64,000 nucleotides of DNA from Serratia quinivorans (GTDB lineage Bacteria > Pseudomonadota > Gammaproteobacteria > Enterobacterales > Enterobacteriaceae): positions 248,001-312,000 of the forward strand of contig UGYN01000002.1 in the NCBI GenBank assembly GCA_900457075.1. The letters run 5' to 3'. The position numbers were made by a program, and so were the translations under genes. Positions 1 to 64,000 of this stretch are shown piece by piece. Positions within the stretch are counted from its first letter, which is position 1; each line of letters opens with the position of its first letter. The notes under the pieces were generated by a model, which made no database searches, was not told the DNA's origin, and saw only the letters and a program-made list of their open reading frames with translations.

Positions 1-1830
1 CCACGCCATCCGCACGGGCATTGTCCTTCGACACGGTCACCGTTTCTATCTCCGCCGACGGGTCATTGCCACCGCCTTCCGTAAAGTTGACCGTCACGCT
101 ATCCGTGCTCTCATTGATGCTCGCCGTCACCTGACATGCCCCTGCCGTCAGATTGCTCAGCGACACGATGGCCTTGCCATACTCATCCGTCAGCACCGGG
201 TTGGCCTGAATGACCGCACCGTTATCTGCCTCAAAGTGTACGCTCTGGTTCGCCAGCAACCGGTTATCGCCATCCACCACCTCGGCCGCCACCGTGTTGA
301 CGGCCACGCCATCCGCCACCGCATTGTTCATCTCAATATAAACCCCGGCTATCACCGCATCCGGGTTGGTGCTGCCCCCTTCAATAAAGGTGACATCGGT
401 ACTGCGGGCACTCACATTGATGACTGCCGTCACCTTCACGGTACCCTCGCTGGTGCTGGTCAGCGTCGTCGTCGCCTTGCCGCCCGCATCTGTCAGTACC
501 GGGCTGACTATCTCCGCATCGTTTGTTGCCAGGAACGTCACGCTCTGGTTTGCCAGCAGAACATGATTGCTGTCAGCCACTTCAGCCATGACCCGGTTGG
601 TCGCCTGCCCGTCAGCGGCGGCCTGGTCATCCAGCGTGCGCAAGGCGATAACCTCGGCTGTCGGGTCATTGCCCGTCGCCTCGGTGAATATCACGTTCAC
701 CGACGCTTTACTGCTGTTTATCAGCGCGGTCACGATGGAGATGCCCGGCGTCAGGCTGGTCAGCGTCGCCACCGCCTTCCCATACTCGTCCGTGACGACC
801 AGCTCATCAATCTCCGCCCCGTTGGTGGCCGTAAAATTAACCCCCTGTCCGGCCAGCAACCGGCCATCGCCACTCACCACCTCCGCGACCACCTCATTGG
901 TGTGGCGTCCATCCGCCACGGCGGTATTTTTAGACACCGTCAACGCACTGATATACGCCGTCGGGTCATTCGAGCCGTCCTCAACAAACTGCACTTCCGT
1001 CTCCAGGCTGGAGTCGTTAATACTGGCGGTGACGGTTACCTTGCCGGGCGTCAGGCTGGTCAGGGTTACCGTGGTTTTCCCCGACGCATCGGTGAGCCCC
1101 GGGCTGACAATCTCGGCGCCATTATCCGCCGTGAACGTCACGCGCTGGTTCGCCAGCAGTTTTCCGCTTTCCCCCGCCACCTCTGCAGTGACCTTGTTCA
1201 TGGCCGTGCCGTCAGCCACGGCGAAATTGTCGGTGGTCTGCAGCAGGACGAGAAACGCCGTCGGGTCATTGCCGTCGCTTTCATCAAACACCACCGCCAC
1301 GTCGCTGCTGCTGGCGTTTATGGTGGCCGTCACGGTGACCTCCCCCGCGTCGGTGCTGGTCAGCGTCGCGATAGCCCTGCCCAGCTCATCGGTCAGGACC
1401 GGGCTCTGGATGAGGGCCCCATTATCCGCCTCAAACGTCACGCTTTGGTTCACCAGCAGCCCGCCGCTCCCGTTGGTGACTTCAGCTGTCACTTCGTTGG
1501 TTGACGTGCCATCGGCCTGGGCATTGTTCTGGGAGACGTACACATCCTCAATCACCGCATTCGGGTTGTTATCATCGACAGGGGCAAAGGTTGAATCCAC
1601 CGTCATCTGGCTTTTATTGATGCTGGCGGTGACCGTGTAAACCCCCGCCGTCGTACTGGTCAGGGTCGCAACGGCAATTCCCTGCGCGTTACTTTCTGCC
1701 TGGCCTTGAATACTGGCGCCCTCTTCAATTTCAAAGGTCACCGTCTGACCGGCCAGAGGCACCGTATCACCGTCATTCACCTGAGCAACAACGGAATTGG
1801 TCGTCTGGCCGTCAGCGGGGGAGTTATCCT
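1..1830 (-). repeat. Tandem 300-bp coding repeats (six full units plus a partial)
   Basis: The Ig-like gene consists of degenerate direct repeats with exact 300-bp spacing. The segment encoding the ADG-T-N motif recurs at about 1797, 1497, 1197, 897, 597 and 297 with no change in length. Sequence varies between units but length does not, which points to selection on domain length and expansion by unequal recombination. Confidence 0.85.
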
Positions 1831-1882
1831 CTGTAATCAGCAATGAGTGAATGGTGGCGTTAGGATTATTAATCGTAGGCAT
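1..1882 (-). CDS. Giant Ig-like (Big_1/invasin-type) repeat protein, N-terminal part
   Basis: An open frame runs without a stop from ATG 1882 off the left edge of the window (627 codons visible). AGGAG lies 7 nt before the ATG. The product is a chain of bacterial Ig-like domains of the invasin/intimin type: each unit has an ADG-T-N motif, a VTF strand motif, a TD-G-A-TLTS segment and a VTA-I strand. The repeat period is exactly 300 bp: equivalent positions occur at about 1797, 1497, 1197, 897, 597 and 297. There is no signal peptide or membrane segment at the start, so a secreted adhesin using the Sec route is not supported; a virion fibre or decoration protein, or a protein secreted by a C-terminal signal, fits better. 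The function cannot be settled without the C-terminus. Confidence 0.85.
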   Translation of the reverse strand, partial: MPTINNPNATIHSLLITEDNSPADGQTTNSVVAQVNDGDTVPLAGQTVTFEIEEGASIQGQAESNAQGIAVATLTSTTAGVYTVTASINKSQMTVDSTFAPVDDNNPNAVIEDVYVSQNNAQADGTSTNEVTAEVTNGSGGLLVNQSVTFEADNGALIQSPVLTDELGRAIATLTSTDAGEVTVTATINASSSDVAVVFDESDGNDPTAFLVLLQTTDNFAVADGTAMNKVTAEVAGESGKLLANQRVTFTADNGAEIVSPGLTDASGKTTVTLTSLTPGKVTVTASINDSSLETEVQFVEDGSNDPTAYISALTVSKNTAVADGRHTNEVVAEVVSGDGRLLAGQGVNFTATNGAEIDELVVTDEYGKAVATLTSLTPGISIVTALINSSKASVNVIFTEATGNDPTAEVIALRTLDDQAAADGQATNRVMAEVADSNHVLLANQSVTFLATNDAEIVSPVLTDAGGKATTTLTSTSEGTVKVTAVINVSARSTDVTFIEGGSTNPDAVIAGVYIEMNNAVADGVAVNTVAAEVVDGDNRLLANQSVHFEADNGAVIQANPVLTDEYGKAIVSLSNLTAGACQVTASINESTDSVTVNFTEGGGNDPSAEIETVTVSKDNARADGV

Positions 1883-2418
1883 AGTCGCACTCCTGACATA
1901 TTGTTTTATTCGACACGTGATAAAAACCAGCAATAATGCTAATGATGGTCAACGCAGTAAATAAAACGTAGCTCACCCCCCCTATTTGGCAACACTATTC
2001 AGCCGAAAAACAAAAAAAACAACACAAGACAAAACAAAAGCATTAGAAACATCACCCATATGCCCTCAAGTGTTATTTGAAAAGTAATAAAAAACACATA
2101 AACATGTATCAAAAATAGCTTTATCACCAACCATTTTGTTTTAAATATATTAAGTAAAACTCAGGTGAGTAATAAATCATTATGAACACAAAAACCGCTG
2201 AGGGCAGATCAAAATTCCGGACTAGAATGACACGTTCCTAACCATAGAAAATACAGTCCTTAAAGGTAGACGTGTGTTCCAATCAAATACGCAGCTCTGT
2301 TGTAACAACAATCGCCGGCTCAGTGATCAGATGACAAAAGGCACCATCCCTGGTAGGTACAGAAATGTCTCACAACCCCCTTAAAATGGGTAGAAATATG
2401 AACAACAATCATGAAGGT
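1883..2418. other. AT-rich gap between the Ig-repeat gene and the 218-residue gene
   Basis: This 536-bp stretch is AT-rich and has no convincing gene on either strand. It probably carries the promoter of the minus-strand Ig-repeat gene and the 3' region of the minus-strand gene at 2419. I see no clear terminator hairpin or repeat. Confidence 0.5.
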
Positions 2419-3075
2419 TCACTCCATGACGAGATATACCTGCAAATTGCTCATATACACATTCGCACTGTCGCCGAAAGTTTTACCACAACTCCACACA
2501 GGGTTAGTTTTCAACCCATCATAGGTTTTCAGGTATATCCTTGAACTCCCATTTCCAAAAATAACCGGTTCTCCGTTTAAAACGATTTCAAGCCATCCTA
2601 ATGTCTTGTTCGAAGATAGATGCACTGTCATCTGAAATGCGTTAGTGCTCCCTGGTACGATATCGATAAATGCCGGGATAGGAGGATCCATGACATGAGA
2701 AAGAACATAATAAGACGCCCCCCCATGCTCATGTTCAAGATAAAACAACCCTTCCTCGAAAACATCGACATTAAATGATTCGCCTCGCCATGAAAAAACT
2801 GTAAATCGCTCAGTCGTCACTTCAATAGGGTCGGTAAGTGTTGTTACAATCTTATACGTATTTCCTTCCTGCCAAAAATACCGTTCACCATCAATTACAA
2901 TACCTTCAGTATATGGCCCGTTCGTTGAGCCCATCAAGAAATTGAAATCCCACGTAACAATCTGCTGCTCGTCTATAAAGCCAGAAACAGAGTTCCCAGC
3001 ATAAGCAGAAACATTATGGTACACGTTCTCCGGAACTGTATCTGAATTACCAGTCCATAAAATCTTCTCAGCCAT
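2419..3075 (-). CDS. Hypothetical protein, 218 residues, possibly a beta-jelly-roll fold
   Basis: A complete frame from ATG 3075 with GGAGG placed 4 nt upstream. No signal peptide and no membrane segment. The sequence is rich in aromatic residues and alternating hydrophobic strands (for example TWDFNFLMG, RFTVFSWRGESF, FLYLEHEHGG-like segments), which suggests an all-beta, lectin- or lyase-like sandwich; this is a guess from composition, not a recognised family. It lies just past the Q-like gene and a strong hairpin, and is co-directional with the Ig-repeat gene, so it may be late-expressed cargo or a virion-tip protein. Confidence 0.6.
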   Translation of the reverse strand: MAEKILWTGNSDTVPENVYHNVSAYAGNSVSGFIDEQQIVTWDFNFLMGSTNGPYTEGIVIDGERYFWQEGNTYKIVTTLTDPIEVTTERFTVFSWRGESFNVDVFEEGLFYLEHEHGGASYYVLSHVMDPPIPAFIDIVPGSTNAFQMTVHLSSNKTLGWLEIVLNGEPVIFGNGSSRIYLKTYDGLKTNPVWSCGKTFGDSANVYMSNLQVYLVME

Positions 3076-3549
3076 TACGCCTCCGTAGATTACTGTTCAC
3101 ACTTCGGGCTATTAGCTTCTAGTTATGACTTATTTCAGAAATATAATTGCGACAATCATCACTATTTTGTTCACACATACAATCAGAAGCGAAATTTTGA
3201 GTCCCAGAAATGAGAAAGCCCAGGCGGATGCCAAGGCTTGTAACAGGTCGTCCCCGAACGTAATACCACATCGAAGGGCGCACTTAACGACTCCCCACCA
3301 AGGGATTAATAGTGCATATATGAACTAAATGCGCCCTTCTGCTGTGTCGTTGATGGCTCCCAATTTCTGCCCAGAATTTATCACTCAACTTATGCGATAA
3401 GATGAGCCAAAAACGATAAGGCCCGCATAAAGCGGGCCTTATCGTTTTAATATTTGTGTCTGTTTGTGCCCTCGAGCTCGCTTCTTAGCACTATCGTTAG
3501 CTACAGCTCTGCCAAATATAAATTAATTATCTACTTTTTGTGTCCGTTT
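3076..3549. other. Gap between the Q-like gene and the 218-residue gene
   Basis: Apart from the hairpin at 3410-3448 I find no supported gene. A 67-codon plus-strand frame at 3125 has a hydrophobic start but no ribosome binding site and points against its neighbours. In a lambdoid layout this is where the late promoter and Q-utilisation site would be expected. Confidence 0.4.
3410..3448. terminator. Strong hairpin terminator, active in either direction
   Basis: A perfect 17-bp inverted repeat (arms 3410-3426 and 3432-3448) with a 5-nt loop. The outer arms are A-rich on one side and T-rich on the other, so it can act as an intrinsic terminator on both strands. It separates the Q-like gene from the two leftmost genes. 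A Q-modified polymerase could read through it. Confidence 0.8.
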
Positions 3550-4161
3550 TCAATATTTATTTTCGCACTCCTGCCTCAGCGCCGCTTTCATCGACATAAA
3601 AACTGCACAATTAAAGTGACTGATACACCATCTTGCGCGGTCTTCTGCCTGTTGCCTGGTGAGCCATGGCGCCACGCTCTGCAGATAGCGACCTATGTCA
3701 CTAATCCGTTTATGACGAGCATAAAAATCAACTCCGACAACATAGACCGGATCGTCATTGCTGAACACATCCAGAATGCAACGCTCAACAAAATCCCCGT
3801 CGTCCTTCTTCATCTGGGCGTTCACCAGCGATGGTTTTGGCCAGAGAATAGCCTTGGCCATCCGTAGTAATCCATCACCACGGTACCCTATTTTACGCAG
3901 ACCTTTGATGGTCTCGATTATTCTCTTTGCTGCATCATCAGACCATTCCTCACCCTGCAACTCATTCCAGAATTCACCGCCCAGCCTCACCTCTTCTCGC
4001 GTTCTACCTCCGTAGCAATCTCCCCAGACCGACAATAACGATTTAACCCAGGCGCTTTGAATGCGGGTAAGCGGGCGATATTTTCCCAGGTAACTTTTAC
4101 GTGGTGCCCCAGCGACTTTTTTTAGTGCTACCTGGTATATTCTGCGTTTCTTTGGGGTCAT
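3550..4161 (-). CDS. Phage late antitermination protein, Q-like (DUF1133-like)
   Basis: Chosen start ATG 4161 has GGAG 7 nt upstream and overlaps the stop of the Ref-like gene by 4 nt (ATGA), indicating translational coupling; 203 residues. Basic N-terminus (TPKKRRIYQVALKK), a WG-YGGR segment, and a C-terminal helical region with RQQAEDRARWCISHF that resembles the helix-turn-helix end of Q-like antiterminators. Its place as the last early gene, after a Nin-region nuclease and before the presumed late region, is the place of Q in lambdoid phages. Family assignment is from memory and position; an otherwise uncharacterised phage protein is possible. Confidence 0.6.
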   Translation of the reverse strand: MTPKKRRIYQVALKKVAGAPRKSYLGKYRPLTRIQSAWVKSLLSVWGDCYGGRTREEVRLGGEFWNELQGEEWSDDAAKRIIETIKGLRKIGYRGDGLLRMAKAILWPKPSLVNAQMKKDDGDFVERCILDVFSNDDPVYVVGVDFYARHKRISDIGRYLQSVAPWLTRQQAEDRARWCISHFNCAVFMSMKAALRQECENKY

Positions 4162-4517
4162 ACTGCCACTCCCCATTTCTGAGCAAAGCATTTAGGCATC
4201 CATTCCTCCACAACTTCACCCAATTCGTAAATAGCCTGAGCCAACAACCCGGACTTGGTACCGAGCGTCACTTCCCATATGTGCCGACCAGCATGAATAG
4301 CCACACCGTAGCCACCGGTACGGTGATGAATATGACAAAGAGGTATAATACGGAAATTACTGGCACAAACAGACGACCAGATACTGGAACAGTAGTGATG
4401 AATTTCACCAAGCGTTTCACCCAGTTTGAGATTGCGGCACACTATACAACTCAGCGCAGCCACTCGACGCAGATGTTGCTGTTTCGCTTTGGTTCTGTAG
4501 GTTCGTTTTTCACTCAT
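4158..4517 (-). CDS. Ref-family (RecA-dependent nuclease-like) HNH protein
   Basis: 119 residues, basic start. A zinc/HNH pattern is visible: C-I-V-C near residue 24, a His-His pair around residue 40, then IPLC-IHH and GYGVAIHAG further on. This arrangement, including the GGYGVAIH block, matches the C-terminal nuclease of P1 Ref, which cuts DNA at RecA-made D-loops. Genes of this type sit in the nin region of lambdoid phages just before Q, as here. The start at 4517 has only a weak ribosome binding site. Confidence 0.75.
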   Translation of the reverse strand: MSEKRTYRTKAKQQHLRRVAALSCIVCRNLKLGETLGEIHHYCSSIWSSVCASNFRIIPLCHIHHRTGGYGVAIHAGRHIWEVTLGTKSGLLAQAIYELGEVVEEWMPKCFAQKWGVAV

Positions 4518-4628
4518 GCCAGACCACCAGCATAAGCAGAAACACCGCTACTGATGTATGCGGTGTGATGTGTTGTGTATGCGCCATGTCAGGTTCCTGT
4601 TGACGCAGCAACTACCCAGCACGGGGGT

Positions 4629-4853
4629 TCAATCCCGTGACTTAATTATAGCAGCAGAACCGGTGGCCAAACCAGCCAAGCTCATCACCTCAGTAAAAGA
4701 AGCAACTGAAGTCACAAACTCCCCTTCTCCAAGGTCAAACCCGTTTTCAACAACCAGGCAGTCCACATACAGTAAAATCCCACCTTTGAACTTACGGATG
4801 TGTGGAATAAGAGACTCGGGAACAAGTATGGCTATTGTGTCGTCTTTGTTCAT
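4629..4853 (-). CDS. Small hypothetical phage protein, 74 residues
   Basis: I place the start at ATG 4853 because GGAG lies 7 nt upstream; a TTG four codons earlier lacks a binding site of its own. The product has a mixed hydrophobic and acidic character (LIPHIRKFKGGILLYVDCLV, then a Gly/Ala/Ser-rich tail) and no recognised domain. It is the only frame that fits the gap between the Ref-like gene and the inverted repeat at 4950. Confidence 0.5.
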   Translation of the reverse strand: MNKDDTIAILVPESLIPHIRKFKGGILLYVDCLVVENGFDLGEGEFVTSVASFTEVMSLAGLATGSAAIIKSRD

Positions 4854-4949
4854 AAATGACTCCAACAGGATTTATCACTGTCATCCTTGGTAAATCCTTT
4901 CGCGCGAACCTTTATTTTGCCTAATCTCCCTTGCCAACGATAGGTTGCG

Positions 4950-4976
4950 CAGATCAAAATCAGTAATATTGATCTG
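4950..4976. promoter_or_regulatory. Inverted repeat, possible operator
   Basis: An 8-bp perfect inverted repeat CAGATCAA / TTGATCTG separated by 11 nt, followed by a further GATCAA half-site around 4985. It lies about 100 bp upstream of the minus-strand gene starting at 4853, in an AT-rich stretch, so it may be a repressor or activator site for it. Function is inferred only from symmetry and position. Confidence 0.4.
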
Positions 4977-5143
4977 TTTGACCGATCAATTGAGTTAAAA
5001 AACTTCTCTTATTTCCTCGCCAAGACTTGATAATGAGACGCAAGTCAATTAATTAGCCAAAATAAATATATTTATTTAATGTTTTATTGTTTATTAAAAA
5101 ACAAAATAACATATAAGCAAAATATCCATGGTGGGTTCAAAAA

Positions 5144-5167
5144 CACAAAAACCCGCCGAGGCGGGTT
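5144..5167 (-). terminator. Intrinsic terminator after the Hok-type gene
   Basis: Read on the minus strand, a GC-rich hairpin (ACCCGCC/GGCGGGT with a short loop) is followed by a T-rich tract. It lies about 70 nt downstream of the Hok-type toxin stop codon and would end that transcript. Confidence 0.75.
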
Positions 5168-5210
5168 CGATATGATGGGTGCTTGAGAGCCCATGCTCAT
5201 CAATAAAGAG

Positions 5211-5234
5211 TTGCGGGGATAGCTCCCCGCAGTT
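5211..5234. repeat. Perfect hairpin just past the toxin stop codon
   Basis: TGCGGGGA and TCCCCGCA form an 8-bp stem around a 4-nt loop a few nucleotides downstream of the Hok-type stop codon. In hok mRNAs 3' sequence takes part in folding the transcript into an untranslatable form, so this could be a stability or folding element rather than a terminator (it has no T tract). Confidence 0.5.
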
Positions 5235-5238
5235 GCTC

Positions 5239-5391
5239 TTACCTGGTTTCGTAAGCCATGTAAGCCACTATCTCCGCCCTGCCGCTTCGGAAGCTAACTT
5301 CACAGAGATTTCCCTTGTTGAGCAGCAAAGCCCCTAGCAGAGCTATGCTGACAACAATTAGCGCCATCAGCGCCTGTTTTTGTGGCTCCGT
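5239..5391 (-). CDS. Hok/Gef-family membrane toxin, with ACG at the expected start
   Basis: The frame encodes 50 residues in the Hok pattern: short polar start, one membrane segment (ALMALIVVSIALLGALLL), then the diagnostic LCEV-FRSGRAEI-A-MAYE tail, close to HokD/RelF. Hok proteins kill by damaging the inner membrane when the mRNA is translated. At the position where ATG is expected the codon is ACG (5391-5389), preceded by AAGGAG with 9 nt spacing. No ATG, GTG or TTG occurs upstream in frame before a stop; the first in-frame ATG (5367) would give 42 residues, still with the whole membrane segment. The gene may therefore be silenced, use ACG, or start at 5367 by coupling to the overlapping leader frame. 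Confidence 0.75.
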   Translation of the reverse strand, partial: TEPQKQALMALIVVSIALLGALLLNKGNLCEVSFRSGRAEIVAYMAYETR

Positions 5392-5450
5392 AGCCTTCTT
5401 CTCCTTAACCTTTCGGCCGGTAAGAGACTAATCTTCAGTTGTTGAAGCAT
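5367..5450 (-). CDS. Mok-like overlapping leader frame of the Hok-type gene
   Basis: A 27-codon frame, shifted relative to the toxin frame, spans the toxin ribosome binding site and ends with TGA sharing two bases with an in-frame toxin ATG (TGATG at 5369-5365). This is the arrangement of mok and hok, where translation of the leader is needed for toxin translation. Its own ribosome binding site is poor and the peptide is very basic with no family match, as expected of a leader. Assignment rests on geometry. Confidence 0.45.
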   Translation of the reverse strand: MLQQLKISLLPAERLRRRRLRSHKNRR

Positions 5451-5575
5451 CGGATAGGCCTAAGGTTGATTGGAAATTACTCGAGGCTTTTCTCTATCTG
5501 CCTGTTGCAAATACTCAAGACAGATAGTCTCAAGCACCCGCAGCAATACTAATCAATCCGATATTTTATCGCAAA

Positions 5576-5668
5576 CTATTCGCTATCGTCCCAATAGATT
5601 TCAATTAACATTGAAATTGAGACCGTTGCTAATGCAACGAGAAATAGAATTAGTTCCAGCCAGAGCAT
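5576..5668 (-). CDS. Small single-pass membrane peptide, 30 residues
   Basis: ATG 5668 to TAG 5576. The product is almost wholly one membrane segment (LWLELILFLVALATVSISML) followed by an acidic tail IEIYWDDSE. AAAGG stands only 2 nt before the ATG, so translation is uncertain. It lies between the 32-residue membrane peptide and the Hok-type gene, all on the same strand. No family recognised. Confidence 0.4.
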   Translation of the reverse strand: MLWLELILFLVALATVSISMLIEIYWDDSE

Positions 5669-5757
5669 AGCCTTTATTACCTACGCAAGAAATTGAGGCC
5701 AGTATTATCCATTCCCATGAGGCAAGGTGATAGCCGATAATTGTTTATTAATAAATA

Positions 5758-5856
5758 TTAGTCAGGTATAACTTTCAACATTAACCATACAAGTATCAAT
5801 ACACTTCCACAAAACACCAGCAGCGCGAGGATAATCACCAACGTAAACCAGTCCAC
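5758..5856 (-). CDS. Small single-pass membrane peptide, 32 residues
   Basis: Start GTG 5856 is one base past the stop of the ANR-type gene, with GGGAG 8 nt upstream inside that gene, so it is probably translated by coupling. The product has one long membrane segment (FTLVIILALLVFCGSVLILV) flanked by an acidic N-terminus and a KVIPD tail. Prophages commonly encode such peptides near toxins and lysis regulators. No family recognised. Confidence 0.5.
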   Translation of the reverse strand: MDWFTLVIILALLVFCGSVLILVWLMLKVIPD

Positions 5857-5857
5857 A

Positions 5858-6055
5858 TTATTTACTCCCTTCTGGCGTCATCCGGAGAACATGCCGCTTT
5901 TCGCACACCTCGGCACGCATAGCGGCCCAAGTCTGGTTCGCGGGCCTGAAGGCTAAATTCTCAGCCTGGAGCCAGAACAAAGCGGCCTGGTCGTACCGTC
6001 CCACCTTTTCGTGTTGCACAGCTGCAGTTGCAGCTTCCATGTATGTCAGTTTCAC
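5858..6055 (-). CDS. ANR/PerC-like small regulator
   Basis: 65 residues from GTG 6055 with GGGAGG 7 nt upstream. The pattern AA-A-VQHEKVGRYDQAALFWLQAENLA, then N-TWAAMRAEVCEKR, is that of the ANR family of small AraC-negative regulators carried by many prophages. These bind AraC-type activators and dampen them; the target here is unknown. One candidate in this window is the AraC-type regulator at 28520, but nothing in the sequence links them. Confidence 0.7.
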   Translation of the reverse strand: MKLTYMEAATAAVQHEKVGRYDQAALFWLQAENLAFRPANQTWAAMRAEVCEKRHVLRMTPEGSK

Positions 6056-6171
6056 GAAGTAACCTCCCGGCTAACTAATAAAATAGAATTTTTACCTGAA
6101 GCCCCGATCCCTCCTCCCTGTAAATAGAATGGTACGCCATTGTGGTCGTTATCGAGCACTACGGATTGACC

Positions 6172-6306
6172 TTAAGAGCGCATTATCCCCCATGCTACCG
6201 ACAGCACCCTCCCCACAATTGACTCGCAGCAAGTTCGATTGATGAGGTTTTCCCTATAACTTTCAGCTCCCCAATAATTAATTCCATTAATCCCTATCCT
6301 GTACAC
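6172..6306 (-). CDS. Possible small phage gene, 44 residues
   Basis: GTG 6306 to TAA 6172, overlapping the end of the upstream gene by 20 nt. The C-terminal part (CCESIVGRVLSVAWGIMRS) looks like a protein and like phage early proteins I have seen, but the ribosome binding site is weak and a competing 30-codon frame exists on the same strand. Low confidence. Confidence 0.3.
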   Translation of the reverse strand: MYRIGINGINYWGAESYRENLINRTCCESIVGRVLSVAWGIMRS

Positions 6307-6769
6307 GGGACAAGGCCTGATCAAACATCTTGTGCAATTGGCAGTAATGCAGCTCTGTGGGATGGAAATGCCACAGCGTCGTGTCCGCTGTCGTCTCTTT
6401 ATCATCCGAGCGCGAGTTAATATCGCTAAGCTCCAGAAATCGCTCGCTGGCGCTTATCAGTAAAAAACGAGCCTTACTGCCCTGGCCAGTCTTCACCATC
6501 TCGACACTTGGCGATCTGAGCATCGCGTGCAAACGCACTAACATGGTTGCTCTGCTGACCGTATTTTCTGGATGCCGCTCATCCACCAGCAGATAAATCT
6601 CCGCTGAACTCAAATTTTTACCCTGGATCAGCGCCGCCAATTGCCTGCTTGTAATTTTCATGTTTCCCTCACTTCCCCCCCGAAAGTGCCTTACGTTTCG
6701 CCGATAATTCTCCCTCGTAAAATTCATCCAAATACCGTCATCCATGCTCAATTCTCGTTGCTGAATCAT
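6287..6769 (-). CDS. Hypothetical phage protein downstream of the replication gene
   Basis: ATG 6769 overlaps the stop of the replication gene by 4 nt (ATGA), which favours this start (160 residues); an internal ATG at 6661 has a better GAGG site and would give 124 residues, so two products are possible. The part after that internal Met (KITSRQLAALIQGKNLSSAEIYLLVDERHPENTVSRATMLVRL) reads like a small helix-turn-helix domain. In this position lambdoid phages carry a helicase loader or replication accessory protein, but no such family can be recognised. Confidence 0.6.
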   Translation of the reverse strand: MIQQRELSMDDGIWMNFTRENYRRNVRHFRGGSEGNMKITSRQLAALIQGKNLSSAEIYLLVDERHPENTVSRATMLVRLHAMLRSPSVEMVKTGQGSKARFLLISASERFLELSDINSRSDDKETTADTTLWHFHPTELHYCQLHKMFDQALSRVQDRD

Positions 6770-8160
6770 GCTTCCACCCTCGCTGACCGGGCATACGAAC
6801 GAGTGAGAATTGTCCGCCACTCTCGACGCGCTGATGGCTCATCTCCAGGTTTGTTGAACCCGTTTTTTTGAACGTGCTGCCATGCCAGGTTCTCTGCCGG
6901 GTTTGCCGGTGGCAAACCTTCCACGAACAGCCGATCAAACGCATCATCAAAATCAATCGCCAGCACCTCACCCGTTGGCGGGCTTTGCCGCTGTTGCTCC
7001 ACCGCAGCGACCCGCTCTGCCCGCTGGGTGCGTTTTTTATGCCAGGCATTGGCTGCAACCAGATATGCTCCGAAACTGTCAGCAGCGAACAGCCGGTTTG
7101 GTGCCAGCATGTGAGCAAGCCTCGGGTTGTTCAGCAGTTGATCCGTGCGATGCTCAGCGACAAGTTCCAGCTCAGCCTGGGAGTAACCATCGGCCAGCCG
7201 TTCAGTGATTTCTCGCAGGGTATCGGCACGCTTCGGCGTTCTGGCGTTGATTTTTGAATTCAGAAAATCCAATACCTGGCCAGCCAACGGTTCAGCCTTG
7301 CAGCTCCCAATGACCAAAACACCGGAGTCCAGGTAATCACCGCGAGAATTAACATCCCGCAGCACAACCAGCCCGCCACCGATGGAGTTCAGCTTGGTGA
7401 TTGATTTTCGGCGAGGGCACTTCCAGTCCAACACGATTCCGCAGCGGTGGCCGGCGTCATCGGTGACGAGAATATCAACCTTCCCACCTCGGCCATCGCC
7501 TCGGTCGTCCACTGGGTACTCCCGTCGGCAGGTCAGCCCATGATGGCTCAGAAACTCAACGACTTGGTCATGCAGCGTTGCTGCATCGGTGACCGGGAAT
7601 TGGTTTCGCAGTAAGCCAGCCAAAAAATCCCTAAACCACTCCCCCCCGCTGTCGAGTGCGCCAGGAAGGGTTTGGGTAGGTTTTTCTTTTGAAGTACTCT
7701 CTGTAGTGATCTCTGTATGAAGAACGGCTCGTTTTGACCTCTTGCAGCGTGTCATTTTGACCTTTTGCATCGGTTCAGATTGACCCGTTGCATCAGTGCA
7801 ATTTGACCCGTTGCATGGGGTCATTTTGACCTCATCAGTCAGGACGCTGTGTTCGTAGTTAATTGCGTAATAATTTGTCTTGTCACGAGGATCGCTCGAT
7901 AGCTTCTTGACATAGATAACTCCCAGGGCTTTCAACGACGCAAATGCACGCTTAATCGACGATTCAGAGAGGAATGGGAATTGCTCCATCCACTCAGCGA
8001 TCGTGTTGTATACCCAGCAACGACCATCATGTTCAATGCCTGATGTCGTCTCTGTGGCCCAGTAGTGGATCTGCTGAAGCAGCATTGCCTCATTGAGGCC
8101 TACGCGCATCGCCAGCTCAGAAATCACCACTATGGGACGTGAGGTAAGGAGCAAACTCAC
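6766..8160 (-). CDS. Phage replication initiator with iterons and a nuclease-like segment
   Basis: 464 residues from GTG 8160, GGGAGG 7 nt upstream. Residues 1-105 form a winged-helix replication-initiator domain (RPIVVISELAMRVGLNEAMLLQQIHYW type). The linker (about 110-150) is encoded by five 23-bp direct repeats, the probable origin, as in lambda O. Residues 214-250 contain VDILV followed by GIVLDWKC, the beta-hairpin layout of PD-(D/E)XK nucleases (D229, D245, K247, with E214 upstream). The C-terminal 200 residues are helical and end in a basic tail. The protein should bind the iterons and open the origin. The nuclease reading is an inference from motif spacing. Confidence 0.75.
   Translation of the reverse strand: MSLLLTSRPIVVISELAMRVGLNEAMLLQQIHYWATETTSGIEHDGRCWVYNTIAEWMEQFPFLSESSIKRAFASLKALGVIYVKKLSSDPRDKTNYYAINYEHSVLTDEVKMTPCNGSNCTDATGQSEPMQKVKMTRCKRSKRAVLHTEITTESTSKEKPTQTLPGALDSGGEWFRDFLAGLLRNQFPVTDAATLHDQVVEFLSHHGLTCRREYPVDDRGDGRGGKVDILVTDDAGHRCGIVLDWKCPRRKSITKLNSIGGGLVVLRDVNSRGDYLDSGVLVIGSCKAEPLAGQVLDFLNSKINARTPKRADTLREITERLADGYSQAELELVAEHRTDQLLNNPRLAHMLAPNRLFAADSFGAYLVAANAWHKKRTQRAERVAAVEQQRQSPPTGEVLAIDFDDAFDRLFVEGLPPANPAENLAWQHVQKNGFNKPGDEPSARREWRTILTRSYARSARVEA
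7732..7846. repeat. Five 23-bp iterons, probable phage replication origin
   Basis: The core TTGACC recurs with its G at 7736, 7759, 7782, 7805 and 7828, a spacing of exactly 23 bp each time. Units 1-4 also share a TTGCA/TTGCAT centre and a TCA/GCA end; the fifth is partial. Unit 4 is an imperfect palindrome with TGACCC and GGGTCA arms. As 23 is not a multiple of three, each unit falls in a different reading frame, so the repeats are kept for DNA function and not for protein sequence. Confidence 0.85.
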
Positions 8161-8162
8161 GA

Positions 8163-9014
8163 TTAGCCCTCCCGTTTCTTGTGGCCAAGAGAGAGCGATT
8201 TCAGATCGTCAGGATGGATCACCAGATAACCCCGCCGCTCTGTCAGCTCGATGAAAGTGTCCAGGCTGGCAATAACCTCGCCCTTCTGTACCGGCCGTGA
8301 GTCGACTATCGCCCCGTTCTCCAGGGTGATGAGTAATTCAATGCGTTCAGGAAATGCAGACACCCCCGCAGAGAGTTTTGCCTCCATCATGTTGAAGGCG
8401 TTGATGTAGTGCTCTTTGAAAATGGCGGCGCGCTTGCCAGTAAAACCCATGGCCAGAAAGGCAAAACCGTCTCGGGTGATTTCGTATGCGGGGCGTTTTT
8501 CGCCTTTTGCGTCGGTATATTCAACCGACGCAAAATTGCGGGCGTTAAATTCCGGTGAGAATTCGAGAGTTTCTATTTTGCGGATAACGTCAGCATGACG
8601 TTTGGTGAAGTATTCCGCGATGGCAATCGAGGTTGTGACGGCGCGACCGTCGACGAGGGTAACTTCAGGTTGAGTTTGGGTAAGGGTAGTAGCCATAGTG
8701 GCAGCCTCTATTGTGAGTTTTGATAACTCACCACAAGCCGCTGCTAAACAACTGGTGGTGACCTGAACAGGGTTAGCAGACCGGTCACAATAGAACCCGG
8801 CGAGCCTTTCGGCTCCCCTGCCCAGGCCACCATAATTCGGATATACCTGCGCGCCGCACACAAAAAAACCGCTGGCGCGGTTGTGCGCTATTGTGAGTTC
8901 CGAGCTGCTAAACTCGGCAGCCCATTGAGGGACTGCCATGGAACTATAGCGCCCGAAATCCAAAGAATCAACATTTGGCATACGGTCGGTGGTATCCATC
9001 AACTTGATGCTCAT
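8163..9014 (-). CDS. Icd/Ash-like leader fused in frame to Rha-family antirepressor, copy 1
   Basis: The frame opens at ATG 9014, overlapping the stop of copy 2 by 4 nt, and runs 283 codons. Codons 1-106 pass through the structured RNA leader and encode an Icd/Ash-like peptide (IAHNRASGFF). From ATG 8696, which has its own GAGG site, the frame encodes the antirepressor proper: a phage Rha domain (VTTSIAIAEYFTKRHADVIRKI to AFLAMGFTGKRAAIFKEHYINAFN) plus a conserved C-terminal domain ending YLVIHPDDLKSLSLGH. Rha proteins interfere with phage establishment or repressor function. The variable part of this copy is VEYTDAKGEKRPAYE. It lies 2 nt before the replication gene in the same transcript. 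Confidence 0.75.
   Translation of the reverse strand: MSIKLMDTTDRMPNVDSLDFGRYSSMAVPQWAAEFSSSELTIAHNRASGFFVCGAQVYPNYGGLGRGAERLAGFYCDRSANPVQVTTSCLAAACGELSKLTIEAATMATTLTQTQPEVTLVDGRAVTTSIAIAEYFTKRHADVIRKIETLEFSPEFNARNFASVEYTDAKGEKRPAYEITRDGFAFLAMGFTGKRAAIFKEHYINAFNMMEAKLSAGVSAFPERIELLITLENGAIVDSRPVQKGEVIASLDTFIELTERRGYLVIHPDDLKSLSLGHKKREG
8708..8912 (-). ncRNA. C4/CI-like structured antisense RNA leader, copy 1
   Basis: In minus-strand order: TTTAGCAG (8912-8905) and TCACAATAG (8896-8888); terminator hairpin (8882-8862); hairpin GAGCC-GAAA-GGCTC (8815-8802); element A CTATTGTGA (8793-8785); element B CTGCTAA (8777-8771 region); element C TCACCAC (8761-8755); second B' TTTAGCAG (8748-8741); C' GTGGTGA (8734-8728); second A' TCACAATAG (8716-8708) touching the GAGG of the antirepressor. 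A-B can pair with either flanking B'-A' set, the logic of P1 c4 RNA and P4 CI RNA. Confidence 0.7.
8862..8882 (-). terminator. Intrinsic terminator inside the leader, copy 1
   Basis: On the minus strand AACCGC-GCCA-GCGGTT is followed by a run of T. It lies between the first antisense element pair and the C4-like segment and would stop transcription before the antirepressor. The same bases encode the HNRASGFF peptide motif. Confidence 0.75.
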
Positions 9015-9862
9015 GACTTCCCCCGTTTATTGTGGCCAAGAGAAAGTGATTTCAGATCGTCAGGATGGATCACCAGATAACCCCGCCGCTCTGTCAGCTC
9101 GATGAAAGTGTCCAGGCTGGCAATAACCTCGCCCTTCTGTACCGGCCGTGAGTCGACTATCGCCCCGTTCTCCAGGGTGATGAGTAATTCAATGCGTTCA
9201 GGAAATGCAGGCGCACCTGCAGAGAGTTTTGCCTCCATCACGTTGAAGGCGTTGATGTAGTGCTCTTTGAAAATGGCGGCGCGCTTGCCAGTAAAACCCA
9301 TGGCCAGAAAGGCAAAACCGTCTCGGGTGATTTGGTAGGCGTTATAGGTGTTGCCACGATGTTCAAATTGAACCCGCGAAAAGTTGCGGGTTGAAAATTC
9401 AGCAGAACATTCCAATTTTTCAATTTTCTGAACAACGTGGTGATGCTGTTTACCGAAATATTCAGCAACAGTCGTCGACGTAGTAACAGCATGGCCGTCG
9501 ACGATGGTGATTTCAGGTTGAGTTTGGGTAGGGATAGTAGCCATGGTGGCAGCCTCTTGCGATAAGTTGGTTAACTCACCACCGGAGACGCCAATCACAC
9601 TGGTGGTGAGACGTACAGGGTTGGCGTAACCGGTCGCAAGAGAACCCGGCGCATCTTTCGATGCCCCTGCACGCCCCACCATTGATAGGTGTAGCAATGC
9701 TTTGCGCACAAAAAAACCGCTGGCGCGGTTGTGCGCTCTCACGAATACCGGGACGCCAATCCCGGCAGCGGATTTTGCCGCTGCTCGGGAACTATAGCGC
9801 CCGAAATCCAAAGAATCAACATTTGGCATACGGTCGGTGGTATCCATCAACTTGATGCTCAT
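9011..9862 (-). CDS. Icd/Ash-like leader fused in frame to Rha-family antirepressor, copy 2
   Basis: 283 codons from ATG 9862, overlapping copy 3 by 4 nt; independent start ATG 9544 with GAGG upstream gives the Rha antirepressor alone. Its C-terminal ~110 residues are almost identical to the other copies, whereas the middle is the most divergent of the four (VAEYFGKQHHHVVQKIEKL, then VQFEHRGNTYNAYQ in place of the YTD-G type segment). The N-terminal leader peptide carries VRAHNRASGFFV. This copy belongs to the same polycistronic early transcript and is exactly 848 bp from copy 1. Confidence 0.75.
   Translation of the reverse strand: MSIKLMDTTDRMPNVDSLDFGRYSSRAAAKSAAGIGVPVFVRAHNRASGFFVRKALLHLSMVGRAGASKDAPGSLATGYANPVRLTTSVIGVSGGELTNLSQEAATMATIPTQTQPEITIVDGHAVTTSTTVAEYFGKQHHHVVQKIEKLECSAEFSTRNFSRVQFEHRGNTYNAYQITRDGFAFLAMGFTGKRAAIFKEHYINAFNVMEAKLSAGAPAFPERIELLITLENGAIVDSRPVQKGEVIASLDTFIELTERRGYLVIHPDDLKSLSLGHNKRGKS
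9554..9760 (-). ncRNA. C4/CI-like structured antisense RNA leader, copy 2
   Basis: Minus-strand elements: upstream B' (9759-9753) and A' (9744-9736); terminator; hairpin GCATC-GAAA-GATGC (9664-9651); A CTCTTGCGA (9642-9634); B ACGCCAA (9627-9621); second B' TTGGCGT (9594-9588); second A' TCGCAAGAG (9562-9554) beside the GAGG. A/A' and B/B' differ in sequence from copy 1 but remain complementary here; the upstream A' (TCGTGAGAG) pairs with A through two G-U wobbles. Confidence 0.7.
9711..9731 (-). terminator. Intrinsic terminator inside the leader, copy 2
   Basis: Same hairpin and T run as in copy 1 (AACCGC-GCCA-GCGGTT, then seven T on the minus strand), at the same place between the antisense elements. 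Confidence 0.75.
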
Positions 9863-10719
9863 GACTTCCCCCGTTTATTGTGGCCAAGAGAAAGTGATTT
9901 CAGATCGTCAGGATGGATCACCAGATAACCCCGCCGCTCTGTCAGCTCGATGAAAGTGTCCAGGCTGGCAATAACCTCGCCCTTCTGTACCGGCCGTGAG
10001 TCGACTATCGCCCCGTTCTCCAGGGTGATGAGTAATTCAATGCGTTCAGGAAATGCAGGCACCCCCGCAGAGAGTTTTTCCTCCATCATGTTGAAGGCGT
10101 TGATGTAGTGCTCTTTGAAAATGGCGGCGCGCTTGCCAGTAAAACCCATGGCCAGAAAGGCAAAACCGTCTCGGGTGATTTCGTAACAGGGAAGTGTGCG
10201 ACCGGTGGGGTCGGTGTAATTACTGGGCGAAAAATTTCGCTCAGTGAACTCTGGGGAGCACTCGAGTTGGGAGATTTTGGTCAGAATATCTTTGTGAGGT
10301 TTGGTGAAATAAGCCGCGACAGCCAGTGACGTGGTCACCGCGCGGCCCTCTACGAGCAGAACTTCAGGTTGAGTCTGGGTAGGGGTAGTAGCCATGATGG
10401 CAGCCTCTATGTCGATAGTTATGTAACTACCACCCACAGATGCGAAGCCATGATTGGTGGTAGCCCAGACGGGATTCGCATTACCGGTCGACATAGAACC
10501 CGGCGCTTCCGAGGAAGCTCCCGCCTGAGCCACCATTGACAGGTGCACAAAGGCTGCGCGCATAAAAAAACCGCTTAAAGCGCGGTTATGCGCTATGTCG
10601 AATTCCGGGATGCGAAGCCCGGCAGCGGATTTTGCCGCTGCACAGGGACTATAGCGCCCGAAATCCAAAGAATCAACATTTGGCATACGGTCGGTGGTAT
10701 CCATCAACTTGATGCTCAT
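9859..10719 (-). CDS. Icd/Ash-like leader fused in frame to Rha-family antirepressor, copy 3
   Basis: 286 codons from ATG 10719, overlapping copy 4 by 4 nt; independent start ATG 10395 with GAGG. The antirepressor has the Rha domain with the variable segment AYFTKPHKDILTKISQLECSPEF and SNYTDPTGRTLPCYE, and the shared C-terminal domain. The leader peptide reads IAHNRALSGFF, one residue longer than in copies 1 and 2 because the terminator loop is longer. It shares most of its Rha domain with copy 4 and its C-terminus with all copies, suggesting exchange between copies. Confidence 0.75.
   Translation of the reverse strand: MSIKLMDTTDRMPNVDSLDFGRYSPCAAAKSAAGLRIPEFDIAHNRALSGFFMRAAFVHLSMVAQAGASSEAPGSMSTGNANPVWATTNHGFASVGGSYITIDIEAAIMATTPTQTQPEVLLVEGRAVTTSLAVAAYFTKPHKDILTKISQLECSPEFTERNFSPSNYTDPTGRTLPCYEITRDGFAFLAMGFTGKRAAIFKEHYINAFNMMEEKLSAGVPAFPERIELLITLENGAIVDSRPVQKGEVIASLDTFIELTERRGYLVIHPDDLKSLSLGHNKRGKS
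10407..10618 (-). ncRNA. C4/CI-like structured antisense RNA leader, copy 3
   Basis: Minus-strand elements: upstream B' (10616-10610) and A' TCGACATAG (10601-10593); terminator; hairpin GCTTC-CTCG-GAAGC (10518-10505); A CTATGTCGA (10496-10488); B ATGCGAA (10481-10475); second B' TTCGCAT (10446-10440); second A' TCGACATAG (10415-10407) beside the GAGG. Both upstream and downstream A' are perfect complements of A. All elements differ from the other three copies. Confidence 0.7.
10564..10587 (-). terminator. Intrinsic terminator inside the leader, copy 3
   Basis: Stem AACCGC/GCGGTT is kept although the loop is changed and longer (7 nt), followed by seven T on the minus strand. Conservation of stem with loop change supports RNA function. 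Confidence 0.75.
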
Positions 10720-11252
10720 GACTTCCCCCGTTTATTGTGGCCAAGAGAAAGTGATTTCAGATCGTCAGGATGGATCACCAGATAACCCCGCCGCTCTGTC
10801 AGCTCGATGAAAGTGTCCAGGCTGGCAATAACCTCGCCCTTCTGTACCGGCCGTGAGTCGACTATCGCCCCGTTCTCCAGGGTGATGAGTAATTCAATGC
10901 GTTCAGGAAATGCAGGCGCACCCGCAGAGAGTTTTGCCTCCATCACGTTGAAGGCGTTGATGTAGTGCTCTTTGAAAATGGCGGCGCGCTTGCCAGTAAA
11001 GCCCATGGCCAGAAAGGCAAAACCGTCTCGGGTGATTTCGTAACAGGGAAGTGTGCGACCGGTGGAGTCGGCGTATTCACTGACCTTAAAATTAAGGTCA
11101 GTGAACTCAGGAGAGCATTCCAGGGTCTGGATTTTTTGGATGATGTTATCGTGACGCTTGGAAAAGTATGCCGCGACAGCCAGTGACGTAGTCACCGCGC
11201 GGCCCTCTACGAGCAGAACTTCAGGTTGAGTCTGAGTAGGGGTAGTAGCCAT
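10716..11252 (-). CDS. Rha-family antirepressor, copy 4 (promoter-proximal)
   Basis: I start it at ATG 11252, which has GAGG 8-9 nt upstream as in the other copies (178 residues). The frame stays open far upstream without an equivalent of the MSIK start; an internal ATG at 11390 in the leader is an alternative. Rha domain (AYFSKRHDNIIQKIQTLECSPEF, YADSTGRTLPCYE) plus the common C-terminal domain ending LGHNKRGKS. It is the first of the four in the leftward transcript. The C-terminal part is nearly identical to copies 2 and 3. Confidence 0.8.
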   Translation of the reverse strand: MATTPTQTQPEVLLVEGRAVTTSLAVAAYFSKRHDNIIQKIQTLECSPEFTDLNFKVSEYADSTGRTLPCYEITRDGFAFLAMGFTGKRAAIFKEHYINAFNVMEAKLSAGAPAFPERIELLITLENGAIVDSRPVQKGEVIASLDTFIELTERRGYLVIHPDDLKSLSLGHNKRGKS

Positions 11253-11261
11253 GATGGCAGC

Positions 11262-11471
11262 CTCTGATTGATTATTTGCATAATCACCACAAGCCGCTGC
11301 TAAACAGCTGGTGGTGAACTGTGCAGGGTTAGCAGACCGGTCAATCAGAGAACCCGGCGCACCTTTCGGTGCCCCCACACAGCCCACCATAATTTGGATG
11401 TGCGTAGTCCTCAGGCGCAAAAAAAGCGCACATAGCGCCATTGGACGCTGATTGAATTCCAGGCTGCTAAA
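11262..11471 (-). ncRNA. C4/CI-like structured antisense RNA leader, copy 4
   Basis: Minus-strand elements: upstream B' (11470-11464) and A' TCAATCAG (11455-11448); weak terminator; hairpin GCACC-GAAA-GGTGC (11372-11359); A CTCTGATTGA (11350-11341); B CTGCTAA (11335-11329); second B' TTAGCAG (11303-11297); second A' TCAATCAGAG (11271-11262) beside the GAGG. B is shared with copy 1, A is not, so specificity differs by one element. Confidence 0.7.
11419..11438 (-). terminator. Terminator-like hairpin inside the leader, copy 4
   Basis: GCGC-TATGT-GCGC followed by seven T on the minus strand. The stem is shorter than in copies 1-3 and the primary sequence is different, but position and T run are the same. 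Confidence 0.55.
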
Positions 11472-11539
11472 CCCGGCAGCGGATTTTGCCGCTGCCAGTG
11501 CAGTGTAGCGCCCGGAACTCAGATGATCAACTGTATTTT

Positions 11540-11585
11540 GTTGTCCAATTTGACAACAGACAGTTGCGTTGTTATTGTTTACAAC
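11540..11585 (+). promoter_or_regulatory. tumE promoter with two matching operators
   Basis: TTGACA (11550-11555) and TATTGT (11573-11578) with a 17-bp spacer form a good sigma-70 promoter for the plus-strand tumE gene. Two sites of the form GTTGT-N8-ACAAC overlap it: 11540-11557 on the -35 and 11568-11585 on the -10. Identical geometry suggests a dimeric repressor, most likely TumA, binding both and shutting off the operon. Confidence 0.7.
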
Positions 11586-11606
11586 ATAACGAAGGAAGAC
11601 GAAGCA

Positions 11607-11894
11607 ATGCCATCCAGGCTTTATCGAAAGTTTAAGCGCCAGCTGAATGGCACAGATTACATCAGAGTCGTTATATGGGAGGTTGACCCCTCCGTTCTTG
11701 GTAGCGAGCATAAATTCAAGTACAGCTTTGCCTATGTCGCCAGCGGCGTCTGTGTGATGCGCTACGATAATGAACGGGGTAAGGGCGACCATAAACACAT
11801 CGGCGATCGGGAAATCAGCACTGACTTTGTCACGATAGAACAGCTGCTGGAAGATTTCATCAATGAAGTCATGGCCCTGCGAGAAGGAGAATGA
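11607..11894 (+). CDS. tumE: TumE-family (DUF6516) toxin
   Basis: 95 residues from ATG 11607, with GAAGG upstream; an ATG 28 codons earlier lacks a site and overlaps the promoter. The pattern RLYRKFKRQ, then VVIWEVDPSVLGSEHKFKYSFAYV, VCVMRYDNERGKGDHKHIGD, and the acidic LLEDFINEV end, is that of the TumE/DUF6516 toxins. The partner antitoxin gene follows after 1 nt. The pair is encoded against the direction of the early operon, as expected of a self-contained cassette. Biochemical activity of this family member is unknown to me. Confidence 0.75.
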   Translation: MPSRLYRKFKRQLNGTDYIRVVIWEVDPSVLGSEHKFKYSFAYVASGVCVMRYDNERGKGDHKHIGDREISTDFVTIEQLLEDFINEVMALREGE

Positions 11895-11895
11895 C

Positions 11896-12255
11896 ATGAA
11901 GACGGTAACCATTCGTGTTGAAACAATGAACGATTTTAAGGCGGATGTCATGTCCGCTTTTCGCGCCGCTGCTGATGGCGCAAAAGGAACGGAAGAAGAT
12001 GTGATCTCCTTCCCTGACTGGCAACTGCTGCACAAAACACTGTCACCAAACCGCATGGCCATACTGATGGCAATGACCGGTTCTGGGGAAATGACTATCC
12101 GTGAAATTGCTGCTCTTGTTGGTCGCGACGTTAAAGGCGTGCATACCGACGTTACCGCCCTTCTTGCCAGCGATATGCTGGAGCGCGGAGAACGTGGCAC
12201 TGTATTTCCGTATGACGCGATACACTTTGACTTCACCATTGGCAAAGCGGCCTGA
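11896..12255 (+). CDS. tumA: TumA-type antitoxin (winged-helix, HVO_A0114-like)
   Basis: 119 residues from ATG 11896, GGAG 8 nt upstream, one base past the toxin stop. Residues 1-45 likely bind the toxin; residues 50-110 (LSPNRMAILMAMTGSGEMTIREIAALVGRDVKGVHTDVTALLASDMLERGERG) form a winged helix of the MarR/HVO_A0114 kind. It should neutralise TumE and repress the operon through the paired GTTGT-N8-ACAAC sites. Toxin-first order is typical for this pair. Confidence 0.75.
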   Translation: MKTVTIRVETMNDFKADVMSAFRAAADGAKGTEEDVISFPDWQLLHKTLSPNRMAILMAMTGSGEMTIREIAALVGRDVKGVHTDVTALLASDMLERGERGTVFPYDAIHFDFTIGKAA

Positions 12256-12261
12256 ATTATT

Positions 12262-12429
12262 ATGCCGACCACTGCCAACACTGACGACGGGAAGATAGCC
12301 ATTACAATGGAACTATCTGCTGCGGTACTGGATGCCTTCATGACCACCGGTGATGGGTGGGAGGCTAGAATTGATGCTGCACTCAAAGACTGGCTGCGGC
12401 ACCATAAACCAGCCGATATCAAGCTCTGA
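12262..12429 (+). CDS. BrnA-like small antitoxin-type protein, 55 residues
   Basis: ATG 12262 to TGA 12429, starting 6 nt after the tumA stop. The segment KIAITMELSAAVLDAFMTTGDGWEARIDAALKDWL has the form of BrnA-type antitoxins and small MetJ/Arc-like proteins (a strand, then two helices with G-GW-RI-AL-W). No BrnT partner is present, so it is either a third member of the TumE/TumA cassette or an orphan. The upstream ribosome binding site is weak; coupling to tumA is likely. Confidence 0.6.
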   Translation: MPTTANTDDGKIAITMELSAAVLDAFMTTGDGWEARIDAALKDWLRHHKPADIKL

Positions 12430-12481
12430 TGTAACCCGGCACTCGCTCGAGTGCCGGGTGGGCTGCAATCAATATGTAAAT

Positions 12482-12733
12482 TCACGGTTTTACCCCTACT
12501 ACTGTGAACTTGCGTTCAAACTCTCTTCGACCTATCTCACAGGTTCCACCATATCCTTCACGGCGGAATACCACCCGTAAGCGGGAATCTCTCACTACCG
12601 TCACCAGGCGCCCGCGGTCGTCGCGGTATCTCATCCCAGAAATTGATACAAAATCCCGCCCCGGCACAGCTGCAGGAACCCTACCCGCTACCGCATTTTT
12701 CCAGCGTTCCATCAATTCCTGAGAAGAGCACAT
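12482..12733 (-). CDS. DUF4222-family phage protein
   Basis: 83 residues from ATG 12733 with GGAGG 5 nt upstream. The segment GMRYRDDRGRLVTVVRDSRLRVVFRREGYGGTCEIGRREFERKF is the DUF4222 signature, a small basic protein found in early operons of lambdoid prophages; role unknown. Confidence 0.75.
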   Translation of the reverse strand: MCSSQELMERWKNAVAGRVPAAVPGRDFVSISGMRYRDDRGRLVTVVRDSRLRVVFRREGYGGTCEIGRREFERKFTVVGVKP

Positions 12734-12775
12734 GGCGACCTCCAGATTCGCTACAATTACCCCATGAAACAGCGC

Positions 12776-13021
12776 TTAACGATTGATGCCCCGTGCCGGC
12801 AACCGGGCTTTCACTATTGGCGCTGTTCTTTTCGGCGCCGCCGGCAAATGATTGTGTTTCGCATACCATTTAGCCCTGGCGATCACCATGTCCACCGTGG
12901 CGCTCGGCGTCGTATCCAGGATATCTATGGCGTACCGTGCCGCAGTGGCAGTCTCCGCAGCGCCGTATTCGGTCGATAAAATTTTTATGATCTGCTTCTG
13001 CAGGTAGTCTTTACTCAGCAT
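12776..13021 (-). CDS. Hypothetical early phage protein, 81 residues
   Basis: Start ATG 13021 has a strong GGAGG 6 nt upstream, so I prefer it to the longer frame. The product is helical (LSKDYLQKQIIKILSTEYGAAETATAARYAIDIL) with a basic C-terminal tail (PAAPKRTAPIVKARLPARGINR). No family recognised. It is co-directional with ydaT upstream and DUF4222 downstream. Confidence 0.6.
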   Translation of the reverse strand: MLSKDYLQKQIIKILSTEYGAAETATAARYAIDILDTTPSATVDMVIARAKWYAKHNHLPAAPKRTAPIVKARLPARGINR

Positions 13022-13043
13022 GTTTCCCCTCCACTCCCAACAT

Positions 13044-13487
13044 TCAGGCTGCGCGATACTCCGGGTATGAAAATGCATTGAGTACCGCAGTCAGTGAGTC
13101 AATCGCCTCAATGGTTTCGCGGCGAATTACTTCCGGCGGTTTGCACAGAAGTACTGCGTTGGTGGCCTCTATGCACTCACGGTTGGCCACCGCCACCAGC
13201 AGGTGGGCTTCCTGTCGCTTCTTTTGCTCCGCATCGATAGCTGCGTGAACGGCATGACTCAGTCGCTCGGCCAGTTGGCGGTAATGCGGTGTGTCGGTAC
13301 GGAACGCGCGCTGCAAAATCTGTTTGTTGTTATGCAGACGGCGGGCGAACTCATCCGCACCGGCAATAGCCTCAAGGCTTTCCAGCAGCTCGCCGCTGTG
13401 ATGCGAAGTAATCAAACGGGTCACCGTCTTCCAGCCTTTCTCCCGTGCCCACTGCTCCACCTCGAGCGCCAGCATTTTGATTTCCAT
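13044..13487 (-). CDS. YdaT-family toxin/CII-position regulator
   Basis: 147 residues; ATG 13487 shares one base with the ydaS-like stop (TGATG). EVEQWAREKGWKTVTRLITSHH, LHNNKQILQRAFRTDTPHYRQLAERLSHAVHAAI matches the YdaT pattern. In the Rac prophage YdaS and YdaT are encoded in the cro/cII positions and are toxic to the host when RacR is lost; the same layout here (DicA/RacR-like repressor, ydaS-like, ydaT-like) supports the call. Confidence 0.7.
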   Translation of the reverse strand: MEIKMLALEVEQWAREKGWKTVTRLITSHHSGELLESLEAIAGADEFARRLHNNKQILQRAFRTDTPHYRQLAERLSHAVHAAIDAEQKKRQEAHLLVAVANRECIEATNAVLLCKPPEVIRRETIEAIDSLTAVLNAFSYPEYRAA

Positions 13488-13696
13488 CAGTCAGATCCCT
13501 TTTTGCACTTGTCTTTATGCTGGTCGTAAATAACGGGATCGTATTTAAGCGCCCCTCCCGTAATGCGCTCGATACGAACAGCTCTTTTTTCTGGCACAAG
13601 TTCCCCCCATCGGGTTACGGCTGCTTGAGAAATTTTCAGGGCTCGAGCTGCCGCTGATTTTGAACCAAAAAATTTAATGACTGCTGTTGTGTGCAT
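13487..13696 (-). CDS. YdaS/Cro-type regulator
   Basis: I use ATG 13696 because AGGAG lies 6 nt upstream; the ATG two codons earlier overlaps the binding site. 69 residues. A helix-turn-helix is visible in FFGSKSAAARALKISQAAVTRWGELVPEKRA-RIERI, as in YdaS and DicC. It is the first leftward gene, opposite the DicA-like repressor, and so occupies the Cro position. Confidence 0.8.
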   Translation of the reverse strand: MHTTAVIKFFGSKSAAARALKISQAAVTRWGELVPEKRAVRIERITGGALKYDPVIYDQHKDKCKKGSD

Positions 13697-13702
13697 GTTC
13701 AT

Positions 13703-13764
13703 CTCCTATAACAACAGTTAGTAAATTAAATACTACTTAAAGTTATGTCAAGTTAACTTATATT
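13703..13764. promoter_or_regulatory. Divergent early operator/promoter region
   Basis: The 62-68 bp between the divergent ydaS-like and dicA-like genes is AT-rich. On the minus strand TTGACA (13751-13746) is a good -35 for the leftward early promoter. A 10-bp palindrome AAGTTAACTT (13750-13759) overlaps it and sits just before the repressor ATG, a likely operator. No ribosome binding site precedes the repressor start at 13765, so its transcript may be leaderless. Confidence 0.6.
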
Positions 13765-14172
13765 ATGGATATGAAAATAGAGACTTTGGGTGACCGCCTT
13801 TCTGCGCGGAGAAAAGAGCTGGGCCTGACTCAGAAACGGCTTGCTGACTTGGTTAGCAAGTCCAGTGTTAGTGTATTTAAATGGGAAAGTGGGCAGACAG
13901 AACCGAAGGGGGCAACACTTTTCGCCCTCGGCCAGGCTCTGAAGTGCTCACCAACATGGTTATTATATGGGGATGAAGAGCAGCAGCCGACACCAGCAAG
14001 CGATCTGCCAGTCGAACTGAGCGAGCAAGAAAAGAAGGTGCTTAGGCTTTTTAATTCCCTGCCTGAATCCGAAAAAGAATCTCAAATCATGCAGTTAGAA
14101 GCAAGAGTGAAGAATTTCAATAGTCTGTTTGAAGAGATGCTTAAAGTCAGAAAACAGCAGCAACAAAAATAA
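13765..14172 (+). CDS. DicA/RacR-like prophage repressor without peptidase domain
   Basis: 135 residues, the same length as E. coli DicA, with the XRE helix-turn-helix at about 10-65 (LSARRKELGLTQKRLADLVSKSSVSVFKWESGQTEP type), the CSPTWLLYGDE segment and the RVKNFNSLFEEMLK tail found in DicA. The S24 autocleavage domain of lambda-type CI is absent, so SOS induction by RecA-stimulated cleavage is not expected; the four antirepressor genes may be the route to induction. It is encoded opposite the early operon. Confidence 0.85.
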   Translation: MDMKIETLGDRLSARRKELGLTQKRLADLVSKSSVSVFKWESGQTEPKGATLFALGQALKCSPTWLLYGDEEQQPTPASDLPVELSEQEKKVLRLFNSLPESEKESQIMQLEARVKNFNSLFEEMLKVRKQQQQK

Positions 14173-14187
14173 TTTAAAAAAATAACT

Positions 14188-14216
14188 AGAGCAATCAATT
14201 GGTTGCTCTTTTTTTT
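14188..14216 (+). terminator. Intrinsic terminator of the repressor gene
   Basis: AGAGCAA and TTGCTCT form a stem around an 8-nt loop and are followed by eight T, 16 nt after the repressor stop codon. Confidence 0.85.
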
Positions 14217-14431
14217 GCACTTTAATATTAACTTTTATTACCAATATTGTTGACCGATAAATTACCCTTAGTTATATTCAATCACACCAAGCAATCACCC
14301 CGCGGTGATTACTCAGCAAAAAACGTTCCGCCGGTCCGGCGTTAAAGGGTAACCAAACGAGCATGCAGGACGCCCGAAGCACACGAAGATCGGGATGATT
14401 CGTCACTATCACGTTAAAAGACGGGGATGCT
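14217..14431. other. Intergenic stretch right of the repressor
   Basis: No gene supported. An inverted repeat AATCACC/GGTGATT lies at 14293-14310. The region probably holds the promoter for the rightward small genes. Confidence 0.4.
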
Positions 14432-14725
14432 ATGGAATTTAATGAGTTACCGGCTGACATTCAGAAAACAGCTGCGCACACGCTGCATTCTGTCCTGCTG
14501 GGCATGGGGGGAAATATTGAAAGTGAGCCAGCAAAAAAACTGGCTCGTAATATCAACGAGGCTTTTGTTGAGCTTTATTTCCCCCCCCAATCCCCCAGTG
14601 ACGGAATGGACTGTCTTGCCGCATCACTGAAGAAACTGAGTGAAACAACCGACAGGGAAACGACGGAGGCTCGTATTGCCAGGTCTGTACTACATACTCT
14701 CAAGCTTCTTCAGTCATGTGGTTAA
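14432..14725 (+). CDS. Hypothetical prophage protein, 97 residues
   Basis: ATG 14432 with GGGGA 5 nt upstream. Helical, leucine-rich protein (NELPADIQKTAAHTLHSVLLGMGGNIES, ARIARSVLHTLKLL) without recognised domain. Its end overlaps the convergent gene at 14700 by 26 bp. Confidence 0.55.
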   Translation: MEFNELPADIQKTAAHTLHSVLLGMGGNIESEPAKKLARNINEAFVELYFPPQSPSDGMDCLAASLKKLSETTDRETTEARIARSVLHTLKLLQSCG

Positions 14726-14945
14726 ATATGAAATTGACCACCGCGCCAACCTCTTCCGCAGCCTTGGGTCCAGATGGAAAAAGAGTTGGGTCATGGTGCA
14801 TAAACTCTACGCTGCCCCTTGCAATTTTACGCGTTTTTGCGAGCGGCTCAGGCGATAGAGTCGCCAGTACCGCCCGAAGAATGATCTCCATTGCGATACC
14901 GTGAGTTGTTGGAGTGATTGTTTTAGCGGCTTCAGCTTTAACCAT
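14700..14945 (-). CDS. Hypothetical prophage protein, 81 residues
   Basis: ATG 14945 preceded by GGAG with 6 nt spacing. The product (MEIILRAVLATLSPEPLAKTR type centre, acidic end) has no recognised domain. It is transcribed towards 14432..14725 and overlaps it at the 3' ends, so only the good ribosome binding sites argue that both are real. Confidence 0.5.
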   Translation of the reverse strand: MVKAEAAKTITPTTHGIAMEIILRAVLATLSPEPLAKTRKIARGSVEFMHHDPTLFPSGPKAAEEVGAVVNFIFNHMTEEA

Positions 14946-15030
14946 TTTGCTCTCCTTAAGTTGTGGTTAAAGGAGATCGCCACATTTGCGTCGCGGCGAT
15001 CGTGCCCCGGACACGGGCAGCATCCGGCAA

Positions 15031-15222
15031 CTATTCGCACACTGGTTGTATCTCCAAGATTTCCGCGAATACGCCATGTACGTAACCACAGCACGAACAA
15101 TATGCTATTTCAAATTTCAGGTTTTCAGAGGTGGTCACTGTTTCGTTAGGTTCATAGGCAATGTATTCGCTGCCAACAATTTTGCACTTAGGGCAATGAG
15201 GTTCAACCGATGACCTTTGCAT
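15031..15222 (-). CDS. Small zinc-ribbon-like protein, 63 residues
   Basis: Start ATG 15222 has AAGGAG 7 nt upstream. Two cysteine pairs (HCPKC near the start, CSCCGY at about residue 45) form a zinc-ribbon pattern. It is divergent from the gene at 15379. Function unknown. Confidence 0.6.
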   Translation of the reverse strand: MQRSSVEPHCPKCKIVGSEYIAYEPNETVTTSENLKFEIAYCSCCGYVHGVFAEILEIQPVCE

Positions 15223-15378
15223 ACATATCTCCTTCTGCTGTACGAAGGCTCCAAAAGGTACCACCGAGCCTGATGTAGTGAAACGACGGGTTGATTCAAT
15301 ATTAAATATTCAATGATTATTTCTGGTGGCCAGTGTTGTCCCCGGTAACCGCCAGCTTTTTCAGGATACTAGGAGAGA

Positions 15379-15618
15379 ATGATGATTAATCAGTATCTTT
15401 ATGACGTGGCCTGCGGAGAACTGGCAATCGCCAGGTTCCTCGGAAATGCTGAGTTGTGGCACCAGGCTATGCATAAAGTAAAAGTTGCCATTCAATATCC
15501 CGACGACACTGATAAGGTTATCGGATGCCTTTATGGCCTCAACACCAGGAAAGGTAGACATGAAACATCTGGCCGGTTTTATTGTTACCTGGGCACTCGT
15601 CGTTCGAATGCCCATTAA
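15379..15618 (+). CDS. Hypothetical prophage protein, 79 residues
   Basis: ATG 15379 follows AGGAG closely. The first 55 residues (NQYLYDVACGELAIARFLGNAELWHQAMHKVKVAIQ) look like a helical protein; the last 20 lie over the start of the next gene in another frame, a 59-nt overlap that is long but seen in phage early regions. No family recognised. Confidence 0.5.
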   Translation: MMINQYLYDVACGELAIARFLGNAELWHQAMHKVKVAIQYPDDTDKVIGCLYGLNTRKGRHETSGRFYCYLGTRRSNAH

Positions 15619-15748
15619 TGGTGAGCCTGCGGATGCTGCCATCGGTATTTATGACACAAAATCTGAATGTATTCAGGCACGTGGCAGCCAAAAAGTAAAT
15701 GGTGAATGTTATGAGGTTGACTCAATAATTCACAGAAACAACGTATAA
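15560..15748 (+). CDS. DUF1482-like small exported protein, 62 residues
   Basis: Start ATG 15560 with AAAGG upstream. A hydrophobic N-terminus (HLAGFIVTWALVVRM), then a domain with two cysteines (TKSECIQAR, GECYEVDSII) is typical of small DUF1482 prophage proteins. A possible export signal; function unknown. Confidence 0.6.
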   Translation: MKHLAGFIVTWALVVRMPINGEPADAAIGIYDTKSECIQARGSQKVNGECYEVDSIIHRNNV

Positions 15749-15919
15749 AACTTCGCAACTCGATCAATTAATGCCTTCACCGGCAGGGCTTTCTACACTC
15801 TTAATTTGAGGATTTTTAACACCAATAAATTAAACCCAGCAGGGTGAACAATATTCCCGATCCCACGCCGGGTTTGGGATTAACCACGCGCATACGTTCA
15901 ATCAACAGAGGATTTATAT

Positions 15920-16159
15920 ATGGGATTTTTAGGATTCAGAAAGGAAGCCCGCAAGGCTGTTAGCCAAGGTATCGATGCTGCTTCATCTGATCTGGCCGAA
16001 CACCCCGTGGCACCATCACCCCTTATCACCTACAAACAGCAGCTGACTCTCGCCGCCCTCCAAGGGTTGTGTGCAAATCCCGCCTGCTACGGGTCGTATG
16101 ACGATCTTCCCGTCATGGCGACCACACTGGCCAGCAGCGTGCTCCGCATACAGGAATAG
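15920..16159 (+). CDS. Hypothetical prophage protein, 79 residues
   Basis: ATG 15920 with GAGG 8 nt upstream. Unrecognised sequence with a cysteine pair (CANPAC). The stop overlaps the start region of the next gene. Confidence 0.5.
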   Translation: MGFLGFRKEARKAVSQGIDAASSDLAEHPVAPSPLITYKQQLTLAALQGLCANPACYGSYDDLPVMATTLASSVLRIQE

Positions 16160-16380
16160 TGATGATGGCCAGCAAGCGCCGGCTGCGGCGCAAACAGTGT
16201 GAAGGAAAACGGCGCCATAAAAATTTTGACTGCGCCATGAAAGAAATCCGATTGCTGCATCAGCGGCATGGTCATCAGGGGCAATTGCAACCATATCGCT
16301 GCCCCTTCTGCAGTATGTTTCATGTGGGGCATACACCCGGCCGAAACGGTATCGGATCAGGTTACAGGGGGAACTGGTGA
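16159..16380 (+). CDS. Small zinc-ribbon-type phage protein, 73 residues
   Basis: The start lies at the stop of the previous gene. Very basic N-terminus (SKRRLRRKQCEGKRRHKNF) followed by YRCPFCSMFHVGH, which with the upstream cysteine forms a zinc-binding pattern common in short proteins of prophage int-side operons. Possible nucleic-acid binding. Confidence 0.6.
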   Translation: MMMASKRRLRRKQCEGKRRHKNFDCAMKEIRLLHQRHGHQGQLQPYRCPFCSMFHVGHTPGRNGIGSGYRGNW

Positions 16381-16700
16381 GCGAGAACGACGAGTTTATC
16401 AATGACGAAAATGAACCGCTCGTTGAAGAGCTGGTGAAAATACTGCACGTCTACGATGACGGATGCGACTGGACCGCATGGCTGAGCTGGAAAATGAACA
16501 GCCAGCGGCGTCTCAGTCAAAAGCAGTTCGAGCTTCCGCCCGCACGGCCACAAGTAATGAAGCCTGCGCTTAAACCCAAAAAAAAGTGCGACGCCGCAAA
16601 ACACGGCATTAAAACTAAAGGAAAAGGGCTAAACAAAACCCAAAGAGGCCGAGAAAAAAGATTGCTTGAGCCTGTGAGCGTGAAACGAGGACTGGACTGA
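16377..16700 (+). CDS. Hypothetical prophage protein, 107 residues
   Basis: GTG 16377 overlaps the previous stop by 4 nt (GTGA). Acidic first half, strongly basic second half (KPALKPKKKCDAAKHG, KGKGLNKTQRGREKR). No family recognised; translation is likely coupled to the gene before it. Confidence 0.5.
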   Translation: MSENDEFINDENEPLVEELVKILHVYDDGCDWTAWLSWKMNSQRRLSQKQFELPPARPQVMKPALKPKKKCDAAKHGIKTKGKGLNKTQRGREKRLLEPVSVKRGLD

Positions 16701-16784
16701 ACTTAATTCCTTCGTCAACAGGCTTTTCAACATCAGTCTTAACGAATACTTAGTTTTATCATATACCTGCAACCGAGGTGAGTT

Positions 16785-17012
16785 ATGAGTGACAAAGAAA
16801 ATTCATTTTTAACTCGGGAAGAAGTGGCACGAATGACGGGCTACAAAATGCCATCAAAACAACGCGCTGCATTGGATAAGTGCGGGATCCTCTATGTAAC
16901 GGATAAAGACGGCTACCCGTCTATCACGTGGTACAGTTTAAACAATCCGCTATCGGTGCGTAATGCAGCAATTAGCAGAAATAACAATGAACCAAATTTT
17001 GATGCTATCTAA
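16785..17012 (+). CDS. DUF4224-family protein next to the integrase
   Basis: 75 residues from ATG 16785 with GAGG upstream. FLTREEVARMTGYKMPSKQRAALDKCGILYV matches DUF4224, a short winged-helix-like family that habitually precedes tyrosine integrases and may serve as an excisionase or int regulator. It ends 2 nt before int. Confidence 0.75.
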   Translation: MSDKENSFLTREEVARMTGYKMPSKQRAALDKCGILYVTDKDGYPSITWYSLNNPLSVRNAAISRNNNEPNFDAI

Positions 17013-17014
17013 TT

Positions 17015-18025
17015 ATGGCCAGAAAAAGAACCAAGTCTGCAGGGCTCAATCTCCCTACCCGCGTTTATCCGGGAAAATCACAATATGAATACCACCCCGC
17101 CTGTGGGGGCTCGATTTCTCTTTGTCCACTCAATGCTCCGCTTTCGCTCGTTTGGGCTCGATACGAAGCAGCATGTAGAGGCATTCAAGAGAAGGGTAAT
17201 CTTGCAGGACTTATTGCTGACTTTTTTGACTCGGCGGATTTTTTTCGCCTCGGCAAAGAAACCAAAAGCGATTACCGAAAATATTCAAAAAAGATAATCT
17301 CTGTTTTTGGAAAAATGGATCCTGATGCGCTAAAACCTCAACACATTCGAAAATACATGGATAAGCGAGGAGTGACAGCCCCCACCCAGGCAAACCGGGA
17401 AAAAACTTTTATGTCGCGCGTGTTCGGTTGGGCGTACGAGCGCGGGATAGTAAAAATGAACCCGTGCAAAGGAGTGAGGCAGTTTAAGGAAGAAGCTCGG
17501 GAACGCTATATAACTGATCGGGAATATGATGCACTGTATGTCGTGGCACCGCCGCTCGTACAAGCCGCCATGGAGGTAGCCTATCTATGCTGCGCACGAC
17601 AAGGCGATATTCTGGCACTGACGAAAGCGCAAATATTGCCAGAAGGAATTTTTATCCGGCAAGGTAAAACTGGAAAAAAACAAATCAAAGCTTGGACAGG
17701 GCGATTAAGGGCCGCCATAGAGTTAGCCGAGTCGCTACCGCTGAAAGATGGCATGATCAGTATGTTCGTTCTACACCAGCAGCACGGCCACCGCTATACC
17801 CGCGACGGATTTAATAGCCGCTGGCAGAAAGCCAAGGATAAAGCCGCTGAGCAATTCCCTGATATCAGTTTCGACTTCACCTTCCACGATCTCAAGGCCA
17901 AAGGCATCTCAGACCTCGAAGGCTCACTCATGGAAAAACAAGCCATCTCCGGCCATAAAACCATTACGCAAACGGCACGCTATGATCGTAAAACGAAGAT
18001 TGTACCGGTTGTCGGTGGTCAATGA
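17015..18025 (+). CDS. Tyrosine-type phage integrase
   Basis: 336 residues: an N-terminal arm-binding part, a core-binding domain (LAGLIADFFDSADFF, DYRKYSKKI) and the catalytic domain. Catalytic residues visible: Arg in CCARQGD, Lys in GKTGKK, HDLK (Lys in place of the usual Arg after the first His), His in SGHKT and the nucleophile Tyr in TARYDR. Start ATG 17015 lies 2 nt after the DUF4224 stop. It should recombine attP with attB in the 3' end of leuZ, 137 bp downstream. Confidence 0.9.
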   Translation: MARKRTKSAGLNLPTRVYPGKSQYEYHPACGGSISLCPLNAPLSLVWARYEAACRGIQEKGNLAGLIADFFDSADFFRLGKETKSDYRKYSKKIISVFGKMDPDALKPQHIRKYMDKRGVTAPTQANREKTFMSRVFGWAYERGIVKMNPCKGVRQFKEEARERYITDREYDALYVVAPPLVQAAMEVAYLCCARQGDILALTKAQILPEGIFIRQGKTGKKQIKAWTGRLRAAIELAESLPLKDGMISMFVLHQQHGHRYTRDGFNSRWQKAKDKAAEQFPDISFDFTFHDLKAKGISDLEGSLMEKQAISGHKTITQTARYDRKTKIVPVVGGQ

Positions 18026-18086
18026 GTTATGCATTTTTAGTGCATAAACTGAAAATTATATTAGGAATGATATTAGGAATGGAATT

Positions 18087-18117
18087 TTAGGCACAAAAAA
18101 ACCGCCTTCCGGCGGTC
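18087..18117 (-). terminator. Terminator between leuZ and int
   Basis: On the minus strand ACCGCC-GGAA-GGCGGT is followed by a run of T. It would end the glyW-cysT-leuZ transcript about 50 nt past the CCA end of leuZ, and it also lies just after int on the other strand. Confidence 0.75.
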
Positions 18118-18161
18118 ACGACATTACTACTTATTGCTTGTTATTCTTGAATTTATTTTCC

Positions 18162-18247
18162 TGGTACCCGGGGCGGGACTTGAACCCGCACAGCCATAAG
18201 CCGAGGGATTTTAAATCCCTTGTGTCTACCGATTTCACCACCCGGGC
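18162..18247 (-). tRNA. leuZ: tRNA-Leu (TAA)
   Basis: 86 nt with encoded CCA, GCCCGGG acceptor stem, long variable arm, anticodon TAA in GGATTTAAAATCC. Last of three tRNA genes, in the E. coli order glyW-cysT-leuZ downstream of pgsA. Its 3' end faces the integrase and is the presumed attachment site. Confidence 0.95.
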
Positions 18248-18257
18248 TCGGGAAAAT

Positions 18258-18331
18258 TGGAGGCGCGTTCCGGAGTCGAACCGGACTAGACGGATTTGCA
18301 ATCCGCTACATAACCGCTTTGTTAACGCGCC
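18258..18331 (-). tRNA. cysT: tRNA-Cys (GCA)
   Basis: 74 nt with encoded CCA, GGCGCGT acceptor stem and anticodon GCA; nearly the same as E. coli cysT. Confidence 0.95.
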
Positions 18332-18388
18332 TAAATTCTGTTTGCCTTTTTCAGGCTAAAGCTCGTAAAACACCAGCTTTATCAAATT

Positions 18389-18464
<76 letters not shown>

Positions 18465-18609
18465 ATTAATCAGAACTTACTGATTTTTTTGCTATCTTTC
18501 GGCAAATCACTGCTGCCGTCTGATGCGATGCATTCTACTTACCTGACGTAATGAGTCAATAAAATTGTTGGCTCATTACGTTTGTTTGACGATTTTTGCA
18601 GCGCTTTGA

Positions 18610-19158
18610 TCAGGGTTCCAGCAAATCTTTGCGGGCAGCGTTCAAATATTGGAACATTGACCAGAAAGTCAGCACCGCAGCGATATACAACAAACCAAAG
18701 GACACATACTCAACGGTACGGTCCGGGCGCCACAGCAGGCCGACCAGCGACATCATCTGCGCCATGGTTTTTACCTTGCCAATCCAGGACACCGCGACAC
18801 TGCTGCGCTTACCAATCTCCGCCATCCACTCACGCAGTGACGAGATGATAATTTCACGAGCAATCATGGTCGCCGCCGGTAGCGTGATCCACCAAGCGTG
18901 GTAGTGTTCAGCCACCAGCACCAGTGCCACCGCGACCATCACCTTGTCCGCAACCGGGTCGAGGAAGGCCCCGAAACGGGTAGTTTGCTTCCAACGACGG
19001 GCGAGGAAACCATCAAACCAGTCGGTTATGGCAGCAAACACAAAGATGACGGCGCAAACCATCGGAGCCCAGGTGAACGGCAGATAAAATGCCAGAACAA
19101 AGAATGGGATCAGAACTACGCGAAACAGAGTAAGCCAAGTCGGTATATTCAATTGCAT
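18610..19158 (-). CDS. pgsA: Phosphatidylglycerophosphate synthase
   Basis: 182 residues. Makes phosphatidylglycerol phosphate from CDP-diacylglycerol and glycerol 3-phosphate in the inner membrane. The CDP-alcohol phosphotransferase motif D-G-AR-G-D-D is present ([11 protein letters not shown] to [10 protein letters not shown]) with four to five membrane segments. Full length and in the conserved order uvrY-uvrC-pgsA-glyW. Confidence 0.97.
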
Positions 19159-19216
19159 AATGCTAGGGTAACTATCTGGCTGGAGTGGGAATTAAGAGTA
19201 TGTTGCTACATTGCCC

Positions 19217-21049
19217 TCAGTGTTTCAATGCATTGTAGATCTTTTCTGCCAATGCTTGTGAAATACCCGGCACTTTTGCAATTTCCTCAACGCTGGCGTT
19301 CAATAATGGTTGAAGTCCACCCATATACTTCAACAGCACCTGTCGCCGTTTTGGCCCAACGCCGTCGATCAGTTCCAACGCGCTGGTATTTCTTACTTTT
19401 GCCCTTCTCTGCCGATGCCCGGTGATCGCGTGGTTATGCGAATCATCGCGGATGTGCTGGATCACATGCAGCGCCGGTGAATCCGACGGTAAAGCAATCC
19501 CCTCACCTTCAGGAACAAAGAACAGTGTTTCCAACCCGGCTTTACGGTCAGCACCTTTGGCGATACCGATCAGCAAGGGCTTGTTTTTATCCCAGCTCAC
19601 ATTCAGAGAGTTAAACACGTCAATCGCCATACCAAGCTGCCCCTTACCGCCATCAATAAAGATAACGTCGGGGATTTTTTTCTCTTCCAGAGCCTTACCA
19701 TAGCGGCGTTTCAACACTTGCGCCATCGCCGCATAGTCATCCCCTGGCGTAATGCCGGTGATATTATAGCGCCGATACTCGGAACGCAGCGGCCCATTAG
19801 CGTCAAACACCACGCAGGAAGCGACGGTTTGCTCGCCCATGGTATGGCTGATGTCGAAGCATTCCATGCGGTTAATCTCGGAAAGATTCAGCACCTTGGT
19901 TAATTCGGCCAGTCGCTGATGAATGGTCGACTGCTGGGAAAGCTTGGTGGTCAGAGCGGTCGCCGCATTGGTACGCGCCAGTTTAAGGTAGCGTGCACGG
20001 TCGCCTCGCGGTTTACTCTGGATCTGGATTTTGCGACCGGCCAGCTCAGACAGGGACTCTGCCAGCAGCTCTTTTTCCGGCAAAGTGAAATCCAACAGGA
20101 TTTCCGCCGGCAAGGTTCGCATCTGGCTACCCTGTAAATAGAACTGACCGACAAACGTCTGCACCACTTCGCTCATTTCGGTGCCGCCTGGCACTTTGGG
20201 GAAGTAGCTGCGGCTACCCAACACTTTGCCCTGGCGGATAAACAGGACGTGCAGACAGGCCATGCCGGCCTCGAATGCCACGCCGATCACATCCAGATCG
20301 TCGCTGTTACCGGACACGAACTGACGCTCAGTCACCCTGCGCACCGCCTGGATCTGATCGCGTATCCGCGCTGCCTCTTCGAAGTTCAAAGCCTTGCTGG
20401 CGGTTTCCATCCTTTCGATCAACTGATGCAGTACCTGTTGATCCTTACCAGACAGGAACAGGCGCACATAGTCCACCTGCTGACGATATTCGTCTTCACT
20501 CACCAGCCCGGCGACACAAGGCCCCAGGCAACGGCCGATCTGGTACTGCAAACAAGGGCGCGAGCGGTTGCGGTATACGCTGTTCTCGCACTGACGTATC
20601 GGGAACAGTTTCTGCAGCAGCGCCAGCGTCTCACGCACGGCATAGGAATTTGGGAATGGACCGAAGTATTCCCCCTTGGCATGTTTGGCACCACGATGCA
20701 CGGCCAGCCGCGGGTGACTGTCCGCACTGAGGAAGATCAGCGGATAAGATTTATCGTCTCGCAAAAGAACATTATATCGCGGCTGGTATAACTTTATGTA
20801 GTTATGTTCCAGTAATAGCGCTTCTGTTTCGGTGTGCGTAACAGTAACGTCTATTTGCGCGATATTTTTAACCAGCGTCTCAGTTTTACGGCTTCCCACC
20901 TGCTGGCGGAAGTAACTGGCGAGGCGTTTTTTCAGATCCTTGGCTTTACCGACGTAGATAACCGTGCCAGTAGCGTCGTACATTCGGTAGACGCCAGGCT
21001 GGCTGGTTACAGTGCTTAGAAATGCTTTGGCATCAAAACGGTCACTCAC
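19217..21049 (-). CDS. uvrC: Excinuclease ABC subunit C
   Basis: 610 residues, the same length as E. coli UvrC. GIY-YIG nuclease domain at the N-terminus ([21 protein letters not shown]) cuts 3' to the lesion, a UVR motif at about 205-240, the RNase H-like nuclease in the C-terminal half ([22 protein letters not shown]) cuts 5', and a helix-hairpin-helix pair ends the protein. The start overlaps the end of uvrY by 8 nt. Confidence 0.98.
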
Positions 21050-21698
21050 TGCTTAACAAAGTCTCCGCATTGAACAATCCGTGTCGGATAGCCAGGTGTG
21101 TCAATTCAACATCACCGCTGATATTCAGCTTGCTGAACATGCGGTAACGATAACTGTTCACCGTTTTGGGGCTGAGACTCAGTTGTTCCGAGATCTCGTT
21201 AACCTTTTTGCCTTTGGTGATCATCAGCATAATCTGCAGCTCGCGCTCAGACAGGCAGCTAAACGGCGTTTCCGTCTGCGGCTCCAATTGGCTCAATGCC
21301 ATCTGTTGGGCAATATCGGACGCGATATAGCGCTGCCCGGCCTGCACGGCGCGAATGGCATTCACCACATCCTGTGGCGCCGCGCCCTTGCTCAGATAAC
21401 CTGCAGCACCCGCCTGCATCACCTTGGCCGGCAATGGATTTTCAGTATGGATAGTCAGCATGATGACTTTAACGTCGGGCGCATAACGTACAATTTTGCG
21501 CGTGGCTTCCAGCCCGCCAATACCCGGCATGTTCATATCCATAAGAACGATATCTACAGCATTGCCACGGCACCATTTCACGGCGTCTTCACCGCATTGG
21601 GCCTCCCCGACAACTTTTATACCTTTGATATCTTCAAGAATGCGTCGTATCCCTGCGTGCACCAGTTCGTGGTCATCAACAAGAAGAACGCTAATCAA
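21042..21698 (-). CDS. uvrY: Response regulator UvrY (BarA/UvrY system)
   Basis: I start it at TTG 21698, with GGAG 8 nt upstream; this gives 218 residues, the length of E. coli UvrY, beginning [15 protein letters not shown]. Receiver domain with the phospho-acceptor Asp in [11 protein letters not shown], then a LuxR/FixJ-type helix-turn-helix ([38 protein letters not shown]). It activates csrB/csrC-type small RNAs in response to BarA. A conserved Arg-to-His change (ELVHAG for ELVRAG) is harmless in appearance. Confidence 0.95.
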
Positions 21699-22463
21699 GG
21701 AAAAATCTCCAAAAAGAAGGGAGTAACGCAATCAGCCTCTGTTATAGGCAGAGATATTACTTGTTTTTCAGCCAAGAATGAACACAGATTAATACTTACT
21801 CCCGATTAACTTTGCGCAATGGGCCAGATTTTTGAATTTTAGTCACCCAACGCAGCCCGATAAAACCGTTGTTTGTCGATAAAAACCGACGATGTGAATA
21901 TTACAATGCAGACCTCTGCCCTCATGATAGTGCGTCTAACCTAAACCGCAGGTAAAATCAGTGTAAGCAATCGCAACACAAATAATATCAACACCAGCAT
22001 GATCAGCTTGTAATTCATTGAAACCAAACAAAATGGCAAGATTGTCTTTATCTCACATGGTGAAATTCATTGCAAAAGAAATTATTCAATCCATGCCAAG
22101 CCAACGTCAGGCAAGAGACTAATGTTGATCATTTAAATAACAGGAACAAGTTAACAATAACCTGCCAGACAAATACTTATTAACTCAAAAAAAAATAACT
22201 TGGCGGTATTGTTCAGCAAGCCGATTAATTCATCAATAGTGAGTATGCACTATAATGTGAAGTTGCTTAAACCCTGGAACTGACCTCAGCTAATGGTACG
22301 GACACTGCGACAGCGCTATCAGTGAAGATGGAGACCTGCATGCTATGCTATACTCCGCGCCCAGTTAAATACGCATCTGCAGATTCGAGTGAATGAAATC
22401 GGTGTGGGTGCGCATCAAAATGCACATTGTTTCAGGCTTCGGCCTCAAAAATCAGGAGAGAAA
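21699..22463. other. Intergenic region between uvrY and yecF
   Basis: 765 bp, AT-rich, with no supported gene. It must hold the divergent promoters of uvrY and yecF. An unidentified small RNA cannot be excluded. Confidence 0.5.
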
Positions 22464-22688
22464 ATGAGCAACGTTGATTTCACTACGTCTGCAAACCCGG
22501 AAACGCTGGCAACAGAAGTTGCCTGCCTTAAAGCCACGCTGACGCTGATCCTGAAATCGATCGGTCAGGCCGATGCCGGGAAAGTCATTATCAACATGGA
22601 GCGCTTTATCGCGCAGATTGAAGACCCGAGCCAGGCCGAGATTTTTAAAAACAGCATCCAACAGATTAAGCACGCTTACCGTCAATAG
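22464..22688 (+). CDS. yecF: DUF2594-family protein YecF
   Basis: 74 residues from ATG 22464, AGGAG 7-8 nt upstream; same length as E. coli YecF with the shared core (EVACLKATLTLILKSIGQADAGKV, QIEDPSQAEIF, IKHAYRQ). Function unknown; conserved neighbour of uvrY. Confidence 0.92.
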   Translation: MSNVDFTTSANPETLATEVACLKATLTLILKSIGQADAGKVIINMERFIAQIEDPSQAEIFKNSIQQIKHAYRQ

Positions 22689-22702
22689 TCTGTCGCCCTT
22701 AT

Positions 22703-22741
22703 CGCCGGCCACCATTCCCTCCAGGAGAATGGTGGCCGGCG
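22703..22741. terminator. Strong hairpin between convergent genes
   Basis: A perfect 14-bp inverted repeat (22703-22716 and 22728-22741) with a loop of 11 nt between the converging yecF and lipoprotein genes. It lacks a T tract, so it may work as a pause or 3'-end protection element rather than a classical terminator. Confidence 0.6.
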
Positions 22742-22764
22742 TCGCTGATAGCCCCCCGCCAGGC

Positions 22765-23196
22765 TTAAGGCTTACCGGCCTGCAATACAAACCCACGCTG
22801 CATATCGCCGGCAACGCGGAAATAGCGGCTCTCACCGGCGCGTAGCGTCATTGGCAGTCGCCCGCTGGTATCACGCCAGATGCACAGGCTGTTTTCGATC
22901 ATATCCTGCCCAATACTGATTTCGTTATTGCCTACCGGCACCCGAAACTCGGCCTTCTCTTTGGATGCCAGCGAGGCGGCGAACTCGCCGTTGATATATA
23001 CCCCAGTCCGGCAACTTCCCGCCAGCATCCCGCTGTCGCGGACCACCACTATGGTGGCAAATGGCGTTTGTGGCACATTCTGATAAAGCATCAACCGGCT
23101 GGGCGGCGCTGATTCAGCCTGCTGCAACGGAACGGCCTGAGTAGCACAACCAGACAACAGCACGGTGGTAACAAGTAACGCGGCGTAATGCTTCAT
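22765..23196 (-). CDS. Putative lipoprotein, DUF2846-like
   Basis: 143 residues from ATG 23196 (AGGAG 6 nt upstream). Signal peptide with lipobox LLSGC, so lipidation at Cys is expected. The mature part (FATIVVVRDSGMLAGSCRTGVYINGEFAASLASKEKAEFRVPVGNNEISI) resembles DUF2846, periplasmic beta-sandwich lipoproteins. Function unknown. Confidence 0.75.
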   Translation of the reverse strand: MKHYAALLVTTVLLSGCATQAVPLQQAESAPPSRLMLYQNVPQTPFATIVVVRDSGMLAGSCRTGVYINGEFAASLASKEKAEFRVPVGNNEISIGQDMIENSLCIWRDTSGRLPMTLRAGESRYFRVAGDMQRGFVLQAGKP

Positions 23197-23427
23197 CCTG
23201 AGCTCCTGAAATAAACCAACCTTCATACTAGCAAGAGAATAGCCGCTGGCTGTAGCGCCGGGACATCACCAATAGAAAAATAAGATAACTTCCAGTGGGC
23301 TGAGGAAAATCAGGTCAGGAAAATTCCTATCTCTGCCGACGCTATTGCTGCAGGGCAGGACAGCCCGCAGCAATAAGAATATTCTGTAGTTAGTATATTG
23401 AAAAGAATGAGATTTTTATGGTTTCCC

Positions 23428-23787
23428 TTAAATTTTGACCATGCGTTTTTGTATGTCATCGCGAAAGGCGTTACCCACATAGTTAAAGCCATCTTGCGTC
23501 ACATAGACCCGCGAGTAACCGTTTTCTGACAGCGTAGTCACCATATAACCGGCGTTAATCATCTCCGTAGAGGGTGCATTCATCAGGGTAAGAAAACCGC
23601 GGCCACGGCACCATTGATAGAAGCGAGTACGGCCATAACCAAATGTATCACCGACATCAGAAAGATTTCTCAGCCGATCACAATCCTCTGATAATGAAGG
23701 TAAATCGCCATTATCTTCAGGTGTTTCAGGTTTATTCGCCAAAATATAACTCCCTTTAATGTCTTCATCATCATGACTGTCATTCAT
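23428..23787 (-). CDS. Orphan protein with KilAC-like domain
   Basis: 119 residues. The C-terminal 70 residues (VGDTFGYGRTRFYQWCRGRGFLTLMNAPSTEMINAGYM, then a basic strand pair RVYVTQDGFNYV) resemble the KilAC DNA-binding domain of phage antirepressors. The N-terminal 45 residues are acidic and low in complexity. No other phage gene is near, so it is either a relic or a domesticated regulator. Confidence 0.55.
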   Translation of the reverse strand: MNDSHDDEDIKGSYILANKPETPEDNGDLPSLSEDCDRLRNLSDVGDTFGYGRTRFYQWCRGRGFLTLMNAPSTEMINAGYMVTTLSENGYSRVYVTQDGFNYVGNAFRDDIQKRMVKI

Positions 23788-24202
23788 CGATCCTGAATCT
23801 AAAAAATTTACACCTGAATTGCAATCGCATTCCCGGCAAATTCAATAATGGTTTTAATTGTGAGTATTTATAAAAAGCAATATAAAGATACCTGGTTTAA
23901 TTCCACAGAGTATAAATATCCTTATACAGCCAATAATAAGAATAAATCCTTAGGTAAATATCTTAATAAATAAACAAAAAACAAACACAGAAAAACCTTA
24001 GCATGAATACTATAACCAATAAGTATTATTCTACTTATCAGCAACGCCTCTTCTTCACACATGACCGCCAGCCTCACCTCAACCTCATCTAAACAATAAC
24101 CATTATCATTTCCAATTTTAACAGCAGTTTATTACACTCAGGCTCCACCTAAGAAGATTCTTAGCGTGTGCATATAGGACGAAAGGAAGAGTCAGGGATA
24201 CC
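23788..24202. other. AT-rich intergenic region
   Basis: About 415 bp of AT-rich sequence between divergent genes, without a supported gene. Presumed promoters of the KilAC-like gene and of the lipoprotein at 24203. Confidence 0.4.
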
Positions 24203-24559
24203 ATGAAGAAGTATAGAGTTTTGATTTTATTACCATTAGTAACATTGACCGCCTGTACCCAATGGGAACGAGCCGGCGCCGGTAACGCCACCCGCGAGGC
24301 GGAGTATGCAGAATGCAAGGGACGGGGATACGAGCGTTTTCCACCCGATGTCGTCCGCGACTTTGAGTTTAGCTACGAGAACCAATACCACAGCTGCGAG
24401 AAAGACAAAAAAGACTGCCCGAAAGGCTACCGTTACGATAAACAACCGTCGTTTAAAACGGTGCAAAACGATCGCAATGAAGGGGCACGAACGGCGACTA
24501 TCGAATCTTGTATGTATGGCAAAGGCTGGCATGAGAAAACCTATTACTGGCCACAGTAG
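24203..24559 (+). CDS. Small lipoprotein of unknown function
   Basis: 118 residues with signal peptide and lipobox LTAC. The mature part has four further cysteines (ECKGRG, HSCEKDKKDCPKG, ESCMYG), likely two disulfides in the periplasm. No family recognised. Confidence 0.75.
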   Translation: MKKYRVLILLPLVTLTACTQWERAGAGNATREAEYAECKGRGYERFPPDVVRDFEFSYENQYHSCEKDKKDCPKGYRYDKQPSFKTVQNDRNEGARTATIESCMYGKGWHEKTYYWPQ

Positions 24560-24656
24560 TCTCAGCGGTAGCAAGATTGACACTTGGCTCAACTGACGCA
24601 GTTTGCCGCCGGGGATTATTCATCATCACCGTGCGGCATGTCTGAGTGTTACGGGC

Positions 24657-25919
24657 TTATCCCTCGCTCTCGCCACCTCCCAACCGGGCCAGGGTGGCCG
24701 CCCTGGCTGGCGTTAAAGGGATCCGTGGGGCGGGCAGTGACCAGTCGAACAAATGGCGCGCTGCCGCCGCACAAATCTTGCCCTGGCAAGCCCCCATACC
24801 ACAGCGGCTGCTCAACTTGGCCGCCGTCCAGTCCGCGAATCCACTTAACTGATGCAGCGGCACATCCTCACAACGACACAATAGCGTTTCCGGTGTCGCC
24901 AGCGTTTTCAGCACCGGGTTAAGCACAAAGGTTCGCGCTACCGCGCCGGCAAATTGCCGCCACTTGTCACGTTGCGCCGTTAATGCCTGTACCTGCATCA
25001 GGTTGCCGGTGGCGGCATAACCGGCAATCGCCCCCTCAGCCAGCGCCAACTCGCTGCCGCCGATCCCGGTACATTCACCGGCGGCATAAACCTGCGGCTG
25101 ACTGGTTTGCTGGTAAGGATCCACGTCAACCGCATCATTTTGGATACGGCACCCCAGCAACATCGCCAGTTCGATATTCGCCACCAACCCAAACCCACAG
25201 GCCAGACGATCGCACTCTAAGGTTACTTCACGCCGCCCTTTTTGCATCCTGATCGCCGTCAGCCGCGGGTCACCTGACGCCTCCAACACGTAGCTGTCAG
25301 GACGATAATGCCGGTTAAGCAGGCTAAAGGATTGACGTAACTTCACCGGCCAACGCCACAATCCGCCGGCAAAAGCCGCCAGCCGAGCAGCGGGTGCCTG
25401 TTCCGCCAGCATCACCACTTCGCCACCGGCTTTAACCACGCTGGCGGCAACGGCCAGCAGCAATGGTCCGCTCCCGGCAATCGCCACCCGCTCCCCTTTA
25501 ATAGACAACCCCTGCTTAATCTGCGCCTGCAGCCCACCGGCACCGGTGACTCCGGGCAGGGTCCAGCCGGGAAACGGCAACAAAAGTTCACGGGCACCAC
25601 AGCACAGGATCAACGCTTGATAATCCACAATCCCGCAGCCCGCGGCATCTTCATAGAGAATTTTCTGCGGCCCGCACTGGGCTATAATCTTCACGCCGTT
25701 AAGCAGCGCCACATTATTCAGCGCCCCTACCGCCTGTCGGAATTGCTGTGCCAGGCTCGGCAACGCCACGTTCGGCCCGTCACGCCAGATCTGCCCGCCG
25801 GGACGCAGGTTATCGTCAAGCACCAACACGGACTGGCCACTCTGCGCCGCCGCACGGGCTGCCGCCAACCCTGCCGGACCCGCACCAATAATCAGCACAT
25901 CGCACGCGAGATCACTCAT
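24657..25919 (-). CDS. D-hydroxyproline dehydrogenase, alpha (HcnB-like FAD/NAD) subunit
   Basis: 420 residues from ATG 25919, overlapping the gamma-subunit stop by 8 nt. Two dinucleotide-binding motifs (VLIIGAGPAGLAAARAA near the start and VAIAGSGPLLLAVAASVV in the middle) and a C-terminal BFD-like [2Fe-2S] cluster site (CRCED, then CGMGACQGKIC). This is the large subunit of HcnABC-type dehydrogenases, which oxidise cis-4-hydroxy-D-proline to the pyrroline. The neighbours (epimerase, beta and gamma subunits, deaminase) fix the substrate with fair certainty. Confidence 0.85.
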   Translation of the reverse strand: MSDLACDVLIIGAGPAGLAAARAAAQSGQSVLVLDDNLRPGGQIWRDGPNVALPSLAQQFRQAVGALNNVALLNGVKIIAQCGPQKILYEDAAGCGIVDYQALILCCGARELLLPFPGWTLPGVTGAGGLQAQIKQGLSIKGERVAIAGSGPLLLAVAASVVKAGGEVVMLAEQAPAARLAAFAGGLWRWPVKLRQSFSLLNRHYRPDSYVLEASGDPRLTAIRMQKGRREVTLECDRLACGFGLVANIELAMLLGCRIQNDAVDVDPYQQTSQPQVYAAGECTGIGGSELALAEGAIAGYAATGNLMQVQALTAQRDKWRQFAGAVARTFVLNPVLKTLATPETLLCRCEDVPLHQLSGFADWTAAKLSSRCGMGACQGKICAAAARHLFDWSLPAPRIPLTPARAATLARLGGGESEG

Positions 25920-26166
25920 TTTCTGTCCTCTCAATACGCATTCCAGGCTGGCACAGGGTCTGACACGCCAGCCGCCGCAGGCCATTCACCGTCACCCGGC
26001 ACTCCTGGCAAATGCCCATACCGCAAAACGCGGCGCGGGGTTGCCCCGTGACCGAGATGCGGCAACTATCCAGCCCGCTCAGGCTGAGCACTGCGGCGAC
26101 GCTAAGTCCTTCGGGTACGCAGAGACTTTCACCGTTGAGGGTCAACGTCAGCAGGTTTTGTTTCAT
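25912..26166 (-). CDS. D-hydroxyproline dehydrogenase, gamma (HcnA-like 2Fe-2S) subunit
   Basis: 84 residues; ATG 26166 overlaps the beta-subunit stop by 4 nt. The ferredoxin-like cluster ligands are seen in FCGMGICQECRVTV and the later CQT/LCQP. It passes electrons between the flavin subunits. Confidence 0.85.
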   Translation of the reverse strand: MKQNLLTLTLNGESLCVPEGLSVAAVLSLSGLDSCRISVTGQPRAAFCGMGICQECRVTVNGLRRLACQTLCQPGMRIERTENE

Positions 26167-27287
26167 ACCGGCAACGCCTCCTTAGGGAACATTCGTGCAG
26201 CCAGGTAAGGGGTATCGTCAATCGCCGGTCGATGATTATGGATCTGCGCGGCAATCAACGCGGCGCTGCCCAGCGCGGTAGTAACCCCCAGCCCCTCATG
26301 CCCCAATGCCAGCCATAACCAGCGATGCTGGGGATGTGGCCCGAGTAGCGGCAGACCGTCGGCGGAGGCGGCGCGCAGGCCGGTCCAGCAGCGGATAATG
26401 TTCATCTGTGCCAGGGCAGGAAGAAAGGTGGTGGCGCGTGTCAGCATGGCGGCCAGTAACGGCATGTCGATAGTGCTGTCTGGGGTGTCAAACTGGCGGG
26501 AGGAGCCAATCAACAGCTGACCGGTCGGCCGCGCCTGAACGTTAAACGCCACCGAAGTGCCATCGCTGGCGTGTGCGCTGGCACCATAACCCAACTCAAC
26601 CAATTGGTGGTGCACCCGTTGCGGGTAGCGATCGGTGATCGCCAAATGCCCTTTTTTGGCGCGTAACAAGGGTTGCCCCAGTAAGCTATCGGCTTGCAGT
26701 CCACAGGCCAGTACCACTACCGGTGCGGTTAAACGTTCGCCGCTCGTCAGCACCAGCGCCTGATGTTCCAGCGCGACGGCTTCACCCACAATGACCCTGA
26801 CCGAGGGCCCGGCGTCAGCCACTAACCAGCGGGCAACGTTGGGCGCATAAACAATGCCATCCCCCGGCACGCGTAAACCACCGGCCAGACCGGGCCGCAG
26901 CATGGGTTCAAGAACAGCGACCTGCGCGGCGCTCAATGCTTCGCTCGTCACACCGTACTCTGCCATGCGTTGCCGCTTCGCTTCGGCAATCGCCATTTCG
27001 TCGTCCCGCTCCGCCAGCCACAGCGTACCGCAGCCACGCCAGGCGCAGCCTTCCGGCATACGATCCACCAGACTGCGCCACAGTTGCAATGAATAGGCGC
27101 TTAAAGCCAGTTCGGCAGGATTATCGTCCATGCACACCAGGTGGCCCATACCGGCCGCCGTCGCCCCAGCACGCTGGTTGTCCACCAGCAAAACTTGTAA
27201 TCCTTGCTGCGCCAGCCGCCAGGCGCAGGCAGCGCCGATAATGCCGGCCCCCACCACAATCGCATCCGCCCGCCTGCCGGCAATCAT
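26163..27287 (-). CDS. D-hydroxyproline dehydrogenase, beta (HcnC/DAO-like) subunit
   Basis: 374 residues; start ATG 27287 shares one base with the epimerase stop (TGATG) and has GGGGGA 8 nt upstream. FAD-binding motif AIVVGAGIIGAACAWRLAQQG, and the DAO-family end CWTGLRAASADGLPLLG, HEGLGVTTALGSA. It should carry the D-imino-acid oxidation site of the complex. Confidence 0.85.
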   Translation of the reverse strand: MIAGRRADAIVVGAGIIGAACAWRLAQQGLQVLLVDNQRAGATAAGMGHLVCMDDNPAELALSAYSLQLWRSLVDRMPEGCAWRGCGTLWLAERDDEMAIAEAKRQRMAEYGVTSEALSAAQVAVLEPMLRPGLAGGLRVPGDGIVYAPNVARWLVADAGPSVRVIVGEAVALEHQALVLTSGERLTAPVVVLACGLQADSLLGQPLLRAKKGHLAITDRYPQRVHHQLVELGYGASAHASDGTSVAFNVQARPTGQLLIGSSRQFDTPDSTIDMPLLAAMLTRATTFLPALAQMNIIRCWTGLRAASADGLPLLGPHPQHRWLWLALGHEGLGVTTALGSAALIAAQIHNHRPAIDDTPYLAARMFPKEALPV

Positions 27288-28234
27288 CAGCGGATCCCCC
27301 AAACGAAGGGATCGCGCTCATCCAGCAGCAGTTGGCTGTCGGCGCAAACGTAAGCTTGCCCACGAATAAACGGCGTCACGCGATCGCCACTTCGCTGGTA
27401 ATAGCCGCTGAACTGACTGCCAATCACGCTCGCCTGGTGCCAAATCTCACCCGGCTGCAGTTTGCCGTCGGCCGCCAGACAGGCCAGCTTGGCGCTGGTC
27501 CCGGTGCCGCAGGGCGAGCGATCGTAAGCCTTGCCGGGGCACAGCACAAAGTTGCGGCTGTCGGCCTGCGGGTCGGCGGCAAACAGCTCGATATGGTCGA
27601 TAACGCCGCCGTCTTCGCCATATATCCCTGCGCCCTCAAGCGCCTGACGCACCGCCCAGCTAAAGGCGGTCAGCGCATCCAGATTTTGCGTATTAATCGC
27701 CAGATGATGTTCGCCGATCAGAAAAAACCAGTTACCGCCCCAGGCAATATCGCCCACCACCGGCCCGTAGCCGTTGACCTCAACCCTGACCTGCCGGCGA
27801 TAACGATAGGCCGGTACGTTTTCCACCGTCACGCTGCCATCCTGATGCAAGGTGGCATTCACCGTGCCCACCGGAGTTTCGATCAGGTGCTCGCCGACGC
27901 CGATTTTCCCCAGATAGGCCAGTGAGGCCACCAGACCTATGGTGCCATGGCCACACATGCCCAAATAGCCACTGTTGTTGAAAAAAATCACCCCGGCGGC
28001 GGCCTGTGGTGAGCAGGGCTGGCACAGTAAGGCTCCCACCAGCACGTCGTTGCCACGAGGCTCCAGAATGATGGCGCTACGCCAGTCGTCATATTGTTGA
28101 GCAAACAGCGCCTTGCGTTCCGCCATACTGCCAGTGCCCAAATCGGGGAATCCTTCGACAATCAGTCGGGTGGGTTCCCCGGCGGTATGGGAATCGATCG
28201 CCCGCAGCGCGGTGAAGTGCGAAGAAAGTGCCAT
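27287..28234 (-). CDS. 4-hydroxyproline 2-epimerase
   Basis: 315 residues from ATG 28234 (AGGAG 6 nt upstream). Proline-racemase family with both catalytic cysteines: MCGHGT and SPCGTGTSA. The pair of Cys rather than Cys/Thr marks an epimerase or racemase, not a dehydratase. It turns trans-4-hydroxy-L-proline into cis-4-hydroxy-D-proline, the first step of the pathway encoded around it. First gene of the leftward epimerase-beta-gamma-alpha operon. Confidence 0.9.
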
Positions 28235-28519
28235 CGGAGTCTCCTGGGTTAATGAAATGTTACCGATGGGGCTAGACTGACCGAATCTGCTGACGGCGGC
28301 TTGATGCATTTCGGCGTGGCAAATGCCGAAATCAGCACAATCCCCTGGGCAGGCTTTAGCCGGTTCGAGACAACCCGGCGAGCAAAAGTATGCGGTGATC
28401 CGCATAATTGGCAGCTACGCTTGAAAAGTTATAAGAAAGTTAATATTGATGAGGCGCTTGCCAAACGGCCGGTCCGGCCACCTCAGATTCAGTGCCACCC
28501 AGTGGGAAAAGGTATTGCC

Positions 28520-29365
28520 ATGCGATTAGCCCAGGATCATCAGCTTGTTACGGCCTCCCGGCCGGTTATCGAGGAGCCGGAACAGGACATTTTTGCCGTT
28601 GAACAACTGTCACGCTGGTGCGATGGCCTGGCACAACAGCGCCCGAACACCCTGCACGATCTGCTCAACTCTCTGGCTCTGATCGCCCCGCTGCTCAATG
28701 CTATTCCCAACGTGGTGTTTTTTATCAAGGATCTGCAAGCGCGTTACCTGCTGGCCAACCTGACGTTGGCCAAGCGCTGCGGCTTTAAAACCGTCACGCC
28801 GCTGCTGGGAAAAACCTCGGCGGAGGTGTTTCCGGCCCAGCTTGGCTCGGGTTATACCGAACAGGATCTGCGTGTACTGCAGCAGGGAGCATTGATTCAG
28901 GACCAACTGGAAATGCACCTGTACAGTGGGCGAGAGACCGGCTGGTGCCTGACACAAAAACTGGCGCTCTATGACGTTCAGGGCAAGATCATCGGTATGG
29001 CGGGTATCTCGCACGATCTGCAGGAGGCCAAAGCGAACCATCCTGCCTATCAGCGACTGGCGGCGATCGACGTCTATATCCGTCAGCACTACGCCCGACC
29101 TATTGCCCTCGAGGAATTAACCGCCCTCACCGCCCTTTCCGTGGCGCAGATAGAGCGCTACTGCAAACGTATATTCCACCTCACCCCACGCCAGATGATC
29201 CACAAGGTGCGGCTGGAAAAAGCCACCGAACTGCTGGCCGGCGATTTACCCATAACCGACATCGCCCTGCAGTGCGGTTACACCGATCACAGCGCATTCA
29301 GCCGCCAATTCAAAGCCATGACCGGCTCTACGCCACGTGACTTCCGCATTAGCATCACCTCATAA
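28520..29365 (+). CDS. AraC-family regulator with PAS-like sensor domain
   Basis: 281 residues from ATG 28520 with AAAGG upstream. Residues 60-185 form a PAS-like domain (LLNAIPNVVFFIKDLQARYLLAN, GKIIGMAGISHDL), followed by a C-terminal AraC domain with two helix-turn-helices (LEELTALTALSVAQIERYCKRIF, ITDIALQCGYTDHSAFSRQFKAM). Divergent from the epimerase operon and upstream of the deaminase operon, so it probably activates both in response to hydroxyproline or an intermediate. Confidence 0.85.
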   Translation: MRLAQDHQLVTASRPVIEEPEQDIFAVEQLSRWCDGLAQQRPNTLHDLLNSLALIAPLLNAIPNVVFFIKDLQARYLLANLTLAKRCGFKTVTPLLGKTSAEVFPAQLGSGYTEQDLRVLQQGALIQDQLEMHLYSGRETGWCLTQKLALYDVQGKIIGMAGISHDLQEAKANHPAYQRLAAIDVYIRQHYARPIALEELTALTALSVAQIERYCKRIFHLTPRQMIHKVRLEKATELLAGDLPITDIALQCGYTDHSAFSRQFKAMTGSTPRDFRISITS

Positions 29366-29572
29366 CAAACTGATTTATTTTATAAAAAAATTTATTCCGG
29401 CACTTTGACGGCCAGATTTTTGCTTGCCTGACACTCTGCGCCACTGTGCCAATTTCGTCATGGCATTCGGAGAAAACCGTCAAGCCCCTGCGGTCAATAC
29501 AGGTCAATCTGTGATTGGATTTTACCAATAATTCACCATTGATTAACAAACTTGGACGACAGGATAAACACT

Positions 29573-30493
29573 ATGAGCCATAAAGCCATTAGCTGGAGCG
29601 GCGTGTTCCCGGCGGTCAGCACTCAGTTTCGTAGCGATTTCTCTCTGGATCTCGATGCCACCCATACGGTGATAAAAAACCTGGTCAAAGACGGCGTTTC
29701 TGGCCTGGTGGTGTGTGGCACCGTGGGCGAAAACACCTCGATGACCGTTCAGGAAAAATTGTCGGTGATTGAAGTGGCACGCGATGCCGCACAAGGCAAA
29801 GTACCGGTGATTGCCGGAATTGCCGAATTCACTACGGCCTTTGCTCGCAACATGGCGCAAGAAGCGCAAAAGGTCGGCGTCGACGGCATCATGGTCATGC
29901 CTGCGCTGGTCTACTCCGCCAAACCCCATGAAACCGCCGCCCACTTTCGCAGCGTTGCCGGTGCCACCGATCTGCCGATCATGGTCTACAACAACCCGCC
30001 AATTTACAAAAACGATGTGACGCCCGACATCCTGACGTCCTTGGTTGATTGCGAAAATATCGTGTGCTTCAAAGACTCTTCCGGCGACACCCGCCGCTTT
30101 ATCGATCTGCGTAACGAAGTGGGCGATCGCTTTGTGCTGTTCGCCGGGCTTGATGACGTTGTGCTGGAAAGTATCGCCGTCGGTGCCGAAGGCTGGATCT
30201 CCGGCATGTCCAACGCCTTCCCGCGTGAAGGGGAAACGCTGTTCCGTCTGGCGAAGCAAAAACGCTTTGAGGAAGCCCTGGCGCTATATAGCTGGTTTAT
30301 GCCGTTGCTGCATCTGGACGCTCGTCCGGACCTGGTGCAATGCATCAAGCTGTGTGAAGAGTTGGTCGGCCGCGGCAGCGCCATTACCCGTCCGCCACGC
30401 CTGGCATTACAGGGCGATACCCTGGCAGAAGTCACCGCCGTGGTTAATAAAGCGCTGGCAAATCGCCCTGAATTGCCGGACGTCGGCCTGTAA
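29573..30493 (+). CDS. Pyrroline-4-hydroxy-2-carboxylate deaminase (DapA family)
   Basis: 306 residues from ATG 29573 (AGGA 8 nt upstream). DHDPS/NAL fold: GTVGENTSMT near the N-terminus, the Tyr in VYNNPP, and the Schiff-base Lys in CFKDSSGD. In this cluster it should deaminate the pyrroline made by the dehydrogenase to alpha-ketoglutarate semialdehyde. Confidence 0.88.
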   Translation: MSHKAISWSGVFPAVSTQFRSDFSLDLDATHTVIKNLVKDGVSGLVVCGTVGENTSMTVQEKLSVIEVARDAAQGKVPVIAGIAEFTTAFARNMAQEAQKVGVDGIMVMPALVYSAKPHETAAHFRSVAGATDLPIMVYNNPPIYKNDVTPDILTSLVDCENIVCFKDSSGDTRRFIDLRNEVGDRFVLFAGLDDVVLESIAVGAEGWISGMSNAFPREGETLFRLAKQKRFEEALALYSWFMPLLHLDARPDLVQCIKLCEELVGRGSAITRPPRLALQGDTLAEVTAVVNKALANRPELPDVGL

Positions 30494-30550
30494 TTGCCAC
30501 TCTCGCCCGGCCGCCTGCCGGGCCTGAATACCAGCCAACCGGGGGAACCC

Positions 30551-32161
30551 ATGTCCAACGCTTATACCATCCGTGGTCAACAGTTTATCGGCGGTCAACG
30601 CCGCTCCAGCGGTGAGGCCGAACTGGTCAGCCTGCGTGCCGATAACGGCCATCCAACCGGCCACCGTTTTTTCTCGGCCAGCATCGCAGAAACCGCCGCC
30701 GCCGCCGATGCCGCCGCACAGGCGTTCACCGCCTATTCACAACTCAGTGCCGAACGGCGGGCTGACTTCCTTGAGGCGATTGCCGGGCAGTTGGATGCAC
30801 TGGATGAGGAATTTTTTAACTACGCCATGCAGGAGACCGCTCTGCCATTAGCTCGTCTGAGCGGTGAACGCGCCAGAACCAGTGGCCAGATGCGGTTATT
30901 TGCCAGCCTGTTGCGCCGTGGTGAAGTGCACGGCGTACGCATAGACTGCGCCTTGCCGCAGCGCACACCGCTGCCGCGTCCGGATCTGCGCCAATACCGC
31001 ACGGCGCTCGGGCCGGTGGCAGTGTTTGGTGCCAGCAATTTCCCGTTGGCCTTCTCTACCGCAGGCGGTGATACCGCCGCTGCCCTGGCCGCAGGCTGCC
31101 CGGTGGTATTCAAGGCGCACAGCGGCCACATGATCACCGCCGAGCTGACCGCACAGGCGATTGAACGGGCCAGAGAGCAGCAACTGATCCCGGCCGGGGT
31201 ATTCAACATGATTTACGGCGACCGCATTGGCGCGGAACTGGTACAGCACCCGGCCATTCAGGCGGTGGGCTTTACCGGTTCGCTGCGCGGCGGCAGAGCC
31301 TTGTTCGATCTGGCCATGCGCCGTCCGCAGCCGATCCCGGTCTTTGCCGAGATGTCGAGCATCAACCCGCTGATCATCATGCCGCAGGCCTTAGCCCAAC
31401 GTGGGCAGCAGATCGCACGCGAGCTGGTGGCCTCATTCACTCTGGGTTGCGGCCAGTTCTGTACCAAGCCGGGGCTGATCATCGGCCAACGCGGTGTAGC
31501 ATTCAGCCAGTTTATCGGTGAATTAACCGAGCTGGTTAACGCCGCAGCCCCGCAACCGATGCTCAATACCGGCACGCTGGCACATTACCGCAGCGGATTG
31601 GCAGCACTGGATCAGCACGACGGCATTCGCCATCTGGCCGGTAGCCGCGAGGAACACCCTTTTTTAGCCGCACCGCAACTGTATCAGGCCGATATCGGCT
31701 TACTGCTCAGCGGCAATCCCTTGCTGCAGGAGGAAGTGTTTGGCCCGGTAGCCATTCTGGTGACGGTGGAAAACCAGCACCAACTGACCGCCGCACTGGA
31801 AAGCTTGCAAGGCCAACTGACCGCCACGCTGCTGACCGACCCAGAGGATCTGGCCGACGCCGAACCGCTGGCGCAGTTGCTGACCCGCAAGGCCGGTCGG
31901 GTGCTGTTCAATGGCTACCCAACCGGGGTCGAAGTGTGCGATGCCATGATACACGGCGGCCCTTATCCGGCCACCAGCGATGCACGCGGCAGTTCGGTCG
32001 GTACCCTGGCCATTGAACGCTTCCTGCGCCCGGTTTGTTTGCAAAATTACCCGGCAGCATTGTTGCCGCCAGCGTTACAAGACAGTAATCCACTGGGCCT
32101 GCTACGGCTGGTGAACGGTATTTACACCCGAGATCCGATCCACTCGCCTGTCAACAACTAG
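30551..32161 (+). CDS. Alpha-ketoglutarate semialdehyde dehydrogenase
   Basis: 536 residues from ATG 30551 (GGGGGA upstream). Aldehyde dehydrogenase fold with the NAD(P) site GFTGSLRGGRALFDLA, the catalytic Glu region FAEMSSINPL and the catalytic Cys in TLGCGQFCTKPGL. It converts 2,5-dioxopentanoate to alpha-ketoglutarate, the end of the hydroxyproline route. Same transcript as the deaminase. Confidence 0.9.
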   Translation: MSNAYTIRGQQFIGGQRRSSGEAELVSLRADNGHPTGHRFFSASIAETAAAADAAAQAFTAYSQLSAERRADFLEAIAGQLDALDEEFFNYAMQETALPLARLSGERARTSGQMRLFASLLRRGEVHGVRIDCALPQRTPLPRPDLRQYRTALGPVAVFGASNFPLAFSTAGGDTAAALAAGCPVVFKAHSGHMITAELTAQAIERAREQQLIPAGVFNMIYGDRIGAELVQHPAIQAVGFTGSLRGGRALFDLAMRRPQPIPVFAEMSSINPLIIMPQALAQRGQQIARELVASFTLGCGQFCTKPGLIIGQRGVAFSQFIGELTELVNAAAPQPMLNTGTLAHYRSGLAALDQHDGIRHLAGSREEHPFLAAPQLYQADIGLLLSGNPLLQEEVFGPVAILVTVENQHQLTAALESLQGQLTATLLTDPEDLADAEPLAQLLTRKAGRVLFNGYPTGVEVCDAMIHGGPYPATSDARGSSVGTLAIERFLRPVCLQNYPAALLPPALQDSNPLGLLRLVNGIYTRDPIHSPVNN

Positions 32162-32205
32162 CCCGGCCGCATCTGCATGCCACCTAATAACAAAAGGGTA
32201 AACCC

Positions 32206-33771
32206 ATGACAACCCAAGGCAAATTCAAGAAGCAGCTTACGCTCACCGATTTGACGTTTATCGGCCTGGGCGCAATCTTTGGTTCCGGCTGGCTGTTCGC
32301 CGCCAGCCACGTCTCCTCCATTGCCGGCCCCGCCGGCATTTACTCCTGGCTAATCGGCGGGTTGGCCGTGCTGCTGCTCGGCATTGTTTATTGCGAGCTG
32401 GGTGCTGCACTGCCCCGGGCCGGCGGCATTATCCGCTACCCGGTATTCTCCCACGGCGAACTGATGGGTTATCTGCTGGGGTTTATTACCCTGATCGCCT
32501 TCTCCAGCCTGATATCGATTGAGATCGTCGCGGCCCGCCAGTACGCCGCCGCCTGGTTTCCCTTTCTGAGCCAGCCCGGCTCCGGCAACCCAACGCTAAT
32601 CGGTTGGCTGGTCCAGCTCCTGCTGCTGTGCTTTTTCTTCGCCCTGAATTACTACAGCGTCAAAACCTTTGCCAAATCCAACAATCTGATCAGCGTGATT
32701 AAATTTGTGGTGCCGCTGCTGGTGATTGTGGTGCTGTTCAGCTTCTTCAAACCCGAAAACCTGCACAGCCAGGGGTTTGCGCCCTTTGGCTCCGCCGGGG
32801 TGGAAGCGGCCATTTCTGCCGGGGGGATTATCTTCGCCTATCTGGGTCTGACGCCGATTATCTCGGTCGCCAGCGAGGTGCAAAATCCGCAGCGTACCAT
32901 TCCTGTCGCGCTGATCCTGTCGGTGGTGCTGTCCACCATCATTTATGTGCTGCTGCAGGTGGCCTTCCTCGGCAGTATTCCCAGTGAGATGCTGAGCGGC
33001 GGCTGGGCCGGTATCAGTCAGCAATTCTCACTGCCTTACCGTGATATCGCCATCACCCTGGGGATGGGCTGGCTGGCGTTTCTGGTGGTGAGCGATGCAA
33101 TTATCTCACCGAGCGGCACCGGCAATATTTACATGAACGCCACCCCACGCGTGATATACGGCTGGGCTCGTGCAGGCACTTTCTTTAAGATCTTTACCCG
33201 CGTCGACGGTGAGTCCGGCATTCCGCGCCCTGCGCTGTGGCTGACCTTTGCGTTGTCGATCTTCTGGACGCTGCCCTTCCCCTCCTGGGAGAAGTTGATC
33301 GGCGTGGTTTCCGCCGCGCTGGTGCTGAGCTACGCCATTGCGCCGGTGACTGCTGCCGGTCTGCGCCGCAATGCGCCAGATCTGCCGCGCCCCTTCTTCG
33401 TGCGCGGCTTCTGCGTGCTCGGTCCGGTGTCATTTATCATTTCGGCGCTGATTGTCTATTGGTCCGGCTGGAACACCGTTTCCTGGCTGCTGGGCCTGCA
33501 GATCCTGATGTTCGTGGTTTATATCCTGTTCAAAAACAAGGTGCCAACCCACGCCGTCAGTCTGAAGCAACAAATTTGGTCGTCACTGTGGCTGATAGCC
33601 TTCTATGCGCTGATTATTGTCGCGTCCTATCTCGGCAGCTTTGGTGGCATCAACGCTATTGGTCACCCGTGGGACACCCTCACGGTGGCGGTCATTGCGT
33701 TGGCAATCTATTACTGGGGCGCCTATACCTGTTTACCTCAGGCAAATTTTGCCGGTGATGAGGAAGAGTAA
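32206..33771 (+). CDS. APC-family amino acid permease, probably for hydroxyproline
   Basis: 521 residues with about 12 membrane segments and the APC start (LTLTDLTFIGLGAIFGSGWLFA). Position between the semialdehyde dehydrogenase and the Ldh-type reductase makes hydroxyproline the likely substrate; that is inference. Confidence 0.85.
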   Translation: MTTQGKFKKQLTLTDLTFIGLGAIFGSGWLFAASHVSSIAGPAGIYSWLIGGLAVLLLGIVYCELGAALPRAGGIIRYPVFSHGELMGYLLGFITLIAFSSLISIEIVAARQYAAAWFPFLSQPGSGNPTLIGWLVQLLLLCFFFALNYYSVKTFAKSNNLISVIKFVVPLLVIVVLFSFFKPENLHSQGFAPFGSAGVEAAISAGGIIFAYLGLTPIISVASEVQNPQRTIPVALILSVVLSTIIYVLLQVAFLGSIPSEMLSGGWAGISQQFSLPYRDIAITLGMGWLAFLVVSDAIISPSGTGNIYMNATPRVIYGWARAGTFFKIFTRVDGESGIPRPALWLTFALSIFWTLPFPSWEKLIGVVSAALVLSYAIAPVTAAGLRRNAPDLPRPFFVRGFCVLGPVSFIISALIVYWSGWNTVSWLLGLQILMFVVYILFKNKVPTHAVSLKQQIWSSLWLIAFYALIIVASYLGSFGGINAIGHPWDTLTVAVIALAIYYWGAYTCLPQANFAGDEEE

Positions 33772-33783
33772 AGGAGATATGTA

Positions 33784-34797
33784 ATGACGCAAACCCAGAG
33801 TCTGACGCTGAAAGAAGCCTATGAACTAGCATTGCGCGCATTGCGCAGCAACGGTTTCAGTGCCGAACATGCCGATGCCGTCGCGCAGAATGTGACGGCC
33901 GGTGAACGCGACGGCTGCGCCTCGCATGGTTTGTATCGGGTACTTGGCTGCGTGCGTTCGCTGCTGGCCGGCAAGGTATCCGCCGAGGCACTCCCGACGA
34001 TTATCGATCAAGCCCCGGCGATCTTGCGGGTGGATGCTCACGATGCTTTTTCGCTGCTGGCCTACCGTACCGCGCTGCCGGCGTTTATCGATAAGGTGCG
34101 CGCCAACGGCATCGCTGCACTGGCGATTAATCACTGTGTACATTACTCGGCGCTGTGGGCCGATATCGAACCCCTGACCGATCGGGGGCTGGTGGCACTG
34201 GCCTGTACCCCCAGCCATGCCTGGGTCACGCCGGCAGGAGGAACCCGGCCGCTGTTTGGTACCAATCCGATTGCCTTCGGCTGGCCGCGCCCGCAGCGCC
34301 CGCCCTTTATTTTCGATATGGCCACCAGCGCGGCGGCACGCGGTGAAATCGAGCTGCATCGCCGCGCCGGTACGCCGCTGCCGCCGGGCTGGGGTATCGA
34401 TCAACAAGGGGAGCCTTCCACCGATGCGGCCAGCGTGTTGCAGGGGGCGATGCTGACCTTTGGCGGGCATAAGGGGTCAGCGCTGGCGGCGATGGTGGAG
34501 CTGATCGCCGGGCCGTTGATTGGCGATATGACCAGTAAGGAGTCGCTGGCCTACGATCGGCAGACCGGCTCCTCCCCTTACGGCGGCGAGCTGATCATCG
34601 CGATGGATCCCGATCGTTTTCTGGGGGCGGACAAGGCGGCGCATTTGGCCAGGGCAGAAACCTTATTCGCGGATATGAAAGAGCAAGGGGCGCGTATTCC
34701 GGGGGAACGGCGTTTTGAGCGTCGACAGTACAGTGAGCAGCACGGCATTAGCTTGCCGCAGACGCTGTATGACGAGATTGTGGCGCTCTGCCGCTGA
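33784..34797 (+). CDS. Ldh-family reductase, probably pyrroline-2-carboxylate reductase
   Basis: 337 residues of the malate/L-lactate dehydrogenase family (HCVHYSALWADIEPL, GTNPIAFGWPRP, FDMATSAAARG). Family members in hydroxyproline or D-amino-acid clusters reduce cyclic imines such as pyrroline-2-carboxylate to L-proline (DpkA-like). This would let the cell use trans-3-hydroxyproline or recycle the imine. Last gene of the operon. Confidence 0.8.
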   Translation: MTQTQSLTLKEAYELALRALRSNGFSAEHADAVAQNVTAGERDGCASHGLYRVLGCVRSLLAGKVSAEALPTIIDQAPAILRVDAHDAFSLLAYRTALPAFIDKVRANGIAALAINHCVHYSALWADIEPLTDRGLVALACTPSHAWVTPAGGTRPLFGTNPIAFGWPRPQRPPFIFDMATSAAARGEIELHRRAGTPLPPGWGIDQQGEPSTDAASVLQGAMLTFGGHKGSALAAMVELIAGPLIGDMTSKESLAYDRQTGSSPYGGELIIAMDPDRFLGADKAAHLARAETLFADMKEQGARIPGERRFERRQYSEQHGISLPQTLYDEIVALCR

Positions 34798-34803
34798 ATG
34801 AGA

Positions 34804-34832
34804 CAGGCCCGCAGTTCAATACTGCGGGCCTG
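34804..34832. terminator. Bidirectional terminator hairpin
   Basis: A perfect 11-bp stem (34804-34814 / 34822-34832) with a 7-nt loop between convergent genes, with modest T runs beyond. Confidence 0.75.
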
Positions 34833-34843
34833 ATTTGAAAAGA

Positions 34844-35272
34844 TTATCTGACCACCATCACCGAGATATTGGCGTGGCGCACAATGGCCGCCGCGTTGGA
34901 ACCCAGCAGGTAGGTTTTTACACTCGGGCGACGCGAGCCGATGATGATCAGATCGGCTCCAATCTCATCCGCCAGCTGCAGTACCTCATCGCGAGGTGAA
35001 CCAAAGCTGATGGTGTAATCCAGACGATCCAGGGGAATGTCGATTTCCGACATGATCTTCTTGAGCTTATCTACCGCTTTGACTTCCGCCTGATTCTCAA
35101 ATTCCTTGATACCGAATGAATAAGCGGTAACGAATGCCGAAGCATCCGGCAGCGCATGGAAGAAATGCACTTTGGCACCGGATATTTTCGCCAGGTACTC
35201 AACATGCTCCAACGCATGCTCGGTCAACAGATCTTCTTCAATATCTATCGGCACTAATATGGTCTTGTACAT
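34844..35272 (-). CDS. uspF: Universal stress protein, UspF type
   Basis: 142 residues of the Usp family, with YKTILVPIDI at the start and the ATP-binding signature GSRRPSVKTYLLGSNAAAIVRHA near the end, as in UspF/UspG. Cytoplasmic stress protein; standalone gene. Confidence 0.85.
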   Translation of the reverse strand: MYKTILVPIDIEEDLLTEHALEHVEYLAKISGAKVHFFHALPDASAFVTAYSFGIKEFENQAEVKAVDKLKKIMSEIDIPLDRLDYTISFGSPRDEVLQLADEIGADLIIIGSRRPSVKTYLLGSNAAAIVRHANISVMVVR

Positions 35273-35449
35273 ATCACATCCCTTCTATGTAACCTTGGTA
35301 GCTACAGGGTACTGCCGGGAAGGATAAGGGTGAAACGCTTTCTCGCACTTTTGTGATCGGCGGTGAATACTGGTTAGGATAATTCTTTAATTAACAAAAT
35401 ATAAACATCACATTTCTAACGGCTAGCCGATTAACTATTTCAAACCGGG

Positions 35450-36166
35450 TTAAATAAGCTGTAAATACACCGCCTTCGCCGTGGCGGCGGTTTTATTGGC
35501 TACCGACAGCTTCTTAATCGAATTGCCAATGTGGAAATTCACCGTCCGCTCACTCAGCCCCATTAGCAGAGCGGTCTCTTCCGAGGTTTTACCTTCACTG
35601 CACCAGCGCAAAATATCCTTTTCGCGCAGCGTCAGCACATCTTTGATTGCCTCGTCGTTTACCGAGATTAATGCTTCACGCAGCGTTTTATGAACCATCT
35701 GCGCCAACCACAGGAAAAAGGTTTCGTTACGTGCGCTGGCCTGCGGCGACTGAACGGGAATGCTTTTTCCGGCAAAGGTGAGAATACCCAACCGGCCATA
35801 GCAATCCTTGACCGACTGCGACCAGCCTTCGCGAATACCAAACTGGGCCATACGCCACCACAGCTCTGGCTTGTCCTGGTAGAAATGTTCGTCCCAATAA
35901 AATTGCAGCGTGGAGTGGTGGGCCTGCTCAATCACCGGATCCTGCAGGTAGACCCGCAGCTTGCGATAGTCCTCCAGGTAGCACTCGGGGAAATTGCCCT
36001 CTATCAGCATTTTGGGTCGGCTGGCCGGGTAGCAGGAAAAGACCGTGTAAGAAAAGTATTCAAAACCCAAAGCCTGGGCACAGGGTGCCAGCTGGCTTAA
36101 AAAAACCTCGCGGTCTGGCTGACTGGTCAGTAAGGCATCCATCAAAGGCTGAAGGTGGGTGTCCAT
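35450..36166 (-). CDS. LuxR-family solo with autoinducer-binding domain
   Basis: 238 residues from ATG 36166. Residues 10-160: autoinducer-binding domain (PECYLEDYRKLRVYLQDPVI, YWDE, REGWSQSV). Five of the six usual ligand-pocket residues are kept, but the Trp that contacts the AHL (TraR W57) is Tyr. Residues 175-235: LuxR helix-turn-helix (LTLREKDILRWCSEGKTSEETALLMGLSERTVNFHI). No luxI-type synthase is present in the window. It is divergent from the 36.5-42.4 kb operon and is its likely regulator; the ligand might be an AHL from elsewhere or the product of that operon. Confidence 0.85.
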   Translation of the reverse strand: MDTHLQPLMDALLTSQPDREVFLSQLAPCAQALGFEYFSYTVFSCYPASRPKMLIEGNFPECYLEDYRKLRVYLQDPVIEQAHHSTLQFYWDEHFYQDKPELWWRMAQFGIREGWSQSVKDCYGRLGILTFAGKSIPVQSPQASARNETFFLWLAQMVHKTLREALISVNDEAIKDVLTLREKDILRWCSEGKTSEETALLMGLSERTVNFHIGNSIKKLSVANKTAATAKAVYLQLI

Positions 36167-36513
36167 AAAACAGGTTCTCCAGAAGGCCACACCGGGTTAT
36201 CGATAAGTAAGGTTAACTATAGTGGAGGGCCCGGAGCGGCAACAGCCGTTTCATAGTATAAAAAGTACCATGCCTATATCAAAAACAGCTATGCCTGCTC
36301 GGATATTAATAAATAACGCCTTTAAATGGCATTAATAGCGGAAATTACGCGAATAACATAAAGCCGATTTATTGTAAACCTGTCACTTCTACCGTTAGAC
36401 ACTGGCAGCTCTGCCCATTACCTTCGCCATAGGCACCTGGTGCTTTTTAAATCCAAATAAATTATAAGCATTTGCGAATTTCGCAAGGCAGAAAAATACT
36501 CACGGGGATTTTT
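36167..36513. promoter_or_regulatory. Divergent promoter region of the LuxR solo and the biosynthetic operon
   Basis: 347 bp without a gene. It must hold both promoters. I find no match to a classical 20-bp lux box; a short palindrome GCACC-T-GGTGC lies near 36431. Confidence 0.4.
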
Positions 36514-38043
36514 ATGGCAGAGAATAATTCGGCAATCCATTCGGTCGCTGTTATTGGTGCCGGGACCATGGGCAGAGGTATTGCCTATCTTCTGGCGCAA
36601 AACGGCATACGAACCCTGCTTTATAATCGTAGCGGTAATAATCTGAATCAGGCCAGGGACTATATTATTCGTGACCTGGATAAGAAAATAGATGGCGGAA
36701 AAATAAGCCCGCAGAAAAAAGGCGAGATATTGGCCAATCTGGTTTTCTCTCCTATTTTCGAGGCTATTGCCGACAGCGACCTGGTGATTGAAACCATCGC
36801 GGAACATGAGGCAACCAAGCATGAGATCCTCGCGGCGATTACGGCCACGGTGAAAAAAGAGGCGATTATCGCCACCAATACCTCCTCGCTGTCATTGAAT
36901 AAGCTGGCCGCAGGCGTCGAAAATAACGCCCGGTTTATCGGCCTGCACTTCTTCAATCCGGCCCCGCTGATGAAACTGATCGAAATTATTCCGTCTTACT
37001 TTACCAGCCGGACCACCAGCCTGCGTTGCCAGCAGTTGGTGACGGCGATAGGCAAACAGTTTGTGGTCTGCAAAGCCACGCCGGGCTTTATCGTCAACCG
37101 GATGGCTCGACCTTTCTATCTGGAAGGGTTTCGGCTGTTGGAAGAGAACGTGGCGCTGGCGCCGCAGATCGACCGCGCACTCAAGGCCGGTGGCCACTTC
37201 CGCATGGGACCTTTAGAGCTGACCGATTTTATCGGCCAAGATATTAACTATCAGGTCAGCAGCCAGATTTGGCAGGACATGCAGTACGATCCCCGCTATA
37301 CCCCCGGCCATTTGCAACGTTCGCTGGTGGATGCCGGGCTGCTGGGGAAGAAAAACGGCCGATCCTTTTTTACCCCCTCTTCCGCCGAACCCAGCTCCGC
37401 CGATGCAGGTAGCGGTACGCCGACCTCACTGAATTTTTATGGTGAACATCCTCTGTTCGACCTGTTGCAACAGCGCGCTTTGGCGCTCTGGCCAAGGGTG
37501 CAGATTAATCGCCAATCGGAACAGCCAACGCTGGGCCGCTTTATCCGGGTGAATGACGCAATGGCCATCAAAATCACCGATGGCCGCACCGCCAATCTGC
37601 TGGCTGAATTGACCGAACTCGATACCTTCGTGATCGACGCCGCGCTCAACTACGCCGATACCGCCTATCTGGCGGCTGCCCACAGCCAGGATGCCAGCGC
37701 GGCCAATAAAGCGCTGTTTCTGACGCTGCTGCAAACGTTGATCCCGCAGGTGGAGTTTATTAAAGACTCCCCGGGCCTGATTGTCGCCCGCGTCCTGAGC
37801 AGCCTGATCAATGAGTCGGTGATTATGGTGGAGAGCGGGGTTTGCAGCCGGGCGGATATCGATATCGCCGCGGTGGCCGGCGTTAACTATGCCGATGGCA
37901 TCTTTAGCTGGCTGGCGCAGCTTGGGCAAAAAAACGTGAAGTCGACGCTGGACAATATGGCGCAACTGCTGCATTCCGCCCGCTATTACCCGCATTACTC
38001 TTTGCTCAATACCCCCCGGCCAGAACTGGCCGTCGCGCCCTAA
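36514..38043 (+). CDS. 3-hydroxyacyl-CoA dehydrogenase (PaaH/HBD type)
   Basis: 509 residues from ATG 36514. NAD-binding motif VAVIGAGTMGRGIAYLLAQNG, catalytic His in FIGLHFFNPAPLMKLIEI, the E of the dyad in the helical domain, and a second C-terminal dehydrogenase domain, the duplicated form seen in PaaH. It interconverts 3-oxo- and 3-hydroxyacyl-CoA. First gene of a tight five-gene operon with thiolase, aminolevulinate-synthase-like enzyme, exporter and enoyl-CoA hydratase. Confidence 0.85.
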   Translation: MAENNSAIHSVAVIGAGTMGRGIAYLLAQNGIRTLLYNRSGNNLNQARDYIIRDLDKKIDGGKISPQKKGEILANLVFSPIFEAIADSDLVIETIAEHEATKHEILAAITATVKKEAIIATNTSSLSLNKLAAGVENNARFIGLHFFNPAPLMKLIEIIPSYFTSRTTSLRCQQLVTAIGKQFVVCKATPGFIVNRMARPFYLEGFRLLEENVALAPQIDRALKAGGHFRMGPLELTDFIGQDINYQVSSQIWQDMQYDPRYTPGHLQRSLVDAGLLGKKNGRSFFTPSSAEPSSADAGSGTPTSLNFYGEHPLFDLLQQRALALWPRVQINRQSEQPTLGRFIRVNDAMAIKITDGRTANLLAELTELDTFVIDAALNYADTAYLAAAHSQDASAANKALFLTLLQTLIPQVEFIKDSPGLIVARVLSSLINESVIMVESGVCSRADIDIAAVAGVNYADGIFSWLAQLGQKNVKSTLDNMAQLLHSARYYPHYSLLNTPRPELAVAP

Positions 38044-38049
38044 GGAAAA

Positions 38050-39264
38050 ATGATGACGATTAAAGACGATGGAGTCTATCTGATCGACGGCACGCGCACG
38101 GCTATTGGCGCCTATGGCGGTAGCCTGGCGTTAACTCGTCCGGACGATATGGCGGCCTCGATTATCCGGGCGCTGCTGCAACGACATCCTGAAACCGAAG
38201 CGGATATTGATGAGGTGATCCTCGGCTGCGCCAATCAGGCCGGAGAAGACAACCGTAACGTGGCCCGGATGGCAGCGCTGCTCTCCGGTCTGGATCAGGG
38301 GGTGCCGGCGATTACCCTTAACCGTTTGTGTGCTTCCGGGCTGGATGCGGTGATCTACGCCAGCGCAAAAATAAAAAGCGGCCTCAGCGATCTGGTATTG
38401 GCCGGGGGTGTGGAAAGCATGAGCCGCGCGCCTTACGTGATGGGCAAAAGTGAAACGCCTTTCGACAAGGGGGTAAAACTCTACGACACCACCCTGGGCT
38501 GGCGTTTTATCAATCCGCAGTTGGCACAGCGCTATGGCAGCGATCCGCTGGGCATAACGGCGGAGAACGTCGCGCAGCAGTACCGGATATCCCGCGACGA
38601 TCAGGATGCTTTTGCCCTGGCCTCGCAGCAGAAGGCCTGGCGGGCGATCGAAAATGGTCGCCTGGCCAGGGAAATAACGCCGCTTGAGGTCCAGGCCGAC
38701 CGTAAAACCCGTAAAACCTTCGAACAGGATGAGTTCCCGCGTCAGACCACGCTGCAAAAATTGCAGGCGCTGAAACCGGCCTTTACCCCCGACGGCTCGG
38801 TCACTGCCGGCAACGCCTCCGGCATCAATGACGGTGCTGCGGTGCTGTTGCTGGCCAGCGGCCGCTATGTGAAACGCAAGTCGCTGCAGCCGCTGGCGGA
38901 GATAGGTGACAGCGCCAGCGCCGGCGTCGCCCCTTCGCTGATGGGGATTGGCCCGATCGCCGCCACCGATCGGCTGTTGGCGAGGTCCGGGTTTACCCTG
39001 AACGATTTTGACGTGATTGAAATTAATGAGGCGTTTGCCGCCCAGGTGCTGGCGACGCTGCAAAGCTGGCGTATCGACTTCAAGGATACGCGGGTCAATC
39101 CCAACGGCGGAGCCATCGCCCTTGGGCATCCGCTGGGCATGTCCGGCGCGCGACTGGTGCTTTCCAGCGCGCTGGAGCTGCATACCCGGCAATTAAACCA
39201 TGCGCTGGTGACAATGTGTGTCGGTGTCGGCCAGGGTGTTTCATTGGTCATTAAAGCCCTCTAA
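38050..39264 (+). CDS. Acetyl-CoA acyltransferase (thiolase)
   Basis: 404 residues. Thiolase fold with the active-site Cys in LNRLCASGLDAVIYA, His in NPNGGAIALGHPLGMSGAR and Cys in VTMCVGVGQG. It should either condense acetyl-CoA units or cleave 3-oxoacyl-CoA. Starts 6 nt after the previous stop, AAGGA upstream. Confidence 0.88.
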   Translation: MMTIKDDGVYLIDGTRTAIGAYGGSLALTRPDDMAASIIRALLQRHPETEADIDEVILGCANQAGEDNRNVARMAALLSGLDQGVPAITLNRLCASGLDAVIYASAKIKSGLSDLVLAGGVESMSRAPYVMGKSETPFDKGVKLYDTTLGWRFINPQLAQRYGSDPLGITAENVAQQYRISRDDQDAFALASQQKAWRAIENGRLAREITPLEVQADRKTRKTFEQDEFPRQTTLQKLQALKPAFTPDGSVTAGNASGINDGAAVLLLASGRYVKRKSLQPLAEIGDSASAGVAPSLMGIGPIAATDRLLARSGFTLNDFDVIEINEAFAAQVLATLQSWRIDFKDTRVNPNGGAIALGHPLGMSGARLVLSSALELHTRQLNHALVTMCVGVGQGVSLVIKAL

Positions 39265-39279
39265 TGCAAGGAATTCCGT

Positions 39280-40491
39280 ATGAGCGTATTAAACATTCTT
39301 GAAGAAAAACTGGCCGAAACCAAAAGACAGGGCCGCTTCCGTGAGTTCCTCAATCTGGAACGCAGCGTGCTGGACAAACCCTGGGCCACCAGCCACGGTC
39401 AGAACGGTGAGCGCCGTCTGAACGTCTGGTGCTCCAATGACTATCTGGCGATGAGCCATCACCCTAAAGTCATTCTGGCCACTACCGAAGCGGTGAACCG
39501 CGTCGGGCTGGGCACCTGCGGCGCACGCAGCATTTCCGGCACTTCTGTCTATCACAGTGAATTGGAAACCCTGTTGGCCAGCGCCTATGGCAAAGAGTCG
39601 GCGCTGCTGTTTACCACCGGCTTCGGAGCCAATGACGCCACCTTGTCCACCCTGTGTGATGCCATTCCCGATCTGATTGTGTTTTCCGATGAGCTGAACC
39701 ACGCCTCGATGATTTACGGCATCCGTTACAGCAAGGCGGAGAAAAAGATCTTCCGCCACAATGACGTGGCCCATCTGGCCGAGCTGCTGCAGGCCGCCGA
39801 TCCGCATCGGCCCAAGCTAATCGCCTTCGAGTCGCTTTATTCAATGGACGGCGACTTTGCCCCACTGGCACAAATTGTGGAACTGGCTGAGAAATATCAG
39901 GCGCTGACCTATCTGGACGAGATCCACTCCGCCGGCGTTTACGGTCATCGCGGGCTGGGCTATGCCGAACAACTTGGCCTGTTGGACAAGATCACCATTA
40001 TCCAGGGCGGCTTTGGCAAATCTTACGGCGCTGCCGGTGGCTACATCGCCGCCCCGCGCGTGGTGGTTGAAGCGGTGCGTAGCTGGTCGCCGGCGTTTGT
40101 CTTCAGCACCTCGTCCCCGGCTCCGGTGGTGGCGGCCGCGCTGGCCAGCTTCAAATACAACCTGGAGCATGACAATCAGCGCAAGCATCTGCTGGCGATC
40201 ATCGACCACTTGAAGTCCGGCCTGCGCGACGCCGGCATTCCGCTGGTTTCGGAGGACAGCCACATTCTGCCGGTGCTGGTCGGCGATCCACACCGCAACA
40301 AACACATCAGCAAGCAACTGCTCGACGAGTACGATATTTACGTGCAGCCGGTGAACGCGCCAACGGTTCCGGCCGGTAGCGAGCGTTTGCGCGTTACGCC
40401 GACCTCTGCCCATACTCATGAGGACGTGGAATATTTCCTGGCGGCGTTAAGCAAAGTCTGGGCTGCCAATCAGTTACGGAGAGCAGGATGA
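39280..40491 (+). CDS. 5-aminolevulinate-synthase-like alpha-oxoamine synthase
   Basis: 403 residues of the PLP-dependent alpha-oxoamine synthase family, closest in pattern to ALAS (WCSNDYLAMSHHPKVI, GTCGARSISGTSVYHSELE, SDELNHASMIYGIR, the PLP lysine in GGFGKSYGAAGGYIAA). These enzymes condense an amino acid, usually glycine, with an acyl-CoA to an aminoketone. Gammaproteobacteria make 5-aminolevulinate by the glutamyl-tRNA route, so a housekeeping role in haem is unlikely. In an operon with CoA-chain enzymes and an exporter it probably makes a secreted aminoketone-derived compound. Confidence 0.85.
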   Translation: MSVLNILEEKLAETKRQGRFREFLNLERSVLDKPWATSHGQNGERRLNVWCSNDYLAMSHHPKVILATTEAVNRVGLGTCGARSISGTSVYHSELETLLASAYGKESALLFTTGFGANDATLSTLCDAIPDLIVFSDELNHASMIYGIRYSKAEKKIFRHNDVAHLAELLQAADPHRPKLIAFESLYSMDGDFAPLAQIVELAEKYQALTYLDEIHSAGVYGHRGLGYAEQLGLLDKITIIQGGFGKSYGAAGGYIAAPRVVVEAVRSWSPAFVFSTSSPAPVVAAALASFKYNLEHDNQRKHLLAIIDHLKSGLRDAGIPLVSEDSHILPVLVGDPHRNKHISKQLLDEYDIYVQPVNAPTVPAGSERLRVTPTSAHTHEDVEYFLAALSKVWAANQLRRAG

Positions 40492-41660
40492 AGTTGACGG
40501 ACTATAACGGCCATTTTCTTACGCTGTGTCTGATGGCGACCGGTACCTTTGCCATCGGGACCGACGCGTTTATTGTCGCCGGTATCCTCGACGAGATATC
40601 CGGCACCTTTGCCGTCAGCCCCGCGCAAGCGGGGCAGTTAATCTCGGTATTTGCCCTGGCTTATATGCTGTTTGCCCCGCTGACCGCCTGGCTGCTGGGG
40701 AACCTCAATCGCAAACATATTTTGCAGTTGGCCCTGGTGTTATTTATCGCCGGTAATCTGGTCTGTGCCTATGCCGACAGTTTTTTGCAAATGTCTGCCG
40801 GGCGGGTGCTGGCGGCGCTGGGCGCGGCTTGTTATACGCCACAGGCCGCTGCGGCGGCGGTTGGGCTGGTGGCGGAAAAGCGCCGCGGGTTGGCGATATC
40901 TATCGTTTACGGCGGCATGACGCTGGCCATCGCCCTTGGCATTCCCTTCGGCACCTTCCTGGCAAAGTTGATCGGTTGGCGGGAAATCTTTTTGCTGATC
41001 GCCCTGTTGGGCGCGGTCTCACTGCTGGGGCTGTCGCTGGCGCTGAGCACCATCGCGGCACCGGGTAAACACACGCTAAAAGAGCGGCTTGCTCCGCTGC
41101 GACAAAAAGCGGTGCTGACCACCCTGCTGATTACCTTTTTCGCCGTCTGTTCCGAGCATATCGTTTACAGCTATGTGAGCGTATTGCTGAAAAACACCCA
41201 GTTTGGCCCGGAGGCCATTTTGCCGATTGCGCTGCTGGTGTTCGGTATCGGCGCCGTTATCGGTAACTTCGTTTCCGGCCTGTTAACCGATACCTTCGGC
41301 AGCAAGTTTGTGCTGCTGTTTTCGGTATCGGTGCAAACCGTTTCGCTGTTCCTGCTGGCCTTTTACGTCAGTTCCCCCTGGTGGGTACTGGCGATCTTTC
41401 TGGTCTGGGGCATTACCGGCTGGATGTATCTGGTGCCGATCCAGCACCACTTGTTGTCGCTGTCCAAACGCTTTGGCGCACTGACCGTTTCACTCAACAG
41501 CTCGGTGCTGTATGCCGGCATCGCAGCGGGTGGCATGCTGGGTGGCCTGACGCTGTATGCGCTGCCGGCCTTTTATCTCCCCTTGTTCTCGCTGCCGCTG
41601 GGGGCTATCGCCCTGCTGCTGACGCTGTTGTTCTTCCAGGGGGAAAAAACCAATGAGTGA
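40488..41660 (+). CDS. MFS exporter
   Basis: 390 residues, 12 membrane segments, DHA1-type (FAIGTDAFIVAGILDEIS, LAPLTAWLLGNLNRKHILQ region). ATG 40488 overlaps the previous stop by 4 nt. Likely exports the product of the operon. Confidence 0.85.
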   Translation: MKLTDYNGHFLTLCLMATGTFAIGTDAFIVAGILDEISGTFAVSPAQAGQLISVFALAYMLFAPLTAWLLGNLNRKHILQLALVLFIAGNLVCAYADSFLQMSAGRVLAALGAACYTPQAAAAAVGLVAEKRRGLAISIVYGGMTLAIALGIPFGTFLAKLIGWREIFLLIALLGAVSLLGLSLALSTIAAPGKHTLKERLAPLRQKAVLTTLLITFFAVCSEHIVYSYVSVLLKNTQFGPEAILPIALLVFGIGAVIGNFVSGLLTDTFGSKFVLLFSVSVQTVSLFLLAFYVSSPWWVLAIFLVWGITGWMYLVPIQHHLLSLSKRFGALTVSLNSSVLYAGIAAGGMLGGLTLYALPAFYLPLFSLPLGAIALLLTLLFFQGEKTNE

Positions 41661-42375
41661 TCTGCCCCTCCCGGTGCGGTATGAGCAGAATGACGGCATT
41701 GCCGTGATTACCCTGAACCGGCCGGAAAAAAAGAACGCCATCAATCTGGCGATGGCGCAACTGATCCAGGGCTATCTGCAACGGGCCGAACAGGATGATG
41801 CCGTTCGGGTGATCGTGCTGACCGGCTTGCCGCAAGTGTTTTCCGCCGGAATGGACGTCCGGGCCTTCCAGCAAGGAGAGCTGCCGGTGGTCGAACCGGA
41901 AGGATTTGGCGGTCTGGTGCATGCCCAGCTCACCAAGGTGATTATTGCCGCAGTAGATGGCATCGCCTTCGGCGGCGGTTTCGAGATAGCGCTGGCCTGC
42001 GACCTGATCGTCGCCAGCCACAGCGCACAGTTCAGTTTCCCGGAAACCGGGCTGGGATTGATTGCTGCGCAAGGGGGCTGTTCACGGCTGCCGGCGCGCA
42101 TCTCACCCTATATCGCTCTCGAGTGGTTACTGACCGGCCGAATCATCAGCGCGCTGGAAGCCTGGCAACAGGGAGCCATTTCCCGCATCAGTGAGGGTAG
42201 CGCACACGAGGAGGCACTGACTCTCGCCCGGCAGATTGCACAAAAAAATCCGCTGGCGAGTCAGGCGGTGAAGGCCATCGTCCGCCAAGGTTTGAACCGG
42301 CATGAAGCCGCTTCCTTTGACTATCAGCAAGGCTGGGTGGAGAGGGTGCGCCAGGCCGCGGCCAAATCCTTTTAA
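41653..42375 (+). CDS. Enoyl-CoA hydratase/isomerase family protein
   Basis: 240 residues, crotonase fold with oxyanion-hole segments (VFSAGMDVRAFQ, DGIAFGGGFEIALACDLIVAS). The Glu of GLGLIAAQGG is at the position of a catalytic residue in part of the family, but the usual pair of hydratase glutamates is not complete, so another crotonase reaction is possible. Overlaps the exporter gene by 8 nt; last gene of the operon. Confidence 0.8.
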   Translation: MSDLPLPVRYEQNDGIAVITLNRPEKKNAINLAMAQLIQGYLQRAEQDDAVRVIVLTGLPQVFSAGMDVRAFQQGELPVVEPEGFGGLVHAQLTKVIIAAVDGIAFGGGFEIALACDLIVASHSAQFSFPETGLGLIAAQGGCSRLPARISPYIALEWLLTGRIISALEAWQQGAISRISEGSAHEEALTLARQIAQKNPLASQAVKAIVRQGLNRHEAASFDYQQGWVERVRQAAAKSF

Positions 42376-42451
42376 GAACATTCTTAGTGAATGGCAATCA
42401 TTCGCAGTCTAATTTTTAATCACTACAAGACAGTGTTTGAGAAGCCATTAA

Positions 42452-42475
42452 CCCCGCTCTGCGGGGCTTTTTTTT
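42452..42475 (+). terminator. Intrinsic terminator of the 36.5-42.4 kb operon
   Basis: CCCCGC-TCT-GCGGGG followed by eight T, about 80 nt after the last stop codon. Confidence 0.9.
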
Positions 42476-42480
42476 GCTGA

Positions 42481-42780
42481 TTAGGATTTTACGGCGGAAA
42501 AAGGCTGCATAAACAGGAAGGTACAGGGTTTACTCTGGTGCTGATTGATCAAGGGCACCAAACGCCTGAAGTGTTCCGTTTGGCAATGGGCGTCCAGCGC
42601 GGCGCGATCGGGCCACTCCTCGACAAAAATAAAATGCCCCGCATCCTGATGATCAATAAACAGTTCATAGGAGAGACAAAGTGGCTCCTGCCGGGTTTTC
42701 TCCACCAGTTCCTGATACAGCGGCATCACCGTTTCAACACAATCGAGCTTGATAAAATCTTCAGCAATCACTTTTAACAT
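42481..42780 (-). CDS. Putative antibiotic biosynthesis/quinol monooxygenase (ABM domain)
   Basis: 99 residues from ATG 42780, AAGG 5 nt upstream. ABM-domain pattern (IAEDFIKLDCVETVMPLYQELVEKTRQEPLCLSYELFIDHQDAGHFIFVEEWPDRAALDAHC) as in YgiN/LsrG. Such dimeric ferredoxin-like proteins act on quinones or on signal molecules. It converges on the operon before it. Confidence 0.8.
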   Translation of the reverse strand: MLKVIAEDFIKLDCVETVMPLYQELVEKTRQEPLCLSYELFIDHQDAGHFIFVEEWPDRAALDAHCQTEHFRRLVPLINQHQSKPCTFLFMQPFSAVKS

Positions 42781-42936
42781 TGTTACCTTCCTTGTTTTTA
42801 TCTCAGACGCATCACCATGGGTAACCACCCAATCTCATCAGGATGAACCTATTCAGTTAACAAAACCTAATTGACCATTTATTGAAGTTACGAATGGGAC
42901 ACTGGTCACCAGAGAATACATTTTCACAGGTGGCCG

Positions 42937-43432
42937 ATGGAACAACTCACACAAATTATCGCCAAATACAGCCCGGAACCTGAATTCCTGTTGTTGATTA
43001 TCTTTTTATTTTCGCTGGGAAAGTCAGTGATTTTTTATTTCTTCGCTGCTGCCACCGGCTTCGGTCACGCTGATGCTGGGTATCGTCGCCGGTAAAAGCA
43101 TGCTCCCCGACGTCCATGTCTGGGCGGCGATTACCCTGGGCGCCCTGCTCGGTTCCGTTTTGTCCTTCCATTGTGGCTCGCTGTTCTGCCAACGCGAACC
43201 CGGAAAGTGGCTGCCGACCCGATACCGGCAGGCACTGCTCAAAACAAAATCTGCATTGCAGCATAAAGGGTGGGTGCTGTTGTTTATGTCGCGCTTTTTG
43301 GCGGTAATGCGCTACACCGTACCGCTGGTCGCCGGCATCATTGCTCTGCCGCTCAGGCAGGTTTATTGCGCCAGCGCGCTGTCCGCCGGAATTTGGGCGG
43401 TGGGGTTGATGTTGGTTAGCCGGGTGTTTTGA
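42937..43432 (+). pseudogene. DedA-family membrane protein, frameshifted
   Basis: The N-terminal part (MEQLTQIIAKYSPEPEFLL) is open from ATG 42937, and the rest (LGIVAGKSMLPDVHVWAAI to GLMLVSRVF) continues in the next frame. A single extra T in the T6 run at 43031-43036 explains the shift; removing it restores one frame reading SLLPPASVTLMLGIVAGK. The restored protein (~165 residues) has the DedA layout of membrane segments with the motif FMSRFLAVMRYTVPLVAG. Either a broken gene, a phase-variable run, or a sequencing error. Confidence 0.7.
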
Positions 43433-44122
43433 ACCGCCTGGCCTCTGGCTTTCGAACTCCGGGTAGCCCGCGCGCCTATAGCAGCTCTGAAGAAGCAACG
43501 GGATCCCATTATCAATTTTGCAGGGAATCGGCTCTTGGTCATCGCGATAAATGGAGTAGTAATAGGCCCAGCCTGCGTCAGATCACTTAACTGAATATTC
43601 ACGCCGGAAGGATGCCATTTTTGTGGGACGAGTCTCAATTAAGTATTATTCTTAAAAAACGCTGAAGAAAAAAAACCGCTAACAAATTGATTTGGTTGAT
43701 AAGTAATACGCAAGCCAGCCTTGTAATCAATTGATTACCCCCCCAGAGCACTTCCCGCCGAGCTTACGACCTTACTCGTCGACCTCTTCACTGCTACCCC
43801 CGAATGTCAAACGCTTACACCCATTAGTTTTTTCTCATGCGATGTTTTTAACCCTCTGTTTTATCAACAAGATAAGTCGCATCAGGGCTGTTAATCTGGC
43901 CAGACCCAGAGTAATCTTCCGCCCCCGAGACGTCCGATTTGCCTCCGCAGTGTAAAGAACAATCGACTTTTATCCCTCGCATAAATGTTGTAAACATGTT
44001 GCACAAAGGTGGCGTTATTGCACTACCTTACTAAATCTGGCCACAACCAGATAATCGTATAAAAAAGAGCCACTTCAGAGCTCACTATTTCACTCATGAC
44101 AGGTAAAACAGGACATCATCAG
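43433..44122. other. Intergenic region upstream of cycA
   Basis: About 690 bp with no supported gene; short frames here lack ribosome binding sites. The right half (43950-44100) probably carries the cycA promoter. Confidence 0.4.
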
Positions 44123-45523
44123 ATGGTAGATCACTCTAAAATAGCCGCAGAGGCCGCGCCAGAATCAGAAGATCATCTACGCCGAAACCTAACTAACCGA
44201 CATATTCAACTGATCGCCATCGGCGGTGCCATAGGTACGGGTCTGTTTATGGGTTCCGGCAAAACCATCAGCCTGGCCGGGCCTTCGATCATCTTCGTGT
44301 ACATGATTATCGGCTTTATGCTGTTCTTCGTGATGCGCGCCATGGGCGAGCTGCTGCTCTCCAATCTGGAATATAAATCCTTCAGCGATTTCGCCGCCGA
44401 TCTGCTCGGCCCCTGGGCCGGCTTCTTTACCGGCTGGACCTACTGGTTCTGCTGGGTGGTCACCGGTATTGCCGACGTGGTGGCGATCACCGCCTACGCA
44501 CAGTTCTGGTTCCCCGGACTGTCACAGTGGATCGCTTCGTTGCTGTGCATATTGCTGTTGCTGGGCCTGAACCTGGCGACGGTGAAGATGTTTGGTGAGA
44601 TGGAATTCTGGTTCGCGATGATCAAAATCGTCGCCATTGTCGGGCTGATCATCGCCGGGCTGGTGATGATCGCCATGCAGTTCCAGTCACCAACCGGCAC
44701 CGTCGCGTCGTTCTCACACCTGTGGAATGACGGCGGTATGTTCCCGAAAGGCATCAGCGGCTTCTTCGCCGGCTTCCAGATTGCGGTGTTCGCCTTTGTC
44801 GGCATTGAGCTGGTGGGCACCACCGCGGCTGAAACCAAAGACCCGGAAAAAGTGCTGCCGCGCGCGATTAACTCGATTCCTATCCGCATCATCATGTTCT
44901 ACGTGTTCGCCCTGATCGTGATTATGTCGGTCACACCATGGAGTTCCGTGGTCGCCGACAAAAGCCCGTTCGTAGAACTGTTTGTGCTGATTGGCCTGCC
45001 TGCGGCGGCCAGCGTGATCAACTTTGTGGTGCTGACCTCCGCCGCCTCTTCCGCCAACAGTGGCGTGTTCTCTACCAGCCGTATGCTGTTCGGTCTGGCG
45101 CAGGAAGGCGATGCACCCAAGTCGTTCGCCCACCTGTCCAAGCGGGCAGTACCGGCGAATGGCCTGACCTTCTCCTGTATCTGCCTGCTGGGTGGCGTGG
45201 TACTGATTTACCTGATCCCGAACGTGATGACGGTCTTCACGCTGGTGACCACCGTCTCGGCGATCCTGTTTATGTTTGTCTGGACCATCATCCTGTGCTC
45301 GTATCTGGTTTACCGTAAGCAACGCCCGGCGCTGCACCAGAAATCAATCTACAAGATGCCGGCCGGCAAACTGATGTGCTGGGTCTGTATGGCGTTCTTC
45401 GCCTTTGTGTTGGTGTTGCTGACGCTACGCGAAGACACCCGTCAGGCGCTGATCGTCACGCCGCTGTGGTTTGTGGTGCTCGGTCTGTCTTACGTGTTCC
45501 TGCGCAAAAAGAAAACCGCTTAA
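44123..45523 (+). CDS. cycA: D-serine/D-alanine/glycine:H+ symporter
   Basis: 466 residues from ATG 44123, the start used by E. coli CycA (MVD); an ATG nine codons earlier is an alternative. APC family with 12 membrane segments; long identical stretches to E. coli CycA (RRNLTNRHIQLIAIGGAIGT, WTYWFCWVVTG-ADVVAIT). Confidence 0.95.
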   Translation: MVDHSKIAAEAAPESEDHLRRNLTNRHIQLIAIGGAIGTGLFMGSGKTISLAGPSIIFVYMIIGFMLFFVMRAMGELLLSNLEYKSFSDFAADLLGPWAGFFTGWTYWFCWVVTGIADVVAITAYAQFWFPGLSQWIASLLCILLLLGLNLATVKMFGEMEFWFAMIKIVAIVGLIIAGLVMIAMQFQSPTGTVASFSHLWNDGGMFPKGISGFFAGFQIAVFAFVGIELVGTTAAETKDPEKVLPRAINSIPIRIIMFYVFALIVIMSVTPWSSVVADKSPFVELFVLIGLPAAASVINFVVLTSAASSANSGVFSTSRMLFGLAQEGDAPKSFAHLSKRAVPANGLTFSCICLLGGVVLIYLIPNVMTVFTLVTTVSAILFMFVWTIILCSYLVYRKQRPALHQKSIYKMPAGKLMCWVCMAFFAFVLVLLTLREDTRQALIVTPLWFVVLGLSYVFLRKKKTA

Positions 45524-45531
45524 CATTCCCC

Positions 45532-45553
45532 GGGGGATAGTTCGCTATCCCCC
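45532..45553. terminator. Hairpin between cycA and rutR
   Basis: GGGGGATAG-TTCG-CTATCCCCC, a 9-bp stem with a stable TTCG loop between convergent genes. No long T tract. Confidence 0.7.
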
Positions 45554-45566
45554 TGCTCTCATCCGC

Positions 45567-46205
45567 CTAGCGCGGCCGAATACCCTCGATAATCACCCGC
45601 TGCACGTTCTCCACCGTCTGCTGAAAAAACGCCTCATCGTCCAGGGTCTTGCCGGTCACGGCCTCCACCTGCACCCAAAAATCTGCGTAGTGCTGAGTGG
45701 TCGCCCACAGCATGAAGATCAGATGGTGCGGCTCTACCGCCGCGATATGGCCTGCGGCGATCCAGCGCTCAATCATCGCGGACTTCTCGTCCACCAGCGC
45801 CTTCAACCCGCCCTGCAGCTCTTGTTTCAGCAACGGCGCCCCCTGGATCATCTCCAGACAAAACAGCCGTGAGGCCTGCGGATGCTGGCGAGATACCTCA
45901 AGCTTCAGGCGGATATATTCGCGAATCGCCTGCAGGGGCTCCTGATCGGCGCGCAGCGCCTTCAATGGCGCCAGCCAGACGTCGAGAATATCTTTCAGCA
46001 CCGCCAGATACAGGGCTTCTTTGGAGGGGAAGTAATACAGCAGATTGGTTTTGGACACGTCGGCACGTTCTGCCACCTGGTCCAGACTAGTGCCATGAAT
46101 ACCGTACAGCGAAAAAAACTCCAGTGCCGCATTCAGGATTGCGCCACGTTTTGCGGCTACCGCACGCGAGCGGCGCGTAGGGGGTTTAACGGCTTGTGGC
46201 TTCAC
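45567..46205 (-). CDS. rutR: TetR-family repressor RutR
   Basis: 212 residues from GTG 46205 (AAGGAG 5 nt upstream), the same length as E. coli RutR and close along its length (RSRAVAAKR, GVSKTNLLYYFPSKEALY equivalent, QHYADFWVQVEAVTG, IIEGIRPR). It binds uracil and represses the rut operon. Divergent from rutA. Confidence 0.95.
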   Translation of the reverse strand: MKPQAVKPPTRRSRAVAAKRGAILNAALEFFSLYGIHGTSLDQVAERADVSKTNLLYYFPSKEALYLAVLKDILDVWLAPLKALRADQEPLQAIREYIRLKLEVSRQHPQASRLFCLEMIQGAPLLKQELQGGLKALVDEKSAMIERWIAAGHIAAVEPHHLIFMLWATTQHYADFWVQVEAVTGKTLDDEAFFQQTVENVQRVIIEGIRPR

Positions 46206-46341
46206 TACGGCTCCTTGGCACAGCCAGATTTTGGCCAGCATAACAAAGCCATTGGGTGAAACCCACGCTTTTACCTACCCCTTCCGAGTGATTTTCTGCA
46301 CCTTTAATGAGCAGTTACGCCTGTTTTTTGTGCATGCCGTT

Positions 46342-46357
46342 TTGACCAAATGGTCTG
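46342..46357 (+). promoter_or_regulatory. RutR operator
   Basis: TTGACCAAATGGTCTG matches the known RutR site TTGACCA-NN-TGGTCAA except for the last two bases. It lies between rutR and rutA. Confidence 0.85.
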
Positions 46358-46430
46358 TTTTAGACCACTCGCTCAACATGAAAATCACGAAATAAAAACA
46401 ATCCATTGATAAATAAACCATTTTAAAAAC

Positions 46431-46446
46431 TGGCATCGCCTTTGCA
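46431..46446 (+). promoter_or_regulatory. Sigma-54 promoter of the rut operon
   Basis: TGGCATCGCCTTTGCA has the -24 GG and -12 GC elements at the correct spacing. In E. coli the rut operon is transcribed by sigma-54 under NtrC, so nitrogen-limitation control is expected here. Confidence 0.85.
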
Positions 46447-46526
46447 AAAGCCTCCGTATCCAGCGCCGCCCACAGAAAGCATTCAGGCGACGCATGATCC
46501 GTTCCACTAGCAACCGAGGTGTTCAA

Positions 46527-47627
46527 ATGAAAATTGGCGTATTTATCCCGATCGGCAACAACGGCTGGCTGATTTCCAGCAATGCCCCGCAGTACCAACC
46601 GACGTTTGAACTCAATAAAACCATCGTGCAGAAGGCCGAGCACTACAACTTCGATTTTGCCCTGTCGATGATCAAACTGCGCGGTTTCGGTGGCAAAACC
46701 GAATTTTGGGATCACAACCTGGAGTCCTTCACCCTGATGGCCGGGCTGGCCGCCGTTACCTCACGCATCAAGATCTACGCCACTGCCGCCACTCTGACCA
46801 TGCCACCGGCGATCGTCGCCCGCATGGCCTCCACCATTGACTCGATTTCCAACGGTCGCTTTGGCCTGAACGTAGTGACGGGCTGGCAGAAGCCGGAATA
46901 CGAGCAGATGGGCATGTGGCCGGGCGACGATTACTTCGGTCGCCGCTACGACTATCTGGCGGAGTACGTCAATGTGCTGCGCGATCTGTGGGGTACCGGT
47001 AAATCCGATTTCAAAGGTGAGTTTTTCCAGATGGACGACTGTCGCGTCAGCCCACAGCCACAGGCGGACATCAAGGTGATCTGCGCCGGACAAAGCGACG
47101 CGGGCATGGCCTTCTCGGCCAAATATGCTGATTACAACTTCTGCTTTGGCAAGGGGGTCAACACGCCGACCGCCTTTGCACCAACCGCAGCACGCTTAAA
47201 AATTGCGGCGGATAGCGAAGGCCGCAGCGTGGCCTGCTACGTGCTGTTTATGATTATTGCCGATGAAACCGACGAGGCCGCCCGCGCCAAGTGGGAAAGC
47301 TATAAAGCAGGGGCCGATACCGAAGCCCTGGCCTGGCTGACCGAGCAAAGCGGCAAGGACACTAAATCCGGTGCCGACACCAACGTACGCCAGATGGCGG
47401 ACCCCACCTCCGCCGTCAATATCAATATGGGCACGCTGGTCGGTTCCTACGCCAACGTGGCGCGCATGATGGATGAAATCGCCACCGTCCCCGGCACCGA
47501 AGGTGTGCTGCTGACCTTCGATGACTTCGTCACCGGGGTGGAAAACTTTGGCGAGCGCATCCAGCCGCTGATGAAAAGCCGCGCCGACGTTTGCCCACAG
47601 ACTGCTGCAAGCCGCGAGGTGGCATAA
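46527..47627 (+). CDS. rutA: Pyrimidine monooxygenase RutA
   Basis: 366 residues from ATG 46527. Luciferase-like flavin monooxygenase that opens the uracil ring ([33 protein letters not shown]). First gene of rutABCDFG. Confidence 0.96.
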
Positions 47628-48373
47628 TGAAAATTGTTGAAAACCAACCGGTAGTACGCCGTCAGTCGCCGCAGGCCGAGGTTACGCTCACCCTGCCCGC
47701 CCGTCCGGAGGCTATCGCCTTTGCGCCGCAGGAAACCGCGCTGATCGTGGTGGATATGCAAAATGCCTACGCGTCGCAGGGCGGCTATCTGGATCTGGCC
47801 GGTTTTGACATCTCGGCCACCGCCCCGGTGATCGCCAACATCAAACGCGCTATCAGCGCTGCCCGTGCCGCAGGTATCAGGGTGATCTTTTTCCAAAATG
47901 GCTGGGACAACCAGTACGTCGAGGCCGGTGGGCAGGGTTCCCCCAACTGGCATAAATCCAACGCGCTGAAAACCATGCGTAAACGCCCGGAACTGATGGG
48001 CAAGCTGCTGGCCAGGGGCGACTGGGATTACGATCTGGTGGACGAGCTGCAACCGCAAGCCGGCGATATCGTGCTGCCGAAACCGCGCTACAGCGGCTTC
48101 TTTAACACCCAACTCGACAGCCTGCTGCGCTCGTATGGCATTCATCATCTGGTGTTTACCGGCATCGCTACCAACGTCTGTGTCGAGTCCACGCTGCGCG
48201 ACGGCTTTTTCCTCGAGTATTTCGGCATCGTGCTGGCCGACGCCACTCACCAGGCCGGGCCACAGTTTGCCCAGCAGGCGGCGCTGTACAACATTGAAAC
48301 CTTCTTTGGCTGGGTGTCGGACGTCGACAGTTTCTGTGATGTACTCGCCGCCCCGCTCAGCCAGACGGCATGA
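47627..48373 (+). CDS. rutB: Ureidoacrylate/peroxyureidoacrylate amidohydrolase RutB
   Basis: 248 residues; ATG 47627 shares a base with the rutA stop. Isochorismatase-like hydrolase with catalytic Asp (IVVDMQNAY), Lys ([10 protein letters not shown]) and Cys ([15 protein letters not shown]). Confidence 0.95.
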
Positions 48374-48421
48374 GTGTTGCTCGCCTTTAACCAAAATTAA
48401 ATTTTCACCAGGAGCGCCACT

Positions 48422-48808
48422 ATGCCAAAAACCATTATTACCCCGCCGGGCACCGGCAAACCGCTGGCCCCTTTCGTGCCCGGCACCCTGGCCGACGGCG
48501 TGGTTTACGTCTCGGGCACGCTGGCATTCGATAAAAACAATAACGTGGTGCACGTCGGTGACGCGGCAGCGCAAACCCGTCACGTGCTGGAGACCATCAA
48601 AAGCGTGATTGAAACCGCCGGTGGCTGCATGGATGACGTGACCTTTAACTCGATATTCCTCACCGACTGGCAAAACTATGCCGCCATCAATCAGGTGTAT
48701 GCAGAGTATTTCCCCGGCGACAAACCGGCGCGCTACTGCATTCAGTGCGGATTGGTAAAGCCGGACGCCCTGATTGAAATTGCCACCGTGGCCCATATCG
48801 GCCGCTGA
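48422..48808 (+). CDS. rutC: Aminoacrylate deaminase RutC (RidA family)
   Basis: 128 residues of the RidA/YjgF family ([46 protein letters not shown]). Removes 3-aminoacrylate in the Rut pathway. Confidence 0.95.
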
Positions 48809-48832
48809 GTCATTATCCGCTGAGGACTGAGC

Positions 48833-49636
48833 ATGTATTTTGAGATTTTGGGAAAAGACACGCCGTTGGCACCCACGCTGGTGCTGTCTGCCGGGCTGGG
48901 TGGCGCAGGTAGTTTTTGGCAACCGCAGATTAACGCGCTGGGCGAGCACTTCCGGGTAGTGGTTTACGATCACTTCGGTACCGCTCGCAGCAAAGGGAGC
49001 GTGCCGGACGGCTACAGCATGGCCGATATGGCCGATGAAGTGGCGCAGTTGCTGCGTTCACTCAACGTCGACTGCTGTTACTTCGTCGGCCATGCACTGG
49101 GCGGCATGATTGGCCTGCAATTGGCGCTCACTCATCCGCAACTGGTCGAAAAACTGGTGGTGGTCAACGGCTGGCCGACGCTGGACAGCCAGACCCGCCG
49201 CTGCTTCAAAGTACGTCAGGATCTGTTGCTCAACAGCGGCGTGGAAGCCTATGTGCGCGCCCAGCCGCTGTTCCTGTTCCCCGCCGACTGGCTGTCGCAG
49301 CACTCCGCCTTGCTGGATGAAGAGTTGCAGCACCAGACCGCACATTTTCAGGGCACCGAAAACCTGCTGCGCCGTCTGACTGCGCTGATGAATACCGATT
49401 TTCGTCCACACCTGGCGGACATTACCACGCCAACCCTGGCGCTGTGCTCCCGCGACGATTTGCTGGTGCCCTATCACTGCTCGCATCAGTTGGCGACCAG
49501 CCTGCCGAACGGCGAACTGGCCGAGATGGCCTACGGAGGGCATGCGATGAGCGTGACCGACACCGAGCACTTTAACCGCATCCTGCTGGGTTGGCTGTTG
49601 AAAACGCAAAACGCCCAAACCCGCCTGCAACCCTAG
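48833..49636 (+). CDS. rutD: Aminoacrylate hydrolase RutD
   Basis: 267 residues, alpha/beta hydrolase. The nucleophile elbow reads GHALGG, so Ala stands where Ser is usual; this is the form I recall for RutD. The oxyanion segment ([12 protein letters not shown]) and the final His (YGGHAMS) are present. GAGGACTGAGC precedes ATG 48833. Confidence 0.92.
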
Positions 49637-49650
49637 CCCGGAGACACAAA

Positions 49651-50178
49651 ATGCAAAGCCAAACGCTGCTTGCCGATACGCCACTACAGTCGCCGTATGT
49701 AGAAAAACAGGACTTCCGCGACGCCATGGCGCGCCTGGGATCGGCAGTCAATATCATCACCACCGATGGCCCTGCCGGCCGGGCCGGTTTTACCGCTTCG
49801 GCTGTCTGCAGCGTCACCGACACGCCACCAACCTTGTTGGTGTGCCTGAACCGTTCCGCGTCGGTCTATTCGGTGTTCAAACAAAACCAGACGCTGTGCG
49901 TCAATACGCTGGCCGCGGAGCACGAGTCGTTGTCGAATCTGTTCGGCGGTAAAACCCCGATGGAGCTGCGATTCTCCGCGGCACGCTGGTCTACGCTGGC
50001 AACCGGATCCCCCATTCTGCACGGTGCGGTGGTCTCGTTCGACTGCCAAATCGGCCAGATTGTCAGCGTCGGCACCCACGACATTTTTTTCTGCCAGGCG
50101 CTGGCGCTGACGCGTAATGACGACAGCCACGGTCTGGCCTATTTCGACCGGCGCTACCACTCGCTGTTGAAACAATGA
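49651..50178 (+). CDS. rutF: Flavin reductase RutF
   Basis: 175 residues from ATG 49651, 14 nt after rutD. Flavin-reductase-like domain ([44 protein letters not shown]) that supplies FMNH2 to RutA. rutE, which lies between rutD and rutF in E. coli, is absent. Confidence 0.94.
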
Positions 50179-50234
50179 TCGGCGCATAACCGCTCAAACA
50201 CATTCACCTGCACCCTGAAATTTTGGAGATAACG

Positions 50235-51554
50235 ATGGCGAATACCTGGTTTCCCCAATGGCGCATGAAACAAGGCAGTCTGGACGGTTCGATTGTCGCG
50301 CCCGATGAACGGCTTTCGCTGGCGCAAACGCTGGTGATGGGTTTGCAACATGCGGTGGCGATGTTTGGTGCCACGGTACTGATGCCACTGCTGATGGGCT
50401 TTGACGCCAATCTGGCCATTCTGATGTCCGGCATCGGCACGCTGCTGTTTTTCCTGGTGGTGGGCGGCCGGGTACCAAGCTACCTCGGTTCCAGCGCGGC
50501 GTTTGTCGGGCTGGTGATCGCTCTGACCGGTTACAGCGGCCAGGGCGCTAACCCGAATATTGCGCTGGCGCTCGGCGGCATTATCGCCTGTGGCCTGGTG
50601 TATCTGCTGATCGGCCTGGTGGTGATGAGCGTGGGTACCCGTTGGATCGAACGCCTGATGCCGCCGGTGGTGACCGGTGCCGTGGTGATGGCGATCGGCC
50701 TTAACCTGGCGCCTATCGCGGTGCGCAGCGTTTCAGCCTCCAACTTTGACAGTTGGATGGCGGTGACCACTATTTTGTGTATTGGCTCGGTCGCGGTATT
50801 CACCCGCGGGCTGATGCAGCGGCTGTTGATCCTGGTGGGATTGATCGCCGCCTATTTAATCTACGTGTTAGCCACCAACGGCTTTGGGCTTGGCAAGCCG
50901 GTGGATTACAGCGCACTAAGCCAGGCAGCCTGATTCGGCCTGCCACAGTTCACCACGCCGGTGTTTAACCTGCACGCCATGTTGCTGATTGCCCCGGTGG
51001 CGATCATTCTGGTGGCGGAAAATCTCGGGCATGTCAAAGCGGTGGCGGGCATGACCGGCCGCGATCTTGACCCTTATATCGGCCGCGCCTTCGTCGGCGA
51101 CGGGCTGGCGACCATGCTCTCCGGTTCGGTGGGCGGTACCGGGGTGACGACCTATGCCGAGAATATCGGCGTAATGTCAGTAACCAAAATTTACTCTACG
51201 TTGGTGTTTGTCGCGGCGGCGTTAGTAGCGATTGTGCTGGGGTTTTCACCAAAATTCGGCGCTCTGATCCACACCATTCCCGGCCCGGTTTTGGGTGGCG
51301 CCTCGGTGGTAGTGTTCGGTCTGATCGCCGTCGCCGGTGCGCGCATCTGGGTGCAAAACAAAGTAGACCTGGGCGATAACGGCAACCTGATTATGGTTGC
51401 GGTCACGCTGGTGCTGGGTGCAGGCGATTTTGCACTGACTATCGGCAACTTCACCATGGGCGGGATAGGCACGGCCACTTTCGGGGCCATTATCCTTAAT
51501 GCCCTGCTGCGCAGGCGTAAAGCGCTGCCGCTGGCAGACAGTGCCGTACGTTAA
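50235..51554 (+). pseudogene. rutG: Pyrimidine permease RutG, interrupted by an in-frame TGA
   Basis: From ATG 50235 (GGAG upstream) the uracil/xanthine permease frame runs to TGA 50931-50933 at codon 233 and then continues without shift to TAA 51554, for 439 codons in all, the family's usual length. The flanking residues are LSQAA and FGLPQF, where a Trp codon (TGG) is expected, so one base change accounts for the stop. Membrane segments and the QHAVAMFGATVLMPLLMGF and VGGTGVTTYAENIG motifs are otherwise intact. Either a recent null allele, readthrough, or sequencing error. Confidence 0.9.
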
Positions 51555-51565
51555 TAAATGACTAT

Positions 51566-51582
51566 GGCCCGCTAAACGGGCC
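51566..51582. terminator. Terminator hairpin after rutG
   Basis: GGCCCG-CTAAA-CGGGCC with a short T-rich tail between rutG and the convergent exporter gene. Confidence 0.75.
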
Positions 51583-52500
51583 TTATTCGGCCAGCGCCGC
51601 CGCTTTCCCTTTGCGGCGAATACGCAGTTCGCTAACCAGCACCCCCAACACGATCAGTGCGCACCCCAACAGGGCGACAGCGGGCAAACGCTCGCCGGCG
51701 ATACGCCCGACCAACCCGGCCCAGACCGGCTCCCCGGCATAGATGACCGTGGCACGCGTTGGCGAAACGCTGCGTTGCGCCCAGTTCATCGTTACCTGAA
51801 TGATGGCACTGGCGAGCCCCAGGCCAATCGCGCTGTACAACAAGTAGCTGCTATACGGCGGTACCGACTCACCGGTAGGCACCATCATCAGGAACGAGGC
51901 CACTGAGGCGGTAGCCAATTGCACCACCGTCACCCGCTTGACATTGACCTTGCCCGCATAGGCACCAATCAAAATGATCTCGGCGGCCATGCCCAACGTG
52001 CCAATCAGCGTCAGTATCTCACCCACGCTGAGCGTCATATCGCTGCTGCTCGGCGCTGCCAGCAGCATCAGGCCGCTGAATGCCAGTAACACGCCGACCC
52101 AGGCCATCACCCCGGGAAAACGTCCCAATACCAACCACTGCAACAGCGGCACCATAGGCACATACATGGCGGTAATGAACGCCGACTGGCTGCTGCTGAT
52201 GGTTTGTAACCCCACGGTTTGCAGACCGTAGCCGAACATAATGGCAACGCCAATAAACACGCCCGCTTTCAGCTCATACCAGGTCAACCCGCGCAAACTG
52301 CGCAGGGAGAACAGCATCAACACCAACGTGGCCGCGGCGAAGCGCAAGCCAACGAAAAAGAACGGCCCGCTGACCTGCATGGCAAGATGCACCGCCAAAA
52401 AGGTGCCGCCCCAGATCATGGTGATGAAAATCAGCACCGCTTCCTGCCGCTTTATCTTGGGAATATAGGTTGAAATAAAGGATTTTTTTACTGCGGACAC
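51583..52500 (-). CDS. EamA/DMT-family exporter
   Basis: 305 residues from GTG 52500 (GGAAGG 8 nt upstream). Ten membrane segments in two EamA repeats (FITMIWGGTFLAVHLAM, TLIGTLGMAAEIILIGAYA). Divergent from the XRE-cupin gene at 52568, its likely regulator. Substrate unknown, probably an amino acid or metabolite. Confidence 0.85.
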   Translation of the reverse strand: MSAVKKSFISTYIPKIKRQEAVLIFITMIWGGTFLAVHLAMQVSGPFFFVGLRFAAATLVLMLFSLRSLRGLTWYELKAGVFIGVAIMFGYGLQTVGLQTISSSQSAFITAMYVPMVPLLQWLVLGRFPGVMAWVGVLLAFSGLMLLAAPSSSDMTLSVGEILTLIGTLGMAAEIILIGAYAGKVNVKRVTVVQLATASVASFLMMVPTGESVPPYSSYLLYSAIGLGLASAIIQVTMNWAQRSVSPTRATVIYAGEPVWAGLVGRIAGERLPAVALLGCALIVLGVLVSELRIRRKGKAAALAE

Positions 52501-52567
52501 CGGCTTGCCCTTCCTGCTGGGTGCAATATAATGCACAGATCCTGCCAGTATGAGGTAAAGCCTGCGG

Positions 52568-53143
52568 ATGGGCAATACAGTGAACAACGGTAAACATGAA
52601 GCGCCCAAGGTACTGCAATACCTGAGCAGCAACCTGCGCGGTTATCGCCAGCAGGCGGGGCTTAGCCAGGTGGCGTTGGCAGAAAAATCCGACGTCAGCC
52701 GCCGCATGCTGGCCGGCATTGAGGCCGGTGACCGTAACGTTAGTTTGGCGGTGCTGGATAAGCTGGCCGACGCGCTGAATATTTCCTTCACCGATCTGAT
52801 CCAGGCGCCCGAAACGCGCGGCAGCCATCTGGTGGGGGAATTGGCCTGGCAGGGAGTACAACCGGCAAGCCAGGCGCTGTTCGCCGCCAGCGTGCCCGCA
52901 CGCCAACGGGTTGAACTGTGGGAATGGACGCTGATGCCGGGCGAGCACTACGACTCGGTACCGGATGCCGAAGGCTGGAGCGAAATTATCTACGTGATCG
53001 CCGGTAGCCTGACGCTGCTACTGGAACAGCAAACCCTGACGCTGGAGGCCGGACAAACCCAGGTGTTCAACAGCGATCAGCACTATGCCTACGCCAACCG
53101 CAGCGAACAACCCTTGCGTTTTATCCGCAACGTTACTTTTTAG
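52568..53143 (+). CDS. XRE-family regulator with cupin domain
   Basis: 191 residues: helix-turn-helix at 20-75 (LRGYRQQAGLSQVALAEKSDVSRRMLAGIEAGDRNVS type) and a cupin domain at 110-190 (WEWTLMPGEHYDSVPDAEGWSEIIYVIAGSLTLLLE). Such proteins sense a small molecule through the cupin; here probably for the divergent EamA exporter. Confidence 0.85.
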   Translation: MGNTVNNGKHEAPKVLQYLSSNLRGYRQQAGLSQVALAEKSDVSRRMLAGIEAGDRNVSLAVLDKLADALNISFTDLIQAPETRGSHLVGELAWQGVQPASQALFAASVPARQRVELWEWTLMPGEHYDSVPDAEGWSEIIYVIAGSLTLLLEQQTLTLEAGQTQVFNSDQHYAYANRSEQPLRFIRNVTF

Positions 53144-54063
53144 CCATCGGCACTGAGTTTCAGCCAATCGGCCAGCCGGGCCAGAGCACTGCCCGGCCGG
53201 ATTTCCTGCGGCGTCAGCAAACAGTAACCACTGCCGTCTGGCATGAAGCCAAAAGGGGCGCTCAATAGCCCCGAGGCAACGTCATCACGCACCTGCTGCC
53301 ACGGACCGATAGCGACACCTACCCCCGCCACCGCCGCCTGCAAGCTGAAGTAAAAGTGATCGAAACGCTGCTCCGGTTGCCCCTTGAGTGCCAAACCCTG
53401 CTGCTGTGCCCACTGCCGCCAAGCGTCAGGCCGGGTCGCTGAGTGCAGCAATACGGCGTCATGGTTCAAGGAGGGCTGGCCATCATTAACGGCAATAAAA
53501 CGCGGCACCATTTCAGATTTGCACACCGGCCCAACCCGCTCATCGAACAACGTCACGCTATGCAGCTTATCGCCCCAATCAAAATCGTTACGACGGATAG
53601 CGGCGCTAATACCGTCTTTAAACGAAAACGGCCCACCACCCGCAACCAGCTGCAGGTTGATGTCAGGATGTGCCAGTTGAAAAGCCGGTAAACGCGGTAT
53701 CAGCCAACGCATTAACAGCGTCGGCTCGCAAGATAATACCAGCGGTGCATCCTGTGCCTGCTGTCGCAGCGTTTGTGCCGTATGTTCCAGAATGCCAAAC
53801 GCCTGTTGTGAAGCTTGCAGCAGCACTCTCCCGGCGGTGGTCAAATATACCCGCCGATGGCGACGTTCGAACAACGCAACGCCAAGTTCATCTTCCAGCG
53901 CCCTGACCGCTCGGCTAACCGCGCCGTGCGTCAGGCTCAGGCTGTTTGCCGCCTGGGTAAAGCTTTCCAACCGTGCCGCAGCCTCAAAACAACGCAAGCC
54001 CCCTAATGACAAAGGTCGGTTTATCTTGCGTGAGTTTTTCTCACTGATATCGTCAGTTTTCAT
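53140..54063 (-). CDS. LysR-family regulator (GcvA-like)
   Basis: 307 residues with N-terminal winged helix (LRCFEAAARLESFTQAANSLSLTHGAVSRAVRALEDELGVALFERR type) and a periplasmic-binding-like effector domain. Divergent from the LysE-type exporter at 54131 and likely its regulator. The stop overlaps the XRE-cupin stop. Confidence 0.88.
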   Translation of the reverse strand: MKTDDISEKNSRKINRPLSLGGLRCFEAAARLESFTQAANSLSLTHGAVSRAVRALEDELGVALFERRHRRVYLTTAGRVLLQASQQAFGILEHTAQTLRQQAQDAPLVLSCEPTLLMRWLIPRLPAFQLAHPDINLQLVAGGGPFSFKDGISAAIRRNDFDWGDKLHSVTLFDERVGPVCKSEMVPRFIAVNDGQPSLNHDAVLLHSATRPDAWRQWAQQQGLALKGQPEQRFDHFYFSLQAAVAGVGVAIGPWQQVRDDVASGLLSAPFGFMPDGSGYCLLTPQEIRPGSALARLADWLKLSADG

Positions 54064-54130
54064 CGTTTGTCACCGTCGATCATTCCTTTTATAAATCAGA
54101 CACTCTCTTCTGATTTTTTATAGGATTACT

Positions 54131-54748
54131 ATGACCGAACTCATCGCCGTCGTCACCATTACCTTACTCGCTGTCATCAGTCCGGGGCCAGATTTTGCCA
54201 TGGTGTCACGCAACAGCCTGCTGCTTTCTCGTCGTGCCGGAGTGCTAACCGCCTGCGGTATTGGCGGCGGTGTTCTTATCCACGTCAGCTACACCCTGAT
54301 CGGGGTCGGCGTATTGATCCAGCAATCGCTGTGGTTGTTCACAGTGTTGAAAGCAATCGGTGCCGCCTACCTGATTTACCTCGGCGTCAGCATGCTGCGT
54401 AACGCCGGTGCAAGTGCAGCCGCCTCTTCAACCACACCGGCCGCCGTTAGCGATTTCGCTGCCCTGAAAACCGGATTTTTAACTAACGTATTGAACCCCA
54501 AAACCACCATTTTTATCGTTAGCCTGTTTATGCAAGTGGTTAACCCGCAGACACCGCTCGGCGTGCAAATCGGTTACGGGTTATTCATTGCACTTGCCCA
54601 TATCCTCTGGTTCAGCGCCGTCGCACTGCTGTTTTCGGCACCGGGCATCAATGCACGTCTGCTGCGGTTGCGTAAAGGCATCGACAGAGCGTTTGGTGGC
54701 TTATTGATCACCTTCGGGGCGCTGCTGGCCATCGCCGGGATAAAATAA
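54131..54748 (+). CDS. LysE/RhtB-family amino acid exporter
   Basis: 205 residues, six membrane segments with the family start (LLAVISPGPDFAMVSRNSLLLSRRAG) and the LNPKTTIFIVSLF motif. Probably exports an amino acid such as threonine or homoserine; substrate not deducible. Confidence 0.88.
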   Translation: MTELIAVVTITLLAVISPGPDFAMVSRNSLLLSRRAGVLTACGIGGGVLIHVSYTLIGVGVLIQQSLWLFTVLKAIGAAYLIYLGVSMLRNAGASAAASSTTPAAVSDFAALKTGFLTNVLNPKTTIFIVSLFMQVVNPQTPLGVQIGYGLFIALAHILWFSAVALLFSAPGINARLLRLRKGIDRAFGGLLITFGALLAIAGIK

Positions 54749-54826
54749 AGCCGTGAGGATAAGTTCAGTATTCACTTCTATGCTTAGGGGGGCATATCGT
54801 TCAATCACCAAAACGGAGAGTGGAAC

Positions 54827-55427
54827 ATGGCGAAAATATTGGTTCTTTATTACTCAATGTACGGACATATTGAAACCCTGGCGGAGGCGGTAGCGGAAGG
54901 CGCTCGCCGGGTCAGTGGCGTTGAAGTGACCCTGAAACGGGTGCCGGAAACCATACCGGCAGAGGCCTTTGCCAAAGCCGGCGGTAAACAAGACCAAAAA
55001 GCACCGGTGGCCAGCCCACAGGAGTTGGCCGATTACGATGGCATTATCTTCGGCACGCCCACCCGCTTTGGCAACATGGCCGGGCAAATGCGCACCTTCC
55101 TCGATCAAACCGGCGGCCTGTGGGCCTCGGGTGCGCTGTACGGCAAAGTGGGCAGCGTCTTCTCCCTCCACCGGTACCGGCGGTGGGCAGGAACATACCA
55201 TTACCTCCACCTGGACCACCCTGGCGCACCATGGCTTTATTATTGTGCCGATCGGTTACGCCACCCCGGAACTGTTTGACGTCTCGCATGTGCGCGGCGG
55301 TACGCCTTATGGCGCAACCACCATCGCCGGCGGTGACGGCTCGCGCCAGCCGAGCCAGGAAGAGCTGACCATTGCCCGCTACCAGGGCGAACACGTGGCG
55401 AAAATCACCGCCAAGCTGAAAAGTTAA
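54827..55427 (+). pseudogene. wrbA: WrbA-type NAD(P)H:quinone oxidoreductase, frameshifted
   Basis: Flavodoxin-like start ([39 protein letters not shown]) is in frame 1 from ATG 54827; the rest of WrbA ([42 protein letters not shown], to KLKS) continues in another frame. One extra C in the run at 55164-55166 accounts for it; without it the enzyme would be whole (~199 residues). Broken gene or sequencing error. Confidence 0.88.
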
Positions 55428-55454
55428 GCAATAACCTTCTGTTACCTGCACTGC

Positions 55455-55478
55455 GGGGCCGTTGATTCCTTCGGCCCC
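55455..55478. terminator. Hairpin after wrbA
   Basis: GGGGCCG and CGGCCCC form a 7-bp stem around a 10-nt loop about 30 nt past the wrbA stop; only a weak T tract follows. Confidence 0.5.
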
Positions 55479-55633
55479 ATCTTGTTGCCAACCCGCAGCA
55501 AGGTTAAAATGCCGCTCAGCCTGCCATTCACTACCTGAACGTCACGGTCGAAATTCGTTCTGCCCGTCAATCACCGCCCTGTGCCCTGATGACGGGCGTT
55601 GTGTTTTTGCGCATAGCGAAGGGAAATAAGTCA

Positions 55634-55978
55634 GTGTCTAAAGATTTTGATGAACTAATAAGAGACATGGATCTTATTATTGAAAATGTAGACAGTTTCA
55701 AGGCTCTGGCCCCACGCGCACCCGAACCTCCTGTGACGCCGCCTGCGGTTCATCACTACGATTCGTTCTGCGAGAATGTGGCGCTGAAAGTGGTGCTGAA
55801 GGTTCTGCTTTCGTCGGTGGATAAAATCGTCAAGGTACAGATTGCCAATAAGGTCGAGCAGGAAATTGCCCAGATAGAACAGCAGGTAGTCCGCGCCGGT
55901 GGCGGGCCGGTATCGCCCGAAGATCTGGCTCAGATGACACAATACGTGCGCCGCACCGTCAACAACCTGTTGGAATAA
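55634..55978 (+). CDS. Hypothetical protein, 114 residues
   Basis: I prefer GTG 55634 (MSKDFDELIRDMDLIIENVDS) to the longer frame because the upstream part is low in coding character; GGG-rich sequence precedes it. Soluble helical protein with a Pro-rich linker (PRAPEPPVTPPAV) and a C-terminal part VSPEDLAQMTQYVRRTVNNLLE. No family recognised. Confidence 0.55.
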   Translation: MSKDFDELIRDMDLIIENVDSFKALAPRAPEPPVTPPAVHHYDSFCENVALKVVLKVLLSSVDKIVKVQIANKVEQEIAQIEQQVVRAGGGPVSPEDLAQMTQYVRRTVNNLLE

Positions 55979-56115
55979 ACACCACCTGGGTTAAAAAACG
56001 TGCCAACCTTCGCAGACGATATGAATTTTTACGCCTTTTTTATATCGTCTGCCTTATTCTTTATATACTTAAAGAATAAATTGACTCATTGCCGACAGGC
56101 AACTCGGGCGCAAGT

Positions 56116-57576
56116 ATGGTCAAGAATAAGCAGATTCTGGTCGTTATTCATCTTTGCAGTTTTTTAGTTTTCCTTTACAGCCTGTCAATGATTCCCCCCT
56201 TGTTGGTGGCATTGTTGTATAAAGAAAAAAGCGTTTTTTCTTTCTTCTATACGCTGGTGATTGCCGGTTCGCTCGGCGGTTTGGGCTGGTTTAGCACCCG
56301 TCAGTCCAGGGTACAGCTGCGCACGCAGGACGGTTTTTTAATCATTGTGCTGTTCTGGCTGCTGTTTTCCATGGTCAGCGCCCTGCCGTTATGGATGGAC
56401 GACACGCTAAACATCAGCCTGACCGATGCCATGTTCGAAGGCGTTTCCGGTATTACCACCACCGGCGCTTCGGTGCTCAATGATGTTTCCGGCCTGCCTA
56501 AATCTTTCCTCTACTACCGCTCCCAGCTCAATTTTATCGGCGGCCTCGGCGTCATTGTGTTGGCCGTGGCGGTACTGCCGTTGCTCGGCATTGGTGGCGC
56601 CAAGCTTTATCAGTCGGAAATGCCCGGCCCGTTCAAGGAAGAACGCCTGACCCCGCGACTGGCCGACACTTCAAAAAACCTGTGGCTGATTTATCTCGGT
56701 CTGGGATTGGCCTGCACGGTGGCGTTCCGCATTGCCGGCATGCAGTGGTTTGATGCCCTCTGCCACGGAATTTCCACCGTTTCACTCGGGGGGTTTTCCA
56801 CCCGCAATGAGAGCCTGGGCTTTTACGATAGCTCGGCGGTGGAAATGGTCGGCGGGATTTTCTCTATCCTGGCGGCGGTGAACTTCACCCTGTATTTCGT
56901 CGCCGTAGGGCGCCGCAGCCTGAAGCCACTCTACAGAAACCCGGAACTGCGCTTTTTCCTGCTGGTGCTGTCAATTATCGTGGCGATTGTCTGCTTCGAG
57001 CTGTACCGCTCTGGCATGTACGGCGCCAAAGACTCCTTCGTACACGGTTTTTTCCTCACCAGTTCGATGATGACCGATAACGGGCTGGCCACCGCCGACT
57101 ATGCCAAAATGCCCTCTCACACCATTATGTTGCTGTTGGCGGCAAGCTTTTTCGGCGGTTGTGTCGGTTCTACCTGTGGCGGTATCAAGGCACTGCGTTT
57201 TCTGATCATGTACAAGCAGAGCCGGCATGAGATTAACCAACTGGTTCATCCCAACGCCATTTTCACCATCAAGGTTGGCAATGCGCCTATTCAGGATCGC
57301 GTGTTGCGTTCGGTCTGGAGCTTCTTCTTTCTGTATGTCTTTTTCAGCTGTTTCTTCGTTTGGCTGCTGAACCTGATGGGCTATGACCTAGTCACTTCCT
57401 TCGCCACCGTCGCCGCCTGTATCAATAATATGGGATTAGGCTTTGGTGAAACCGCCGCCGGGTTTGGTACGCTCAGCGATGCGGCCAAATGGCTGATGTG
57501 CTCGGCGATGCTGCTTGGCCGCCTTGAGATTTACCCTATGTTGATTTTGTGCTCACGCGCCTTTTGGCGTTTTTGA
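56116..57576 (+). CDS. TrkH/KtrB-family potassium transporter subunit
   Basis: 486 residues from ATG 56116. Membrane pores with the repeated selectivity-filter glycines: SGITTTGASVL, STVSLGGFSTR, SSMMTDNGLATADY, NNMGLGFGETA. Close in type to E. coli TrkH; moves K+ together with TrkA. A free-standing copy, so probably a paralogue of a main trkH elsewhere. The start has only a weak ribosome binding site. Confidence 0.88.
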   Translation: MVKNKQILVVIHLCSFLVFLYSLSMIPPLLVALLYKEKSVFSFFYTLVIAGSLGGLGWFSTRQSRVQLRTQDGFLIIVLFWLLFSMVSALPLWMDDTLNISLTDAMFEGVSGITTTGASVLNDVSGLPKSFLYYRSQLNFIGGLGVIVLAVAVLPLLGIGGAKLYQSEMPGPFKEERLTPRLADTSKNLWLIYLGLGLACTVAFRIAGMQWFDALCHGISTVSLGGFSTRNESLGFYDSSAVEMVGGIFSILAAVNFTLYFVAVGRRSLKPLYRNPELRFFLLVLSIIVAIVCFELYRSGMYGAKDSFVHGFFLTSSMMTDNGLATADYAKMPSHTIMLLLAASFFGGCVGSTCGGIKALRFLIMYKQSRHEINQLVHPNAIFTIKVGNAPIQDRVLRSVWSFFFLYVFFSCFFVWLLNLMGYDLVTSFATVAACINNMGLGFGETAAGFGTLSDAAKWLMCSAMLLGRLEIYPMLILCSRAFWRF

Positions 57577-57696
57577 TACCTCGGCCCTGTCGCCGCACTG
57601 CCTGTTTTCATCAACTTTGCTGTATCAACGCTGACACATTCATAACGTGAATGTGTTGCATTGTTGTATTCGTTTCATTGCGATAAGTTAATTTCA

Positions 57697-57712
57697 CTGT
57701 AAATACATACAG
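57697..57712 (+). promoter_or_regulatory. LexA box upstream of nucA
   Basis: CTGT-AAATACAT-ACAG fits the consensus CTGT-N8-ACAG exactly and lies 30 bp before the nucA start. SOS control of the Serratia nuclease gene is known. Confidence 0.9.
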
Positions 57713-57741
57713 TATTATTTTAACTTATTGAGGATATGAAT

Positions 57742-58539
57742 ATGCGTTTTAACAAGATGTTAGCTCTGGCCGCCCTGCTGTTTACCGCTCAGGCTTCCGC
57801 CGAGGCGCTGGAATCGATCGACAACTGTGCCGTCGGTTGCCCAACCGGCGGCAGCAGCAATGTGTCAATCGTTCGCCACGCCTATACGCTGAACAACAAC
57901 AGCACCACCAAGTTCGCCAACTGGGTGGCTTATCACATCACCAAGGACACGCCAGCCAGTGGCAAAACGCGCAACTGGAAGACCGATCCGGCGCTGAACC
58001 CGGCGGATACGCTGATCCCGGCGGATTACACCGGTGCCAACGCGGCGCTGAAGGTCGACCGTGGGCATCAGGCGCCGTTGGCCTCTTTGGCGGGGGTCTC
58101 TGACTGGGAGTCGCTGAACTACCTTTCCAACATCACGCCGCAGATGGCCGACCTGAACCAGGGTTCCTGGGCACGGTTGGAAGATCAGGAACGCAAGCTG
58201 ATTGACCGGGCAGACATCAGTTCGGTGTATACCGTGACCGGCCCGCTGTACGAGCGCAATATGGGTAAACTGCCGGGCACCCAAAAAGCACATACCATCC
58301 CCAGCGCTTACTGGAAGGTGATTTTTATCAATAACAGCCCGGAAGTGAACCACTATGCGGCGTTTCTGTTTGATCAAAACACCCCGAAAAACGCCGATTT
58401 TTGTCAGTACCGCGTAACGGTTAACGAAATTGAGAAGCGCACCGGGCTGATTATCTGGGCCGGTCTGCCAGAAGACGTGCAGGCGTCGCTGAAGGCCAAA
58501 CCGGGCGTGCTGCCGGAATTGATGGGTTGCAAGAGCTAA
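57742..58539 (+). CDS. nucA: Secreted DNA/RNA non-specific endonuclease (Serratia nuclease)
   Basis: 265 residues from ATG 57742 with GAGGAT 6-7 nt upstream. Signal peptide (MLALAALLFTAQASA), then the mature enzyme, almost the same as S. marcescens nuclease: DNCAVGCPTGGSSNVSIVRH start, active-site DRGHQAPLAS with the catalytic His, and the four cysteines. It degrades DNA and RNA outside the cell. A few substitutions relative to the S. marcescens protein I remember suggest another Serratia species. Confidence 0.97.
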   Translation: MRFNKMLALAALLFTAQASAEALESIDNCAVGCPTGGSSNVSIVRHAYTLNNNSTTKFANWVAYHITKDTPASGKTRNWKTDPALNPADTLIPADYTGANAALKVDRGHQAPLASLAGVSDWESLNYLSNITPQMADLNQGSWARLEDQERKLIDRADISSVYTVTGPLYERNMGKLPGTQKAHTIPSAYWKVIFINNSPEVNHYAAFLFDQNTPKNADFCQYRVTVNEIEKRTGLIIWAGLPEDVQASLKAKPGVLPELMGCKS

Positions 58540-58552
58540 CGCATAAACCGGA

Positions 58553-58576
58553 AACCCGCTGCGGCGGGTTTTTTTA
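58553..58576 (+). terminator. Intrinsic terminator of nucA
   Basis: AACCCGC-TGCG-GCGGGTT-type hairpin followed by seven T, directly after the nucA stop. Confidence 0.88.
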
Positions 58577-58771
58577 TTCTTTACGTGCTGTTTTGTCAGA
58601 ATACCTAAGCAAGTTTATTGCCGGAAAGTTATCGCCAAGTTAATATCCCGCCAAATTATTAGAAATAAAACCATAAGCAATGGAGTTATTCCATTGTTGA
58701 TTATTTTTTATCCCTCTTTACCTGATCCCTTTTGCCTTATTCGGCACTAACACCTGTTGTGAGAAAAACAC

Positions 58772-59332
58772 ATGGAAAATTTGTTATCAGATGATGGTGG
58801 GCTACCAGCCAAAAATGGAACCGGTTTCAGTCGACGTGAAGTGCTGCTGGGGCTGGCCTCAACCCTGCTGGCAAGCTCGCTGCTCAGTTATCCTTTCCTC
58901 AGCCAGGCTGAACAACAAACTGCCTCAGCCAATCCGCTGCAGTTTGCCCGCTTCTTCAAAATATCCCAGACATTGACCGAACATAACGATATCGATCAGG
59001 GGATGTCTGCGCGTATTTTTACTGCGCTGCATAACCAGAATCCCCAGTTCACTGCACAGGTTGAGCAACTCGGCGGCCTGCTGCAACCGGGCCAGAGCGC
59101 CCAACAGTTGCAACAGCAGGCCGTTCAGGCCGGCTTGCAGGATGTGGTCACCGCGATTATCACCGCCTGGTATACCGGCACCGTCGGCCATGGCCAAACG
59201 GCGCAGCTGATTGCCTACAAAGATGCGTTGATGTATCGCCCCGCCAGCGACGCGCTAATCGTTCCCACTTACTGCGGCAATGGACCGCTGTGGTGGACCG
59301 CAGCCCCGCCTGCCGTCAATGTTTCCTTGTGA
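58772..59332 (+). CDS. GMC dehydrogenase small subunit (gluconate 2-DH/fructose DH type)
   Basis: 186 residues with a twin-arginine signal (SRREVLLGLASTLLASSLL). Small Tat-exported partner of membrane-bound sugar dehydrogenases; it carries the flavin subunit across the membrane. Ends 15 nt before the large subunit. Confidence 0.85.
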   Translation: MENLLSDDGGLPAKNGTGFSRREVLLGLASTLLASSLLSYPFLSQAEQQTASANPLQFARFFKISQTLTEHNDIDQGMSARIFTALHNQNPQFTAQVEQLGGLLQPGQSAQQLQQQAVQAGLQDVVTAIITAWYTGTVGHGQTAQLIAYKDALMYRPASDALIVPTYCGNGPLWWTAAPPAVNVSL

Positions 59333-59347
59333 TCTAAGAGCCTTCTG

Positions 59348-61003
59348 ATGAAAAAACCTGTATTTACCGCCGATGGCAACGCCTCGGCCGATATTGTGAT
59401 CGTGGGCTCCGGCATCGTCGGCGGCATGATGGCCGATCAATTGGTCAGCCAGGGTTATTCTGTGCTGGTGCTGGAAGCGGGCTTGCGCATCGAACGCGGC
59501 CAGGCGGTAGAGAACTGGCGCAATATGCCTTTTGACAACCGCGCCGGCTCAGATTACCAGGGGCTGTATCCACAATCTGAATTCGCCACCGCGCCGCTCT
59601 ATTTCCCGGAAAACAACTATGTTGCGCTGAGCGGCCCGAGCGCCGGCAGTTTCAAGCAGGGTTATCTGCGCACCGTCGGCGGCACCACCTGGCACTGGGC
59701 CGCCTCCTGCTGGCGCCACCTGCCCAGTGATTTCCAAATGAAAACGCTGTATGGCGTGGGCCGCGACTGGCCGATTTCCTACGACGAGCTGGAACCCTAC
59801 TATTGCCGGGCCGAAGAAGAAATTGGCGTCGCCGGCCCCAACGATCCGCAACAGCAGTCCCCGGTTGAGCGCAGCAAACCTTACCCGATGGATATGGTGC
59901 CCTGGGCCCACGGCGACATCCGCTTTGCCGAGGTGGTAAACCCGCATGGTTACCGCTCCGTTCCCATCCCACAGGGGCGCAGTATCCATCCGTGGAAAGG
60001 CCGGCCGACCTGCTGCGGTAACAACAACTGCCAACCCATTTGCCCGATAGGCGCCATGTACAACGGCATTCATCATATTGAACGTGCTGAAATGAAAGGC
60101 GCGGTGGTGCTGGCCGAAGCGGTGGTCTACAAGATCGACACCGATGAGCAAAATCAGGTGACGGCAGTCCATTGGCTGGACAACAAAAAACAGTCCCACC
60201 GGGCCACGGCCAAAGCTTTTGCGTTAGCCTGTAACGGCATAGAAACCCCGCGCCTGCTGCTGATGGCGGCTAATGAGCGCAATCCCAACGGTATCGCCAA
60301 CGCTTCCGATCAGGTGGGCCGCAATATGATGGACCACTCGGGCTTTCACTGTACCTTCCTGGCGAAAGAACCGCTGTGGCTGGGGCGTGGCCCGGCACAA
60401 AGCAGTTGCCTGGTTGGCCCGCGTGACGGTGAGTTTCGCAAAGACTACTCGGCCAACAAAATGATCCTCAACAATATCAACCGGGTGGTACCGGCTACCC
60501 AGCAAGCGTTGGAAAAAGGCCTGGTCGGCAAAGAGTTGGACGCCGAAATCCGCCGACGCGCCGCCTATGGCGTCGATTTATCCATCAGCCTGGAACCGTT
60601 ACCAGACCCCAACAACCGCCTGACCCTGAGTAAAACCCGGAAAGATGCTCATGGCCTGCCTTGCCCGGACATCCACTACGACGTCGGCGACTATGTGCGT
60701 AAGGGCGCAGAGGCCGCGCATAAACAGTTGGAGCACATCGGCCAACTGTTTGATGCCGATGAATTCAACATCACCACCAGCCTGAACGCCAATAACCATA
60801 TTATGGGTGGCACCATCATGGGCCACAGCCCCGAAGACTCGGTGGTAGACGGCAATTGCCGTACTCATGACCATGCCAACCTTTGGTTGCCGGGCGGCGG
60901 TGCCATTCCCTCCGCCAGCGTGGTGAACAGCACCCTGACCATGGCTGCATTGGGCATCAAGGCCGCCGATGATATTGCGCGCCAGCTGGCGGTGAAATCA
61001 TGA
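59348..61003 (+). CDS. GMC-family flavoprotein dehydrogenase, large subunit
   Basis: 551 residues. FAD motif IVIVGSGIVGGMMADQL, GMC signature TVGGTTWHWAASCWRHLP, a cysteine cluster (TCCGNNNCQPICPIGA) typical of 3Fe-4S-bearing members such as fructose and gluconate dehydrogenases, and the C-terminal His/Asn region (NANNHIMGGTIMG, PSASVVNSTLTMAALG). Substrate likely gluconate, 2-ketogluconate, fructose or sorbitol; not decidable here. Confidence 0.88.
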   Translation: MKKPVFTADGNASADIVIVGSGIVGGMMADQLVSQGYSVLVLEAGLRIERGQAVENWRNMPFDNRAGSDYQGLYPQSEFATAPLYFPENNYVALSGPSAGSFKQGYLRTVGGTTWHWAASCWRHLPSDFQMKTLYGVGRDWPISYDELEPYYCRAEEEIGVAGPNDPQQQSPVERSKPYPMDMVPWAHGDIRFAEVVNPHGYRSVPIPQGRSIHPWKGRPTCCGNNNCQPICPIGAMYNGIHHIERAEMKGAVVLAEAVVYKIDTDEQNQVTAVHWLDNKKQSHRATAKAFALACNGIETPRLLLMAANERNPNGIANASDQVGRNMMDHSGFHCTFLAKEPLWLGRGPAQSSCLVGPRDGEFRKDYSANKMILNNINRVVPATQQALEKGLVGKELDAEIRRRAAYGVDLSISLEPLPDPNNRLTLSKTRKDAHGLPCPDIHYDVGDYVRKGAEAAHKQLEHIGQLFDADEFNITTSLNANNHIMGGTIMGHSPEDSVVDGNCRTHDHANLWLPGGGAIPSASVVNSTLTMAALGIKAADDIARQLAVKS

Positions 61004-62409
61004 AAAAACAGCTAAAGCTGACGCTTTTGTCCCTGCTGTTACTCGGCAGTAGCGCCGCACAGGCGACAGACGACGGTGATTTAAGCGGTGCGGCGTTGAT
61101 TAAAAAAGGTGAACAGGTTGCCATCGCCTCCGACTGTCAGGCATGCCATACCAAACCGGAGGGCGGTGCGCCGTTTGCCGGCGGTTATGGCATCAGTTCC
61201 CCCATGGGAATGATTTACGCCACCAACATCACCCCGTCCAACGTCGAGGGTATCGGCAGTTACAGCGAAGAGCAGTTTGCCCGCGCGGTCAGGGACGGTA
61301 TCCGTGCCGATGGCACCCACCTCTACCCCGCCATGCCCTATACCTCTTATACCCGCTTGAGCGACGCGGACATCAAAGCGCTGTATGCCTACTTTATGCA
61401 CGCTGTGAAACCGGTCGATCAGAAAAATACGCTGACCGATCTGCCGTTTCCGTTCAATCTGCGCTTTAGCATGGCGGCCTGGAATCTGCTGTTTCTGAAA
61501 GAGGGGCGCTTTGCGCCAGACGCCGGTAAAAGCGAACAATGGAATCGGGGCGCTTATCTGGTCAATGGTCCAGGACACTGCGATACCTGCCACACCCCGC
61601 GCAATCTGCTGATGGCTGAAGACGATAGTCAGCCCTTGGCGGGCGGTATGGTCGGCAGTTGGTATGCGCCCAACATCACCTCAGACCCAATCAGCGGTAT
61701 TGGTGGCTGGAGCCAGCAGCAATTGGTGCAGTACTTGAAAACCGGCCAGGTGGCCGGTAAGAACCAGGCCGCTGGGGGCATGGCGGAAGCGATCGAAAAC
61801 AGCCTGCAGTACTTTTCCGATGAGGATTTATCGGCCATCGCCGTTTACCTGAAAAGCACTGCCCCGATCAGGGACCGCCATGACAGCCAGGCGGCCGACA
61901 GCTATGGCAAGCCGACAAACGTTGAGCCTCAGTTGCGCGGGCTACACCCTGCCACGGCCAATAACACTCTGACCGATGGTGCCGCGCTGTTTAGCGGCAA
62001 CTGCGCCAGTTGCCACCAGCCGGACGGCAGCGGCAGTAAAAATCAGGCTTACCCTTCGCTGTTCAATAACACGGCCACCGGTTCAGGTAACCCGGCCAAC
62101 CTGATCTCGGCGATTCTGTTCGGCGTTGAACGAAGGGTTGGCGGTGAACACGTGCTGATGCCGAACTTTGGCCCCCAGTCGTATGTTAATCCTCTAAACG
62201 ACCAGCAGATTGCCGCTATCAGCAATTATGTCCTGCAGCAGTATGGCAATCCTGCGGTTAAGGTCAGCGCCACGGACGTCGCCGTATTGCGGCAAGGTGG
62301 CCCGATCCCGCTGCTGGCCCGGTTGCAGCCTTATATGGCTCCGGCAATCGGCTTGGCGGTACTGGCCTTGCTCATCCTGGTCTGGCTGGTAGGGAGAAAA
62401 CGGCGTTAA
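61000..62409 (+). CDS. Triheme cytochrome c subunit of the GMC dehydrogenase
   Basis: 469 residues, overlapping the large subunit by 4 nt. Signal peptide, three CXXCH haem sites (CQACH, CDTCH, CASCH) and a C-terminal membrane anchor (AIGLAVLALLILVWLVG). It passes electrons from the flavin subunit to ubiquinone in the inner membrane. Confidence 0.92.
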   Translation: MKKQLKLTLLSLLLLGSSAAQATDDGDLSGAALIKKGEQVAIASDCQACHTKPEGGAPFAGGYGISSPMGMIYATNITPSNVEGIGSYSEEQFARAVRDGIRADGTHLYPAMPYTSYTRLSDADIKALYAYFMHAVKPVDQKNTLTDLPFPFNLRFSMAAWNLLFLKEGRFAPDAGKSEQWNRGAYLVNGPGHCDTCHTPRNLLMAEDDSQPLAGGMVGSWYAPNITSDPISGIGGWSQQQLVQYLKTGQVAGKNQAAGGMAEAIENSLQYFSDEDLSAIAVYLKSTAPIRDRHDSQAADSYGKPTNVEPQLRGLHPATANNTLTDGAALFSGNCASCHQPDGSGSKNQAYPSLFNNTATGSGNPANLISAILFGVERRVGGEHVLMPNFGPQSYVNPLNDQQIAAISNYVLQQYGNPAVKVSATDVAVLRQGGPIPLLARLQPYMAPAIGLAVLALLILVWLVGRKRR

Positions 62410-62516
62410 ATGCTGTGACTGCAGGCTGGGGAGCTATCCCCGGCTTGCAGGTTTGGCCGCAAGCCACGCAGGGATAGTTTTTGCCTTCATCCTGAGGAAT
62501 TCGGCATGGGGCGCTT

Positions 62517-62732
62517 TTACTGAGTTTGATTTTCCACACGGGTGATGCCGTGTTTCTTCATCACTTCTTCCATGGTCAGATTTTCATCATCCGGCGTTTC
62601 GTCAATGACAACATCTTGCGGACGAACATAAGGTTTGGTGGCACGTTTAAACATCCACCACCAAACGAACACCAGAAACGCACCGGACTTCAGAAAGATC
62701 ATGGTCCACAATGCTATTTGATACCAGGTCAT
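62517..62732 (-). CDS. Small inner-membrane protein, 71 residues
   Basis: Start ATG 62732 has GGAG 6 nt upstream. One membrane segment (IALWTMIFLKSGAFLVFVWWW), then a soluble acidic tail (VVIDETPDDENLTMEEVMKKHGITRV). No family recognised; transcribed towards the cytochrome gene. Confidence 0.65.
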   Translation of the reverse strand: MTWYQIALWTMIFLKSGAFLVFVWWWMFKRATKPYVRPQDVVIDETPDDENLTMEEVMKKHGITRVENQTQ

Positions 62733-63194
62733 CTCTATCTCCATGAAAGAGTTAAACGCGATCGCGTCGCGCTATTTTACCCTCTGTATGACTCTGATCA
62801 AGCGCCAACGGCACATCCCTCTGGTTCAAGCCGCTGTTATAGGGGTTTCTCTCATGAACTGCTCTACCCAGCCGCTAAAAGGCTCTTTCCTACCACTGAC
62901 GCCCGGCAGCCGCAGTCTGCGGTGGTATTGAAGTACATACAGGCATTACTCGGCCAAGCTGTCTTTTCTCTTCGAAAAGAGTGAATTGTCTTTTCTGAGC
63001 GCCCTCTTTTCATATAGCGAAAACATCTAATAAAACCACTTAAAATAGCCGTTTTAACCAAAAAATGTTAATTAGCTCGTTTTTTCGCTATACTCGCCGA
63101 GTTAAATTTCTCGGGCAGCCGTTCGCCCACTTTTTATGGAGCTGTTTTAAAGGATTAACCCCCATTCCCTAACGGACTAGCTAGAAGGTATTCT
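62733..63194. other. Intergenic region upstream of the BCCT gene
   Basis: 460 bp; a 62-codon plus-strand frame at 62743 has no ribosome binding site and I do not call it. The right part holds the BCCT promoter region. Confidence 0.45.
63066..63094 (+). promoter_or_regulatory. Possible promoter of the BCCT gene
   Basis: TATACT (63089-63094) is a good -10; TGTTAA 17 bp upstream is a weak -35. About 100 bp of leader follow before the ATG. Confidence 0.4.
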
Positions 63195-64000
63195 ATGAGC
63201 CAAAACGACACTGAAATTGTGGCACGTCGTAGCCATATCAATCCTCCGGTATTTTTTATTTCTGCCGCTTTAATCATCGTCCTGGTGGCCTTTGCCGCCC
63301 TTTACCCCGAGTTGGCCGATCGCAAATTCAAAGCGTTGCAACTGGGTATTTTCACTAACGCCAGCTGGTTTTATATTCTGGCGGTGGCATTGATCCTGAT
63401 GAGCGTGACCTATCTGGGTTTGTCGCGTTATGGCAATATCAAGCTCGGGCCGGATCACGCCCAGCCAGACTTTAGCTATGTATCCTGGTTCGCCATGCTG
63501 TTTTCCGCCGGGATGGGCATTGGCCTGATGTTCTTTGGCGTAGCCGAACCCGTAATGCATTACCTTTCTCCCCCAGTCGGAACGCCGGAAACAGTGGAAG
63601 CGGCTAAACAGGCCATGCGCCTAACCTTCTTCCACTGGGGCCTGCACGCCTGGGCAATCTACGCCATCGTGGCGTTGATCCTGGCCTTCTTCAGCTATCG
63701 CCACGGCCTGCCGCTGACGCTGCGTTCCGCGCTGTATCCGATTATCGGCGATCGCATCTATGGGCCAATTGGCCACGCGGTAGATATTTTTGCGGTGATA
63801 GGTACCGTGTTCGGTGTCGCAACCTCGCTGGGCTACGGTGTGTTGCAGGTTAACGCCGGTCTTAACCACCTGTTTGGCTTGCCGATCAACGCAACGGTGC
63901 AGGTGATTCTGATCGTGGTGATCACCGGGTTGGCTACGCTGTCAGTGGTTTCCGGGCTGGATAAAGGCATCCGCATTCTGTCCGAATTAAACCTCGGCCT
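63195..64000 (+). CDS. BCCT-family choline/betaine transporter, N-terminal part
   Basis: Open from ATG 63195 (GAAGG upstream) to the right window edge, 268 codons. Five or more membrane segments; BCCT signatures MGIGLMFFGVAEPVMHY and LTLRSALYPIIGDRIYGPIGH, and the helix region GVATSLGYGVLQVNAGL. BetT/BetP-like; imports choline or glycine betaine for osmoprotection. The C-terminus is outside the window. Confidence 0.9.
   Translation, partial: MSQNDTEIVARRSHINPPVFFISAALIIVLVAFAALYPELADRKFKALQLGIFTNASWFYILAVALILMSVTYLGLSRYGNIKLGPDHAQPDFSYVSWFAMLFSAGMGIGLMFFGVAEPVMHYLSPPVGTPETVEAAKQAMRLTFFHWGLHAWAIYAIVALILAFFSYRHGLPLTLRSALYPIIGDRIYGPIGHAVDIFAVIGTVFGVATSLGYGVLQVNAGLNHLFGLPINATVQVILIVVITGLATLSVVSGLDKGIRILSELNLG

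Follow-up and report, generated by a model that had tools for sequence, protein, structure and literature searches.

Four C4-type antisense RNA modules in series ahead of a prophage replication gene in Serratia quinivorans, with predicted separate specificities

Single C4- and IsrK-type modules, such as C4 of phages P1 and P7 and IsrK of Gifsy-1, are known and common, and the described cases of C4-type antisense immunity consulted here have one switch per phage. C4 RNA is typically processed by RNase P to about 77 nt. In the P1 operon, icd-ant follows c4. The specificity loops of P1 and P7 differ in 4 nt, and small differences matter (cited in the available text of PMC5320573). For Gifsy-1, control of anrP translation by IsrK is experimental: IsrK in trans raised anrP translation about 110- to 170-fold at the unmutated locus, IsrK was tied to prophage induction, orf45 was coupled to anrP, and the stable RNA STnc1160 was compared with CI RNA by the authors (available text of PMC4825925). 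Gifsy-1 and Gifsy-3 encode antirepressors that each work on the repressor of the other prophage (available text of PMC3121763). Processing of the C4-like sRNAs of Acinetobacter baumannii AB5075 was suggested by RNA-seq (available text of PMC5320573).

The window analyzed here is a stretch of 64,000 nucleotides from S. quinivorans (contig UGYN01000002.1, positions 248,001 to 312,000). At positions 8163-11530 on the minus strand, four head-to-tail units of ~850 bp each (M1 to M4) were found in a prophage (Table 1). Each unit runs from a promoter-like site through an IsrK-type leader with a terminator-like stem and a C4 antisense RNA to a Rha-family antirepressor gene. The coordinates, layout, and four A elements given by an earlier sequence-only reading were reproduced, with the strand being minus. 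We consider it probable that the units are C4-type antisense RNA immunity modules in series, which head the prophage replication operon, are each specific mainly for their own RNA, and originated by duplication and recombination.

Table 1. Features of the tandem array and of two neighboring genes (positions in the window)
Feature	Position	Strand	Basis or remark
M4 promoter-like site TTGATC-17-TACACT	11502..11530	-	Read by eye
M4 IsrK-type leader RNA, B'1-A'1 and terminator-like stem 11439-11425	11419..11495	-	RF01394, 73 bits
M4 C4 antisense RNA, A loop 11341-11353 (CTCTGATTGA)	11307..11394	-	RF01695, 79.5 bits; fold z -4.34
M4 A'2 target beside Shine-Dalgarno	11262..11271	-	Exact reverse complement of A
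M4 Rha-family antirepressor gene	10716..11252	-	Pfam PF09669, E 3.2e-29
M3 promoter-like site TTGATT-17-TATAGT	10648..10676	-	Promoter scan
M3 IsrK-type leader RNA and terminator-like stem 10587-10569	10564..10641	-	RF01394, 74.7 bits
M3 C4 RNA, A loop 10488-10499 (CTATGTCGA)	10453..10540	-	RF01695, 77.1 bits; fold z -5.35
M3 A'2 target	10407..10415	-	Exact reverse complement of A
M3 Rha antirepressor gene	9859..10395	-	PF09669, E 3.9e-28; Phage_ASH in frame upstream
M2 promoter-like site TTGATT-17-TATAGT	9791..9819	-	Promoter scan
M2 IsrK-type leader RNA, terminator-like stem 9730-9715, imperfect A'1	9710..9784	-	RF01394, 80.1 bits
M2 C4 RNA, A loop 9634-9645 (CTCTTGCGA)	9599..9686	-	RF01695, 78.6 bits; fold z -5.14
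M2 A'2 target	9554..9562	-	Exact reverse complement of A
M2 Rha antirepressor gene	9011..9544	-	PF09669, E 2.7e-26; Phage_ASH in frame upstream
M1 promoter-like site TTGATT-17-TATAGT	8943..8971	-	Promoter scan
M1 IsrK-type leader RNA and terminator-like stem 8882-8867	8862..8936	-	RF01394, 61.8 bits
M1 C4 RNA, A loop 8785-8796 (CTATTGTGA)	8751..8837	-	RF01695, 86.1 bits; fold z -4.74
M1 A'2 target	8708..8716	-	Exact reverse complement of A
M1 Rha antirepressor gene	8163..8696	-	PF09669, E 6.1e-29; PHROG anti-repressor and Rha-like families
O-like gene for replication initiation, next to the downstream end of the array	6766..8160	-	PHROG 428, 11233, and 391 among others
Repressor-like HTH protein, 135 aa	13765..14172	+	Pfam HTH_3, HTH_31, HTH_19; PHROG transcriptional repressor families

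In the covariance-model search that the reading had proposed, all four copies matched C4 (RF01695) above the Rfam gathering threshold, with 77.1-86.1 bits versus 45. All four were likewise above the threshold for isrK (RF01394; 61.8-80.1 bits), and three of the four for c4-a1b1, the upstream a'/b' target. The C4 RNAs had a common fold with A in the loop and B unpaired, and GGT stands at the C4 5' stem, as in the motif given in the available text of PMC5320573. Covariation of the stems was borne out: 11 of 27 pairs were changed on both sides with pairing kept in a 16-sequence alignment. The fold, the Rfam family, and the targets on both sides, one of them at the ribosome-binding site, resemble C4 and c4-icd-ant of P1/P7. 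The array differs from P1/P7 in having four units in tandem, rha in place of icd-ant, and a leader frame in phase with rha, with no separate icd-like gene among the listed open reading frames of at least 80 aa between C4 and rha. Moreover, A' abuts the Shine-Dalgarno sequence here, whereas in the available text of PMC5320573 it is b' that covers the ribosome-binding site, with a' pairing further upstream. The order of an IsrK-family leader with terminator and then a stable RNA, with an antirepressor-like gene downstream in a lambdoid prophage, recalls isrK-orf45-anrP of Gifsy-1, where the available text of PMC4825925 describes one module versus the four with different A here. The Group 1 C4-like sRNAs of A. 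baumannii AB5075 likewise comprise many paralogues that vary in a' within a single genome (available text of PMC5320573), but the words "tandem" and "antirepressor" are absent from the main text of that paper.

Promoter-like and terminator-like sites appear to stand where expected. The promoter scan was little above shuffles, with 4 sites versus 2.5. A terminator-like stem was present in all four leaders, with the terminator scan weakly above shuffles (7 found versus 3.8). The promoter-like sites in each linker had been missed by the sequence-only reading. The site of M4 was below the reach of the consensus promoter scan and was read by eye from the sequence; TTGATT-17-TACACT was likewise seen in 11 of 11 array modules inspected. 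Also missed were a leader frame that is open across C4 in phase with rha in all four modules and an ATGA stop/start overlap at each of the three internal junctions. The rha open frames of M1, M2, and M3 reach 9014, 9862, and 10719 and overlap with M2, M3, and M4, respectively.

The ATGA overlaps, which occur also in L041, L092, and L093, together with the open leader frames, the position of the array directly before the O-like gene, and the orf45-anrP coupling in Gifsy-1 (available text of PMC4825925), would fit a coupled serial attenuator. The copies would then be one unit, replication would need read-through of four terminators, and the distinct A elements would be incidental. This explanation, which is compatible with immunity modules, is unlikely. 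Each of M1-M3 has its own promoter-like site, so the last module could fire alone, and the open leader frame is a mere tendency in the pools: of 104 modules in the viral and own-genome pool, 56 had it in phase with rha, compared with 44 and 21 for the remaining frames, and of 27 modules of genus relatives, 20 had it in phase, compared with 6 and 0.

As the reading had claimed, the A' beside the Shine-Dalgarno sequence is the exact reverse complement of A in all four modules, with runs of 10, 9, 10, and 10 nt (M1-M4). The A:A' energy at the own ribosome-binding site was -13.0 to -15.0 kcal/mol, compared with -1.6 to -7.4 for cross pairs. Together with the Rfam matches, this diagonal pairing agrees with the assignment of the modules as C4/IsrK-type antisense units ahead of Rha-type genes. 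The upstream A' (A'1) is imperfect in M2, and its longest exact runs against A were 9, 4, 9, and 8 nt (M1-M4). The second, upstream target is thus weak in M2. At the upstream site, A of M4 gave -10.0 kcal/mol on A'1 of M2 versus -9.4 on its own A'1. Specificity seems to reside in A, because the B core is common to M1 and M4 and B of M3 pairs with B'1 of M2 at -17.1 kcal/mol, slightly more strongly than the B of M2 itself (-16.6). For B, site-restricted energies were used, as wide-target values are inflated by chance matches. The A elements of M1 and M2 differ at two of nine positions, and A of M1 keeps 8/9 pairs on the site of M2 (seven Watson-Crick and one G-U). Of the proposed four orthogonal switches, the strongly diagonal predicted pairing at the ribosome-binding site stands, but the closeness of M1 and M2, the common B, and the less selective upstream sites detract from full orthogonality. 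Distinct specificity of the modules is well supported by the sequence, "orthogonal" behavior is a prediction, and it is plausible that the four serve as a bank against different incoming phages. On 75-nt leaders of genus relatives, unrelated matches gave -13.1 kcal/mol for the A loop of M2 and -12.4 for that of M3; pairing energy alone is therefore no proof of a target.

In the mechanism that we infer, each module would be expressed from its own promoter as a short IsrK-type leader RNA, and read-through past the leader would give a precursor that is processed to release the C4 RNA. The A loop and B strand of C4 would pair with A'/B' beside the ribosome-binding site of the rha gene that comes next and block this antirepressor, and C4 would probably promote termination at the upstream A'/B' copy. 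With four different A elements, each module is expected to respond chiefly to the RNA that it encodes. Together, these RNAs should silence the four antirepressors and the replication gene in the lysogen and make it immune to phages with any of four specificities. Since every antisense RNA is expected to shut off the antirepressor gene of its module through a pairing sequence of its own, a single virus may carry several distinct immunity settings.

The correspondence of A and A' extended beyond the array. As a chance control, A was compared with the leader of a module with a different A, and a match of at least 9 nt was found in 7 of 3953 trials. For 90 modules with distinct A beyond the array, own matches averaged 7.77 nt, versus a permutation mean of 4.57 and maximum of 4.90 (500 permutations). 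In other prophages, A, A'1, and A'2 were changed jointly in leaders about 95% alike (L089/L093 and L286/L289). Such leaders with all three pairing sites switched and the tandem banks form a natural set for testing the evolution of RNA immunity, and the set could also test whether phages stack RNA immunity. A strict rule that each C4 fits its own target was ruled out by array L041, in which two C4s have the same A and A'2 of the third module mismatches its own C4. No exact copy of the four A elements was present among the 43 parsed C4s (of 51 fetched) from genus relatives or in the pooled viral and own-genome modules outside the prophage.

Arrays of two or three isrK-C4-rha modules were found in E. 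coli prophages, for example in MS7163, 89-3156, SCU-387, and FDAARGOS_943. These share the kind of module, distinct A in the parsed pairs, and, in several, ATGA overlaps, but they have two or three modules, diverged phage sequences, and other specificities. With 81-base queries, one junction type alone occurred in 87 of 5426 genomes (60/60 listed matches unbroken) and a second in 11 genomes (11/11 unbroken). For a third type, 12 full-cover matches were counted; the other 553 of 565 records at ≥80% were left uncounted, and eight listed were an rha end beside an unrelated gene. An initial figure of 120 E. coli genomes was discarded, as 58 of 60 listed matches were two separate pieces and thus no proof of a tandem junction. 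A count of 105 genomes was replaced by the 81-base queries because its query could join pieces of one short module. The genus search returned 60 C4 matches in 30 genomes and no other tandem, and none was seen among the about 150 matches listed per family search (one of which scored ten candidates per genome). A scan of genome contigs with the Rha alignment gave five distant loci and no arrays. Uniqueness of the tandem array is countered by the arrays in the viral and E. coli data; four units were the largest number among the arrays listed, and a second four-unit array was not seen in these surveys, which covered the matches listed by the pattern scan and the 80 of 308 kept in the protein scan, among others. 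The reading knew of no described case with four in tandem, and no account of such tandem arrays was found in the literature searched, but public genomes do contain arrays of two and three. Single switches of this kind are known, whereas the stacked array appears undescribed.

The four units form a mosaic. Their linkers and rha 3' halves are near-identical, but the middles between them diverge and give conflicting groupings: the leaders group M1 with M4, and the rha 5' halves group M3 with M4. The rha 3' blocks are 97-99% identical among siblings, whereas the best locus elsewhere reaches about 70% over 289-291 bp. Only the leaders of M2 and M3 had higher bit scores with other phages than with siblings, and those of M1 and M4 resembled one another at least as closely as they resembled outside phages. 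Duplication plus recombination fits this mosaic. The array probably grew by tandem duplication, and the middles (leader and rha 5' half) were probably reshuffled and partly replaced through recombination with other phages, while the linkers and rha 3' halves probably remained homogenized.

The array could also be a neutral by-product of tandem duplication and of recombination that is frequent and involves diverse phages; only one module would then work, and the rest would bring no benefit. Random draws rarely share an A (P = 0.012 for the viral pool and 0.042 for genus relatives), so the A elements can differ without having been selected to do so. Avoidance of repeated specificities was not evident in 13 E. 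coli-type arrays, with 1 same-A pair versus 2.44 expected (shuffle test, P = 0.25). From this test, L117, L171, L195, and L231 were dropped as repeats; L106, L154, and L212 were left out as not parsed as pairs, L237 for having no 8-nt target match at the ribosome-binding side, and L333 because its third unit was unparsed and its pair is as in L167. That a second four-unit array was not seen in the partial surveys would also agree with neutrality. However, none of the four modules looks decayed, since all retain the terminator, the C4 fold, the exact A/A'2 match, and an open rha, and arrays occur in diverged E. coli prophages as well; we regard neutrality as quite improbable. A more far-reaching possibility, of rather low probability, is that the array is a growing repertoire of immunity specificities. 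Prophages would add, swap, and retune C4-antirepressor cassettes, one lysogen would be both immune to and open to triggering by several phage classes independently, and through ATGA coupling a derepressed unit would open the next.

The Pfam Phage_pRha domain (PF09669) was found in all four array proteins (E 2.7e-26 to 3.2e-29), and PHROG anti-repressor families matched both Rha proteins scanned (M1 and M3). By homology, these proteins may act as antirepressors that bind and inactivate a phage repressor. The Pfam matches of the repressor-like 135-aa protein in Table 1 include no peptidase domain. The N-terminal halves of the four Rha proteins differ, which would suit a prophage-sensing bank: IsrK or target RNA of matching specificity from an incoming phage would titrate one C4 and free one Rha, which would disable a repressor and induce the resident prophage. 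The trans effect of IsrK on anrP, its tie to induction (available text of PMC4825925), and the cross-acting Gifsy-1 and Gifsy-3 antirepressors (available text of PMC3121763) point the same way. Sensing, although compatible with the immunity-module explanation, has a low probability, as an exactly matching A was not found in the other modules searched. The leader frame of M2-M4 holds a Phage_ASH domain in phase with rha, and a label such as "ash family" or "Rha" in an annotation can conceal an RNA switch.

The array comprises four tandem units of about 850 bp (M1 to M4), each with a promoter-like site, an IsrK-type leader, a C4 RNA and a gene for a Rha-family antirepressor (rha). The sequence-only reading had described this four-fold arrangement, and as an observation it was confirmed as a whole: in a covariance-model search against Rfam, C4 and isrK were found above the gathering score in all four units and c4-a1b1 in three. 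At each ribosome-binding site the complement of A agreed exactly with the one reported earlier, as did A itself. In the fold common to the four C4 RNAs, the outer stem comprises 17 pairs and is accompanied by a small hairpin and an A-loop hairpin, and B is unpaired; A was located in a 12-13-nt hairpin loop of the centroid fold. The fold z-scores were between -4.34 and -5.35, with none of 200 shuffles folding as well for any C4. Compensatory changes were present in 11 of 27 pairs among 16 C4s from this and other genomes.

The four modules had also been proposed to have distinct pairing specificities. This was upheld for A at the target beside the rha Shine-Dalgarno sequence (A'2). In site-restricted duplexes, own pairs of M1 to M4 had energies of -13.0, -15.0, -15.0 and -14.8 kcal/mol, compared with -1.6 to -7.4 kcal/mol for the 12 cross pairs. 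Predicted pairing was less selective at the upstream leader targets of A (A'1) and at the B sites. Own A:A'1 pairs yielded -9.4 to -12.1 kcal/mol, and A of M4 reached -10.0 on A'1 of M2. M1 and M4 have a common B core with equal energies on every target, and the upstream B target of M2 (B'1) was bound by B of M3 at -17.1 kcal/mol and by its own B at -16.6 kcal/mol. Two of the nine A positions are different between M1 and M2; on A'2 of M2, A of M1 retains seven Watson-Crick pairs plus a single G-U pair. For the C4 RNAs of P1 and P7, the accessible text of PMC5320573, citing Citron and Schuster, reports that a 4-nt difference stops cross-reaction. When the entire 75-nt leader of each genus relative served as target, unrelated matches brought the M2 and M3 A loops to -13.1 and -12.4 kcal/mol; the specificity claim therefore rests on position and exactness, not on energy alone.

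A/A' matching was also assessed in 283 pattern matches from viral contigs and the genome carrying the window, which yielded 134 unique modules with 80 distinct A elements. An exact own A:A'2 match of at least 8 nt was present in 93 of the 134 modules, versus 28 of 3953 cross trials. For permutation (500 permutations), one module per distinct A was used and the array was excluded (n = 90). Own matches of at least 8 nt were found at A'2 in 55 and at A'1 in 42 of these modules. The mean own match was 7.77 nt at A'2 (4.57 permuted) and 7.01 nt at A'1 (4.29 permuted). The most telling evidence came from leaders that are about 95% alike yet have different A elements. In the fetched loci L089 and L093, ten of 15 differences fell within A, A'1 and A'2 (A +1 and +7 to +9; A'1 -100 to -98; A'2 +83 to +85). 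In L286 and L289, which have 14 differences, A +6 and +8 were mirrored at -136/-138 and +86/+84. Leader pairs with more than 85% identity and at least three A differences numbered 154, of which 25 were inspected. The exact A elements of M1 to M4 were not found among the other modules parsed; a 7-nt core of M3 A, CTATGTC, is common to L310, L311 and L314.

The distinctness of A within arrays was examined in a shuffle test of 13 E. coli-type arrays, the host of viral contigs being inferred from sequence. A repeated A occurred in one array (L041); random deals of the same elements gave 2.44 repeats on average and at most one repeat in 25% of deals. Repeats are not fewer than chance allows, and distinct specificities within arrays are thus no evidence for selection. 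In the third module of L041 (L041:4150-4840), the C4 carries CTATGTTGA and its own ribosome-binding-site target reads ATCACCAAAG, fitting the TTTGGTGA type. The two are mismatched, indicating that RNA and target were separated and making this module a naturally uncoupled switch.

C4 was present in 26 of 30 genomes of the genus and 200 of 392 of the family. The genome studied here has nine, four of them in the array. No second tandem C4 pair was found in the 30 genus genomes, and the unit junction of the window was absent from the other 29. The matches listed for 24 C4-rich family genomes included one more close pair, in G032, at a distance of 2 kb. In another family genome, of 4.3 Mb (G132), C4 was matched 20 times; two of these matches lie on opposite strands and are separated by 4.4 kb. 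L017 and L231 are parts of one IMG/VR contig, and L017 is identical to the window across 8858 bp. Tandem arrays of three units (L041) and two units (L077, L089, L092, L093, L116, L156, L167, L195 and L211) were detected, as were further close C4 pairs in L106, L154, L212 and L237. An unbroken junction of one type (cover of at least 80%) was found in 87 of 5426 complete E. coli genomes; a second junction type gave 11 genomes, a third gave 12 at full cover, and at least one genome is common to two junction lists. Six E. coli regions examined contained two C4s in five cases and three in FDAARGOS_943. The largest array seen in the surveys had four units. In the accessible portions of the literature on C4, isrK, antirepressors and heteroimmunity, no description of tandem C4-antirepressor arrays was found, in line with the earlier remark that four in tandem are not known to have been described. 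The mechanism class is already known; what appears to be new is the four-fold mosaic array. In the E. coli prophages L328 and L333, a BRO-N domain gene lies directly upstream of the rha/ash units, after another Rha-family gene.

The aligned units fall into three zones. Linkers of M1 to M3 were identical across the first 50 columns, leaders and rha 5' halves were mostly 38-85% identical, and rha 3' halves were 92-100% identical except for the last codons of M1. In comparison with 321 fetched loci excluding the array itself, the rha 3' blocks matched their siblings at 97-99% and the best outside locus (L019) at about 70% across 289-291 bp, with shorter outside stretches up to 80-84%. The leaders of M2 and M3 were nearest to outside phages (bit scores 251 and 318, versus 133 for siblings in both cases); those of M1 and M4 were nearest each other (157, versus 140 and 120 outside). 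For the rha 5' half, M1 and M2 were nearest outside loci (126 versus 108 and 167 versus 88 for siblings), and M3 and M4 were nearest each other (238, versus 130 and 125 outside). M4 thus clusters with M1 by its leader and with M3 by its rha 5' half, and the rha 3' halves unite all four. These conflicting groupings point to a mosaic and would fit an origin by duplication, recombination and homogenised ends.

A promoter-like site, TTGATT-17-TATAGT, is present in the linkers of M1 to M3. Read by eye, the M4 site is TTGATC-17-TACACT, and all 11 inspected modules of other arrays have TTGATT-17-TACACT. All four leaders contain a terminator-like stem; promoter and terminator scans (4 versus 2.5 and 7 versus 3.8 in shuffles) are weak as counts. 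The leader frame is open in phase with rha in the array units; the frames of M2 to M4 match Phage_ASH upstream of Phage_pRha, and that of M1 matches Phage_pRha only. Such a frame was a tendency elsewhere (56 of 104 wider-pool and 20 of 27 genus-relative modules). The rha stop overlaps the next ATG as ATGA at all three internal junctions, and likewise in L041, L092 and L093, which suggests that neighbouring units may be translationally coupled. In Gifsy-1, orf45-anrP coupling is experimental according to the accessible text of PMC4825925. Some E. coli records, L328 and L330 among them, contain genes labelled 'ash family protein' that cross the isrK/C4 leader and continue into the frame of rha; this annotation can conceal an RNA switch.

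The window corresponds to G000:C2:248001-312000 in a bacterial genome of 5.88 Mb. Because an 80-bp exact repeat overlapping a tRNA gene recurs outside the window, the prophage was delimited to about 52 kb. On the minus strand the order is CII-like gene, inverted TumE/HVO_A0114 pair, array, O-like gene and Q-like gene.

Features of the prophage that carries the array (window positions unless a contig is named)
Feature	Position	Strand	Remark
80-bp repeat, second copy	G000:C2:214225		
Fifth isrK-C4 module	G000:C2:214453-214636 (L325:6453-6636)	opposite	beyond the window
Q-like gene	4191-3550	-	after O-like gene
sok antitoxin RNA	5389-5539	-	Rfam, 82.8 bits
O-like replication gene	8160-6766	-	after array
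TumE/HVO_A0114 toxin-antitoxin-like pair	11523-12255	+	opposite to array
CII-like gene	13487-13044	-	
Integrase gene	17015-18025		prophage containing array
80-bp repeat	18141-18220		overlaps tRNA gene

We consider it reasonably probable that C4-type immunity switches are stacked in the array ahead of the replication gene and that each one silences the antirepressor of its own unit. Confidence is tempered because the upstream sites cross-pair and an outside origin holds for two of the four leaders. The four settings may protect the lysogen against phages of four classes, serve to detect incoming phages or act as locks in series ahead of replication; a bank of specificities is a testable but unproven idea. 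The resident repressor candidate has 135 aa and only HTH matches in Pfam. This would fit induction by antirepressor rather than by repressor cleavage, as described for Gifsy phages in the accessible text of PMC3121763.

The TumE/HVO_A0114 pair is divergent from the array and immediately next to its first promoter. The sok match is perhaps a hok/sok-type locus. The fifth isrK-C4 module begins 228 bp beyond the point where this prophage's left attachment repeat starts, and its A pairs poorly with its own downstream leader (-4.9 kcal/mol).
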